Below, one piece after another: positions 1-64,000 of a stretch of 64,000 nucleotides of DNA (positions are counted from its first letter, which is position 1; every line of letters starts with the position of its first letter). The notes beneath the pieces were generated by a model, which made no database searches, was not told the DNA's origin, and saw only the letters and a list, made by a program, of their open reading frames with translations. This DNA comes from Hypoxylon rubiginosum (Eukaryota > Ascomycota > Sordariomycetes > Xylariales > Hypoxylaceae), in the NCBI GenBank assembly GCA_902806565.1, contig CADCXA010000034.1, positions 930,001 through 994,000 of the forward strand, given 5' to 3'. The translations under genes and the position numbers were made by a program.

Positions 1-384
1 TTATATTTGTTGGCAAAATATATCCAGACTAGATACTACCTAGCGTCTTCTCATCGACGCAAACCCGATACAGGACCGTACTTAAATAGTCACGGGGTTT
101 CGTGCCATCCTTATCTCCTGGCTAGCTAATTGGTGCATCCTCGAACCCCTAGCAAGTTGGACTAGGCTGTCATCCTCCCCTCGATCCATTCCGCGGTCGA
201 TAGAGGGTAGTAAATGCGCCTTGACGGGATCTCAAGCAAATCCGAGTACTAGCAACCCCCCAAAACAAAAGAAAACATAGGAGAAATAAAAAGTAGCGGA
301 ACAAGAGAAAAAGAAATATATAAAACAAAAAACCATTCCAGTATCATACCAAGGCATCTGCCGACCTTTACATGAATGTCCAAC
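1..384. other. intergenic, no gene seen
   Basis: No coding frame with protein-like composition is visible. The stretch around 260-330 is A-rich and lies just downstream of the zinc-finger gene stop, so it probably holds its 3' untranslated region. Confidence 0.4.
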
Positions 385-1275
385 TCAATTATTCAAATCG
401 TATTGTCTTCCCTTGCAATAATGCATCATATGTCGCCGTCTATTATCCGCACGGTCCTTGAGCTTCTTTCCGCATTGGGGGCAATGCTCCCACGACGGCT
501 GATGCTTCGCCTGGACGTGGCGGTGAAGGTCTCGGGCTCTGGAGAATCGTCCATCACATCGTGTACAGTGGTGCTTCCTCTTAGGACGGCTGTGACGTTC
601 GCTGCGGAATGGTCAGTATAAGAGTTAGGTAGGTTGTTGTCTTGGGAACGTAAGACTCACTTCGATTGGTCTTGAGAAGAGACGGGTACACCACTGTTGT
701 TGTAACTGAGTTCCGCTTCTGCTGAACGTCCTGGTGAGTCCTTTTCCGATAGCATGTTATTCGCCAGTGCATCCTGCTCCTGTGATAGCAAAGGGAGCAG
801 CCCTGCACGTGGATCTACGGTGTTCGGCGGCGATGATGGATCTAGGTCAAGAATGATGTTCTGATCCAGACCTAGATCAACTTGTTCGAAATGAGCATAT
901 TGAGGCTCCAGTGGTAGACTATACTCCTCACCGCTGTGAGTAGTGTCGAGCTTGTCTACCAACCAGTTCGCAATAGGAAATTGGCCAAACATTGGTACTC
1001 CGAGCCACCCCGACTCTGAGCCGTAAGGCTCTCCTCCATCTGCTCCAGGGTCAACACCCGAAGCAACACTCCCACCGATATCCTCCTCATTCCCCCCCTC
1101 CCAGCAATCGAATACATTAAATGCCCCTGGCGTTCCGCTAAGGCCGGGAAACCCCTCCAGTCCAACAAAAAGGTCCTCGAGACCAACCTCGTGCGGGATT
1201 GCCGTGGAGCCATTTATTGCCTGATTACTGCTGCATAGTCCCGAAATGAAGCTCGAGGGAGGACGACAACTGTCC
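385..1275 (-). CDS. C2H2 zinc-finger protein, 3' part
   Basis: Two exons can be joined. The upstream one is open from about 1275 down to 661. A GTGAGT donor and a CCGCAG acceptor, with an ACTGAC branch point, lead to a last exon at 601..385 in matching phase. The last exon encodes a C-x2-C-x12-H-x4-H finger (HHCTRCDGRFSRARDLHRH) followed by a second Cys/His knuckle (CPQCGKKLKDR, then HMMHYC) at the very C-terminus. The upstream exon is acidic and low in structure, as in a fungal transcription factor activation region. Probably a nuclear DNA-binding regulator; target unknown. The frame meets a stop near 1275 and has no ATG before residue MFGQFP (992), so the true 5' end is not defined. It may be an unseen upstream exon, or it may have been lost to the AT-rich element that begins 400 bases away. 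Confidence 0.6.
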
Positions 1276-1682
1276 TCCCTCGGGAGTCACTAGAGGTCTA
1301 AGATATTCTTGTAACTGTTGGCACGGTTGGGCGAGGCTCTCCCGACTTGGCTGTATGAGCGAAACCGAAATTAGCCTTGTTCAGTAATTCGAACATCATA
1401 GGGGGCATACATACATCAACAAGAACCACTGGGTCGCGGTTCGGAGACCTTCTCCCCCAAAATGTTTGAAGAGGAGAAGAGGATTCCGATGGTCGAGGGT
1501 GGCCGGCGTGGGTTATATCCTCGGTGGCGTGAGGCACCCGACCCAAGCCTCTAGGGTAGGGCGAGGCTCTGAGGCGACCTTGGAAATTAGGCCGGCTCAT
1601 GCAGGTAGCGTTCCTACGCTGCGAGGCGGCAACCCTTCTACGCTGCGCGGCGCTAGCGCCTCGAGGCGCCTCTATGGACAGC
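1276..1682. other. G+C-rich non-coding stretch next to AT block
   Basis: The sequence is locally G+C rich with small repeats such as CTACGCTGCG and GAGGCG-type words around 1560-1670. Open frames exist on both strands but their composition is low-complexity and they show no family motif. The stretch separates the zinc-finger gene from the left inverted repeat. Confidence 0.4.
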
Positions 1683-1805
1683 GGACCATAAGACCTAAAA
1701 CCACCAACCCCGCCAATTCCTAACAATCCATATTTATTTTATTAAATACTATAGTCCTAACACTATATTTACCTTATAATTATAAGGGGCTTAGCGCTAT
1801 ATACC
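1683..1805 (+). repeat. left inverted-repeat arm of the AT block
   Basis: The reverse complement of this stretch matches 23921..24045 along its whole length. It begins GGACCATAAG at the outer end, passes through CCAACCCCGCCAATTCCTAA, and ends in AT-rich sequence ATATACC. Differences from the other arm are mainly C/T and G/A exchanges, as expected if RIP acted on both copies. The switch from normal to very AT-rich composition lies inside the arm near 1728. Confidence 0.8.
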
Positions 1806-2429
1806 CTATAAATGAAAATACTATATATTATTAAATTTACACTATGATTTTAACATTATTTTATTTTATTTTTATTTTTTAATAAACTTAAAATAATAAA
1901 CCTTATAAATTTATTAATAAATTTGTTATACTATAAATTTATTATATCATAAACCTATCGTTCTTTTTTAAAATAAAAATTCTTAAGATAATATTTTTTA
2001 TTAATTTTATTATATATTATTATTTAATTTATAAATTATAATTTATTTTTTTTATAATTTAGTTAAAACTAAAATCGATTTTTTGTTATTTTATAATTAA
2101 AATCTCCAGTTTATTAAACTTATTAATAAGTTTTTAAAAATACTTTAATTTATTTTTTTTAATTATATTAAAGTTATTCTTTAATTATATTAATTAAGCT
2201 ATTATATTTATTATTATTATATTTTAAATATTAAATTTATTAACTAAGCTATAAATATTTTTATATAAACTATAATTATTTATAATTTTTTATATAAAAT
2301 AAACTATATAATTTTTATTATATATAAAAAAATTTAAAATAATATTAATCTTTTTAATATAATATTAAATAATATAACTAAAAATATTTAATTTTTATAA
2401 AATATTTTTTATTTAATTTTAAATTAACG

Positions 2430-2590
2430 TATATTTTATAACTTTTATTATTAAATTTTATAAAACTATTATTAAACTTAATAAAGTTATTATTAAACTT
2501 AATAAAACTATTATTAAACTTAATAAAGTTATTATTAAATTTAGTAAAATTATTATTAAATTTAATAAAACTATTATTTACACTAAATTT
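2430..2590. repeat. 21-bp tandem repeat in AT block
   Basis: About six copies of a 21-bp unit close to TAATAAAGTTATTATTAAACT stand in tandem with few differences. Read on the minus strand they give a repeated KFNNNFI heptapeptide, which explains the apparent open frame there; it is not a gene. Confidence 0.75.
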
Positions 2591-5500
2591 AATTAATTTA
2601 AATATGTTAAACATTTTATAATAAAAGCGTTAAAGTTGTTAAATATTTTTATATATTTTAAAGTTAAAATAAAAACCTTAATAAGTAATTATTTTTCTTA
2701 TATTATAAATTAATTTTTTATTTTAATAATTATATAAAGGTTTTTTTATATTTTATAAATCTTAAAATAACTAGTAAATAAAAATCTTTTTTTATAGTTA
2801 TAAAAGATATTAATTTTATAAAGAACTTATTTTAATAATTTTTTGTTATCTTGGATTTTTATTACTATTTTTTTTACCGTAGCTTTTTTAAAAACTATAT
2901 AATAATAAGTTTTTATTATATAAAAAATATTTAATTTAAAAACCTTATAATTTAGGTTATAATATAATTACGTTATTATATAACACTTAATATAATCAAC
3001 TTTTTTATTATTAATTTTTATTAATTTTTAAATACTTTTAAGTTAAAATTTTTAAGTTAATTAGCGGTTATTTAAATTCTATAAAACTATTAATTAATAT
3101 CTTTTAATTATATTTAATTTTTTATTTATATACTTAAAATTATAATTTTAATAAGCTTATTTTTTTTTTAATTTTAAAAAAAGTATTATATATCCTTTTT
3201 TTTTATAAATTATTAAATTAATTAAGCGGCGTTTTAATTAATATAAATAATAAATTAATCTTTTTAATAATTTATAATTTATAAGTTTAAGAAGCTTTAT
3301 TTCACTATTAACCATTATTTATATTTTTTATATAAAGCTTTTTAATAATTATAACTTTTAAATAATTTCGTTTTTTATAATATATTAAATAATATTAATT
3401 TTTATTTATTAAAGATCTTTTAAAATTTACAAGGTTTATTATACGAGGTTAATTAAATATAAAGGCTTTTTTTTTATTATAAATAAATTAATTACTATTA
3501 ATTAAATATTTTAAGATAATATTTAACTAATTATAAATTCTACTTTTTGTTCCGAATTTTATTAAGGTTTAATATTTTATTTTAATATAGAAGTTATTAT
3601 ATTTTTAACTTTTTAATTATATATATTAACTATTATAATATTAACATTATATATATTTATTTAAAAAATATATTATAAATATATAAAATTAAAAGCTTTT
3701 ACTTTTTATTGTAAATTTTTAAATTTAATATGAAATAATACTTATAATTTTTAGTTTATTAAAAATATTTAATTATTTAAATATAATTTACTTTTAAATA
3801 TTTTTTATAAAAAAATATATTATATATAAAAAAATATAAAAAAAACAGAAATAATAGTTAATTTATAGTTAAGATAAATATAATATATAATATATAAAAA
3901 GAAAATATAAAATTAATTTTTTAGTTTATATTAATAAGTAAATATATAATAACTTTTAATATATATTATAAAAATTAGAAACTAACTTAATAGTTTTAAT
4001 TATAAAACAGGAATAAATAAACTTTTAATATATATATGTTTTTATATAAAGAAACTGGAAATTAACTTAATAATTTAAATAAAAAATAAGAATTAATAAA
4101 TTTTTAAAGTATAAATATTTTTATAAAATAAAATAAAAATTAACTTAATAATTTAAATTAAAGATAAAATAACTAAAAAATTATTATTATATATATATAT
4201 TTTTATAAAGAAAAAAAAGAACTTAATTTAATAAATTAAACTTAGAGATAATATATAAATACTTTTAATAAATATTTAATATATATATTTTTTAAAAAAA
4301 AGGAAAACTTAACTAAATATTTATTTAATTATTTATAAAAAAGTTATGTTATATATTTATATATTTACCTTTTTTATAGTTTTTAAAACCTTATTATTAA
4401 CTTTTAATTTATTTTATAATATATTTTTTTTATTATTATTTATTTTACTATTACCAGTATTTATTAAAGTATTAATAAATAAGGATAATGTTAAAATAAG
4501 GTTATTATTAACGTTAAAAAATATATAAGTTATATTTTTTTAAGTTAATTTAAAACCGTTTTAATTATTTTTTTTAATTATTTTTATATCGCTTAATTAT
4601 TATTTTTTTTTAAATAAATTAGCTTAAAATTTATTTTATTTATTGTTTAATTTATTGTTTAGCTTATTATTAATAGTAATATAATTAAATATGATTTTAT
4701 TTTAAAGATATATATTAGTTTTATTTAAATAATAAAACTTAATATTATATTTATTTATTTTAATTTAAATATATTTTAAGCTTTTTTTAATGGAAGTAAC
4801 TTGGTTTAAACGTAAGGAAAGAAATTTATTATTTTCCTTATTTTTTACTGTTTATTTATACCAGTTTATACACGTTTTAATATATTAAAACACTTGGAAT
4901 TTAATAGATAAATATATTATAATAAAAATTGGTATAATTTTATTATTAAAAATGTTTTAAATAAAATAAGTGAAAATAAATTTAAGAGATATAAAAGTAA
5001 AATTAAGTTATAATAGATTATAATAATATTATATTAATTTAAAATTACCCTTATTATTATAAAATAATAGTTAGAGTATATAGGTAATTAAATAAAATTT
5101 ATTAAAATCTAGGTTTGTTTTTTTTAGGAATATTATAAATATACTTTTATTTAAAAGATAATAAAAATTATTATAAATAAATATCTTATTATTAACCTTT
5201 TTAATTAAAATCCTATTAACATTTATTTTATTATATTATTTTATATCGTTATATATAAACTAGCTTTTTTTTATTTTAAGGATAATATAACTAATTTTTA
5301 ATTTTATTAATACTTTAGTTAAATAGTAACATTAAATATTATAAATTATAAAACTAAAATATTATAAATTTATATAATTATTTATTAATGTTATTATAAT
5401 TTAAATATAATTATTTATTATTATTATTATATTTTTACAGTTTAGCTTAATAGAATTAATTAATTTTTTAGGTTAATATTTAATATTTTATTAGTGGGCA

Positions 5501-7409
5501 GGAATTTCTTTAAAAAAAACCTATTTCTTAAAAAATAAGATAATAAAATATTAATTATTTATAAAACATAATAAATAATTAAATATAAAAAATTAAATAT
5601 TAGAATTTTAAAATTTACGTTTTTTTAAGGGAATATTATTTTAAGATATTAATATATAAAAGTATATTATTTTTTATAATAATTTATTATTATTAGAAGG
5701 TAGAATATAATAAGTTTAATTTTTATTAAAAGATATAAATAAAAATAAATGCTGATAATTTAACGTTTTATATTCTTTTTTTTTATTATAATATTAAATA
5801 TTTCTAGCAGTTATATAATAAGTATAATATATAATATAATAGTTTGTAACGTTATTATTAAAAGTAGTAAAAATTAACTATAAATTAATATTATTTTAAA
5901 ATAGTAATTTAACCTGGATTATAAATATGAAATTATAACCCCTTATTTTATTAAGGTTAAAAAAGTTATAATAAAAATAAAGTGATTTTTAAGCTATATT
6001 TAAAGCTATATTTAAAGCTTATAAAAAAAGAAAAACTTTAAATAAAAATAGAGATAAAAACAAAAATAAAAACGGGAATAAAAAAATAATAACAATAAAA
6101 ATTAAAATAAAAATAAAAATAAAAATAAAGATAAATAAATAGAAATGTAATTAGGAGAAAAAAGTATTTTTAGTAGATGATAATATTTTTAAAAGGATTT
6201 AATTTAATATTATATTTATATATATATATATATATTTAAATATTTAATAAAAATAAGTTAATATATTATATTATATTTTATTTAATAATAATTATATTAT
6301 TAATATTTTATTAAGAAATATTTATTTTATATTATAAAATATGTTATATTTATTTAATAACGCTTATTATTTTAAGTTATTTAAATAGTAGTTATTTATT
6401 TTTATTTAATATTAAATTATTTAACATTTTATAAAAAAAATTAAAATATTTCTAGTATTAATTTAAATTATTTAGGTATATAAAATAGAATGTAAATAAG
6501 TAATAAAATATTTTTTTAATTAAATTATTTAATATATATTTAAATAAAAGAAATAACTAAAAATTAAAAGAATAATATTAATATTATTATAAAGTTAAAT
6601 TATTACCAAATTAAATAAATTATAAAAATTATTTTATAATTAAACGAAATTATTAATAAATATAATAAAATATCCCAGGAAATCCACAATAAAGTAACTA
6701 TTAAAATAATTAATATATTAATATAAAATAAAAAAGTTAAAGTTATTAATAAAAAATTTAATATTATAATTATTTTAAATAATACTTTTAAAGGTTTTAT
6801 TAATATTCTTATAAACTTTATTAACATTTTTACCGTTACTTGTTTAAATATATTACTTATTATATTAATAACATAATATTTATAAATAAATAAATAATTA
6901 AAATATAAAATCTAAAATATTAATATTATAATTTAATATTATTATATAAAATTACTTTTAAAGTTATAAATTAATATCCTTTTAATATTATAATATAATT
7001 ATAATAATATAAAAAAGTAAAAAAAAATATAAATATTTAATATTATTAATTAAAATTAACATATTTAATTATCGCTTATAAAATTTAAAAAATTATAACT
7101 ATTATATAAAATTAATAGAAAATTAATATATATTTTAATTATATAAAAAATACTTTCTATTATATATTTAATTTTATATAAAACTTTTCTTTTTTTTAAT
7201 AAATAATAACGTTATAAAAACATTATTTATAAATGTTAATATATTTAAGTAAAAAATTTTTATAAATTTATTAAGATTTATAATATGGTTTTTACTATTA
7301 AATAAACTTATATTATTAAATAACTTATTAAAGTTAAAAACGTAATTATAATTAAAACTTAAAAATGTTTTTTAATTTAAATTAATAATAAATTAATTAG
7401 TAATAATAG

Positions 7410-7414
<5 letters not shown>

Positions 7415-7440
<26 letters not shown>
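7415..7440. repeat. ATT trinucleotide microsatellite
   Basis: A short run of TTATTATTATTATTATTATT lies within the AT block. It is a simple repeat of no apparent function. Confidence 0.6.
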
Positions 7441-7441
<1 letters not shown>

Positions 7442-10400
7442 TTAAGATGGTTGGTTATAAAAGTATTAAAATTATAATTAAAGTTATTAATAAAAATAAT
7501 ATATTTATTAATTTTATTAAATTTTTTTTAAAGTACTTTTTTATTTAAATAATATAAATATATTAAGTATTATTTATTATTATTTTAATAATTATATATA
7601 TTATAGTTTTAATTAATATAACCTGGTGTAGCTTTTTTAGTATATAAATATTTTATATTTTATAAAATAATAATTTTAATCTTATTATTATTTAAAACTA
7701 AAACATTAAATTAAATATATATATAAGTAATATTAAAAAATAATAAGGTAAATATTTTATAAATTATATTTATAAATAATATTTAAATAAATTAAATAAA
7801 AATATATTTAGATGTTATTTAATTTAGATTATTTATAATAAAATTATAAAAACGTTTTATAAATTTTATTATTTTAATAATTATAGTAGTATCTTTTTAT
7901 AATATATATATTATTTATTAATATTAAATAAGTTTAACATTTAAATTAATTTTAATATACTTGGTTTAAGGTAGGTTAATATAGGGTTTAACTTAAAATA
8001 GGTTAATATAAATTAATTTAAATCTTTTTTTTATAATTATATTAATTTTTAATTAATTAAAAAAAATATTTTAAATAAAAGTAATGAAAGTATTAAAGTG
8101 TAAAAAAATTATAATAAATATAAATAATATACTTGTAATAATATTAATTTATTAAATTAAATATTTAATAATAAGTTATAAAAAGAATTCTTTAAAAAAT
8201 AAAACCTAGAAAAAGTTGTTAAAAATTTTATAGAGATTAATATAAAAAGGAATTATATTATTATTAATATTTATATATTTTTAATTAATATAAGTAAAAT
8301 TATTAAAAAAATATTAATATATTTTATTAGTTTTAAATTATTAATATTTATATTTTAATATAATATAATATTTATTTAATTTAATATTATAACTAATTAC
8401 ACAATATAAAGCGGTAACTTATTATTATATATTATTATATTTATTAATTATTAAATATTTTAAATTAACTTATTAGTTAAGTAATTTCTTATAAAAAAAA
8501 ACCTAATTTAAAAAAAATACATAGATAATATAAAGTTTTTTTATAACTTATTAATATAAAAAAAAATAATTTTAATATAATATATAATAAATTTAATTTA
8601 AACTTTAAAATATAAAAATAATATATTATTTTTAATAATATATTATCTTTTAACGGTATTATTTTATCCTTATATTAAAAAAAAAATAAATATAATTTAT
8701 TTTTAATATTTAATTTTTTATTATTTTTTTAAATATTATTAATAAAAATATAATAAATATAATATATAATAAAATAGTTAATACTATATAAATTATTACT
8801 ATAAAAATTAAGTAAAATCTATAAATTATATTTAAAATAATAAATTATAATAGTTATATTATTTTAATTTAAAAGAAAAAAAGATATAATAAATAAAATT
8901 AGTTTTTAAGGTATTTTTAATTTATAAAAAGCTTTTTTAAAATATTCTTTAATAATAATATTTTTTATTATTATAAAAGATAAAAAGATATATATATATA
9001 ATTAAATAAATTAAATAATAAATATAATTGAAATTAAAATTATTAATTTAATAAAATAAAAATAAAAATATATATAATAAAATGATATAAAATAATTTAT
9101 TAGATGATTTAAAGCGGATAATTAAATAAAAATAATATATTATATAAATATATAAGTAGAATAGTAAATATGCGATCGTTTAATATTAAAAAAAAAAATA
9201 AAGAAAACATATAAAAAATTCACGTAATTTTTATTAAAATAACTTAAAAGTTTTATAATATAAGTTATATAAAAAAAGGTTATATATATAAAATATTATT
9301 AAAAAAAAAAGTTAAATATTTAATTAGTTATTTAATATTTAAAAAATATTTAAAGATTATATTTATTATATAATATTTTATTAGGTAGTTTTTTATTAAC
9401 TTTTATATATTTAATATAATTAATAGTTTTTATTAACTTTAATATATTATATATTTATTACAATTAGTTAATAAAGTGAAATAAAGGTTTTAAAAACCAT
9501 TTTTTAGTTTTTTTAATATTATTATTTATAATTTATAGTTTTAAAACTTTGTTTTTTTTTAAATATTTAATATATTTAATATAACTTAGTTTAATTATTT
9601 ATAATATATAAAAAATATATTTATAATTTGAAATTTTATTTAATTAAAAGTTTTTTAATAATATAAATATTAAAATAATATATATTTTAATTATAAAATA
9701 ATTTAATTATTACTTATTTTAATTTATTATAATTATAAATAAATATTAAAAATATATATTATTTATAAATAAATTATTTTTTTTAAAATTATTTAAGTAA
9801 TATTATTATAATATATTAATAAATTAAAATTAATACTAGGAAATCTAATAATTATTATTATTTAAAAGGTATATAAAAAAATTTTATTATAATATTAAAC
9901 TTATTATTATTTATATATTAATCTAGTTTATTAATTTTCTTTTATTTATTATTTTTATTACTTATTTTTTATATAAATTTATTTATAGTTAGTTAATTAT
10001 ATTAATTATTTAAATATAATATATAAAAAGAAATTACCTGGTAGTTTTTATAAGTTTAATATAAATAAATAATTTAATTTATATTATTTATAGTATTATA
10101 ATTATTTTTATATAATAATTTATTATTTTTATAAAACCAGGGTAATTTAATTTTAAATATTTTAACTTTTATTTTATTTTTGTTTTTATTTTTACTTTTA
10201 ACTTTATTTATATTATTATTATTATTATTTATTTATATAATATCATTACTTTTTATTAAAAATAAAAAGTTTAATTTAGATTTAATATTTAATTTTTTTA
10301 GATTATATTTTATTTTTTTATTATTAAAATAATTATTATAGTTAAGTTTAATTAAACTAGGTTTAAAACTAAATTAAAAGTTAAGTTTAAAATTAAAAAT

Positions 10401-13400
10401 ATTTTAAAGATTTAATAAATTATAATTTAATTTAGATTTAAATTTAAAGTTAAATATATTTAAGTTTTAAAAATTAAATAAGTTGTAACTAGGTTTTAAT
10501 TTAAAGCTAGGAAACTAAAAATATAATTTTAAATATTTTATTAAGTAGTTATAATTATTATTATATATATTATTAAATTATGTTTTTTCGTGTAATATTT
10601 TTTTATAATATATTTTAATATTATTATTATAAAAACTAAAATTATAAGATTTAAGGGTGGGGGGTTTAATATAAAATATTTTAAATATTTTAATTTTATT
10701 ATTAGTATTAAATATATTATTTAACTTATTTAATTTATATTTACTATTAATATAAAATTAAGTTAACTTGTAAATATTAATATAAAGTTTATATTTAATG
10801 TTTTAAATGTTTTTTTCTTTTATAATATAACTTAGTTTAAGATATAAATTAATAATATATAACTTGAAAATTTCTTTTTTAGTGGCTTAATTAATAAAAA
10901 GCAATATAGTAATATTATTAAAAATAAATTAAGTGAAATAAATAAAAAAGTATTTAATAAAAACCTTATTTATAATTAAATATTAAAAGTTATAATATAA
11001 ATTAATAATTTTAAAATTATTTAAACTTATATTTAAAGTTTATAATATATAGTTAATTAATAACTATAAATTATTAATATTTTTAAAAAATAAAGTTATA
11101 TTAAATTAATTTAATAAATAATAAAAATCTTAATAAAAAAGTAACGTATTAAAAAGTAAGTTAAAAAGATTATTTTTAAATGTTAAAATTTTAAAACTAT
11201 GTTTATATATATAGTTCCAGGTAAATTAATTTTTATATATTAATAAAATTATATAATTATAATAAAATTTAATTTTAGTTTTGGTAAAATAATAGGTTTT
11301 ATTTTTAAAAATTTAAGGAGAAAGTTTTAAATTTAATGTTTAAATTAATATTTTAAAATTTTAATAAATTTTAAAATAAGTTAATTAGTTGTTTAGTTTA
11401 TTTATAGCTAGTTAATTATAACTGGAAAATTAATTAAGGTAATTAAAGTAATTAAAATAACTTAGTTAATTATAAAAAAAATTTTTTTTAGTTTTTAAAT
11501 ATTCTTAAATTAATAATAATAATATTTATTTTAAATTTAATTTTATTTTTATTAAAAAAGACCACTAGTTAAAATTTAAAAAAAAAAAATAATAAATTAT
11601 ATATATTATAAAAGTTAATATAAGAAAAATATTTAATAAGTAAAATAAAATCTATTTATATTCTTATTTATTTTTATAACTTAAAATAAAAAAAAAATAA
11701 TAATTAATAAAAAAGATATTATTTTTTAATTTAATAATAAGTTTTAAAGGATTTAATATTTTAAATAAATAAGTGTTACACTAACAATGTTATTAATTTC
11801 TAACGCTTATTTTTTTATTAAAAGCTTAAATATCTTTAATTATAATATATATAGTAATATATATTAGAAAATAAAAAACGTTATTATTTTTAATAGCTTA
11901 AATATTAAATATTAACTTTAAATTAAAATAACTTAAATAGTAAATATTAACGGTTTTTAATAATAACTTATATAATTCCTTTTAAAAAAAAAGGTGTAAA
12001 AACAAAAAAACAAGGCTTTAATATAATTATAATATATATAAAAAAATAATAAGGTTTATATAATATTATAAATATATTAAAATCTAGGTAATATATATAA
12101 ATATTAATAAATAAGTAAAAATATTTAAAAAGGTTTAAAATATAAGATTTTCTTAATTTAAAATAATAAGTATAAAATATATTAACTAAAATAAATAAAT
12201 ATTTAAATTATAATTTATTAATTTACTATAAATTAATAATTATTTAATATATATTTACTATATATTTAAGTTAAAATATTAAGGTAATTTATACTACTTA
12301 TAAATAAATAACTATATTATATTAAAAATATTTATTTTAAACTATTTATTAAATTTATTTTTATTTAATTATATTTATTTTTATATAGTTTTTAACTTAT
12401 TAATATTTTTTTATATTTAATTTACGTAATATTAAATCTTATTTAACTAATTTAAATATTATATTTTTTTATTATAAAATATCTTATTTAATGTTAATAC
12501 CAGTTTTATATTCACAGCTATATATTATTTTAAATAACGTTTTAAAACTAAATAACTATTTTTATAAAAATTAATTATATTTTTATAAACTAGTTTTAAT
12601 AAATGTTATACTAGTTATTTATCGTAAATTTATTTTATTTTTAATATTAAGAAATTCTTAAAATTATATTTTTTTAATAATTTTTTTAACTTTTATAGTA
12701 ATTATTTTAATTTAAAATTATACTTAAAGTTTACTGTTATAATATAATTTATTACATTATTATTAACAGCGTTTAACCATATTTAATTTATATAGTTATT
12801 TATAATATAGTTTTTATTTAAATAATATTTAATTTAATGGTTATTTTATTACTTTATAAATTTAATAATTTTTTATTATAATATATTATTATATATAATA
12901 TATAAAACGGCTTAGTTAACAATTAAGTCTATGTTAAAATTATTTTTTATAACTAAAAATTTAAAATAATTTTATTAATATTAATCGCGTTTAACATTTC
13001 TATAAATAATTTATATTTATAATCTAGCGTTTTATTATATTTTTTTATAACTTTATTTATTATTACTTAATTTTTCTATTTTATTTACTACTCCTTTACT
13101 TATATAACTTTATAATTTTATTCCTTTAAAAAAAAATAATTATTATATTATTTAAATAAATAATAATTATTTTTAGTTTAATTTATATAGTTAATTAATA
13201 TAACATATATATTAAAATAATTATTTTAACCTTATAATTTATACGAATAAATTATAATTTAAAATTAAACTTATTTATAATAAAAAACATTTATTTATAT
13301 AAATTAAAAAATAAAAAATTAAATTTATTAATATTATATTATAGTATTTTATAAGAATATATATTAATTTTTATATAGATTTTAAAACTAATAAAACAAA

Positions 13401-14509
13401 GTTTCTAATAGTTATTTATAAACTATATATAATTAAAATTAAAAACTATAAACATTTTTTTTAGTTACTGTTTATTAAAATTTTATTTTTTTATACGTTG
13501 TTATATAACTCGCGGATATTATTAATAATATACCTTAAAAATTATTAACCTTAAAATATTAAGCTGTGTATATTTTTAAACAATCTTATAAATCTAGTTT
13601 TTATTTAAGTTTTTAAAAAAATTAAACATTTATTAATAATTATAAAAAAACTAATATAATTAATATATAATATGTTTTTATTTTATTAGTTTATTAATTT
13701 TTTATTTTATATTATATTTAAACCGAATTTAAATAAAAAAAGCAAGATTAATTTTTATGTTTTATATATTTTATAACTAATTAAAAATTTCTTTATTATA
13801 AATATTTTAATAATAAATAAAATAATGTACATATTTTATAAGTTTAAAAAAATATATTACTAGATTATAACAAGTTAATTTTTATCGCTAAAGCCTTCGC
13901 TTAAATAATTATTAAATTAAATTAATACCAGGTTTTTTTTTTTATAAATATTAAATAATTAAATTATATTTTAATTTTATTATAAAAAACTAATAAATCT
14001 TAGTTATAATAACATTAATATTTATTTAGCTTTTATAAATGTTTTATATATAAAAATATCGTTAAAAAGTTTATTAGTTAAAATTAATATAATATTTTTT
14101 TTAAAACCATAAAAAAATCTAATTTTAAAAAAACCTTTTATTTAAATATTAACAAACAATTTTATTTTTATAAAACTCTAAGTTAACCTAGACTTATATT
14201 ATAATATTTTATTAATTTAAAAAATAATAATATTATTTAAATAATATTATAATATATAAATAAAAAACTTTTATATTAGTTTTAAAGTATATAACCTTAT
14301 ATTATATAAAATACTTAAATTAATACGATATTTAAATAATTAAATTAATAAAAACATATAAAAAACCGTTATTTTATCTATTTATAACCTTATTACACGT
14401 TATATTTTTTTATAAAAAACCGACCCTAGTTATTTTAAATAAAAGTTTAATAATTTTTTTTATATTTACTTAATTTTATAAACGCTATAAAATATTATTA
14501 AAATTATAT

Positions 14510-14740
14510 AAACGAGGCCACCGTTCCTAGCCGTATAATTAAAATAACTTCTTAAAATTATATATCTTTTTTTATAAAACAGTTACTTTTATCTTTATTA
14601 AAATTATCTCCCCCCTTCCAGCGCCGTTTTTATTATTTTTCTTGTATATAGCGCGATTACCCGTCACTTATTTAAATAAAAAAAAGGCGGGCGGCTATAT
14701 AAAAAACAAAAAAAATAATAACCGTTAAGCGTGTAAAATT
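14510..14740. other. less-mutated G+C pocket inside the AT block
   Basis: This stretch keeps words such as GAGGCCACCGTTCC, CTCCCCCCTTCCAGCGCCG, GCGCGATTACCCGTCAC and GGCGGGCGGC, unlike the surrounding 20 kb. No open frame is visible. It may be an insertion later than the RIP event, a border between two nested elements, or chance escape from mutation. Confidence 0.5.
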
Positions 14741-16559
14741 AATTATAACTTATCTATTTAACAAGTTATTAATTTTAATTTAACATTTAATTTATATTAT
14801 TAAAAAACTTTATATTTTATAAAAAATAATAAATACGTTTATAATAAACGTAAAAAACATATTAATATTTATATTCGTTATTAAAAAACATAATTTAAAA
14901 AACTTAAATAATTATATAAATTAATTAAAATATATTTTAAATAATATAAAACAATTTATTATTAATATCCTAAATATTATAATTTTTTTATATTTATTTT
15001 TTATATATATAAAGTTTTAATTAAAAGTATTTAAAAATTTAAATTAGTTTTATTTACCATTTAAATTTTAAAAAAATAAAATAAAAAAGCTTTTTTATTA
15101 TTTAATTACTTATAATATTTTATTTAAAATATATAATGTTTTTAACCACGTTTTTAAATTTAAATAATAAAATATAAAATATTTTTACCACTTAATATCT
15201 TATAATAAAAAATAGTTTTTTTAATATTAAAAAAAGAAAAATGTTACTTTATCTTTTTATATATAAAAAAAAAAAGTTAAAAATATATTTTAAATATTAG
15301 CTTTTAGTTATTTTAATGGTTATAATAACTAGCTTATTTTTATATAAATTACTAAACTATTCACTTTTTAATTTTAATTAATAATAAAGTTTTTATTATT
15401 TTTATTAAAATTAATAAAAATATTATTAATTATAATTAAAATAAAATCTACGGATAAAAATATATAGTTAAATAATAAAACAGCGTTTATTTTAACGTAA
15501 AATAAAATCTCATTAATTATAATTAATAAAACATTTTTTATTAATATAACAGCTACTATTAATTAAAAAAAAAACTTTTTTAAAAGTTTTTTTTTAACAC
15601 GTGGGTGGATTTATTAACATAGAATTTACTTTTTTTTATTTTTATTATTTTAAAATTAAACTAATTATTATATTAATTTAATGGATTCTTTTAATAAATT
15701 ATAACTATATATTTTAATATCTTTTAAATTTCTAATAGTTTTTAATTATTTAATTAAATAATAAAAATATGTTTATATTTAAATATTTATTTAGTTTATA
15801 TTAAATTATTTTTTTATATTATATATTATTTAAAGCTTTAATTAAATATAATAAATAAACGTGTTTACGTTATAAAAATAAATAAAAATTATATATTTCA
15901 ATAAATTATTTTTTATAAAAATAATAACAATCCCCAATAAAATCGATTTAATATTAAATTAATTCGAAAAAGTAAAACGTTATATAATAATAAGTTTTTT
16001 ATAAAAATAATAAATAAAAAAAAAAATCTTAGTAAATTAAACTATTAAAAACGTATAAAATAATTATTATATATATAATAATATTAATTTAAGCGTTTAA
16101 CTTTTAAATGGTTTTAATATTTAAATAATTTATAATATTTATTTCTAATATAATTATTTTAATATCTTTTTATATTATTTTTATTTCTTTTTATTACTTT
16201 TATTTTACATATAGTTTCTAATAATTTCTATCTCTTTTCCTATAAAACGTCGCGATATTTATATAGAAAATTAATAATAAATATTATTAAACATATATAA
16301 TATAATAAAAGTAATATTTTATAAAAATATTATTAAAATATCTAATATAAATGATCGTAAAAAATGTAGTATTTATAACCTTTTTTTTTATTAAGTTATT
16401 ATTAATAGTTTTAAGGTTAAATATATAATATTAAATAATTTATTAAATTTAAATATATTATCTTTTTTTTAACTAATTATATTTTATAATTTAAATATTA
16501 TTCTTTATATACACCGGCTTAAAATAAAAAATATATTTAAATATAAATAACCTTAAATT

Positions 16560-16930
16560 AACTTTATTAAAAACATAAAAATTAAATATAAACTAGTTAT
16601 TTTAAACAAATTACTTATTAAGTAAAAAACCTTTATTTTAAACAAATTATTTATAAAATAAACCCCAAATAAATCATTTATTAAATAAAAAACTTTTACC
16701 TTAAACAAATTACCTGTAAAATAAGCCTCAAATAAATCACCTATTAAATAAAAAACCTTTATTTTAAATAAATTACTTACTAAATAAAAAACCTTTACCC
16801 TAAATAAGTTATTTATTAAATAAAAACACCTTACTTTAATTAAATTACCTAATAAATATACATTATTTATACTAAATAAATTAATTATTTTAAATAATAT
16901 TTTACTAATTAATATAAATAAAACTAACAT
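16560..16930. repeat. 36-nt degenerate tandem repeat in AT block
   Basis: At least five copies of a roughly 36-nt unit containing TTAAATAAAAAACCTTTATTT stand in tandem, two of them with an extra 27-nt insert. On the minus strand the unit reads like KVFYLISNLFKI, which produces a 125-codon open frame. The plus strand here has C but almost no G. I regard it as a minisatellite and not as a gene. Confidence 0.6.
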
Positions 16931-19900
16931 TAAAACATTAAATAAAATTAATAAAATAAAACAGTTATTTATTATAAAAAAAACAAAATAATTAAATTAT
17001 TAATAAACTAATAAAATAATAAAACTATAAATTTATATAATTATTTATTAATATTATATTAAAAAAAAAAATAATAAATTAATAATTATATTAATAATAA
17101 AAATAAAGTAATATAAGTTTTTTTATTATTTTATTTAATATATATTTTTTAATATAATTAAAAACAATTAATATTAAAATTTTATATTATATAAAACTTA
17201 TAATTTATAATTTATAATTTTAACTTATTAATAACATTGTTTTAAAGTTTAAATTTAACAAGTAAATAATTTATATTAAAACTAAATTTTAAATAAAATT
17301 CGTTTAAAAAATTAACGTAATAAAAAAAAATAAAATCTAGTTAATCGTAATTATTAATTATAATATTATAACAATAAGCGATTTATTTAATAAAAATATA
17401 ATACTTTAAATATAACTAGGAAATATAATAAAATATAATATATATATTATTTATATATTTATATATTAAAAAGTTATTATAATTTTACTAATAAAATAAA
17501 TAATAACTTTTTTTTTACCGCTTATTTATTTACCTTTAATAAACGAAGTTAATAAAAACTTAAATAATTTTATATTAAACTTAAGTTTATAATATAATAA
17601 TAAAAATTAAAAAAACTATTTTAATTTAAATTAATATATAAATTTAAACTTTAATATTAACTTAAAATAATAAATATTATTTTTATTTAAATTATTTAAA
17701 ATATTACTAGCTTAAATATAAACTATAATAATAAGTTTTATTAAATTTTTTTTATATTTTATTTATTATTTACATTTAATAATAATATATTATATATTTA
17801 TATATAACTAGCTTTTAAAAATTTAATATAATTAACTTAATTTTTAATTTATTTAAAAATAATAATAAGCTTTTAATTCTTAAAAAGCTAGCTTAATTAA
17901 AATAAATTAAATTTAAGTTATTTTTACTTAAGAATAATTAGTTTAATAATAGTTTATTATTTTTAAATAATTTAAAATATTATATAGTTATAATAAAAAA
18001 ATAAAAAAAAAAAAAAAAGATATTTAAAAGATATAAGCGGGAGTGGATATAATAATAGAAGCGGATATAAAAAAAAAACTAAAAGTAAAAAAAGAAATAA
18101 AAATAAGAAATAAAAGAAAATATTAACGTGAAATAAACTAGAAGTTTTATATATAAAATTATATTTTATAAATTTAAAAAACTATAACTTTTATTTTCTT
18201 TTAAAAATAATATAACTAAAAAAAATATTAACTTACTTGTTAAAAAAAAAAACATGGTTTTTAACATTAAATTAATTTTAATTAAAATATTATTTATATT
18301 TATTAACATTTTTAAAACTTTTAATATCACTTTAAAATTAAAAATAATTATTACTATTAAGTAATTATTATAATATAATATAAATATTTATAAACGTAAT
18401 ATTAATTTATTACTAATTAAATTTATTAATTTATTTAATATAAGTAATATTAAAATTAATTATAAAGTTTAAAAACATTAAGTAACTTTAAGATTTATAT
18501 ATTATAATTATTTTAAATAAGTTATTTTAATAAATACTATAAATATATATAAATAGAAAATTAATATATTATTATTTAAATCTATTAATTTAATTAATAT
18601 AAATAAATTTAAAATTAATTAAAAAACTTATAAATATTAAATAATTATTAATAATTTTAATAACAAATTATTAAATAATAATTAAAGTGTTTTATAATCT
18701 TAAAATATAATAATAATACTTTTTTTTAAATATAATATTTATTAATAAATAAAGTTATTTAAAACTAAATATTATAAAGGTTTTACTAATAAATAATAAA
18801 AGCTAATAAATATTAACATTATAATAATTAAGTTAAAAAATAATAACTAAGTTAAATATTATATTTTTAAATTTTAAAATATATATTAATATATTTATTA
18901 ATATTTTTATTTTATAAATAAAATAATAAAAAAGTTATTATAATAAGGTTATTATTTTAATATTAATTTATAATATTACTATTAACTGATTTTTATAGTT
19001 ACCTGTTTTAATAATAAACTAATTTTTAATTCTTTAAAAATAAAAATAACTTAATTTTAATTATATTATAAGTTTATATTTTATTTATAGTTTATTATAT
19101 TTTTTTTTAATAGCTTTTAAATACTAATATTATTATAAACAGTTTATTAAATGGTTATTTATTTTATTTTTATCGTTTTTTTTTTTTATAGGGTTTATAG
19201 GGATACCTTATTTAAAAAAAAAAAAAAAAAAAACTAACTTATATATAAGTAACTTATAATTATTATTATATTTAAAAAGTTAAATATAATGGTAAAACTT
19301 TATATAATATATATAAATACTTTAATATTAAATATATTTATAAAAGGATTTTTAATATAAAAAAAACTAATAAACTTAATATAAATAAAACTAATAAAAA
19401 CTTAGTAATTAAAATATATATATTTTTTATTAATATATATATAAATTATATGTAAGTTATTACGGCTTTAATTTTATAAAAAAATATATAAAAAAATATT
19501 ATTAATTTTAAATTTATTTTTTTTAAACAACTAAATTATAATAAGTTTAATATATTATTAACTTTTATTTAAATTGGTGGCTTATTTAGTAATAATAATA
19601 TATAATAATAATCTTTTATAAATTTTTTTAAACATTAAAATAATTATAATTTAATATTATATTAATATTATATATAATAATAATAAAATTTAGTTATTAT
19701 AACTATTATATTAAGTTAATTATAATTCCTTTAATATTTTATTTAATAATTTTATTTTTAAAGATAAAATCCCTTACCTTACTTAATGATCTTAAATATA
19801 CTATAAATCACTCATATTTAAATAATTTTATATAACTTTTTTTAAAACGTAAGTATTTTTTTATTATTAAATAATAAATTATAACCATAGCTTTAAAATA

Positions 19901-22900
19901 ATTATTATATTTTTTATTATACTTTATTAACTTTAAATAAAATTTAAATATAAAAAAAACGCTATAAAACATTTTTATAAATTATTTTAAAAAAGGAGAT
20001 ATTAATTTATAAAATAACTTTTTATTTATATAAATAACGTATATTTTAATAATTAATTACTTATAATTAAATGTTAAAATTAAAATAAGGTTTTTTTTAA
20101 AACACTAAAATATAAAATAAATAAACTAATATAAAAGTTAAATATATAATAAAATAATAAAATAAATATATATATATTTACTTTTAATTATATAGTAATA
20201 TAATTTTTTTTTTATATAATAATTAATAAATTAATAAATATATTTATATTTTATAATTATATATAAATAAATATTAGTATTTCCTAAAACTATTTATAAG
20301 TATTATATAATATATTTTAATATTTTTATTTCTTAAATTAAAGTTAAATAGGTTCGGTTTTTTTTTTAATTTTAATTTTATTTATTTAACTTATAGAAAA
20401 TACATATAATTTATATTATATTTAAATTAAAAAATATTATTTCTAGGTTATAAAACACTATTTTTAAGCTATAAAAACATAATATTAAATATATATTTAT
20501 TAAAAATACCTAATCTAAAAAATGTTATTAAAATTTTAAAAGCTATAATAAAAACAATAATTAAAATATTAATAATACCTTAGAAAATATCTTAATTAAG
20601 AAATAATATAATACCAAATTTATATTTATTAAATATACTTATTTAAAAAAATAATATTAAGATTTTATAAGCTTTAATAATAACAATAATAAAGATACCT
20701 TAAAAAATACATATATAAAAAAATAACACCTAAATTATTTAGATTAAAATTATAATAATAATAATTTTAATATTATTAATTTAAACCTTTTTATTTCTTT
20801 TAAAAATAATTTTAATTTTATTCCTTTTAAAAATAACTTTAATTTTATTTCTTTTAAAAATAACCTTGGTTTTAATTAAAACTAAGTAGTAACTTTTAAT
20901 TAAAATTCTAAAAGAAAAAATTACTTTTTATTTTACTACGTTTTATTTAATATAAATTATTTTCTTAATAATAAAATAAAAAAACCGGCTGTTATAAATA
21001 CTAATAATCTTTTTTAATATATAGTTTAAATTTTAATTAAAGTTAAATAATTAAAAATAAGTAACATTATAATAAAAATAATAATTAATTAAAATATATA
21101 ATTTATTTTATTAAATATAAGAAACTAGTTAATAATATATTAATAGTTTTATATAAAATAAATGATTTACCTACGTATATATTAAAAAAGTTATAGTTAC
21201 ATTTACCGGGATTTTAATTTTATATTAAAAGTTATAACTAATTATAAAAATCTATTTTAAATTACTTTATATTTAATTATAATAAAGTTTTAACATTATT
21301 AGTAAGTTATTTATATAATAATAATTAATATTATTTTATTTTTAAAGTATGTTTATATATTTTATAAAAAAAATAAAAATATATTTTAATAATATATTAT
21401 ATTATTTAAATATTTAAATAATGTTTATATTAATTATTATTATAACTTTAACGGTTATAAATATTTTTATAAACTTAATATATATTAATTTTTTAAATAT
21501 TTTTAATAGTTATTAACATATTATATAAATATAAATAAATATAATAAGTTATAAATTATATTTATTAATGTGTTTATTTTTTATTAATTTAAGGGAAATT
21601 ATTTGGTGTTTAATTTTAAAAATCATGTATAATTTATTAAAAAGAACTTATTATATATAATATAAAACCTTAAATTATTAATAATAATAGATATTTATAT
21701 AGTAATAGTTATTATATTAAATAAAATAATAATTAAGTTTAATAAAATAGAAAAAGAGTTGTTAAAATTAAAAAAAAAAAAATAAAAATAATTAAGTTAA
21801 AATAAAAATAAGTTATTAAAATTTAATAAATATTAAATATATATTATTAATATATTTTAAGTATATTAAGGAAATATATTTCTTAATTAAAATTTAAAGT
21901 TACAGGAAAATATATTTTTTTATAACGTTAATTTAAATTAATTTTAATATAATATTAATATATATATATATTTATAATTTTTTTTATAATTTATTTAATT
22001 ATTATTTTAAAATAATTATAAAAATAATAATAATAAAAATTTTATATTAATATATAAAATTATAATTTTTATTTATTAATTAGGTAAAAATAATATTATT
22101 TATTAATATATTAATTTATTAAATTATTACTTTAAGTTTTTTTATTAATATAAAAATTAGTTAGATTATATATTTTTTTATATAATATAACCAGCTTTTA
22201 AAAACACTTGGTAATTTATTTTTAATAAATAACTTTATTATTATAAATATTAAATATATTATAGCTATTAAAAACCTTAATAACCTTTTTTATTACTTTA
22301 TAATAATTAAAAAACACCACTTATAAATAAAAACTTTAAATAATTTATAAATAATTAATAAATATATCTTTTTTTACTATTTTAAAATAAATTATTATAT
22401 ATATATAAAATAAAATTACTATAATATAATAATAACAACGTTTTTTATAATATTTATAATATTATATATTATATATTATATTTTATTTAAAAATGTTTAA
22501 AATAATAATAATTAAAGATATAATATAAGCTAGTATTTATTTTATATTTATTTTAAAGTTTTAAAACTTATATTAATAAATATATTTTTAAATTAGCTTT
22601 AATTTTTAGTATATATTATTATATAAATAAAAATAATAAGTTATATTATTTTTTATTATTATAATTTAATAATATGTTTTTTTTTTTAGAATTTACTATT
22701 ATTTAATAAATAGTTATTTAATTATTTTTAAATTTAAACACTAGGTATTTTTTTATAGTAAATTACCATAATTATAATAACTTATAAACTTTATTAAAAC
22801 TTAAGTTTTATTATATAAACCTAGTTTTTATTATTTAAAAAATATTATAACTTTTAAAATAATAATATTAAATACTTATATTATTAAAAGTATTAGAAAT

Positions 22901-23644
22901 AAATAATAAGTTTTTTTATTTAATAAGCTTTTTTATTTATTATTTTTATATATATAAAAATATTTATAACTATTAAATTTATAATTTTTTATATAATAAT
23001 ATTTTAATTTCTTTTATTACTTAAATAATTTTATAATAAACTTATTATATATAAATTAATTTAACTTAATATAACTATTTATTAAATTTAAATCTATTAA
23101 ATTTAAAAACATAAATAAATATATAAAAGTTTTTAGTTATAATAAAAACTGTTATATTATTATTATAAAATATAAACTTAAAACAGGTTATATTATTTTT
23201 TATAAATATATTATATAATTTATTTTTAATTATATAAAGAATTATTTTATTAATTTAAGGAAATTTATAAGTATTAAATATATAAAATATAAATTAAATA
23301 AATCCCTTTTTTATAAAAACATATATTTTTTTATAAATAATAAGTTTTAAATTTTAAAAATATAATACTTATTATTTTTAATGTTATTAACGTTTTTAAT
23401 ATTTTAAATATATAAAACTAAATAAAGTTATATAAATAAAAAAATTATTTAAAAAACAAAAAAAACGTAATTAAATATAATAAAAATAAATAACTTTAAA
23501 TATATTAATTACTTAAATATTAAAATTTCCTAATAAAAAATTAAACTTAAGTAATTTAAATATTAATTAATTTAAACTTAAAATAAACCTTTTAATATTA
23601 TAAAATTACTAAATTATTTTCACTTAATTAATATAATAAACTTA

Positions 23645-23850
23645 TTATAATATTATAATAAATTTATAAAAATTTAATAAGTTTATAAAAACTTAATAAG
23701 TTTATAAAAATTTAATAAATTTATAAAGATTTAATAAATTTATAAAAATTTAATAAATTTATAAAAGTTTAATAAATTTATAAAAATTTAATAAATCTAT
23801 AAAGATTTAATAAATCTATAAAAATTCAATAAGTTTATAAATTTATAATT
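23645..23850. repeat. 19-bp tandem repeat near the right end of the AT block
   Basis: About ten copies of a 19-bp unit close to TTTATAAAAATTTAATAAA follow one another with one or two changes each, mostly transitions. It lies 70 bases inside the right inverted-repeat arm, a position typical of subterminal repeats of large DNA transposons. Confidence 0.75.
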
Positions 23851-23920
23851 TATTAAAAAAAAAAAAACAATGTTAAAACTATAATATAAATTTAATAATA
23901 TATAATATTTTTTTTTACAA

Positions 23921-24045
23921 GGTATATAACGCCAAACCTCTTATAATTACAAGGTAAATATAATGTTAGGACCACAATGTTTAATATAAAAAAAATACGG
24001 ACCATTAGGAATTGGCGGGGTTGGCGGTTTCGCTTCTTATGGTCC
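23921..24045 (-). repeat. right inverted-repeat arm of the AT block
   Basis: This arm is the inverted copy of 1683..1805. It reads GGTATATAACGCC inward end first and finishes in CGCTTCTTATGGTCC at the outer end. Inner parts of the two arms differ almost only by transitions (for example GCGCTAAGCCCC against ACGCCAAACCTC). Confidence 0.8.
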
Positions 24046-24163
24046 ACCCTACTATGCATGTATGTCAGCCGCAGAAAGGACAGGAGCCAATCACAATGTT
24101 TGGGTCATGAGGTTGAATCTATAGGGGCAGTTTGATGCCAGACGACAACGGAAAAACACTCAC

Positions 24164-24521
24164 CGTGATTCTGCACATATTGTCTCCTCTCGTATCTATT
24201 TCCGCTTCGACGAGAAGTTGGGGGTCTCCGAGATCCGGAGTGTAGCTCCTCTTCATCCCCTCTTCGTCCTTGGATCACGGTTGGCTCACAGTCCACCAAG
24301 CCCTGCCAATTTATAACGCGCTGCTCTGTGGGCTCCCAATCCATGAAATCCCGCCAACGTACTGGGCCCCTTGAATCATCGTAAATGTTTAAGGAATCGA
24401 ATCGCTTGATAATATGATCCAGTGGGTCTGGCTGGTCTGGCTGGTCTGGCGGATAATCATTGATAGACAGCTGGCGAAGACCTTCTGTAATAAGGTCCAT
24501 TCGGGAGTTTGACACAACCAT
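24164..24521 (-). CDS. hypothetical protein, 5' fragment
   Basis: An open frame starts at ATG 24521 and encodes an acidic, low-complexity N-terminus with DQPDQPDPLD, then a Trp-containing stretch (WRDFMDWEPTEQRVINWQG) and a basic Arg-rich end. A good GTGAGT donor follows codon NH at 24163, but only about 120 bases remain before the right arm of the AT element and no second exon is recognisable there. I do not recognise the family. It may be the 5' part of a gene cut by the element; the strand agrees with the zinc-finger fragment at 385..1275, but continuity of the two is only a guess. Confidence 0.35.
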
Positions 24522-25471
24522 TGTTCTCGTATAGTAAATAGTCAGGAAGTTGTAAGAATTCGTTGTATGTTGGGTGGTATAAAGATCTAAAAGTTGCTGG
24601 TTGGGAGACTGGTCTATTACTTATATCTAGGTACCTAACTCCTCTAATATTTCTTAGGTTTCCAGCAAGATCTCCTCTGATAATTGGTGAGGGAATAGCC
24701 TTGAAGTTTATCGAGGTTAGTAGCATTTGTATCGATGCGTTCCACCAGGTATCAAAGCTTACTCTTAACAGCAGAATGCTTATGAGTTATGGTCAGTTGG
24801 ATACCTACCTCCTCCTAGGTACACACCGAGCTACACCGAATATATAAATTACCAAGCTTAATCATAAGCCGCTCGATCCAATACTTAATCGGCGTTAATC
24901 TATCAAGCGTGAATTCAAAATAGGAACATTATCTGAGCACCAGCACGTGAAGTACCCAGATATGACACCCGTACCAAGAATAATATGCGGTCTAGATTAA
25001 AAATACACTCCGGGACAGGTGGACTGAAACATCGTCCGAACCTAACACTTTATGTGAGGACTCATCTGGTATAGGATCTAAGGTTGAATCTGTACGATAC
25101 AACTTGCCACTCTATTGTGATGACGGAGTATGACTTACGTATCGTATCCCCTTTTCTATATTAGTTAGGTACCTAAGGTACTTTTACTCTCGAATCTACT
25201 TTGTTATTATGATGGCTATGATATGGGTTTCTGGGTGCTTGGAAGCCGTTATTACTGTTGAAGCCAAATTTTCAATAAGATATCTAAAATCACTGAGGTC
25301 ACTTTTGTGACACCAGCCGAGGATGGAGGGCATGAATAGGCATTCAGGTAGGAAGGCCAGATAAAGACTGTACCGCAACGTTATTTTTGGATAGATAGAA
25401 GAACATTATTGCAAAAATCCCGAATCATTATGAGTACCAAAGTACCTACCTACCTAAGGTATGTATAAAAC
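24522..25471. other. intergenic, no gene seen
   Basis: Only short frames without family features occur. The stretch holds several TAGGTACCTA-like palindromic words (near 24640, 24805, 25160 and 25445). Confidence 0.4.
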
Positions 25472-26570
25472 CTACCTCCCGCTAAGCTTCTCACCGAGCA
25501 AGCATCTCTCTTCTAGCAGCTCATTAAACCACCTTGTCAGTTGATAAATAGGCGCGTGTCCTAACCCGTCGACGATTAGGGCCTTAGTCGGCTGTAGATA
25601 CCCGATCAATTTCTTCCCATGGTCTACGGATATCATCCTGTCGGCGGTCCCGTGAAGGACCATGATCCTCTCCCTCCCAACCCGGCCCGCCAACTGCTTG
25701 AGCTGTTCGGGGGTCTTCAGGTGGAAACCGCCGGCGACCGCTTGGAGGAGGAACCCAGTCTTAGTCCGACGCATGTGGATATCTAACGCCGCGAACCGTG
25801 CGTAGTTGGTTTCGAACCTTCTGTACCCACCCGGCGGTACCTCACACTCTGGCGTGTTCTCGTCGGGCAGCTCAGCTTCGTCTGGCGCTAGTAGCCACTC
25901 GTGAGGAAAGCAGCCGTTCGCCACCGACCGTATTTCGCTTTCTTGGCTCCGGGGGAGCAAGGTTCTAAGACGATCCACCATCTCCCCACGTGTCCCGCTG
26001 CTCTCCAGCTTGGCCGCGGTGCAGTGCAGATTTAAACTCGCGATGCGATCTGGCGCTAGTACGGCAAACTCTTGCGCGATCATCCCGCCCACTACGGCAT
26101 TTAGAATCAGCAAACGTTATCTAGATACGGCGGGAGAATCAACACGAGTGATTCTGAGTTAGAGAACGCACTGCTGCCGCCCGAGATATGGAGTTCACGC
26201 TTCGCTACCCAGTTGAGATGATCTAACAGCTCTAGCAAATCGTGTGCCATCTCCGATGTGCTATATCTCATAAACGGCCTGTCCGATGCACCGGCGCCAC
26301 GGTTATCGAATACGAGTACGGAGTACTTGTCCCCCCTTTCGTGCCCAAAGTACATGGTCTGCGGTTGCCAGTCGAACTTTGTCAGGCTAATCCCACCTAT
26401 AAGCTACGCTACTAGTTGGTTTGCTGTCTCAGATGAACGAAGTTAAAGAGAGAAGGAAACGGATAGATCTTACGATTAGCTTAATAGGCCCTGTCCCGTG
26501 CACTTCCCAGCTAATATTTATGGGCCCGCCCCCGGGAGGCGGCCACGGGGAGTAGACCGCTTTGATGCGG
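25472..26570 (-). CDS. alpha/beta hydrolase
   Basis: Three exons join in phase: an N-terminal exon ending at 26474 (WEVHGTGPIKLI), 26403..26172, and 26091..25472. The middle exon gives LIGGISLTKFDWQPQT and VFDNRGAGASD, the oxyanion-loop region of alpha/beta hydrolases. The GTGCGT-to-GTAG intron splits the nucleophile elbow, so the spliced protein reads HISGGSMGGMIAQE with the catalytic Ser. The acid is in HGTADRMIS and the His in GLGHAP. The family covers esterases, lipases and ring-cleavage hydrolases; the substrate cannot be told. A cap-like helical insert (residues LLPRSQESE to LKTPEQLKQL) lies between core strands. The start is uncertain: the frame is open upstream to about 26610 without an ATG, so another 5' exon must exist. 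The gene lies only 1.5 kb from the RIP block but appears intact. Confidence 0.7.
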
Positions 26571-27382
26571 CTGTAGCTTCCAGACTGTCGTTGGAAATGC
26601 TGGGCTCTTGGATACTTCCTCTACAGATGGAAACTCCATGCTTTCAGTGGTCCTTGATGAAAGATTGAAGAGATCGAGGAGTTTGCGATATAATCTTGAG
26701 TCACCGAATTCGTATAATGCAACTGGCTTACACGGCTGTCTAAGTCTCCGAAATCTCGGTATGCTGTGGAGAAAAACTACGGCCCGCATTTTCGGCCATT
26801 TCCTTTTGGCATAACTTCATAGGGCTGAGTTCCTCTTCCACTATACGTCATTACATATCCCAATTGACTGGCCCAAATGTTGTAGAGTGAAAAGAAATCT
26901 AATTAGGCAACTTTCTTGCTCCTATGCCTTAACTACTACTATGAATTCTAAGTATTCTCATTATGGTAATTGTGTTCAATTGAAAGTGGTGATCACCATA
27001 AGAGGGAATCGATATTACTATCACTCATAGGTTGCTAGTCATTGCTGCTATTTTATTTTCGAGCGCAGTAATTGCACTACGGAAATAAATAGAGATCTCC
27101 TTGACTCTCTCGGTAATCCTTAAAATAAACATAGCTGTGAAGAATTAGACCAAGTTTACCTCCATACACCCATTGTGCGTGTACCAAACAGTCAGGATAG
27201 TTGCCGAGATTTGACAGACTTATAACTCCACCAATCGTAGAGGCCCGGTAGTAAGGTAGCCATACTATTATATCGCATAACGGCACTGTAGCAGCTCGTA
27301 CGGCCTTTGGCTTAAACACTAGTCTGTGGTGTAATATACTTTACTAAGGCATATTGAAGTGAATCGTAGTTACGTGGCAATG

Positions 27383-27436
27383 TAGTTCTCATAGTTCTCA
27401 TAGTTCTCATAGTTCTCATAGTTCTCATAGCTCTCA
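27383..27436. repeat. 9-bp tandem repeat (TAGTTCTCA)
   Basis: Six consecutive copies of TAGTTCTCA, the last with one change (TAGCTCTCA), make a small minisatellite in intergenic DNA. Confidence 0.85.
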
Positions 27437-27973
27437 TCTGGAGCAATTGCCCATCTTCCTCCATTTGGCCTGGAATCCTGAGTAGACGTTTAGAGCGCGT
27501 GTCACTTACTGAATTAGGATACGCCTCGAGCCTTGGATACGTTTTGAGGTAATCTCGTTGACGTTACCGCGGACGCGTAACCATACGTACCCACTTGTGA
27601 GAGCTGAAACCCTAGGTAGTAGACAGGAATAGAACGGTGGGTGGTAGCAAACGGTGCAACGTTCTGAACCGATTATGCGGCCCAGCTGATTGGTGACACG
27701 TATGAACTGCTAGGGACCTGCATGAAGTGGCTTAAGCTGGACGTGATAAGTACGAAAGAGGAAGTAGTAATATTTAGCCGCAGGTTTCGACGCTGACGAT
27801 CCCAAAAGGGACTCTAGCTCCCTTCCACCGGAACGTTAGATTGAGACCAGCCTTTTATGATTAGTGCATTATGAAGGTTCCGACGTGATAATAAGGGGTT
27901 TCATCAATAATGAGCCATCAATCGAGCGTACAAGTTATCGATATACTACCTAGGTATATTCTATAGGTAAGAC

Positions 27974-27997
27974 CCATCGCGTAATCCGACGCGATGG
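27974..27997. other. perfect 9-bp hairpin
   Basis: CCATCGCGT, a 6-base spacer and ACGCGATGG form a perfect inverted repeat between genes. No run of T follows, and in fungi it need not be a terminator; its role is unknown. Confidence 0.4.
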
Positions 27998-28112
27998 CAG
28001 GGGTATCTCACAGGGTAAAAAGGTAGAAAAGTATGTCAGACGCGGCAAACCCGGAGTTCGTCCTATGCCGGCCGTCCAGAGTGCTGAGTTCGTTCCTCCC
28101 GCAATCCAGAAA

Positions 28113-29534
28113 TTACGACTTCTCGTCACCAGAGATGTTGGTCACAAAGTCCGATATCGCCTCGAAGTATCCCTCCTCCAGCACACTGGAGTTGTGATCG
28201 CCACCAGGTAACGGCTTCCAGATCTTGGTGGGTGTGGTCGCTAATTCGTATAGCTTCCTCATGTGAGAAGGTCTGTGAGACAGTTGACGTTAGTGGGCGA
28301 ATTAGCCGAGCTCTTGCAGGTAAGACATGCGAAGTCTGGCGAATAGGAACGCGACATCAGGAAACAGAGTTGAAATCCGTGCTCTAAAGCGAGCTCATGT
28401 TTTGTGGATGGTTGTTTTAAGTCATCACATGCGCAGTTCTTATGAAATGGGAGGCCAGTAACGTTTTAGATGGAATGCACTTACGGGACGATCTCGTCTT
28501 GGAGACCGCTTAAGAAGAGAATGGGAACTTCGGTAATGGATGGTAATATAGACTCGCTCGGCCAAACCTGGTGGCACAGCATAGTCAAGTACTTGGCCGG
28601 AGGTATGACGGACGGAATAAGAGATCGCATAGAGAGGAACGTATTTTCGAGGATTAAACCGACGATGTGTCCCCCATGCTGGTTCTTGGATACCAATTTG
28701 ACGCTGACGGCACCCCCTAAACTTTGACCGTAGATGACGAGCTTATGCTTGCTTGTTTCGGCTCGACTCCGTAGATACTCGAGGGCCGTTTGGGCATCGA
28801 GCGTGATCCCCTTCTCGTCCGGCTCGCCAGTGGACAGGCCATAGCCCCGATATTCGAGCATGAAGACGTTGCAGCCGATATAATTGATAAGCATGCGTGC
28901 GATGGGTAATCGGTGGCCGATATTGCCAGCGTTTCCGTGAAACATTACAACGGTACACTTGGAATGACGGCCGCCCCTGGGGCCCCGAATGTAGAAAGCC
29001 GACAGCTTCTCGCCATCGTTAGTAGGGATAACTAGTTCTTCGAAGTCTTTGATGCCAAATTGCGAAGGTCGAGGTACATCCGTCCGAGCATTCGGGGGCA
29101 TATGCGACGGGTATATCAGGGCTCTGTAACGTGGGGTTAGGGTTGTTAGCCTTTCTGCAACAGGTAGATGGTAGCTGACATATACATCTTAAAGGGGAAC
29201 AAGGTAAAAGGATGGGGGTGGCACTGCTGACTTTTGCTTGAAGTATAGGAGGGTGGTCAAGACGGCGGCAACACCCTGGGTAACATTTGTTAGCTCGGCT
29301 GCGGCTCGGCACTGTCTGGCAACAGCAGTTTGGGTGTGTCGACATGCTCTGGCAAAGATCGAGCTGGACGAGGCTGAGGTGGAGGTGGTAGACCTGAAGG
29401 AAGATGTGCGTGAAGGCATATCATACCGTGGAGGCTAGAGCCGGCAAGCGCATGTAAGCGGCCACGGTGCTGAGGAGCGAGACGGTCTGCTCCAAGAAGC
29501 TTAGATGTGGCGATGATGCTCCGGGAGGAGACAT
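28113..29534 (-). CDS. bem46: Bem46/ABHD13-like alpha/beta hydrolase
   Basis: Four exons in consistent phase (29534..29427, 29275..29232, 29123..28485, 28272..28113) give 316 residues. The N-terminus (MSPPGASSPHLSFLEQ) leads into a hydrophobic membrane-anchor segment, GVAAVLTTLLYFKQK, typical of Bem46 proteins of the ER and plasma membrane. The core has FHGNAGNIGHRL, the nucleophile elbow GQSLGG (Ser185), the acid in GLQDEIVP (Asp260) and the His in GGDHNSS (His290). Length and organisation match fungal Bem46, a protein linked to polarity and germination in fungi; the hydrolysed substrate is unknown. The start at 29534 has a good context (GCCATGT). One donor is GTCAGC, weaker than the others, but phase and family match support it. 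Confidence 0.85.
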
Positions 29535-29804
29535 GGCCTTCTCTACGAAGCAGGTCAAGAAGGAAAAATAACTAGCGGGATCTTTTTATTTGTGCTTATG
29601 CTTGCCCGAAAGTACATGAAACGCACAAATAGAGGACCTAGGAGACGTGCATGCGTTGTGGGTTGTGGGGAGCGGAGGAAGCGGAGGTCTTTGGGACTTG
29701 GGACTTGGGACTTGACTCGTATGTCAGTTTGGTTCAAGGTTGTCAAAGGTTGGGCCAGTTGGTGGATTTTTAGATTGATGGAGTTTCCGTCAGGGGGTTG
29801 TCAG

Positions 29805-29945
29805 TGTTGGCGTTGGCGTTGGCGTTGGCATATGCCTAGCATTAGCATTAAGCATTAGCATTGGCAATGGCATTGGTACGGGTGCTGGTGCTTGTGCTTG
29901 TGCTTGTGCTTTTGTGCTGGCGCTGGCGCTGGTATTGGCACTGGC
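29805..29945. repeat. hexamer simple repeats
   Basis: Runs of GGCGTT, GCATTA, GTGCTT and GGCGCT units follow each other. They are imperfect microsatellites in intergenic DNA. Confidence 0.7.
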
Positions 29946-30716
29946 ATTCGATGGCCCGGGACGAAAAGAACAACCTTGGTTAAGGTAGTAGGATGTCTAA
30001 TGTCTTGGTGGAAAACTCTCAAACAGCCGCGAGCCACAGTTGAGCTTCATTGGGACGGAACTGACTAGCAAACTTCCATTAGCAAGCCACCTAACTGCTT
30101 CTTACCTAGCATCATTAGCCTGGCCAGCTCCTGGTTAGTCCGTCACTAAGATAGCCGAAGTCGGGTTGCCGTTTTTAGGGGGCTATCTGGCAGTCCGAGC
30201 TTCTGCTTCTGATAAGTCCGATACGTACAGGTTTGAACGCGCTCGTAGGCTCGTACTCGTCAGCCCAGCCCTGGGAGCTGGTAAAACCACGTTTCATCGC
30301 CTCTTCTCATCTTACGACCGTCGTCTAAGAATCAAGATATTCCACGTAATTACCTACCCAGGTAAACATATGTGAAGCAGATCATTTCTAGATTCCCCAG
30401 CTTGGCTATCGATAGTCATGAAGAGTGTGTGACAGGGTGAGTTAAGTAGGTTTAATTAATTGACTTTCTTTTTCTTTTTCCCTGTTATGGTCGAATAATA
30501 TTTCACAGGTACATATAAAAAACGAGATATGCATACTTCACCTGATTCATGACGGGCACGAGACCGGATGACTGCAGATATATCTCATCAAGCTGGAAGT
30601 TTCAACTCTAATGGGTAGCGGGTTTGGCTTCGGTTTTGGATAGAAATAGATAACGCTAAACCCTTTGCCGTTGGTCCAAGGCTGAGTGCCATCTCGATGG
30701 CTTCGATTTTGGCCTG

Positions 30717-30755
30717 TGGTTGGTGGTTGATGGTTGATGGTTGATGGTTGATGGC
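30717..30755. repeat. 7-bp tandem repeat (TTGATGG)
   Basis: About five copies of TTGATGG or a one-base variant stand in tandem in intergenic DNA. Confidence 0.75.
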
Positions 30756-32905
30756 CGAGTGTCGATGGCCGATTTTCGATGGGCCGGTACATACGATCTA
30801 GCTCCGTTCTTTTTCCATTCATGGACACGACGGTTGGTATTGGATCGATCATTAAAGATCTTGTAGTGAAACAGGAATTGAAGTGCGGCTGCAACTTATT
30901 TGTATTACATTCATCGGTGGTCCGAACCGAATCGATCTGAGAGCGTCTAGTCCGTCAATCCATACAGGACTACAGGTAGGGGGTGGAGCTTCTATCCTAC
31001 AGCGGCCCTGGGGTATGCTTAAGGAGCTGTCGGACAAACGAATCAGCGTATCCGTTTGCTTCCAGGGTGAGGTCTGGCCCCTGGCGTCCACTGCAGATCC
31101 ACTATCGCAGCTGTAAAGTGCTAATTATATCGTACCTAAGTACCCCCTAAGCTGCTGACTGCCCTGCTACAGCTGCCGGTTAAGCTGCCAGTTGCCCTTC
31201 GTGACTTGGTTACTCGTTGCCCCCCCAATTGCCCCCCAATTGAGGACTAGACCCGGGCGCATAACGCAAAGGCGCCCAACGCGAAAAACTTCAATGCACT
31301 TTTGCACACCCAATCCCTAAAAAAATTATCATCACAGGATCTGCTGCCACCCATTGTCCAGTCACAAGATAGAGTCATTTTGGCTGAACTTCTCCTAGCT
31401 CGCCCTGGCTACCTATCTACTTCTCTCTTTCATCTTCAACCCGGAAGACTTCCACTCCCTTCCTGGACCCTGGGTACCTGCGCCTCTAATTCCTCCCTAT
31501 TCCAATTCCTTTTCCCCTCGTCAGCCCGTATCAAATTACCCCGGACAGGATCTCTCCCTGTTCTATTAATAACGAGAGCCCTAACTTCGGAAACCGACAA
31601 GTGGGTGACTCGCCCCCCCAAGTTTGGACTCTGACCCTTGGGATTTCAGCTTTACGTCTTGTCTCTACTATCGCCATCTAGTGCTGCTAGAAGAAAGGTC
31701 TCACTGCTTGCTTGTTTGTTTGTACTAGGGAGGAGATTCCTACGACGACACACCTGTGCTCAGCGTCAGTGATAAGACGAATTATTTTGAAGCCAGTATC
31801 CCTTAAGAAGGCTTAAGAAGGGAAACACTAGTAATCTTGACCATACCAGTCGAAGAAGGCTCCGTCAATCATTACTATCTTGTTCCCGTCTTGGAATTCT
31901 AGAATCCGTTCGCTATTCGCCATCATTCCCCTTTCGTCCTATCAGCTTCTCGTCTCATATCCGACTTCGCCCATCTAGCATTAGCATACCTACACTGCCA
32001 GACGCTCATCCTGCAGCCCCCAGGCCTAGGGCAAAAGAAAAAAAAAGAAGGCAGAGCATCAACAAATTTATCGCTCGACCACTCACGGCCAGAGACACGC
32101 AAGAAATCGTGCAGGTGCGCGCCAATCAGCGTCTTAGATATCCGACAGCACATCACTTTTAGACCAGTCAGAAACATGGTATCTTTCTCGTGTGAGGTAA
32201 TATTACCGATTTCATAATTTAAACCCAAGGTGCCTGACATCACATCCACGGCTCTTCTCCCCCATCGCGCCCCAACCCTCCCTTCTGGCGTCTCCCCTTT
32301 CAGTATTCACGCAACAGCAACAGCAACGGCAACACGCAATACGGCAACACACAACACTTCGCGTTGCGCTATGGTCTCTCCCCCCTTCAGATCCCTCGCG
32401 CCATTCCTCTGATCACCACACCCAGCCAATACATTCAATTCATCCAATACATGACCTTGGCATTGACCATCCATCCGCCCTCATCCTTCACACCCACCCA
32501 ACGAACCCCTGTTTATATCTTCCCCATAATATTATTGGAACCGCCGCCCCTTCTCGTCTCCTGATCGTCTTCACCCCTCTGCCCCTCCAACCAGATAAAA
32601 CACACGCCCCCTGAAGTCCAATTGCATCCTCCGTATCCTTCTTCGCATCTCTTAAACGACGGTCATTTTCATTTACACTGTACCTTTTGTCGCCATCTAA
32701 CTCGATATATTCTCTCCACAGGCTTGTGGTGACGTCTTAACCAAAAAGAAACTCGACCCACACAGAAGTCGTTGTCGCGGCGCTACCTTCACCTGCATTG
32801 ATTGTATGGTCCACTTCCCCGGAACTGAGTACCGCGCGCATAGTGTAGGTTGCGAATCTCGAATCTGTAGGCCGAGGCAAATCTAATATGTGCAACTAGA
32901 GTTGT

Positions 32906-34123
32906 ATGACAGAGGACCAGAAATACCAAGGCTCACTGTATAAACCGAAGCGACAAAAATCCAACAACGCCGAACCCTCTGGGAGGTCTAACGCTGCTAT
33001 GGCGCATCACGCATACGTCGAAGACGTTACCGAAGAGTTCGAAGACTACCGCCAGTACCAGGTGTATGACGATGACGAGACAAACATGGCGGCCAATCTT
33101 CCCCCGGAAGCGCCAACTCCTCCGCCCGCCGCCATCGATGACCCCAACGTGAACGTTTTCGACTTTCTAGTTGACCATACTCCGAACGTATCCAATGTCA
33201 ACTTACAATATTTCAGCAACCCTATGGAGCCCCCTAGTGGTGGACGGCAGCTCGTGCGATTTGATCAGGAAATTGACAACTATGTGGATCCAACTGGATA
33301 CATGGTGGACGACGAGGAAATGCACCAATATGGTGCCGGCGCCCCTCGTATTAACGAGTTCCAGACGCCGGCGCCTAAGAGTCAGCGGAAGAAGACAAAC
33401 GAGGTGAAGAAAGATAAGAAGCGCAAGCGATTACACATTGAAACGCAGATTGTGACGCCTGCACCACCGTTGGCCATTGAGGCGCCACCAGGTGACGAGA
33501 TGATGACTGACGCCCCGCCTGTACTGCATTCAGGATTGACGGGCGGTCTTAACCGTCTCATGCGCCCCCCTCAATTTCCTCCTTCGCCTGATTATTCAGG
33601 AGGCGATGGCGGGGAGAACTCGCCGGCGAGCCCAATCAAGAAGACCAAGCACTCTAAATCATCCAAGACTTCTAAACATGCCAAGTCTAGCCGGCCAGAG
33701 AGTATTGGTGGAGGCCTGAAGGCCTTCATATCAGGCTCGTCAAAATCAAAAGTGTCCAAGAAGCGAAAGCACTCCACAGATAAAGAGAAGAAGGAGAAGA
33801 AGTCTCGACACAATCGGCCGAGTTCTGAAAAGGCACCGAAGCTGATCGAGTACCGATCAAAATCGGGTGACGAGAAAGACGGGGAGTCTGGCCAAATGAT
33901 CATTTACAAGCCGCGATCTGATGTATTCCTGAGCTTCTGCAATAAGGGACCTGAGAGTGAGCGGGGTTGCAGCGTGAACAAGGCATTGAAGAGATATCAC
34001 CGCGAGCGAACCGAGTCAGGCACTAGTCTGGGTAAGATGTCAGAGGAGAAGGAACTTTGGCGGTCGTTGCGGATGCGGCGTAATGAACGAGGCGAAATCG
34101 TCCTGTTTTCGATTGATGCCTGA
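32906..34123 (+). CDS. lysine-rich hypothetical nuclear-type protein
   Basis: A single exon encodes 405 residues. The N-terminal half is acidic (EDVTEEFEDYRQYQVYDDDE) with a proline stretch. The middle is very basic with repeated KKTKHSKSSKTSKHAK and KKRKHSTDKEKKEKKSR blocks, which look like nuclear localisation signals. A compact C-terminal part (DVFLSFCNKGPESERG to LWRSLRMRRNERGEIVLF) is the only piece that looks folded and is the likely conserved motif. I do not recognise the family; a chromatin or RNA-associated role would fit the composition but is a guess. It converges on PEX10, with about 550 bases between the two 3' ends. The start is the first ATG of the frame. Confidence 0.75.
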   Translation: MTEDQKYQGSLYKPKRQKSNNAEPSGRSNAAMAHHAYVEDVTEEFEDYRQYQVYDDDETNMAANLPPEAPTPPPAAIDDPNVNVFDFLVDHTPNVSNVNLQYFSNPMEPPSGGRQLVRFDQEIDNYVDPTGYMVDDEEMHQYGAGAPRINEFQTPAPKSQRKKTNEVKKDKKRKRLHIETQIVTPAPPLAIEAPPGDEMMTDAPPVLHSGLTGGLNRLMRPPQFPPSPDYSGGDGGENSPASPIKKTKHSKSSKTSKHAKSSRPESIGGGLKAFISGSSKSKVSKKRKHSTDKEKKEKKSRHNRPSSEKAPKLIEYRSKSGDEKDGESGQMIIYKPRSDVFLSFCNKGPESERGCSVNKALKRYHRERTESGTSLGKMSEEKELWRSLRMRRNERGEIVLFSIDA

Positions 34124-34671
34124 ATGGACTAATTGGTTGCAGAAGAGGAAACGGCGTTTTTTGATATGGGGTTGCTTTTTTTCCCCCGGAACTACAATGA
34201 TACCTAACCAAGTGAGGGATGTCGAAGAGAAAGACAGGCCCGACTTGGGATCTGTTGGTGCTGTGGCGTATGGAAAAGAAGACTTTTATTTGCTTCTGAG
34301 CTGGTCTTGAAGCCTCATTCATAGAGGAGGTGACATGGCACGTGCAAAGGTTGTGCGACATAATGGGAATTCATGTACTGGTTTATGTCACTACTACTGC
34401 TTTGCAAATTTTTGTATGTCCTTCCGAATGTTTTGATTGAGGCGTGAGAAACGCTGCGGAGGCGAGGTTATTAGATTTCTCTGCGCATTTAGAGCCTGCC
34501 ATAGTCCATATAACATGGATCTAATTATACCGTCTTCCAACGTCAATGTCGTGATTATTTTACATTCTACAGTCTCATGAAGTGGGTATTTTGGTATTAC
34601 CCCTTTTTCTCCAAACGCCATATTGTGTTACCGTGATATCGCTATAATACCAGACCCATCACAATACTATC

Positions 34672-35946
34672 TTATACAGCGCGTAATGGTAAGATGTGCT
34701 GGACCAGAGCCTCGCGACGGCACAGCGGGCACTCGGGCTTCTCGCGGACCCAGTCGCCGATGCAAGACCAGCAGAAGACGTGGCCGCACTGCGTGGCGGC
34801 CGGGTCCTTCAGCTCCTCGAGGCACAGCGTGCACTTGCGCTGCTGCGCGCCCATGATCCACCGCATCTTCCCCTCGTCCGCTAGGTCGTAGCGAGCCTCG
34901 CCGCTGGGGAGGGCGGGCGTGTGCGTCGCCAGCGCGAGGTTGATGCGCGTCTGCGGAGCGGCCGCGGCCGCGGCCCCGGAGCCGGGTAGCAGGGAGTTGT
35001 TGGAGGTGTAGACGTTGGGGTCGAGGGACACGGTCAAGCTTCCTCCTCCTCCGGCTCGGCTGCTGCTGCCGCGCTGCTCGGGGTGCGGGGACAGCTCGGA
35101 CAGCGTCGAGCGCACGTGCAGGTACCCCTGGACGGCCATCTGGACGACGAGCAGGACGCCCAGCAGCTCGTAGCCGGCGCGGTCGGACGACTCGTCGTCG
35201 ACCTTGCGCGTGAATATGTAACGCAGCCCGGTCAGCCGCTTCGCCAGCTCGTAGTAGGAGCCGCTGAAGTAGAACAGCGCCAGGCCCAGAGCGTGGACGG
35301 GCGCCGGCGACGTGATGGATGATAGGTGCGCGAGCACGTACGCCTGCAGCTTGTAGGACCAGCTGCGCCGCGCCCTCAGCTTCGCCGGCGTTATTTCTCC
35401 TTCATCGTCGCCGTCCCCGCTCGGCGAGATGCCTAGGTTCTTCTGCAACCGCGCGCGTATCCGGGCCCGGATCTTGGGCAGGACGCGGGCGAGCCCGTAG
35501 GGGAACAGGATGCTGCCGGCGATGTAGGCGGCGCGGCGCGGGAGGGCGGGCAGGGCGGAGGACGAGGACGAGGAGGTGCCGGCCTCGACCTGCACGAGCC
35601 CGCAGTACTCCTCGCCCAGCGTGCGGTTGCCCAGCAGCGTCGTCAGGCACAGGTACAGCAGGTCGGCGAGGGTGCGGGACTCGGGGGCCCAGGCGTGGGC
35701 GGACCGGGCGCCCAGGAGCCGCCGGTGCAGGTCGGCGATCTGGTTCGTGAGCAGGCCCTGGAAGTAGGCGTCCTTCTGGTGCGCGCGGATTATGTCGGGG
35801 GCGAAGGCGTAGGGGTACGGGGAGATCGAAGACGGGGACGGGTCCGCTGAGGGAGGGAGAGGAGGATTCGAGGCGAATGAAGGAGGTGATGCGGATGCGG
35901 ACGGCGAGGCGCCGCTAGACGGTGGCGTTTGGCTGTCCGCTGCCAT
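34672..35946 (-). CDS. pex10: peroxisomal RING E3 ligase Pex10
   Basis: A single exon encodes 424 residues. The C-terminus has a C3HC4 RING finger at about residues 372-409 (CTLCLEEL, CGHVFCWSCI, CPLCRR), ending IL-PLR as in Pex10. The N-terminal half fits the Pex2/Pex10/Pex12 membrane domain: PDIIRAHQKDAYFQ, then a helical region with several hydrophobic segments (LADLLYLCLTTLLG, LFYFSGSYYELAKRLTGLRY). Pex10 works with Pex2 and Pex12 in the peroxisomal membrane to ubiquitinate the import receptor Pex5 for recycling. A Pro/Ser-rich tail of about 45 residues precedes the conserved part, and low-complexity Ser and Ala runs sit near residues 125 and 325. The coding sequence is strikingly G+C rich. 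It is divergent from the ERD1-like gene, with 580 bases between their starts. Confidence 0.92.
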   Translation of the reverse strand: MAADSQTPPSSGASPSASASPPSFASNPPLPPSADPSPSSISPYPYAFAPDIIRAHQKDAYFQGLLTNQIADLHRRLLGARSAHAWAPESRTLADLLYLCLTTLLGNRTLGEEYCGLVQVEAGTSSSSSSALPALPRRAAYIAGSILFPYGLARVLPKIRARIRARLQKNLGISPSGDGDDEGEITPAKLRARRSWSYKLQAYVLAHLSSITSPAPVHALGLALFYFSGSYYELAKRLTGLRYIFTRKVDDESSDRAGYELLGVLLVVQMAVQGYLHVRSTLSELSPHPEQRGSSSRAGGGGSLTVSLDPNVYTSNNSLLPGSGAAAAAAPQTRINLALATHTPALPSGEARYDLADEGKMRWIMGAQQRKCTLCLEELKDPAATQCGHVFCWSCIGDWVREKPECPLCRREALVQHILPLRAV

Positions 35947-36526
35947 CGTCGCGGTGAGTTGATTCGCTATGAATTTCGAGACCGAGGTATCATATCAAGT
36001 TAATATTCGGTCTTCCAGAGGAATAGTGGCTGGTTGTGAGAATTGGACGTTTGTATATGCAAGATTAAAGTAAAGTAAGTTGAGAGCTTAAACCGGTGAG
36101 CATCTGAAGCTTTAATAAGTCATTCAACCTCGGCGATTGGGCTAGCCGATATACTAACGGACCAGGGATTTAGGGAGTTCGGCTCCAGCTGTCTAGCGGC
36201 TGTCCCGTTGGAGCGACAGGGGTATGTTGGTACCTAGCGCGCCTAGCGTGACGTCGCCAATCGTTAATCTGTTAAATGAAATATCATTATCTGGCACTTA
36301 CGAATATCGACCAACAACCAACACTCGACAGTATAAAATGTACCCTGCAGTACTGCCCCTGACAAAGAGACATTGTGATTCGACAACTTGACGCTTCAAA
36401 TAGGTACCTGTGCTTCAATTTCGACCAATCCTCGGGGGAAAAAAATACTAGGAACAATACTAGAAGGTATTGTTTTCGCAATATTTAGAACCCAGGTCTC
36501 GATGAAGACTCGGATACCTCTAGGCT

Positions 36527-37844
36527 ATGGACGGTGATCCAGCGGTCGAGCCGACGGAGCTCGACTCCTTCGGCATGACCTTTCCTCTACCCTATCGCGT
36601 GGCTTTTATAATCGTACTAGGTTCGTCGCTTTGTCATTGCCAGGACGGATAGTGTATAGTGTTCTCGAATTGACACATGAATAGCTGTCTGGGCCTGGGG
36701 CATTAACCTACACTACCTCTACCTCATCGGCATCGATGTGCCATCCCTGATCCGGTACCCAGGCCGGCCCTCACCGCACCACCCGACACACCACCTTTCT
36801 ACGTACCGACTAGCTACCGTGCTCTCCTCCATATTCGTCTTCGCCTTACTCGTCTTCTGGATCTTCACCCATGGCAACCCCGAACTGGTTCTTGCCTGGG
36901 ACTGGGTCCCCCTGATGTACCTCGCCGTACTGCTCGGGCTCCTCATCATCGTACCCGTCTTCAAGAACCTGTCGCACGGCGGACGGGTGCGCCTCCGCGC
37001 GACGCTGAAGCGCATCTCGATCGGCGGCATCGCCGAGGCCAAGGACGGCAAGTTCGGGGACATCCTGCTGGCCGACGTGCTGACGAGCTACTCGAAAGTG
37101 CTGGCGGACCTGTACGTGGCGCTGTGCATGTTCTTCCGGGGCGAGGGGGGCGGCGCGACGGCGCGCCCCGACCGCAACTGCGGCGGCGCCGTCGTGGTGC
37201 CCCTGATCATGGCGCTGCCGTCGCTGATCCGGCTGCGGCAGTGCCTCATCGAGTACGGCCGCGTGCGCCGCGGCCGCCGGACCGAGGCCACGGGCTGGGG
37301 GGGCCAGCACCTGGCCAACGCGCTCAAGTACGCGACGGCCTTCCCCGTCATCGTCTTCAGCGCCCTGCAGCGCAACTCCACCGGAGGCCAGCCGCCACCC
37401 GCCCACTACTACCGCGCCTGGGTCGCCGCCTGCGCCGTCAACTCGCTCTACAGCTTCTACTGGGACGTGGCCAAGGACTGGGACCTGACGCTCTTCGACA
37501 ACGAGCTGCGGGCCGCGCCCGACCTCAAGGCGTTCGGCCTGCGCCGCCGCCTGCACGTCGGCCCGCCCGCCCTGTACTACGGCGTCGTCGCCCTGGACCT
37601 GCTGCTGCGCTGCACGTGGAGCCTCAAGCTGAGCCCGCACCTCGGCCGCGTCGCCGACTGGGAGGGCTCCATCTTCGCCCTCGAGCTGCTCGAGGTCTTC
37701 CGCCGCTGGGTCTGGATCTTCTTCCGCGTCGAGACCGAGTGGATCCGCAGCACCGCCGTCCCCGGCCTCGACGTCGACGACATACTGCTCCCCGACTATC
37801 ACAACCACAACATCCAGGGTCCCAAGTACGAGGATAGCGACTAA
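36527..37844 (+). CDS. erd1: ERD1-like EXS-domain membrane protein
   Basis: Two exons, 36527..36620 and 36685..37844, join in phase and give 417 residues. The first exon (MDGDPAVEPTELDSFG, then FPLPYRVAFIIVLG) supplies the N-terminus; without it the long frame would have to start at a GTG. Several hydrophobic segments follow (INLHYLYLIGID, VLSSIFVFALLVFWIF, MYLAVLLGLLIIVPVF). The EXS signature is clear in LYSFYWDVAKDWDLTLF and in ALELLEVFRRWVWIFFRVE. Yeast Erd1 acts in the Golgi in retention of ER proteins and in phosphate recycling from glycosylation; XPR1/SYG1 proteins share this domain but also have an SPX domain, which is absent here. The central part is very G+C rich, which creates a long spurious frame on the other strand. 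Confidence 0.88.
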
Positions 37845-38828
37845 AAGAAGTTTGAGGCCGACTTCTCTTTTTTTTTTTTATGAAAAAAGGGGGCCGACAA
37901 TAGGACTAGAAGGAATTTTTCACATCTGGCAGAATTGGTCGAGGGGCGATATCCTCGTATAGAGAGAGAGTGACGTTTCAAGAATAGGGGTGCTTAGTAG
38001 TAGATACGTGCTGGCGTCGTGGTTGCATTGCAGGCGTTCGATATTTAGACTGGATACGGTTACGTCTTCTACATGTAGCATGGGAATATATACTGTACCT
38101 AGGTATCAAGAACTCTTAATGATTTGAGTATATGCACCAAGTCCTGACATTATGGGGACGGCTAGAGGATCATCGTATATGCTTTAAGATTTGACTTGCA
38201 AGATACATGCAAGACCGGAACTTTTGTTTGCTTGTGTGATAGAAAAAGGGTCCACGAATGCTTACCACGGCGTAAATATAGCTGATAGTGGATTAAGCCG
38301 ATAGATCCAGTGCGATGAGGCATCACCATAGCCCTAAAAGACTACTTCTGCCGGTACACATTAATTTACTTACTAGATCACGAAGCCAATATGATGTAGA
38401 CTTTGCATGTTACTTTGCATGTTGTACACCAAGTCTATTCTCCGTGATATGATTGTATCGAGCATCCTGAAGTGTCTATACGCTTCTTTCCTGTCAACAC
38501 GCGAAAGGGATTCGCGATTCCTTTTTTGAATATTTCTTGAAGACGCCTGTTCGACCATCCTGGATTTTTTCCCGATATCTATAAATCACCCGTTGCCCAT
38601 TGCGTGTGGTATCCAATACTCCCTACCCCCTTTTTCCCTATGCGATGGTATTATATATGTACACGAACGCCAAAAGCACCGCGAGCGCCGAGGCTATGCT
38701 CTCCCCCTATTTGCGTACCGAATCCGACCAATGGTGTTGTAGAGACATTTTAGAAGGTAGTGACAAGCGACGTACATAGTCACGATGCCGACCGGAGCAG
38801 CTATAGATGGTCGCAGCGCAGTCGCCCA
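37845..38828. other. intergenic between convergent genes
   Basis: No coding frame is supported. It contains the 3' ends of the ERD1-like gene and the GT15 gene. Confidence 0.45.
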
Positions 38829-40228
38829 CTATAGAAACCCCGTGAACCATGGCCGCTTTATGGTGGTCGGCTGTTTTAGTCTGTTCAGACAGAAACCTGG
38901 ATGATTGCTGGTTGTCCGTCCGTCGCATTCGCAGCGACAACCAATTCCGTTATCCATCTCCGACGCCCACGTTCCGCTCCCCAATAGCGGTGAGTCTGGT
39001 AGCTGTCCACCCGGCGCATTGGCCGGACATTGATACAAATGATCGTGCCGGTATCCGAAATCTTCGAAGTGATGAACCTTTCTCGGGTCTACAAGCATTG
39101 CCACCGCGAGAGAGTGTACAGCTGCATCGCCCCACTGTGAAACTGTCAGAGGTATGTTCAGAGTCATGTTGGATAGCATATAATGACTTACTCGCTCAAA
39201 ATAGAACCCGCCCTTCTTGTCCAAATATTCGAACAGGTCTTGGTAAGCTCGGGTACGGAAAACGTCCATATCAGCAATCTCAAAATTACTCCAGTAATGG
39301 CACAGGTTCCATTCGTCACCGCGCACGTCTCGGTATGGTAACCAGCTCATAAACCGTCTAAACGGGTATGGCACCCACGAGGGAGATACCATAGCCTTCC
39401 AGAGGCCGTTTGTAGGAATTCCCATCATTTCCTTCCAGTCGGCCATTGAACGGAATAAGCTGGGACACGACTTTCCCACCTCCCATAGCGCAATTGTGAA
39501 GCCGTAGACCTTCTTATGCCGGGCCATTTGCACGAAGGGGTCATATGTAATCGCACATGTAAAATCGACGTCGGGTTCCAGCCGCCAGTACCATTTGTAG
39601 CGCTTTAGAACATCGAGTTGGTAGAACTTTCTGTTTATTTCGTTAGTTCGACTGGCTTTCCCCGTTATACGTGATGTTACGTTTGCTATTAACCTCTGGA
39701 CATAGCGCAAACTCACCCCGAATAAAACCGGCACATGTGGTGGTATCCCTCCTCACCAGCATGCGGTATTCCTCTCTCGCCTTGCTCTTTAATGTTTTGC
39801 TTCGCCGCATTTACGTCTACCCCCTCGGGAAACGTCCATTGCTCCTGTGGTACGACCTCGAAGGTAGCCAGTCCTCGCGCCGTCTTGTTCAAGACCTCGA
39901 TGAACCGCGGACTCCACTGCTCGTCGTTCAGGAACAAGATGGGATAGTTGAACCACCTGTTGAAATGCTGGTCGATCGAGGTGATCGTCTTATTGGCCTT
40001 TTCGAGCTCGTGGTTACGCGCGAGCATGACCAAGACCGCATTTTCTCGTTTCGCGTCTACGTCCGGCTCTTGACACGATGTGAAAAAGGGCGTGTCGAGC
40101 TCACTCGCCGGTCGCGGCACGCTATATCGCCATAGGTGTAAGACGACTTCGAAAATGAAAGGAGCGGTGACGGAGAGTATAAGCCAGATTGGCAGCCGTC
40201 GTGCGGGACGGATCAACCGTCGCAACAT
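38829..40228 (-). CDS. GT15 alpha-1,2-mannosyltransferase (Kre2/Ktr family)
   Basis: Three exons, 40228..39717, 39630..39192 and 39134..38829, join in phase to 418 residues. It is a type II Golgi protein: a short basic cytoplasmic tail (MLRRLIRPARRLP), one membrane anchor (about residues 13-31) and a lumenal catalytic domain. Family motifs are present: AVLVMLARNHEL, YPILFLNDE, KWYWRLEPDVDF (metal/nucleotide site at about 189-193), YGFTIALWE, CHYWSNFEIADMD and GGFYFERWGDAAVHS across the second intron. These enzymes add mannose from GDP-mannose to N- and O-glycans of cell wall proteins. Length matches the family. Which KTR member it is cannot be told from the sequence alone. Confidence 0.92.
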
Positions 40229-41702
40229 GGTAGGGCTTCTGTCCTCGTGCCTGTCTTAGATCATGGTATAGATGTATCTTGGTATTTGTTTGACAAAAGT
40301 GCCAGCGGAACGATATCGATAGCGGGAACGTGGGCGATTGGTCTAAGCCGAATGATTAGAGACCGAAGGGCAAGGGAGAGAGGAGTCTTGGAGGTGAGAC
40401 GGTAATATTCATACAGACTTGGCCAAGGTTTGAAAAGGAGCGGACGGTACAGTTATTGGAGCCTGGGATGTTGGTTCCAATTGATCGCCAGGCTACAGAA
40501 TCGGGGATAAGCCTCTACGGCGCGGATATGGCAATTTGTCGGAGGCTGAGCCGCAACAGGGGCTGGCAGTGGTACTGGAGTAGTACTGGCACGCGGAATT
40601 GCAACACGACACGTGGGGAAAAGGAATAAAAATAGGAGAAACGTTCATTTTAATAAGCCAAGGAGTTAGTTCCTAGGGGGCTTTGTCCAATTATCGGTGA
40701 GTGGTGGAATATAGAGAGGAGACCATCGCTGCCGGCCAACTTATATGATTGTTGGGTGATGTTTTTCGAGGAAGGCTTTAAGAATCGTCTGACCAACTGG
40801 CAGTTGTTCCTTTGAAGCGGAACGAATTGAACTGCGGCTAGCGGAAGGAATGACGACAACGGGCAATGGGGTACCTGAAGTCTGAAGTGCGGAAGTGTGT
40901 TGTTGTGCTGTGACAAGGGGAAGCTTGATTAGATTAAAAAGGTACAGTACATACGGATACACTAGTACAGTCTGATATTTTAGTCTATATTTTTTTAGGT
41001 AGAGTACATATAAAACGTCTTGAACATCCATCAGCAAACATCAGCAAGGCTGATTAATTGTTTGAGTCAACCTTGAAATGGTCACTGTATGCTGGTTGTA
41101 TAAAAGACAGTTATCATGTACTTCTATAAACAGAAATAAAACGAAGGCTAACCAACAAAAGCGCATGAGGCTTATAGACAGGACAGATAAGTCTGATGAG
41201 TCGGGCGCAAGGGATACATATTTCCCGAATTGGAGTCTTGTTTCGATCACAGCAGGATTATGTATTTTGAATCACAAGGGACACACCTTGATGATAAAAT
41301 ATATGAAAAAACAAACCGAGTTACAAGTAGCGATATATATATTCTACATTCAAATGAGAATTCAAATAAAGTGCATAATAATAATACTAAATGGAACTTC
41401 AAATGCAAACGTGAAGAGGCAAGGTTAATGATTACATATGTAGCAAATTCAATATCTATAAGTTGGAGTGTGGAAGCTTGGGCCACTCACAGCACATCTA
41501 TTTGAAGCTTACATATTCCATATCCCGTACATTCAACCCCGATCCCCGCCGCTTATCCAATCCTCCATCAGCCTCTGCCTCTGGCATCTTTATATAACCT
41601 CTTGTCCAAGGCAGATTTCATGTGACGGACCCTCCTATCAGCATCACTCGCCATCAGCGTACTTGTACCAATAAACGACTATCGCATAAAAGATAACTAA
41701 AC
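40229..41702. other. intergenic, no gene seen
   Basis: Short frames only, none with family features. The part near 41300-41450 is AT-rich. Confidence 0.4.
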
Positions 41703-42291
41703 ATGGAATACGTCAACCAGCGCGTAGCCCAAGAGGCTGCAAAGGATCCCACTCTCTAGTACGTCCCCTTCTAACTAGAGCTAGCCTATCACAACCCGCC
41801 ATTCCGGGATGTCCGGCTAACAGACAGCTATCTCTAGCACCGGCTTCGTCACGCCGCTCAACATCATCCTCGTTGCCATCACGCTCTACACGACGTACCT
41901 GTTGTACAAGCCCTCGCCACCGGCAGCACTGCCGCGCGAGCCGCCCGCAGTCGTCTTCAAGACCTTCACCCCTCGCACACTCCTGCCCTACAACGGGCTG
42001 AACAACATGCCGGTGTACCTAGCGGTACGGGGCCGAGTCTTCGACGTCACGAGCGGCCGTAATTTCTACGGGCCCGGCGGCCCTTACGAGAACTTTGCCG
42101 GCCGCGATGCCAGCCGTGGCCTTGCCTGCCACAGTTTCGACGAGGAGATGCTGACCAAGGACCTCGACGGGCCCCTAGACAAGCTGGAGGGTCTTGGTTC
42201 CGAAGAGATGGAGAGCTTGCAGGGCTGGGAGGAAAGATTTGACAGCAAGTATATGGTCGTAGGGAAACTAGTCGCGCAGAGCGATGCGTAA
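41703..42291 (+). CDS. Dap1/MAPR-type cytochrome b5-like haem protein
   Basis: Exons 41703..41758 and 41838..42291 join through a split Tyr codon and give 169 residues. An N-terminal membrane segment (FVTPLNIILVAITLYTTYLL, about residues 22-42) anchors the protein. The MAPR domain follows: FTPRTLLPYNGL, VYLAVRGRVFDVTSG, FYGPGGPYENFAGRDASRGLA, and the C-terminal KYMVVGKL. Members of this family (yeast Dap1, mammalian PGRMC1) bind haem and support cytochrome P450 enzymes such as Erg11 in sterol synthesis. The length is typical. The start codon gives a short charged cytosolic or lumenal tail before the anchor. Confidence 0.9.
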
Positions 42292-42756
42292 AATGATCTC
42301 TCGGTACCTACATGTACCTAGAGGTGCTTCGGGGGCTATGTAACTACATATGTAGAATGAGTTATGAGAATCTATGGCATTGGATTATGACATGATGATT
42401 GTGTGGGTTAGGGGTGATGTGGTCTACGGTATACTAAATAGAATCAGAAGGCCGATTCTATGTCATAACACTCGATTTATCATCGCCATCAACTCTAGCT
42501 TGAATGACCTACCCCGTAGGTGCACAGGTCTTACCTTTTGCATACCGGTTAGCGAATATCAGCAACTGCTCAAATGCGCAGTCGCACGTGTCCAGTCCGT
42601 GTCGACTAAACACAGATTATCCAGTTCTCTAAATTTCAAAATTAAAAGACGAGACCTTTCGGGTTCTTTCTCTTTCAACTACAATCTCTGATTTCCACAT
42701 CGTCGCCATTCATTGTCAACGCCGAAATGATGAAATCAGCTTAGACGTCCTTGACA

Positions 42757-43686
42757 ATGATTCTGGGTTTTATCACTCTCCTGCTATCTGCACTTTTGCA
42801 GGTAGCTGCTCTCCCGGCAGGAGTTGCTGACGTGGACTTTCACGCTTAGGATGTGTTGAATGGTACCACTGTCGACAGCAACATCACCGCCAACGATAGC
42901 ATCGTAAGTCCAGTTGTCGTACCAGCTTCTTATGCACTACCTAGTACTTTCCATACTGTATTTACGATTACAAACCACTAATCTACAGCTCACAGTACAA
43001 CAAAGTTTGGCAGTACAATGACGCAGACGAATGCGACTGGACTAGCAAATGGATCTCTACTGTTGAATCTGAGTGCACCGAGTATTGCGAAGCCGACTCG
43101 TACGGCTGGGGTTACCAATACCATCGCCTTCGCTACCATATGTAAGAAGTTTCACTGTATTTGGTGTTTCCTGTATTCTCTATACTGACGTAGCTTCTGT
43201 ACAAGAAAGCTTTCTGGAAACGGACAGGATCCTAGAAAGTGGTGTGACAACATCATCAAGCGAATGCAAGTCAACTGCAATGTCAAATACCCCGACTTTT
43301 ACAACTGCAACTATGGACGATCCCCTGAACTCCGCAGCCTTCGTACCTGGGCTTTTGATGGCGATACCGGTACGATCGTACAGAAGATTGGTGTGAACAT
43401 CAGGTTCGACTTCAACCCCTGGTGGGAGCCCAGAGATGCCGAACACGATTGTGTTAGATCGGCTATTCGCGAAGGTACTTGTGAAAACACTATCTTCGTC
43501 AACGGTCTGCGCTGCATGCCGACGTTGTGGATTGCTCCAGATGGCTCTGTAGGTAAAAAAACCTCCCATTAACTAGGTCTATTTGCTAATTACTTTTATC
43601 ATTCATAGCCCGAGTTCGATGACACCTTCGTGGCTCCCTCCCCTCGGTGCTTCTACAATTTTGAGGTTCCAGAAGAAGCAAGATAG
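42757..43686 (+). CDS. small secreted Cys-containing protein
   Basis: Five exons in consistent phase (42757..42801, 42850..42903, 42996..43141, 43206..43548, 43609..43686) give 221 residues. The start MILGFITLLLSALLQ is a signal-peptide core. Further on there are about ten Cys (for example DECDWTSKWIS, ECTEYCEAD, KWCDN, NCNVKYPDFYNCNYG, HDCVRSAI, GTCEN, GLRCMPTLW), as in secreted effector-like proteins. I do not recognise the family. The first intron, 42802..42849, is only 48 bases and contains an in-frame TAG; without splicing, the signal peptide would read on to ALPAG and then stop. So the gene is either spliced there or broken by a nonsense change. Confidence 0.6.
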
Positions 43687-43990
43687 AATGGCTACGTGTG
43701 AAAGCTTCGGTTTTCTACAGACGAATCGCATAACATTCGAACCAGTTCATATAGCTGTGTTTCTAACTAGCTAGCTAGCATCCTCCAGAAAGAATTCAAT
43801 GTCAAGTGCCTTCCAATTGCAAATACCTTGCACTGCACTATAAAAGAAAATAGCCAAGTAAATGTTACTTGTAGGGGTATCCAACTTTTTCCACCGGCTC
43901 ACTTGTAAACAGGAATAACCGACATATTATTACATCAAGGAACTTCGAGTATTGCTCTGGTCCCGAGGAATGCCTTTTGGTTACGCCTCT

Positions 43991-46585
43991 TTAGGCCTTC
44001 TTCTCTACTGTTCTACGCCTAAGAGCAAAACGGAAGCGATCAACCCTAGACATGCGGTCTAACACCGTGGTCTTAACTCGTACCACGGCCTCTCGCGCAA
44101 AGGTTGCGCTTTGCCAGTCGTATGAGCAAAGAACTGCCCGCTGCATGCCTCCCTCTTGCCCACATACGATAAGCGCACTCGGTGGTCGTACAGCCCGAAA
44201 AGCTGTTGCTGTCATGGAGTATGTGTCGATTAGGGTAAATAGCCTTTCCTTGTCGGTGCCATTTTCGAAATCTGCAGGCGGAGGGCTCAAATTAGGGGGC
44301 TGCGCCTCACACTCGCCATCTTTTGAGATTTTATGCTGTGATAGCGTGCTCCCTGCGACGCTCCACTTCAGGCGGCCGTGATCCAAGCCGAAGAGGTCAC
44401 GTTCGACCCAGCCGAGATTGTCCGGGACGCCCTCTATACCGATGAGAAGGGCTTGGGTGGACCAAAATTTGCCGCGATACAGGTCCCAAATCATAGCGGG
44501 AGCAAAAAGCGTCACGATTGCTGCTGGGATTAAAAAGACGAGTCCTATAGCAAGTAGGCCAAACTCTTCATTGCGGACCCCATAATTTATCTGAGTTCCC
44601 GAGATCACCATTGCAAGTCCGGCGATGAGGTATGCGGGCAAGGCACGCACTGCGATCTTGGCAAAGGTACGGGCGATCGTTGGCCGCTTGTAGAAAGCAA
44701 CCTGATCCATACGATCCCATTGAACTATCATGATCAGTCAGAAATCGCTTCATCAAGGTCAAAAAGTACGACACGGTTCAAAGCCTGTGTTGGGGGAAAG
44801 GGGGGAAATATTAAAAATACTTACTCGTAGCCCCAAAAGTGCCGTCCAGGGTAACAGTCTGATCGTCGGCGATACCAGCTACTTGGCATCGCGGCTCGAT
44901 ATCCCAGAGCCGTGCGCCCCAGGCGTCTTTAATTTCGTACCAAGGCGCATTTCGCTGAACTGGTTGCATACAGAGTAGCCGTTCTAATAACGCATCGTTG
45001 ACATTGGCTAAAGATAGACGCGCGAAAGCCTCGAAACTGCTGTCTGTTGGCGTGACCATTGGCCTACGACGTAAGAGTCCCATCAAGGCATAAGCGATAT
45101 CGCCGGGATTGAACTGATCTGTCTGCCGCCAAGCTAGGCATTCCAGCGCGATACTCACTAACTCGAGGGGCGCTAAGTGTATCGTAGACTCGTAGTGGTC
45201 GATGAGCTGCCGCACGCGATTTGCATCGCGCCACACTCCCCTCGCCGCGATATTTCGTTTGGCTATCTCCTCGACTGGCCCGATCCCGGCCATATGTAGC
45301 TTGATACGTTTCTCTGGAGGGCAGAGTAAAAGTTCCGGCAGTGTCCACAGCCGTGACCCGTATTGCTCTAGCCACTTCTCCATAGAGGGCGGACCGTATA
45401 TCTCAGGCGTCCCACCAGGAAGCTGGCTCTCTAGTGAAGGACCCACGACAATAATCATAGAGTGCGCCACACGGATGATGTCGCAAATACGATATACATC
45501 GTCGCTGTGGCTTGTAGACCTAGCGACATTGTCAAGGTCGCGAATACACTCAAAGTCTATCCAGAAGGCTTCTTTGTTAGCCGCGCGGGCGGCCTCGATG
45601 CCGTGCTGTAGCAGCATGGCCCGGTCTCTCTCTGTAAGCTGTATACGAGCCGCTCTTTCCTCCTCGGAAATCTTCCAAGTGGCCATCTCTTCTTCGGTGT
45701 ACACGCTGAATTGCTTTCGCGTGTAGGAAACGAAGACAAAGTCGGTGCTTGCGTGTCCGTGCTCTTTAACCCAGTCCGAGACTCTCCGCGTCTCGCACCC
45801 TAATGGGCCAGGGGGGGCGTCTTTGAGAAAACACAGGTTCCTGGGACCGAAATGTCGAGGTAGCAACTCATCGGGCAAATCCTCACTGCTACCTTTATAA
45901 TAAGTATCTCCCGGTGTTAAGCTCCGGCTGATGGTCGTAGTATGGTGAGAAATTGGGCCCATCTCCATATCGCCATCTGCATCGTTATGGAGGAATGGCC
46001 GGGCCTCATCCTCCATATCATCTACTTCTTTTCGGGGAACATCAGTCCGATTCTCCATCTCATATCGGTTTCGGGGCGACTTCGCGTAGCCCCAATCCCG
46101 ATAGCGGATGGGATCATAATAGCCGTTGTTTCTGATATCACCTTCGAAATTCTGCGGTATGATGAGCTGTAGATTGTTAGTACTAGTTTAGCCTTTCTCC
46201 ATATTCCTACACTTACCATGATGGCTAGAAGAATACAGCACGGAATCCAGATGAGAGCGAGCGTAAAGTCGGATCCGTCTCCGGGCAGCCCTTCGGCTTC
46301 TGCTCTCTTTGATTTGAGATGAAGTGAGTACATCCAACAGACAAACCTCATGGTAAACGAGATGCGCGACTTTTGTCGTCCGATATAACTCCAGTTCCTC
46401 CCATCCGAACGCTGCGTGATACTCAACTCAAGCGAGGCTTCGGTTCCTTGCACGGCTAATGGAGTCAACCTGCCATCACTCGGACGTAGATACTGCTCCC
46501 GGTTTGGTTCTGCAACACGCGAAAGCCTTCCAGAGGCATCTCTGTGTTGCATCTTAGTCGGCTGCATGACTTGGGATTGGGTCAT
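43991..46585 (-). CDS. HET-like domain multi-pass membrane protein
   Basis: Three exons, 46585..46217, 46166..44825 and 44724..43991, join in phase to 814 residues. A membrane segment near residues 106-123 (LALIWIPCCILLAIM) is followed by an acidic linker. The next part resembles the fungal heterokaryon-incompatibility (HET) domain: DFVFVSYTRKQFSVYTEEEM, EAFWIDFECIRD, DDVYRICDIIRVAHSMIIVV, and SRLWTLPELLLCP, which fits the W-E/L motif of HET proteins. The last exon adds two membrane segments (ALPAYLIAGLAMVISG and FGLLAIGLVFLIPAAIVTLF) and a soluble tail. HET proteins take part in non-self recognition and cell death, but a membrane-bound version of this kind has no role I can name. Expression and topology are not evident from sequence. 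Confidence 0.7.
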
Positions 46586-49026
46586 CGTAGGTAGATATAG
46601 CGAGCCAAGTATGGCTGACGGTGTTGATGAAGTACCTGGAAAGACGGCGAGTTCATTTCTTCGAAAGCACCAGCTAGCAACACTACGAAGGGAGACGTCG
46701 AATATTTAAGAAAATCTATTCAAATGACCTCGAAACCTATCAAATTTCACGTCAATCTAGAACCTCCTTCAAACTTGGGGGCCAGAATGGCTACATAGGT
46801 CTGCCTAAAACTGAAGGATTGGTAAAAGGAACCTCTAGGCCATCTACGGTCTAGCAGCACAACGAGCTGAACGGGTTCTGCATTGAAAACGCCTCAGCTA
46901 GCGTTTTCAATGTCCACCGAGAAATTATTCGTCCACACCATAAGGAGGTACAACTACGAAGTACAGAGATAAAAATACCACTCGATCTGCATAGGCGGTG
47001 GCCTGCCGTTATAGCTAAGCCTTTTCCCACGATGGCGGGCGACACTAGAGATGTGACTATGCATGGTTATAGGGCTGGCTCCCGGCTGCTGTGATAGGCC
47101 TGCGTTTACGACGTGCGCGCGCGTATGGACCCGGGCCCGATACATTAGGTACATAGCAGCCTAACAGCCCTAGGAAATACATATGTGTGTAGATCTATAA
47201 AGGTGGCTGTGCCAAGCTTGTTTTTGAGGTGTTCTTAATTTAGCCCCTGACGATAGACGGGTGACCTCAACTGACACTCTCTACTTCTCTGAATGAACTT
47301 GGATGTGATGTATATGCTCTCTTGTTGTGTATATCTATGGGTACCTAGGTACCTATGTAGATAGGTATCTATATATATTTCAAGGATCTTATACTCATTG
47401 ATTTAGTACTCGATGAGCATTCTACCTCCTCTATCATACATCAGATGAATAATAACAGGGGGTTTGTTTGATGAGTCATGCTATCACAGTTTCGCATATG
47501 TGCAGTCCTCCTTTGGTAATCCTTGTCAAGTCCAAAATGTGATATGTGATAGCTTCTTGTAAATCGCCCCAGACATCGATGCCAGAACTCCGACTTTAAA
47601 TATTTCCTCTCGAGCTGCCGCCAGTCTTTTCTTTTACTTAGTATCCCGTCGGGACAGAATACTGTGGCATTTCCCTCTGTCAACTCATACCTACGGTGTT
47701 CTATTTTCCTTCTTAGCATTACTCAGTAACCAATACAGAGTCGCAATGCTGAATCTAACAGGTCTATCCACCAGGGTCGGAGGTAATACTCGTTTCCCGG
47801 AGATTAGGCCGCGGATTTTGCAACAGCGCCGGATATAGAAGTTCTCTTAACTCCGATAAGTAACCCGATCATCAAATCATGGGATATTACCGTCTTGCCC
47901 TCTCATATCCCAGGATATGACAGGATGTGACGGAAGGTATTGAATTTCGAGGCTTCAGCCCCAAATATTATATTCCATGCGCAGTAAATGTTGCCTGAAA
48001 ATTAGGAGCCAGCTTACCGAGCACCGACTTGAATTCTCATCTTCAAAGTTATGCAGGCAACATAGCAATCTATTATAAACAAATTAGCTGGTCTAGTACG
48101 TCTTGTGTGATCATGTAGAAGGTATGTAACATCAATAATCATTCTCTCTCCTAATGCCTCCTTCCCCTCCCCCCCTTTTCCCCTTGAGTTATTACTCTTA
48201 TACTCTAACTCCTAAATGCTTCACTTAGTAAATACCTTATCGTTGGCCCTCATCGATCTAGATTCATTATTGGGTCAGCCCGAGGACAGGTAAATTATGA
48301 GTTATGTTATCAATGCACTACAAAAAGCTCTGATTGGGAGTGTACGTTCCCGTGACTAGCACGCACCTGATACTATGAACTCGTCGGCTGACATGCGTTA
48401 TATAGTGGCATTTATATTCGGCCTACTAATAAAGCACATCGCATAGTTTGAGCTAGAATGATCCGAGTTCTATTGGGCACTAAGCTGAAAAATCCAGTTA
48501 GCCGTTCCAATTCGCCTCTTTTCAACTCACTTAAACCACGCACTAAAAGGGATGGTACGTGGACACTAAAAACGGGTATTCTGCGATATTGAGCCATAAA
48601 ATAAGATGCTGACTTTCAACTTAGGGCTGACTTTCACGATGAGGTGCTGATACTGGCTGAGTTCAACCAGCTAGGGGGGTAATAAGCCATACATTTCTTT
48701 ATGAAGGAATCCAATAGACAATTTACCCCGGTTGAGATCTCACAAATATCTTTCGGTTTTCACGTGATACTGCATACCGTCGATCGATAACCTTCCCGAT
48801 CCGAATATTCCTCTCTCTTGGCTACTAATCAAAATGGCCAGTCTAGGCTCGGCTCGGCTAGCGATATACCAACCATGTGGACACCTACCCCGGCCCGAAT
48901 TCCTACGTTATCCTCGATGCTACCTACCTGGAAGGAACGTGGACAATCTGATCTCTCCACTTCTCCTCATCTCGGCACTTTCGTGATAATTATCAGAGGT
49001 CGTCACTATTTAATCATACTTACAAT
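46586..49026. other. intergenic, no gene seen
   Basis: About 2.4 kb without a supportable exon. It contains the 12-bp perfect hairpin at 46881 and a GTACCTAGGTACC palindrome near 47341. Confidence 0.4.
46881..46912. other. perfect 12-bp hairpin
   Basis: CATTGAAAACGC and GCGTTTTCAATG are exact reverse complements separated by 8 bases. It lies upstream of the HET-like gene. It could be a relic of a small inverted-repeat element or an RNA hairpin. Confidence 0.5.
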
Positions 49027-50714
49027 ATGGCCAACTCCGAAACCCCCGAGCCCGTCGCGGCCGTTGCCCCTGAGGCTGCCGCGTCCCCAAGGCCAGCGGC
49101 AGAGACTACAGCCGAGGCGAGTACGTCGGCCGGAGTGCCGGGCGCGACGGAAGCTCCGATTGAGGCTGCTCCTGTAGAAGTAAGGATACTACCTCATACC
49201 TCATAGCCAAGCCCTTTGATGCGAGCCTCGACAAGGCTGTAGTGTATCTACTGACTGACAATTCATCCGTACTTAAAGGAGGGCGATAACGATTTCAACG
49301 ACGCAGACTCTGCTCTGGGAGAAGGCGATAAGTATGAGATGCCGTTCCTAATCAGAATACCGTGCTGAAACTAGCATGGCAATCCGCGTACCATAGAGAC
49401 ATAGGCAACTCTAACAAGATGTGATAGTGCGAGCTCGACAGCATCCCTTACTGAAAGTATCCTAGAGTACCGTACGCTTAATGGTCGTACATATCACAGC
49501 GAGAGGCACGGGTCAGAAGGTAAATACTGGGGACCAAATGACGAGCGACAAAATGAAGCCATGGACATGAAGTAAGCCCTGCGCCAAACCGCCCGTGTTA
49601 TTCGCTTTCTAATGTTTTTGAAGCCACCATTTCTTGACTCTCTGTCTTGGTGGCAAGCTTTTCCTGGCCCCCCTGAAAGACGATATAGAAGTAGGCATTC
49701 GCACCAATCTACTCAGAAGCGGACCTAAAACTGATGTTCCCTAGAAAGTGCTCGATATTGGTACTGGAACAGGTGATTTCACTCTCCTTGATAACCAATA
49801 TTTACAATCAGTGCTAATCAACCTTAACAGGTTTATGGGTAATGTAACTAAACCTGCTTACACCCTGATGCATGTATAAGACTGACATATATATAGCGAC
49901 ATGGCGGATGAGTATCCCAACTGCGTGGTCATTGGGACGGATCTATCGCCGATCCAGCCGTCGTGGTGCCCACCTAACGTGAAGTTCGAAATCGATGATC
50001 TGGAACAGCCGTGGACATACGCACCCAACAGTTTCGACTACATCCACATTCGTTATATGGTCGGCGGAGTGTCGGACTGGAATAAGCTATTCAGACAGGC
50101 TTACGGGGCTCTCAAACCCGGCGGGTGGATCGAGAGTTTCGAAGTCGAGGCCGACTACCGCAGCGATGACAATACTATTCCTCCCAACTCTGCCATGCAC
50201 ATATGGCAAGACTTGTTCACCGAAGGAGGAAAGAAGTTGGGCCGTCCATTCACTATCCTCACCGAAGATACACAGAGGAAGGGTATCGAGGCTGCCGGCT
50301 TTGTGGATATCACAGTTAAAGACATCAAGGTGAGTCATATGATATCTTGCGTCGAATGCACTCGGAAGCTGCCGAGTCTTCTAAGACATGCTCATCATTC
50401 TTACACTGTCGTAGGTACCAATGGGCTCTTGGCCAGCCGATTCGAGATTAAAAGAGATTGGCCAATGGGCTCAGTATACCCTTGAGCAAGACCTCGAAGG
50501 TGAGCAACCAGTATATTAACGAGACATTATTACCCACGCAGTAGCTAAATGTGATCAAGGTTTCGTCATGTTCATGTGGAATACGGTTCTTGGACGTTCG
50601 CTGGAGGAAATGCAGGTTTTCCTCGCGGGCTACCGGCGAGAACTGCGTACTAGGTCGATTCATGCCTATCTTCCACAGCGCGTGGTGTATGCACGAAAGC
50701 CGGAAACGGCTTAG
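49027..50714 (+). CDS. LaeA-like SAM-dependent methyltransferase
   Basis: Nine exons join in phase: 49027..49179, 49279..49331, 49428..49571, 49624..49690, 49745..49772, 49831..49843, 49897..50329, 50415..50499, 50560..50714, giving 376 residues. An Ala/Pro/Glu-rich N-terminus leads to [19 protein letters not shown], typical of this fungal family, then [19 protein letters not shown] (SAM-binding motif I), [18 protein letters not shown] and FDYIHIRYM, and LKPGGWIE. The end, [19 protein letters not shown], is also conserved. LaeA is a regulator of secondary metabolism, but most relatives in a genome have unknown substrates. It is about 4 kb from the mycosporine cluster, separated by unrelated genes, so a role there is not implied. 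The 13-nt sixth exon lies in the SAM motif. Confidence 0.85.
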
Positions 50715-51175
50715 GACTATTATTCACGGTCACGACTCACGATGCAATATGATCACTTTCGATCAACGGTGGCACATTTACAGAAAAGCGGATGGTATAT
50801 ATTAAAAAAATCTTATCTTGATATCTTAGTCGTAGTTGCAATGATGCTGTATTCACTCGTTAGATGTATGAAACTAATAGGGGACGTTGATTGTCGGATG
50901 TACCGTTTCTTATTCTGGGCAACTGATGTGGTCTACGACCATACGGAAGACGTGATGGTAGAAAAGTGGCGCACCACTGTACCCGATTCTCGACCCTTTC
51001 AGGCAAGTTTCGCAACGTATTCAAGTCTCCATTGGCCGACCTGAGCTGCCACAATATGGAGCATGTCTCAGGCAATCCCTGTTGCCGTTTGGTGGCACCT
51101 AATCTTTCCCGCTCAATCTTCTTCGGTGTAGCTAGCCCCTGAGAGCTGTTGCCGCCGCCGCGGGAATTCTTCGAG
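50715..51175. other. intergenic between convergent genes
   Basis: No coding exon is supported here; the open frames have no family features. Confidence 0.4.
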
Positions 51176-51664
51176 TCAATTCGCGACGAAACTGACGACT
51201 GCGCCAAATACTATCGCGGCTTCGGGCAGCAGCCAGCGGACTCGGGGCTTCGGCGCGCCGTCGCTAGTTGCCGGTCCCGGTCCCCCGGCGGCGCCGTTCG
51301 CAAACTGCACCGCGAAGTCGTACGTCAGGCCCGAGGGCGAACAGATGGTCCCCTCGGCGCAGTCCATCACGACGCTCCACCGGCCCGCCGCGCAGCGCTG
51401 CCACTGGTCGGTGAGGCAGTTCCACTGGCCCTCCGATCCGTCGCATGACGACCCCTCCGACATCTGTCGTCTCTCGAGCGCAATGTTCTTGCTTTCGTCG
51501 TTGCCATTGGCGCTTCTCGATTTTGCAGGTGTTATGTTTGAGGTTGATGAGAGGAGGGCTGATGGAGCTGATGGTGATGCAAACGCGGGTGCTAGCGATG
51601 CAAGAAATATGCCCAAAAGAAATAAGATCTTAAAAGATCCGAACGGTTCATTATGAAACCGCAT
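51176..51664 (-). CDS. secreted GPI-type protein with CBM19-like Cys module
   Basis: A single exon encodes 162 residues from ATG 51664; an in-frame ATG 33 bases upstream is also possible. A signal peptide (SFKILFLLGIFLASLAPAFA) is followed by a Ser/Asn-rich stretch, a Lys/Arg site ERRQ and a compact Cys module: SSCDGSEGQWNCLTDQWQRC, then CAEGTICSP. This spacing resembles the chitin-binding CBM19 type found in fungal wall proteins. A Gly/Pro spacer and a hydrophobic C-terminal tail (WLLPEAAIVFGAVVSFVAN) suggest GPI anchoring. So it is probably a wall- or membrane-bound protein; binding to chitin is inferred from the module only. Confidence 0.7.
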   Translation of the reverse strand: MRFHNEPFGSFKILFLLGIFLASLAPAFASPSAPSALLSSTSNITPAKSRSANGNDESKNIALERRQMSEGSSCDGSEGQWNCLTDQWQRCAAGRWSVVMDCAEGTICSPSGLTYDFAVQFANGAAGGPGPATSDGAPKPRVRWLLPEAAIVFGAVVSFVAN

Positions 51665-52232
51665 AATTATGAACCGGTATGAAATGGTCTGTCTCAAAAA
51701 TCAGCGCTGTTGGTTTGTGGGAAACCGCCTAAACCTCAAAATAGGGGTTGTCTAAGCCACCTTCGTTTCAATTGATTCCAGCGGATAGGAGAGCTCACAA
51801 TTGAACTCGACAAGTATCAGTGATAACACTGTCGAAACACCATTATTTTCACCGAGTCACCGCGATTCACTTTATATATCACGTAGCATTCCGCTTATTC
51901 AATACTATGCACGTTTGCTTTTCGATCTTAACATCGGATTCGAATCGGCATTGCTGCCCGACAGCAGAACGTGGGCATATCCGATTGGTGAATAGTCTCG
52001 CAAGTTACCTAAAAGAGCCAACAGATCCCAGCCCCGACGAGTTGAAATCGCGAGAACTCGGACTGACGAGAAAAATATTCCACGGGACTCTCCTTGTATT
52101 CCCGTTTTCTGGTCCACCTGCCTGCCTGCTTGAATTTGGTGGGGCGTCTCGCGAGGGCAGCCCCTGACCAAGGTTAGATCGAATAAAATCCTCGACGCCA
52201 CGAAAAACTAGAATGAGCGTCTCGACCATTTA
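51665..52232. other. intergenic, no gene seen
   Basis: Short overlapping frames only; probably promoter of the secreted protein and 3' region of the MYND gene. Confidence 0.4.
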
Positions 52233-54238
52233 CTATCTTTTATACCTCCACTCCATATATCGCTCGCAACCCGAATGGCCAGACGATAACAACATGAGGA
52301 ATTCTTCCCTGGCCCCCCTTTGATGGGGTTTCTTCTTAAGCCTAAGCGGCCACGGATCGATGATGGTGTGCTGTCTCTTGAACTCCATTCCCGACAGCTC
52401 GGTGAGCATGGCGAAATTCTGAAGCTTCATGTACCTAAGTTCTCTGTTAGAAGAAACATGATCTGACGGATTGAAACTGCGACTTCTATATATACGAACC
52501 TGTCGAAATACTTGTCGACGTCTCGCACTTACTGCGTTGCGATGTCGCTGACGATGAGGTTGGCATCATAGGATCCCGTCGGTCGCTGTGGCGGCATGTA
52601 ACTCCATACCTGTTTCATCTCGGACTCTATTGCCTTGCGTTTCTCGCCGTCGTCGTATATCTCGTCTACCGCGTTGAGGAATAGAGCGACAAGAGTGGCA
52701 TTCGGATTCTCATTGGGATGCTTGAGTAGACGACCGATGTACCCGATGGTGCGTGGCATCCCTAGGTAGCCGGCGTCAGATATATTGGACACCTGGAATT
52801 AAAAATTAGATGCGATGCTCGAATCTGGACAATCGCTTGGCACATACCTCTATGCGGTCAAATGCGGCTGGTTTGACATAGTCATAAAGGTCCTCTGCGT
52901 TGACGTTCAGCAGATGAAACGAAATGTTCAAAGTGTCCAGGCGGCGATGAAAGCGAGTTAGCAGATCTTTCAGGAGGACGATGAGTTTTCCGTAGATGTC
53001 GTTGGTGGCGGTGCCCGACGAGACACCTAAGATCTCGGACATCTGCCAGCCGTGGAGAGGATCCGCATCGTCTTTCATGGGCCAAGAATCGGTGTTGCGA
53101 AAAAGAGTGCTAATGAGCCAAGTCAGATATAAAGCAGTGGAATCGGTATCGACGTTGAAGACTCACGGATTCGGGATCGTAAAGGAAGCTCGAGATGTAC
53201 CGAACGGGAGAAGTACTCCGTCTTCTCTGAACTTCTGCGCGCTAGCGCGATGACCGGGAGACTGGGCAAAGTATTTTCGTTCTCTGAAATCTAGCCTTTG
53301 ATCGGCTAACGTGATGTTCCGACGAATTTCTCGCGCCCTTTCGACCGTAAGGTCAGGAGGTGGTTCTAGACTTGAGAGAATATTAAACCATTGCTCCTTG
53401 GTCAGGACGAGACGAAGGGACCGTGAACCGAACGTCCACGTCTTCGCTAAAATTGCGTCGGACGATTTGCCCTCTATCTTACTACAGATTCCTTGCACCA
53501 GCTCATAGATCTTCCCCTTTAGCACGTCCTGGAGAGATTGCGGGATGAAGGCCGAGTACCACAGGTGAATGATGTTTTCCGTCGCCACGACGGCGTCGTC
53601 TTCCGTCAGCACGAGAAGCAGCATGATAACGTTTCTACCCACAATATCACCATCCCGGTCATTCATGTAAATCTTCAAAGGGTTTCGAAAGGCATCGGGA
53701 ATGGAAATGACGGTCTTGATAACATTTCGAATGTCCCCGGAAGCTTAGAAGCAGACTCGTTAGTCTTACAGACGTAAAATCAACACTAAGAAGACTCACC
53801 CGCAAACAGAAGATCAAGTCCTTTGGTGTATTGGACGCCCTCGTTCGAAGAAAGATTAACCAAGTCGAAGGCAGGGACATTTCCCCATGGGTACTTCCGC
53901 TGGTGATTGAAGGCCTGAAGACGAGGACCGCCCATGAATGCCGGCACGCGACTCTCGGTTTCCCACCGCGGTCGCCATTTTACTTTCAGCAACGGATTGT
54001 CTCGGCAGTCGGATTTGTGTGCCTTCCAGTGAGCTTTCTGGCAGTCGCTACTGCAATACTGCTCGATTAGTCAGAACACATCTTCCACAAACGGGACTCG
54101 GCGAGAACTGAAGCTAGAATAGCTTACCAGAACCAAGAGACACTCTTTGCATGCGAGCTTTCCTGCTCGAGTGCATTTGGAATTGTCCTGGCTCCAGTTG
54201 GCGCATATGAAATCGAGGTTTGGGTTGGTTGCGGCCAT
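52233..54238 (-). CDS. MYND-type zinc-finger protein
   Basis: Six exons (54238..54128, 54058..53800, 53743..53167, 53109..52848, 52792..52533, 52434..52233) join in phase to about 556 residues. The N-terminal MYND finger is split by the first intron: ICANWSQDNSKC, then GKLACKECLLVL, then YCSSDCQKAHWKAHKSDC. MYND fingers bind proline-rich partners. The rest is helical with no motif I recognise: RKYPWGNVPAFDLVNLSSNEG follows the finger, then a long middle part and a basic C-terminal end. Fungal genomes carry several such MYND-plus-unknown proteins. The exon 2 acceptor could lie 3 bases earlier (CAG or GAG), which changes one residue. Confidence 0.8.
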
Positions 54239-54566
54239 ATTGCGTTTGCATGGAAAATACCTACCAACACTAGATCAATAGTAGGTTTAGGATAGTATCA
54301 AGCAACGAAGACTCATATATGACAGAAGTGGAATCTCGTTAGGCAGCAAGCCGATATAGACTACGGGGGATTGGCTGAAGGCGGCACAATGCAGATGTCG
54401 TGAAACGGTGCAGTCTGACAACCGTCCTCTCTCTTGACAAAGAAGAGTAGGCTCAATATCTTTGGTTCTATTATATCATTCGTGAAATACTTGATACTTA
54501 AGATATTGAGCCATGGTTTCAACCTCCATAGCGGTGACTTCGTGGAGTAATTGGAGTCGTCTTTTA
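54239..54566. other. intergenic, no gene seen
   Basis: Short spacer between the MYND gene start and the 3' end of the NRPS-like gene; it must hold the MYND promoter. Confidence 0.4.
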
Positions 54567-57500
54567 TCATCGCTGCTGTTTGGCCCAGCCCAACCGCCAA
54601 TTATCCAAACACTTCTGCAAGACTCCGTTTTGGATGACATCGAATCCCTGTCTTATGGTCTCGGAGTGTTTCGCAGTTGTTATGGTCTCGAATACGAGAC
54701 TGTTCCGTCCATCCACGTCGCTACAGTACTTTCCCACGTAGAAGTCCAGCAATTTGACGGTGGGGTTCTTCTCAGGATCTTGTTCGCCTTCGCGTAATCG
54801 CTGTACCCATTCACGGGGAGTGACAGCATCAAATTTGAGACCTGCTGTCCTCAGTGCAGGAAGTAAGTCATTACTCCAGGAGAAGGTGGTTGGGTTCAGC
54901 AGATGATAGACGTCTTCGTAGCTTTCCGAAAGTTTTCCCTTGGCACTTGGAGCCAATCCGGACAGCTCAAGGACTGATGAAGCGCATCTGTCTACAGGCA
55001 ACCATGAAGGAGTCTACGATGTTGCATGTCAGTAGATTTCGAAATGACCACGCGGCGTAGACTTACCTCATCAAGCATGGGGAGCGCCCCTATTGTAGTC
55101 GCGCTCTGAATCATCAACGGGATTGCCTCAGTGGAGTTCCAGAGGCCATTCTCTACGTCGCCCATCAATTGCCCAGTGCGTAGGACCCGCGCATAAATAC
55201 CAGTGCTCTTTGCTGCCGCGCGGATGATATGCTCTGTCACGAGTTTCGATCTCGCGTACCCCGTGTTAGGAGCATGATGCAGATCCTCGATATAGACTTC
55301 TCTTATAGTGGCTGGCATAGGAGTTCCAGAAGCGGCGGAAATTGAGGAGATGAAGAAAAGCTTCGCCGGCGCCTGGAAAGGAACGCTTAAACACAACTTG
55401 ATTATGTTGTGCACACCCGCGATATGCGACCGCTCGAAGCTGCTGAGGCTCGCATTGAAATTCACCATCCATGCACTGTGAATAACAGTAGTGACGGTCG
55501 ATTGGAGCGTCTTAAATGTTAATGGATTAAGACCTAAAGATTCTTGACTGAAATCGCTAGGGAGACAGATGACCTTCGCTGCGACAGCGGGGTGGAATAT
55601 CCTACGAGACTTGAGACTCGATACGACGCGGGACTGGGCTTCCTCTGCTGTAATTGCTCGAACTAAACAGTAGACCGTCTTTACTGTCGGTAATGACACT
55701 ACTTGCGACAGGACATGCGCTCCAAGTGACCCTGTCGTCCCAGTCAGGAGCTAAAGACAACTGGTCAGCCGGCGTCTACTGAAAATAGTTCATGAAGGTG
55801 AACAGTGAACATACTACAACTTCACCTTCTGGCTGCCGGTCACCTGGAATGAACTTTGGGAAATTTGAATATTTCGAAATTAGCTTGGACATCAAAGCCG
55901 CGTCGTTCCAGGGGCTAGAGAGATCACCACCTTTGCGTATTCTAATCAGATTCTCAACCAAGAAACTAGCATTGCCGTTATCATATATAATGCTCACGGG
56001 TAACTTGGGAGCTCCAGTGAGCAGGACCCTAGACTCGATGAGCTTTCTTACTTGAACACAAGCGATTGAATCCACCCCCTGCTGGAAGAAATCTTGGTGA
56101 GGGTCAATGTCGCGGCCGAGAACTTGACTGAACAATTCGAGTACTACGGAATAAAGACCTTTATCTGAAATATCATGTGCGCTTTCATGAGGAATTGTTT
56201 TCCCGGCATATGCTTCATGAATGATATCGGCGTATCGAGCCTCAGCTTGGTGTCTTAGGGTGGTTCCCTTGCTACTCTTTGCGAGAGGCTCTTCGTCTTC
56301 TTCTGGATCAATGACAATCAACATCGACCTTGCTAGTCGGGAATGGCTTGGCGTTTCCGCATTTAATTTCCCTATTTGTGGCCAGATAGCATTAACAACT
56401 TCATGATCTGAAGTGTTATTTGAAGTCTTGAAGAGTAAAGCCCCGGCGTAGTCCTCGCCAGCACCAAAGACAAGAACATCTCTTATCAATCGGGTCGATG
56501 CTTTGATGGCTTCCTCAAGAGGCGAAGGGTCGAACTTTTTGCCATTGGCTAGAGTAATCTGAGCATCTGCCCGGCTATGGTATCTCCATGCATTCGGTAT
56601 CGACGGGTGTGGTTCAAATAAATCCGCCGTCGCATATGAACCATCGTCGCGATTGGTCTTTGATATCAAAGGCCAGCCGGACTTGACCAGGAGCTCCGAT
56701 AATCCGTCCCCTCGTGGTTCGAATGATAAGAACTTGGAATCCACGATAGGCCGAAGATATTGCCATTCCTTGTCTTTGGCATAATCACGATGTGAGGACA
56801 TGAGAAACCCACACTCTGAACTGCCCATCCGTGAAACCAAGCTGACCCCTAGATCAATCAATTTGTCGCCGACGGAGGGCGCTAAAGCAGCACCGCCGAC
56901 GCCAACTAACTCCATACTTTGGAGAATGCGAATGCCTTCACGCTCGTCGGCTAGCAGCTGGAGTACAGAAGGGACGGACGAAAAGTACTTCACTGGGGCT
57001 GAGCTCCGGTTACGGGCATAAACTATCGAGCGGACAATATTGCTGCCTGTAATCGGTACGACACCTTCTGGGAAGAACCATATCATGGCCTCACTGGTCC
57101 ATGCTCGTAAACAGTCCGCGAGACCACCGTGGTATAGAGGTGTGGTTGAGAAGGTGGCAGCAGTTTGATCTGTATGCGGGAAGGACGGCAAACACCCCGT
57201 AGCTCCCCACTGGGTCTGCACAATCTGTTTTGGTAGCCCGGACGATGTGCCAGAAGTATGCCGTAGATAGGCTATATCAGAAGCCTCTCTTGAACTTTCG
57301 ACGTATTCATTCTGGCCGGCGTCGTAGTCGCTCCGAAAAGAAGGTATCTCAACTGTACGAATTGACTCCGGCAGTTGTAGGCCTTTATGTCTCTGAATCC
57401 CATCAACAAGGATTATTCTCATATCAGAAACCTCACAGAGGTGCTGTATGGCTCGAGAGTCCAGTTGCGGACTTCAAGTTACAATAAGCTTGTGACAACC

Positions 57501-57961
57501 ATGAAGGTTAAGAAAACTGAAGGGTCCTTACGCAATAATAAATGTCTCGCATCCTATGCGCATTAACCCCAGCCACGTCAAAATAAAATTGAGACTGCTG
57601 GTACACATCAGACCAACTGTGGGCGACTCGCCGTCCTTGACTAAGTGGTGTAGAGTATCTGCTATGACTACGGCTGCATGCTTTGACAATTCGCGGAGTT
57701 CTGAAAATGTGACCTGATCGGGTGCTAGGCGATATTAGTAACAGCATGCTGTAAAGGGGTAAAATACATACGCCACTGAGAGGGATCCCTTGACGTGAAA
57801 TCAGCGAATCCTAGAGCAGGTCGGTCCGGTAGGTGACTTGCTTGCTCTTCAATAAGTGTAAGGACCGTCCCGAAGGCATTTTGAGCACCATCATCTTGCT
57901 CTTTTAATTGTGCTGCTTGCCCTAAAGTGCAGGTGAAATAGTTCAAGCCACGAGTCGCCAT
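54567..57961 (-). CDS. NRPS-like A-T-R carboxylate reductase of the mycosporine cluster
   Basis: Five exons, 57961..57772, 57724..57532, 57471..55815, 55750..55067 and 55013..54567, join in phase to 1056 residues. The adenylation domain (about 1-560) has HTSGTSSGLPK at 199-209, PLYHGGLAD, GSSECG at 344-349, TADLFE and NGKKFDPSP near 433. The thiolation domain has FFQQGVDSIACVQ with Ser596 for the phosphopantetheine arm. The C-terminal part (681-1056) is a thioester reductase: LLTGTTGSLGAHVL for NADPH and catalytic YARSK (Tyr845, Lys849). There is no condensation domain, so the enzyme should activate a carboxylic acid and release it as aldehyde or alcohol. It is co-directional with the ATP-grasp and DDGS genes, which suggests it acts on the amino-acid part of a mycosporine. 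The substrate code cannot be read safely. The ATG at 57961 has a good context; an earlier in-frame ATG also exists. Confidence 0.88.
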
Positions 57962-58607
57962 GGGATACCGAGCAGGGCATTTACGTGTTAATGAAGTCGT
58001 ATTTGGTATCGCAATGAAGTATGAAAAAGCAAGTTGGACAGGAGGTGTTGTCTTCCCCCCTAACAAGAAATTCATGAGGTCATTGACCTGACACGCCACA
58101 TTCCATGTTGGCCATGCAGACAGTAAACTTAGCAGCCGTAAAACTTACATAACTGCGTAGTCTAGTAATTCCGTAGGGCTAGATAAAGTTGATAATAGAC
58201 ATATGATCGAATGTACGAAGGTCGCTTCCAAAGGGGTTTTCCATATGTAGGGAAAACGGCCCTTGCTAGCTAAAAAAGGGGCTTATCACCTGTACAGCAC
58301 TGGCGAAAAGAGTGCGCTATAATTACAAGAGCTAGCGGGCAAGATACGCTATAAATATTTAGTGGACTATTGTGCTGTAATATTTCTATTTTATAAGGAG
58401 CTTAGTGGGTATACTACGCTATAATTATAGAGGAGTTAGTAGATAGGGGTCCTAATCGCGGCTTCACAGCTGAAAAAGCCCCCTATGGAAAAAACCGACC
58501 TCCGTACTGAACACTTATAGCTCATAATATATACTAATAAGTCATCAACTCTAAGATAGGAAAGGCGGAATCAGCAATTTAATGTTATTATTCTATATAG
58601 CCTATAT
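57962..58607. repeat. intergenic repeat relic with GCTATAATTA words
   Basis: The spacer between the A-T-R and ATP-grasp genes holds several TACGCTATAA-like words between about 58310 and 58435. These are flanked by loosely inverted pieces GGTTTTCCATATGTAGGG and CCCCCTATGGAAAAAACC. It resembles a small degraded inverted-repeat element. The words GGAGCTTAGTGGGTATAC recall the inner part of the arms at 1683 and 23921. Promoter of the A-T-R gene must lie in the left part. Confidence 0.45.
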
Positions 58608-60149
58608 TTAACATGTGAACATTTTCGTCGTGCTAACGTTAATCCTACTCCATTGCTGTTTTTTCCACCAAGCCGACAAAATCATCATCGGCCAAACAAC
58701 ATGGTATAAACAAAACGCTGGGAATGGATCCCAGACTTCGAAGGTGCCTTCTTTCCAAAAGAGGAGGTGTCTCGAAAATTCAAGAGCCGTCGCTGTAAAA
58801 TGGCGAAATCCAATCAACCCCTGGCCCCATTTCAACGCAGGGTGCAGAAACAAAGAGACCAAATCATGTCCTATCCAATATCGAGGCCGAGAATCTTTAG
58901 GCGGCGTTACCAAAAAGCCCTTTAATAGACCTGTCGATCCAATTCCATCGACATGCGTACCTACCATTCCCTTGCCATCTAACTGAAGTGCGGAGAGGTA
59001 AGCACGCACCATAGCTTCCATCTCCGGGCCGTGCCGCGCGAACAGCACCACCGCCGTGTGGGCGCGAGGATTGCACTCGATGGCGTAAATATTCTTCGCG
59101 AAGCCGTTCTGGCTGGGGGTGCCCTCGCTGGCCATGAAGTCGAAGCTGAGGTGGCCGGTCATCGCCTCCGGCCGCGGCGCGTTCTGGACGAACTCCATGG
59201 TGAAGGCCAGCATCGACTTCCACAGGGCCGAGTCGTGCGGCAGCGCCTCGTAGCGCATCAGGAGCTCGGCGCTCGGGCAGGCCACGAAGCACTTCACCTC
59301 CCCGCGCACGACGAGGGCGTGCGTGCAGTATTCCTCGCCGCCGGGGATGAACTGCTGGAGGATCCAGGGGCTGGACTTGGTGATGGGTAGTTGGGATACG
59401 TGGTCCTTGGTCTTCGCGTCCGAAGGGAGGGGCAGCAAAGTCATGTCTCCCCGGTTGCGGTCGTCCATTCCAACGGGCTTCAAGATGAATTTCCGTCTCG
59501 ATCTGGCTTTCGACAGGACGCGAAGGACGTCGCGCTGGGACTTGACCTCATGCGTTTCGGGGACCGGAAGTCCCAGCCTTTTACATTCATCCGTGAATGA
59601 ACTTTTCTCGTGCAACGTGGAGGTAGTTCGGACGTCGAATTGGATGCATTTGCACTTTGTATCCTGTTCTATGATCTCTTTCGCCTGAGCGTCTTCCACG
59701 GCGCTAGCTACTCCAGAGCATGCGACCCAAAGATCGGCTTTCTCAGCATTGATGATTTGAGTGAGGCATTCGATATACAATTTCCTGCCCTCGTCGGTAT
59801 TCGGTTCTGGTAGGCGATAGAAGGCCGACAAACTTCTCGAGAACCGACCTGAGCAGAGGGCATTATGTGTTTCAAAATCAGCGCCGATGACGTGGTGACC
59901 CGAGAGGTAGAACGAACGAGCCAAGTTTAGCCCTTTGGCCATCCCTACCCCTGTGACGAGAATAGTTCGCCGGGTGGCTTCGTTTGGTTCTTCATCCTTA
60001 GGTCGTGAACGCGGTTGAAGATGAGGAACAATTTTCAGCACCAACAGACAGACACACACTACCAAACTTGAGACCGGTAGAAGGATAAGGCTAAGAAATA
60101 TCAAGCTGAAACATCGCACGGTGTCTTCCCAGGGTGGCTCAGCCATCAT
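58608..60149 (-). CDS. mysC: MysC-like ATP-grasp ligase with N-terminal membrane segments
   Basis: A single exon encodes 513 residues. After RRTILVTGVGMAKGLNLARS (residues 60-79) and HHVIGADFE it follows the ATP-grasp plan: RKFILKPVGMDD (nucleotide Lys), WILQQFIPGGEEY, the acidic strand GHLSFDF, and IYAIECNPRAH (358-360 ECN, metal site). This order matches MysC, which in cyanobacteria uses ATP to couple an amino acid to 4-deoxygadusol. Position beside a DDGS gene supports it strongly. Unlike the soluble bacterial protein, residues about 11-43 are hydrophobic (SLIFLSLILLPVSSLVV and VCVCLLVLKIV) and the C-terminal end (FCLYHVVWPMMILSAWW) is also hydrophobic, so it may be membrane-associated. 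The start at 60149 has a second ATG directly after it. Which amino compound is used cannot be told. Confidence 0.85.
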   Translation of the reverse strand: MMAEPPWEDTVRCFSLIFLSLILLPVSSLVVCVCLLVLKIVPHLQPRSRPKDEEPNEATRRTILVTGVGMAKGLNLARSFYLSGHHVIGADFETHNALCSGRFSRSLSAFYRLPEPNTDEGRKLYIECLTQIINAEKADLWVACSGVASAVEDAQAKEIIEQDTKCKCIQFDVRTTSTLHEKSSFTDECKRLGLPVPETHEVKSQRDVLRVLSKARSRRKFILKPVGMDDRNRGDMTLLPLPSDAKTKDHVSQLPITKSSPWILQQFIPGGEEYCTHALVVRGEVKCFVACPSAELLMRYEALPHDSALWKSMLAFTMEFVQNAPRPEAMTGHLSFDFMASEGTPSQNGFAKNIYAIECNPRAHTAVVLFARHGPEMEAMVRAYLSALQLDGKGMVGTHVDGIGSTGLLKGFLVTPPKDSRPRYWIGHDLVSLFLHPALKWGQGLIGFRHFTATALEFSRHLLFWKEGTFEVWDPFPAFCLYHVVWPMMILSAWWKKQQWSRINVSTTKMFTC

Positions 60150-60912
60150 CTCCGATTCAAATATCTATTCAAGACTAATGCAATGAAACGATTGCCGTAG
60201 ATGGTACTAAGGGAAATAACGGATAATCAACCTCTCCTACAATTATCTCATCTGAAGTTGGGTTTGATGGAAGACGTAATAATGATATGGGAACCGGCGA
60301 CGAACTAATATTCAGAGTTCATACCGACATATGTCATAGACCAAGATCCATACGTGCAAGAATGGACAGGCAATCCGTACGACATATCCGTCTAGCCCCT
60401 TTTACCAAAAATGATATGCTGCATGCGACTACCCAGGTGGCCTGTATGCTTTGTTCAACTTGTAGGACGTCACTACTCTGAATGGAGTCAGGGGTAAAAT
60501 GATATGAGCCGTTCAGGCGGGTTTTCATCATCTACAGGTTCATTTCAGCATAAAATCTGTTTATAATATGGGTCTTGCCTCGATGGTGTACTGGAATGTA
60601 CTTTGTACATAAGAGGCATTCCTATTAGCACTATCTCCGAAATGTAAAAAGGGGGGAGGGGATTAGTGCAGTTACAACTACATAGAGGCGAATAATCATT
60701 GCTCTCACTCAGTATCTCGTCTAGCGGTCTCTTAATAAAAACTATAATACTATGATAAAAGTTTATAATTGCATGTTCTTATTCTATGCTATGCAAAGGT
60801 CCTAACTACACCCTCCGGGACTTGAACGTAGGAGGAACGCTAACTACTAGATACAAAATATTGTAAACAGTTGCTTAGATGTAGCTCGAATAACAAGTCG
60901 AAATCGTCCATT
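60150..60912. other. intergenic within the cluster
   Basis: No exon is supported. It must contain the promoter of the ATP-grasp gene and the 3' end of the DDGS gene. Confidence 0.45.
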
Positions 60913-62810
60913 TCAAGCTTGGGCTTTAATCCCACTAGGTGGTCCGTTTACAGGATTCTCTGGTAAATCTAGAGTGTATTCGGTGTGGCCATCAGCAGTG
61001 GCGTTAACGCCGAGTAGGTTGCCGTGTCCGTTGACGCGCCCATTCATTCCAAAGGCATCATTTATGCCATTAACAATGGTCTCGCTTGCAGGCAATACTA
61101 GGTGCAGATAACAAGGTTAGTAACTTTCGTATTTCGTCTAAAGTCAGCGACCAAGAGCTAAAGCACTCCATGAGTGAAAAGGGGGGGAGGGGGGGTTAGC
61201 AAAAATTGACTTAGGTTTACTTACCACCAGCTTGCTTGGCAGCATTCTCCACGCTGAGATTTTCCGTCTCGAGATCCGTATAGCCAGTGTCGCTGCTATC
61301 AACATATGCCTCGATACCAGCACCCTCCCGAGGATAGGACTTGGCCATTTCTTTATGTTTCTTCAAGGCATCTTTCAGCTGCTGCGGAGATACATTGTTC
61401 AGGAAAGTGCATGATCCTAAGGGGCTTGGTATGGCGAGGCGAAGCTGTCCATCGCGTGTCTTCAAAATAGCTGCAGTGCCCTTATCCAAGACCTCGTCGT
61501 CAAATTGTGGATGGTCAATCGAGAGCCCGGCTCTAGAGAGCAGGTTGAACAGCCGACGATGTTCCTTACTTGAAAGTAACCCACTTTCCTTAGCCAAGGT
61601 AGCAGAGTAGGCCATGTCGATAGAGATAGCATGTCCGTGGCGCAATGGCGTCTCTGGAATAAGCTCATGCATGGGAGACCACCTGTGATGATTTTATGTT
61701 AACCAGAGTGGAATGAGCTGACTGGCAGCGCAGTGAACTTACGTATGGCCTAATTATATGTTAGCTAGCTCAACCCTGAGGTACGTAGAGAACAATTTCA
61801 AGTACTAACCATATGCGATTACTCTGTCAAGGCCAATCTCGTGGAGATTTGGTGATTCTAGCTTTAGCATTTCGTAGATACCTTCGCGATTGATCTGGAG
61901 ATATATCAGCCCTTCAGCGCTGGCTAAAGCCTGAGTGCGAGTAAACCTACAACGTCGGCTGCCTTGCGGATTTCGTTGCTCGATCCATCGGCTCGGCCGA
62001 ACCTTGTGTCGATGAGCTGTTCGCAAAACTTGTCCAGAAGATCGAACACGTGCAGGTGGGAGCAAGACGAGATCTTGATCAACTCGGCAAAACCGTTCCG
62101 TACTTGGGCGATTGGTAGTGTGCGAAGGAACGTAAAATCGAGGAACGTATGCACGGGAGCATGATATGCGCCTAGGCGGTTCTTGTATCGACCGTAGTTG
62201 ACCGCAACTTTAATACTGACGCTGGCATCTATCAGGCCGATCACGGTCGTTGGCACTCGAATGAAGTTGGTGTTGCGGCGATAGGCGGCGCACGCGAACC
62301 CGGCTACATCTGTGACGAGTCCTCCTCCTATAACAAGGACGGGTTCCTGTAGAATGAGTGATGAATATTAGGTACGTATCTTACAGTAATTTGATTTTAG
62401 AAGAGACATACCTTTCGAATGATTCCAAACTCAGTCATGCTGTCAGCTATTGCGAGGAACGTTTCAATCGTTTTGGCCTTTTCTCCAATCGACGTTTGGT
62501 GAACCTTCATTTTTAAATTGTAATGGTTGAAGTACTTTTCGATCTTTGCGCCGTAGAGCCCTATGCTGAAGTTAAGCTATACCCCTTTTCTATTTCTTCG
62601 AGTGCGTTACTAGGTAAGGCGGTACTTACGAAATACGTTCTTGTCTGTGACAGCCAGGACACGGCCCCAAGTCTTATAGCAGTCCGCGAGATTCGGGTTG
62701 GCAATATCGAAGACGCCATCGACGAATGTGAAGTCATATTCAATCTTCTCATAGCCCTCGACGTGGAAACCGTGTTTGGTCTCTTGGACATTCGCTTTGA
62801 GATCAGACAT
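60913..62810 (-). CDS. mysA: 2-demethyl-4-deoxygadusol synthase (sugar-phosphate cyclase)
   Basis: Seven exons, 62810..62630, 62560..62412, 62346..61951, 61894..61810, 61749..61743, 61682..61225 and 61097..60913, join in exact phase to 486 residues. The start [20 protein letters not shown] and the block [14 protein letters not shown] are characteristic of the DDGS/EVS branch of the dehydroquinate-synthase fold. NAD-binding [18 protein letters not shown] is at about 117-134. Metal ligands are Glu198 (AELIK), His272 (GHTWSP) and His288 or His290 (RHGHAISID). The enzyme turns sedoheptulose 7-phosphate into demethyl-4-deoxygadusol, the first step to mycosporines. The last 60-70 residues, rich in Asn and Gly, extend beyond the bacterial length. 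The seven-base fifth exon carries the whole His272 codon. It lies head to head with the O-methyltransferase. Confidence 0.93.
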
Positions 62811-63746
62811 TCTGAGATAAAGATCTTAGAAAAATAGCTAAATGGACTGCTTGATCTGCAAATTTAAGATATAGGTAAAGCTGCGAAGAAGCGAAGGTTC
62901 TAACGTACAGCTACCCTCTGGATACGACGCGAAACTTCAAGGTTCAAGTACTTATGTGAGTGACTGTCATAATTTGATCTTCTACTCGTCATTCACTTTG
63001 ATTCCAGACCCTTGAATGCATTGTTTCGCGTTAGCAGCATCCATTTCCGTCATAGTTGACACTGTATTTTCTACTTCACAGGGGGCTTTTTCAGAGTCGC
63101 AATGTTCATGTAACGACGAGGCCACATAAAAATAAGCTTCGTGCGGTCCCTGATCTACACGCGGGCAAATCTTGCGCTAGTTAATATTGGGAATGAGCAG
63201 ATCTCGTTATTATAAAATAACGGGGAGTATATATTGATCAATGACTTGTTGATTGTGCAATTTCATAGGTGGTTGGAGAGTCCCCTTTGTTCCGAGACTT
63301 CGTCGAAAACTACCCGGAACCTAAGGAAATAGAAGAATCATAGATCCCCGACATAGATCCCAGACATAGATCCTAGACATAGCAAGATATACCAAAAGGA
63401 ACCACTGTCCACTCAATCGAATCTGACGAATCTAATCTGATACTATTGAGCACGTTTTCGTTCTTGGTTCCGCGTTAGTGGCATGCCACTGCACCTGTCA
63501 AACCTAAGGCACCTAATTATCCTGTAGTTAACCCCTTAACCGGAAAAAAATCAATGACTTCAAGACTCGAACAAAGTCATGTAGTTGGAATGACACGTAA
63601 CATTCTTAGAAATTATTCTCGTAGCATTGCTAAGCGAAGACTTCTCACTTTGGCGCCCTACCCCATGAAGCCGATGCTGCTAGTTCTAAATTGATAGTAT
63701 ATTTTGCAAAGTGTTATTTCGACGCGAAGACGCCAACAGCCATACA
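62811..63746. promoter_or_regulatory. bidirectional promoter region between DDGS and O-methyltransferase
   Basis: 936 bases separate the divergent starts, so both promoters must lie here. There is no coding frame. A TATA-like stretch TATATATTGATC-type sequence occurs near 63228. The words GGGGGCTTTTTCAG (63081) also occur inverted at 58470. No known regulator site can be assigned. Confidence 0.5.
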
Positions 63747-64000
63747 ATGGGCGAACTCGAGAAAGTCTCATTTAAGGGGGAGGCATACAGGCCACAAGAG
63801 GAAACATACGTCAGTGCGCCGGGGACTCGAATTTGCACGCGCTGACGGACTACCTCTCATATAGTTCGATGATGGAAGGGAGATAGAACTACTCCATTTT
63901 GTATATGGCCATCCACGATTTGAGGAGATGCGAGGAAACCCCCAAAGAGTCCTGGACGCTATTGACGAGTATGGGAGGACTCGAAGATACCTCAGTATGT
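63747..64000 (+). CDS. mysB: MysB-like O-methyltransferase, 5' part (runs off window)
   Basis: Exon 1 is 63747..63809 (MGELEKVSFKGEAYRPQEET and a Tyr codon). A 55-base intron, 63810..63864, has a GTCAGT donor, a GCTGAC branch point and an ATATAG acceptor. Exon 2 runs to the window end in frame and encodes FDDGREIELLHFVYGHPRF, then EEMRGNPQRVLDAIDEYGR and TRRYLSM. This matches the N-terminal cap of the class I SAM O-methyltransferases that methylate demethyl-4-deoxygadusol (MysB group); the SAM-binding motif would lie just past the edge and is not visible. Its divergent start next to the DDGS gene supports the call. Without splicing the frame stops after 32 codons. Confidence 0.7.

Follow-up and report, generated by a model that had tools for sequence, protein, structure and literature searches.

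The 64,000-nucleotide stretch of Hypoxylon rubiginosum DNA analyzed here, hereafter called the window, ends in a compact cluster of four intact genes. An O-methyltransferase gene (OMT; plus strand) is divergent from three minus-strand genes at positions 54567-62810, which encode a 2-desmethyl-4-deoxygadusol synthase of the MysA type (DDGS), an ATP-grasp ligase of the MysC/ATPG type, and an NRPS-like carboxylate reductase with adenylation, carrier, and thioester-reductase domains (A-T-R). Gene models were built by hand with GT-AG introns, on the basis of splice sites, open frames, and homology. The DDGS gene (60913..62810, minus strand; 486 aa) has seven exons (62630-62810, 62412-62560, 61951-62346, 61810-61894, 61743-61749, 61225-61682, and 60913-61097), the fifth measuring only 7 nt; a broken DDGS gene was ruled out, as a 56-nt GT-AG intron yields a normal DDGS frame. 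Behind it lie the single-exon ligase gene (58608..60149, minus strand; 513 aa) and the A-T-R gene (CDS 54567..57961, minus strand; 1056 aa), modeled with five exons (57772-57961, 57532-57724, 55815-57471, 55067-55750, and 54567-55013). A dispersed repeat is located between these two genes. In the opposite direction, a divergent intergenic region of 936 bp, as reckoned from the gene-model coordinates (62811..63746), separates DDGS from the OMT gene (63747..64782, plus strand), which would take the MysB role and has five modeled exons (63747-63809, 63865-63994, 64066-64464, 64520-64680, and 64741-64782). The preliminary description regarded OMT as partial, and it is indeed cut by the end of the window at 64000; its last 782 bases, taken from the same contig, nevertheless complete a 264-aa frame.

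Between 24 and 54 kb, the window contains 29 ORFs at least 130 aa long, an inventory that may miss spliced genes, and 18 of these were scanned with Pfam. The families matched were alpha/beta hydrolase, Pex2/Pex12, EXS, Glyco_transf_15 (two ORFs), cytochrome b5, methyltransferase, DUF4470, and HET, the last of these below cut-off. A larger secondary-metabolite cluster was considered and rejected, with no core enzyme matched among the 18 of 29 ORFs scanned, nine of which had no Pfam match.

Identity of the encoded proteins

The DDGS protein matches the Pfam family DHQ_synthase, and it scores 488 bits (residues 3-399) against 5tpr, a chain labeled 3-dehydroquinate synthase in the PDB that we take to be a cyanobacterial DDGS, relative to 231 bits for 4p53 and 119 or less for the remaining 14 chains. 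It is 99% identical to a Hypoxylon rubiginosum protein and 56% identical to the DDGS of one cyanobacterial MAA locus (L009). The region said to separate DDGS from DHQS in the excerpted text of PMC10057719 has a conserved 30-residue counterpart in the window protein, and this region, together with the 5tpr score, identifies the enzyme as DDGS and not DHQS. The genome’s other DHQ_synthase match falls inside an open frame of 1571 aa, taken to be the AROM protein. OMT, divergent from DDGS, matches both Methyltransf_3 (40.8 bits) and Methyltransf_24 (42.1 bits) over the Pfam cut-offs; its substrate is putative. No significant BLAST match was obtained between OMT and the ORF lying between DDGS and the ligase in L009, the frame of which looks interrupted; by eye, that ORF appears methyltransferase-like, and with such a frame the comparison carries little weight.

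The ligase, the single match of its kind in the whole genome, has no Pfam match, and its score with NCBIfam PRK06849 (196 bits) falls below the cut-off of 406. Its identification comes instead from 30% identity across 459 aa with the second ORF following DDGS in L009, from the ATP-grasp fold predicted for its homologue P0122 (82% identical), and from its pairing with DDGS on shared contigs elsewhere, as described below.

The A-T-R protein comprises AMP-binding (38-359), AMP-binding_C_3 (430-551), PP-binding (570-629), and NAD_binding_4 (682-921) domains, and the core motifs of A, T, and R are kept, as expected of a fungal A-T-R carboxylate reductase. Its score with the thioester reductase model TIGR01746 (193.9 bits) lies under the curated cut-off of 213.35, while the R domain reaches 181 bits with a family profile. 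Domain order and motifs resemble those of fungal carboxylate reductases, one example being the Neurospora crassa enzyme with its R-domain structure 8aep; the structure modeled for P0001, a homologue with 80% identity, aligns to 8aep with a TM score of 0.85 on the target. The carrier Ser, the A10 Lys, YxxxK, and GxxGxxG are invariant in all 44 of the homologues linked to mycosporine genes. These observations uphold the earlier claim that the fourth member ends in a thioester reductase. Unlike other fungal carboxylate reductases, this one is set among mycosporine genes, and its substrate is likewise putative. Pfam reported no condensation domain in A-T-R and, at an E-value of 0.01, no thioesterase or D-Ala-D-Ala-ligase family in any of the four proteins. 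In cyanobacterial MAA clusters, the fourth gene encodes an NRPS of the A-T-TE type or a MysD resembling D-Ala-D-Ala ligase, whereas that of the window is of neither type.

The A4 motif, YHGGLAD, is without an Asp at the site where alpha-amino-acid A domains carry one, a site matched by motif rather than by structure and presumably corresponding to PheA/DhbE numbering. The core of this motif, including Asp247, is common to all 90 of the linked and Fusarium proteins compared, so the pocket alone is not indicative of a mycosporine substrate. Six A-domain positions separate the linked from the Fusarium proteins, two of which (245 and 246) lie in A4; prediction of the substrate from specificity positions was dropped, as other Hypocreales proteins blur the split.

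Conservation of the cluster in other fungi

The linkage counts cover DDGS, ligase, and A-T-R. The three homologue searches passed 809, 1711, and 3222 proteins among about 8000 scored candidates each, and the best 120 rows of each were compared. Linkage was scored when clusters (90% identity) had longest contigs of identical size, a measure that demonstrates a shared contig rather than distance and that misses pairs whose cluster representatives differ. Among the 120 best-listed A-T-R clusters from other genomes, 44 share their longest contig with the ligase and/or DDGS (27 with both), and 15 of the 44 are on contigs under 0.6 Mb. Ligase and DDGS occur on a shared contig in 45 cases among the matches listed; on 18 contigs, DDGS and ligase are present without an A-T-R from the best 120 A-T-R rows. 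Locus tags are near or adjacent in four genomes: PFICI_12759, 12761, and 12763 (DDGS, ligase, and A-T-R); PG985_009726, 009727, and 009729 (in the same order); PpBr36_09129 and 09130 (A-T-R and ligase); and NUW58_g783 and g784 (A-T-R, as a ligase-fused model, and DDGS). Such models, running from ligase into A-T-R, occur in five entries (P0003, P0004, P0013, P0020, and P0102). True fusions were rejected, since the BLAST alignments end before the ligase C terminus and begin inside the A-T-R N terminus; these gaps fit a gene-calling artefact, and the entries were therefore used for adjacency only.

In a midpoint-rooted A-T-R tree, linked proteins account for 33 of 41 tips on one side (window protein included) and for 11 of 16 in the second group of the other, and linkage is still present at A-T-R proteins 41% identical to that of the window. 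The genome itself contains 31 A-T-R-like or R-like matches, grouped by hand into about 20 loci, and the chance that one of these loci lies no more than 5 kb from a given point is p ~0.004, conservation elsewhere not counted in; a chance neighborhood is ruled out by the linkage in other genomes. The preliminary proposal that the four co-located genes fit one pathway is well supported by gene models and domain matches at this place and by linkage elsewhere.

In many genomes of Xylariales type, and in several from other Sordariomycetes, the A-T-R gene accompanies the DDGS-ligase pair as a conserved fourth member, but not every fungal mycosporine cluster has it. The preliminary description held that pairs lacking an A-T-R neighbor in related genomes, combined with no co-expression of the A-T-R gene, would speak against its proposal. 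A pair without this neighbor is present in the MYC cluster of Phaffia rhodozyma, which, as presented in the excerpts of PMC10057719 available, likewise consists of DDGS, OMT, and ATPG, similar in length to those of the window (477, 284, and 500 aa), with DDGS and OMT divergent as in the window. Fungal clusters are presented as three-gene sets in the published excerpts, with no additional peptide-type enzyme according to PMC10057719, and the window departs from this description. The Phaffia ligase, however, is on the OMT strand rather than the DDGS strand, and the three core genes stand there without a fourth, whereas the window has the A-T-R gene behind the ligase. The NRPS11-type proteins of Fusarium present another contrast: in 46 rows they are 45-50% identical to the window A-T-R, and none of the 46 has a DDGS or ligase contig match among the matches listed. 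In some of these models, the A-T-R part is followed by zinc-cluster and Pyr_redox_2 stretches, which, together with the missing linkage, indicates that the enzyme is also used outside the mycosporine pathway.

A candidate reductase for amino-alcohol mycosporines

By homology to the Phaffia and cyanobacterial steps, DDGS would cyclize sedoheptulose 7-phosphate, OMT would methylate the product to 4-deoxygadusol, and the ligase would couple the ring with either an amino acid or an amino alcohol. The A-T-R gene very probably belongs to this pathway. Its enzyme would adenylate a carboxylate, load it on the carrier domain, and release it by NADPH reduction, the predicted product carrying an amino-alcohol side chain of the glutaminol, glutamicol, or serinol type. 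No other reductase was found next to A-T-R, so the R domain would have to carry out two reductions, or the aldehyde would be finished by an unlinked reductase. Excerpts of a review list mycosporine-glutamine together with glutaminol, glutamicol, and serinol forms in fungi (PMC10384724), and a green-algal lichen is reported to contain mycosporine glutaminol and glutamicol (PMC6471344, in part). On balance, the A-T-R enzyme seems somewhat more apt than not to yield amino-alcohol mycosporines, whether by reduction before or after ligation. The main counter-evidence is that S. cerevisiae expressing the three Phaffia genes showed a peak that was reported to be mycosporine-glutaminol, an assignment made by retention time and co-migration according to the same excerpts of PMC10057719.

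With respect to order, reduction after ligation, from mycosporine-amino acid to mycosporine-amino alcohol, is modestly favored over reduction of a free amino acid by the A4 motif, which is without the Asp of alpha-amino-acid A domains in the motif-matched numbering given above. It may be tentatively suggested that the Sordariomycete A-T-R reduces a finished mycosporine-amino acid, the nitrogen of which is part of a vinylogous amide, and that presence or absence of the gene sets amino-alcohol versus amino-acid mycosporines. Colletotrichum, considered as a mycosporine-alanine control, proved unusable, as the available text of a genome survey records no mycosporine cluster for it (PMC4974774).

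A less probable version of amino-alcohol formation has A-T-R reducing free glutamine, glutamate, or serine, the ligase then joining the amino alcohol to 4-deoxygadusol. This would fit the Fusarium relatives without linked mycosporine genes, as a general amino-acid substrate might be expected there, and Asp247, found in all 90 linked and Fusarium proteins, could hold the amino group; against it count the missing alpha-amino-binding Asp, a motif-level argument, and the need for a full four-electron reduction, since free amino aldehydes are unstable. Also in its favor, the Phaffia ligase is said to incorporate glutaminol, the source of which is unstated in the excerpts of PMC10057719.

It is unlikely that A-T-R makes a separate product and is merely a conserved neighbor. 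Members of the same family do occupy other neighborhoods in Fusarium, and a dispersed repeat does intervene between A-T-R and ligase in the window, but linkage extends to 41%-identical proteins on both sides of the tree, and the scanned ORFs at 24-54 kb offer no secondary-metabolite core enzyme. Least plausible is a role in which A-T-R couples a further building block to the ring, as the NRPS does in some cyanobacteria, and its reductive release leads to a disubstituted or imine product: A-T-R does occupy the fourth place, as NRPS or MysD does in cyanobacteria (PMC10057719, in part), but it has no reported condensation or thioesterase domain, and fungal mycosporines are oxo-type in the review excerpts (PMC10384724).

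An A-T-R enzyme of Pestalotiopsis fici, PnlA, is reported, and if PnlA is PFICI_12763, the novelty of the linked A-T-R could change. A survey of Hypoxylaceae has recorded mycosporine-like “myc” families among NRPS and NRPS-like clusters (PMC8403587), and these are probably the same clusters in relatives, given the shared family and the NRPS/NRPS-like network; the available sections of that text contain no gene names, layout, or role for the A-T-R member. The earlier statement that A-T-R is not a described mycosporine component is thereby narrowed: such clusters had already been classed as NRPS-like, while no role was given there, and none was found in the open-access literature searched, most subscription journals falling outside it. 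The published excerpts on the Phaffia and Aspergillus clavatus clusters include no gene for carboxyl reduction (PMC10057719, PMC10384724). The linked carboxylate reductase is thus a candidate gene for the amino-alcohol step typical of fungal mycosporines and, if this is true, would open a way of making reduced mycosporines in engineered yeast. Weighing against this role, two lichen fungi have a different gene behind the ligase, modeled as a DUF3112 protein.

A four-gene cluster and its core enzymes

Four co-located genes had been assigned to one mycosporine pathway in the preliminary description, with an A-T-R enzyme as the fourth member. The presence of the four genes is confirmed by gene models, domains and homology; their reading as one pathway is supported, with limited spread among fungi. 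All four models, for the A-T-R enzyme (minus strand, 54567-57961), the ATP-grasp ligase (minus, 58608-60149), DDGS (minus, 60913-62810) and the O-methyltransferase (OMT; plus, from 63747), were built by hand with regular introns, and each has an open frame. The OMT gene crosses the window edge and was completed from the next 782 bases of the same contig, while DDGS comprises seven exons, one of them only 7 nt long (61743-61749) and included because it is needed to restore the GHTWSP motif.

The DDGS protein is 99% identical to a Hypoxylon rubiginosum protein, so it probably comes from that species or a close relative. It scores 488 bits against 5tpr (a PDB 3-dehydroquinate synthase entry that is presumably a cyanobacterial DDGS), whereas none of the 15 further solved chains listed exceeds 231 bits. 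It also contains the region that discriminates DDGS from DHQS according to the available text of PMC10057719. A Pfam scan of the ligase gave no match; the protein aligns with the second ORF behind DDGS in a cyanobacterial locus, L009 (30% across 459 residues, E 3e-61), and the predicted model of a homologue that is 82% identical, P0122 (mean pLDDT 83), matches ATP-grasp enzymes among the 50 matches listed (best E 1.2e-12; TM 0.38-0.48 on the query). The window gene is the sole match to the ligase in the genome. Four ligase relatives (P0129, P0140, P0185 and P0224) carry the public names “carbamoylphosphate synthase large subunit” or “catechol O-methyltransferase,” which look wrong. Finally, the OMT is a small Methyltransf_3-type protein by Pfam whose putative mycosporine role rests on position and family; its BLAST comparison with the equivalently placed ORF of L009, the frame of which looks interrupted, was not significant.

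Described fungal clusters have three genes in the available text of PMC10057719, and the portion seen of a review table lists three for A. clavatus and two for A. nidulans (PMC10384724). In the accessible parts of PMC8403587, which surveyed 13 species of Hypoxylaceae together with one Xylaria, mycosporine-cluster homologues are reported from most Hypoxylaceae genomes and two “myc” clades are marked in a network of NRPS and NRPS-like clusters, with no description of the A-T-R gene. Searches of an open-access library showed no title or abstract opening in which an A-T-R enzyme is assigned to mycosporine synthesis. The A-T-R gene would be an addition to the known kind of fungal cluster, its role being a proposal.

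Linkage and spread of the A-T-R gene

About 20 genome loci hold A-T-R-like or R-like matches (31 matches, grouped by hand), so that a neighbour within 5 kb would arise by chance with p ~0.004. Homologue searches with A-T-R, ligase and DDGS listed the best 120 clusters for each, and linkage was scored as equal longest-contig size between rows, which shows a shared contig, not distance. Among the 120 A-T-R rows listed, contigs matched a ligase contig in at least 34, a DDGS contig in at least 37, both in at least 27 and at least one in at least 44; 15 of these 44 lie on contigs smaller than 0.6 Mb, down to 36,872 bases. Locus tags indicate closeness in Pestalotiopsis fici (PFICI_12759, 12761 and 12763) and Apiospora marii (PG985_009726, 009727 and 009729), each in the order DDGS, ligase and A-T-R, in Pyricularia pennisetigena (PpBr36_09129 and 09130; A-T-R and ligase) and in Xylaria curta (NUW58_g783 and g784; ligase-fused A-T-R and DDGS). 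Five entries, including NUW58_g783, are gene models that run from ligase into A-T-R, with the same order and strand as in the window. H. rubiginosum itself has the 99% DDGS row yet no A-T-R row among the 120 listed, the best being 80% identical (H. cercidicola); despite the open frame in the window, its gene model is perhaps missing or odd.

The synteny check supports A-T-R as a cluster member in part of its range. Unmatched are 76 of the 120 rows listed (46 Fusarium and 30 others), and no row named Fusarium occurs among the best 120 DDGS or the best 120 ligase rows, some of which are unnamed. In a FastTree phylogeny of 121 proteins, including the window A-T-R, linked proteins fall on either side of a midpoint root that is not secure: 33 of 41 tips are linked on the Hypoxylon/Xylaria side and, opposite, 11 of 16 in a group containing Apiospora, Pestalotiopsis, Microdochium and Pyricularia, versus none of the other 64, by name mostly Hypocreales and with the 46 Fusarium rows among them. 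A simple history, given that root, would be linkage early in Sordariomycetes with loss in Hypocreales. Fusarium models P0049 and P0076 continue into a Pyr_redox_2 protein, P0076 also into a zinc-cluster domain (Pfam), and P0047 and P0056 extend, by eye, into a similar stretch, placing the enzyme there in another neighbourhood and suggesting that Fusarium has a cluster of its own. The ligase models of two lichen fungi (P0221 and P0223) extend into a DUF3112 protein, which may be what neighbours the ligase there instead, and 18 contigs with DDGS and ligase have no A-T-R row among the best 120 listed.

Domains and proposed role of the A-T-R enzyme

The 1056-aa protein has AMP-binding, carrier and NAD-binding reductase domains (Pfam), and its R domain is nearest to 8aep, from the carboxylate reductase of Neurospora crassa. 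For the homologue P0001, the predicted model has a mean pLDDT of 79 and a pTM of 0.60. All 44 linked homologues keep the A5 Glu-Cys, the A7 Asp, the A8 Arg and Asp, the A10 Lys, the carrier Ser and, in the R domain, GxxGxxG and YxxxK, and 43 of them keep the A3 Lys. The A4 motif, YHGGLAD(C/A), lacks what we take, at motif level and by reference numbering, to be the usual amino-binding Asp; at that level, it suggests activation of a carboxylate rather than an amino acid. The enzyme should adenylate a carboxylate, load it as a thioester and release it reductively.

Fungal mycosporines in the portion seen of the review table include mycosporine-glutamine beside mycosporine-glutaminol, as well as glutamicol and serinol forms (PMC10384724), and the economical reading, a reasoned proposal, is that A-T-R would make the amino alcohol. 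By homology, the DDGS, OMT and ligase steps would proceed as in Phaffia and cyanobacteria. We lean towards ligation first and reduction second, since the table lists mycosporine-glutamine as well as mycosporine-glutaminol for fungi and A4 has no such Asp; neither ground is strong, since Fusarium A-T-R proteins carry the same A4 core.

Against a requirement for A-T-R, S. cerevisiae with only the three Phaffia genes is reported to make mycosporine-glutaminol, an assignment made, in the available text, by HPLC retention and co-migration (PMC10057719). If the product is so named correctly, yeast must itself provide either the amino alcohol or the reducing step, and A-T-R is not strictly required; on such an assignment, the product may instead be mycosporine-glutamine.

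Genomic setting

The 48.3-Mb host genome places the window at 930001-994000 of contig C34, where a gene island (~24-64 kb; ~45-60% G+C) lies between blocks of ~7-12% G+C, at ~2001-24000 and from ~66001 (window numbering) to the contig end, which look like mutated, possibly RIP-like, repeats. The contig ends ~16 kb from the cluster, and a search of the window and the rest of the contig found no tandem TTAGGG or CCCTAA. A portion of a dispersed repeat (58214-58510) separates the stop of the ligase from the start of A-T-R; the repeat has 23 other genome matches, some of them fragments of one copy. Beyond the cluster, the next gene (53163-54250) has a DUF4470 match in one ORF and, by eye, a Cys/His zinc-finger-like stretch upstream of it, and ~4 kb from the A-T-R gene lies a Methyltransf_23-type methyltransferase (49886-50482) that is LaeA-like by eye only.
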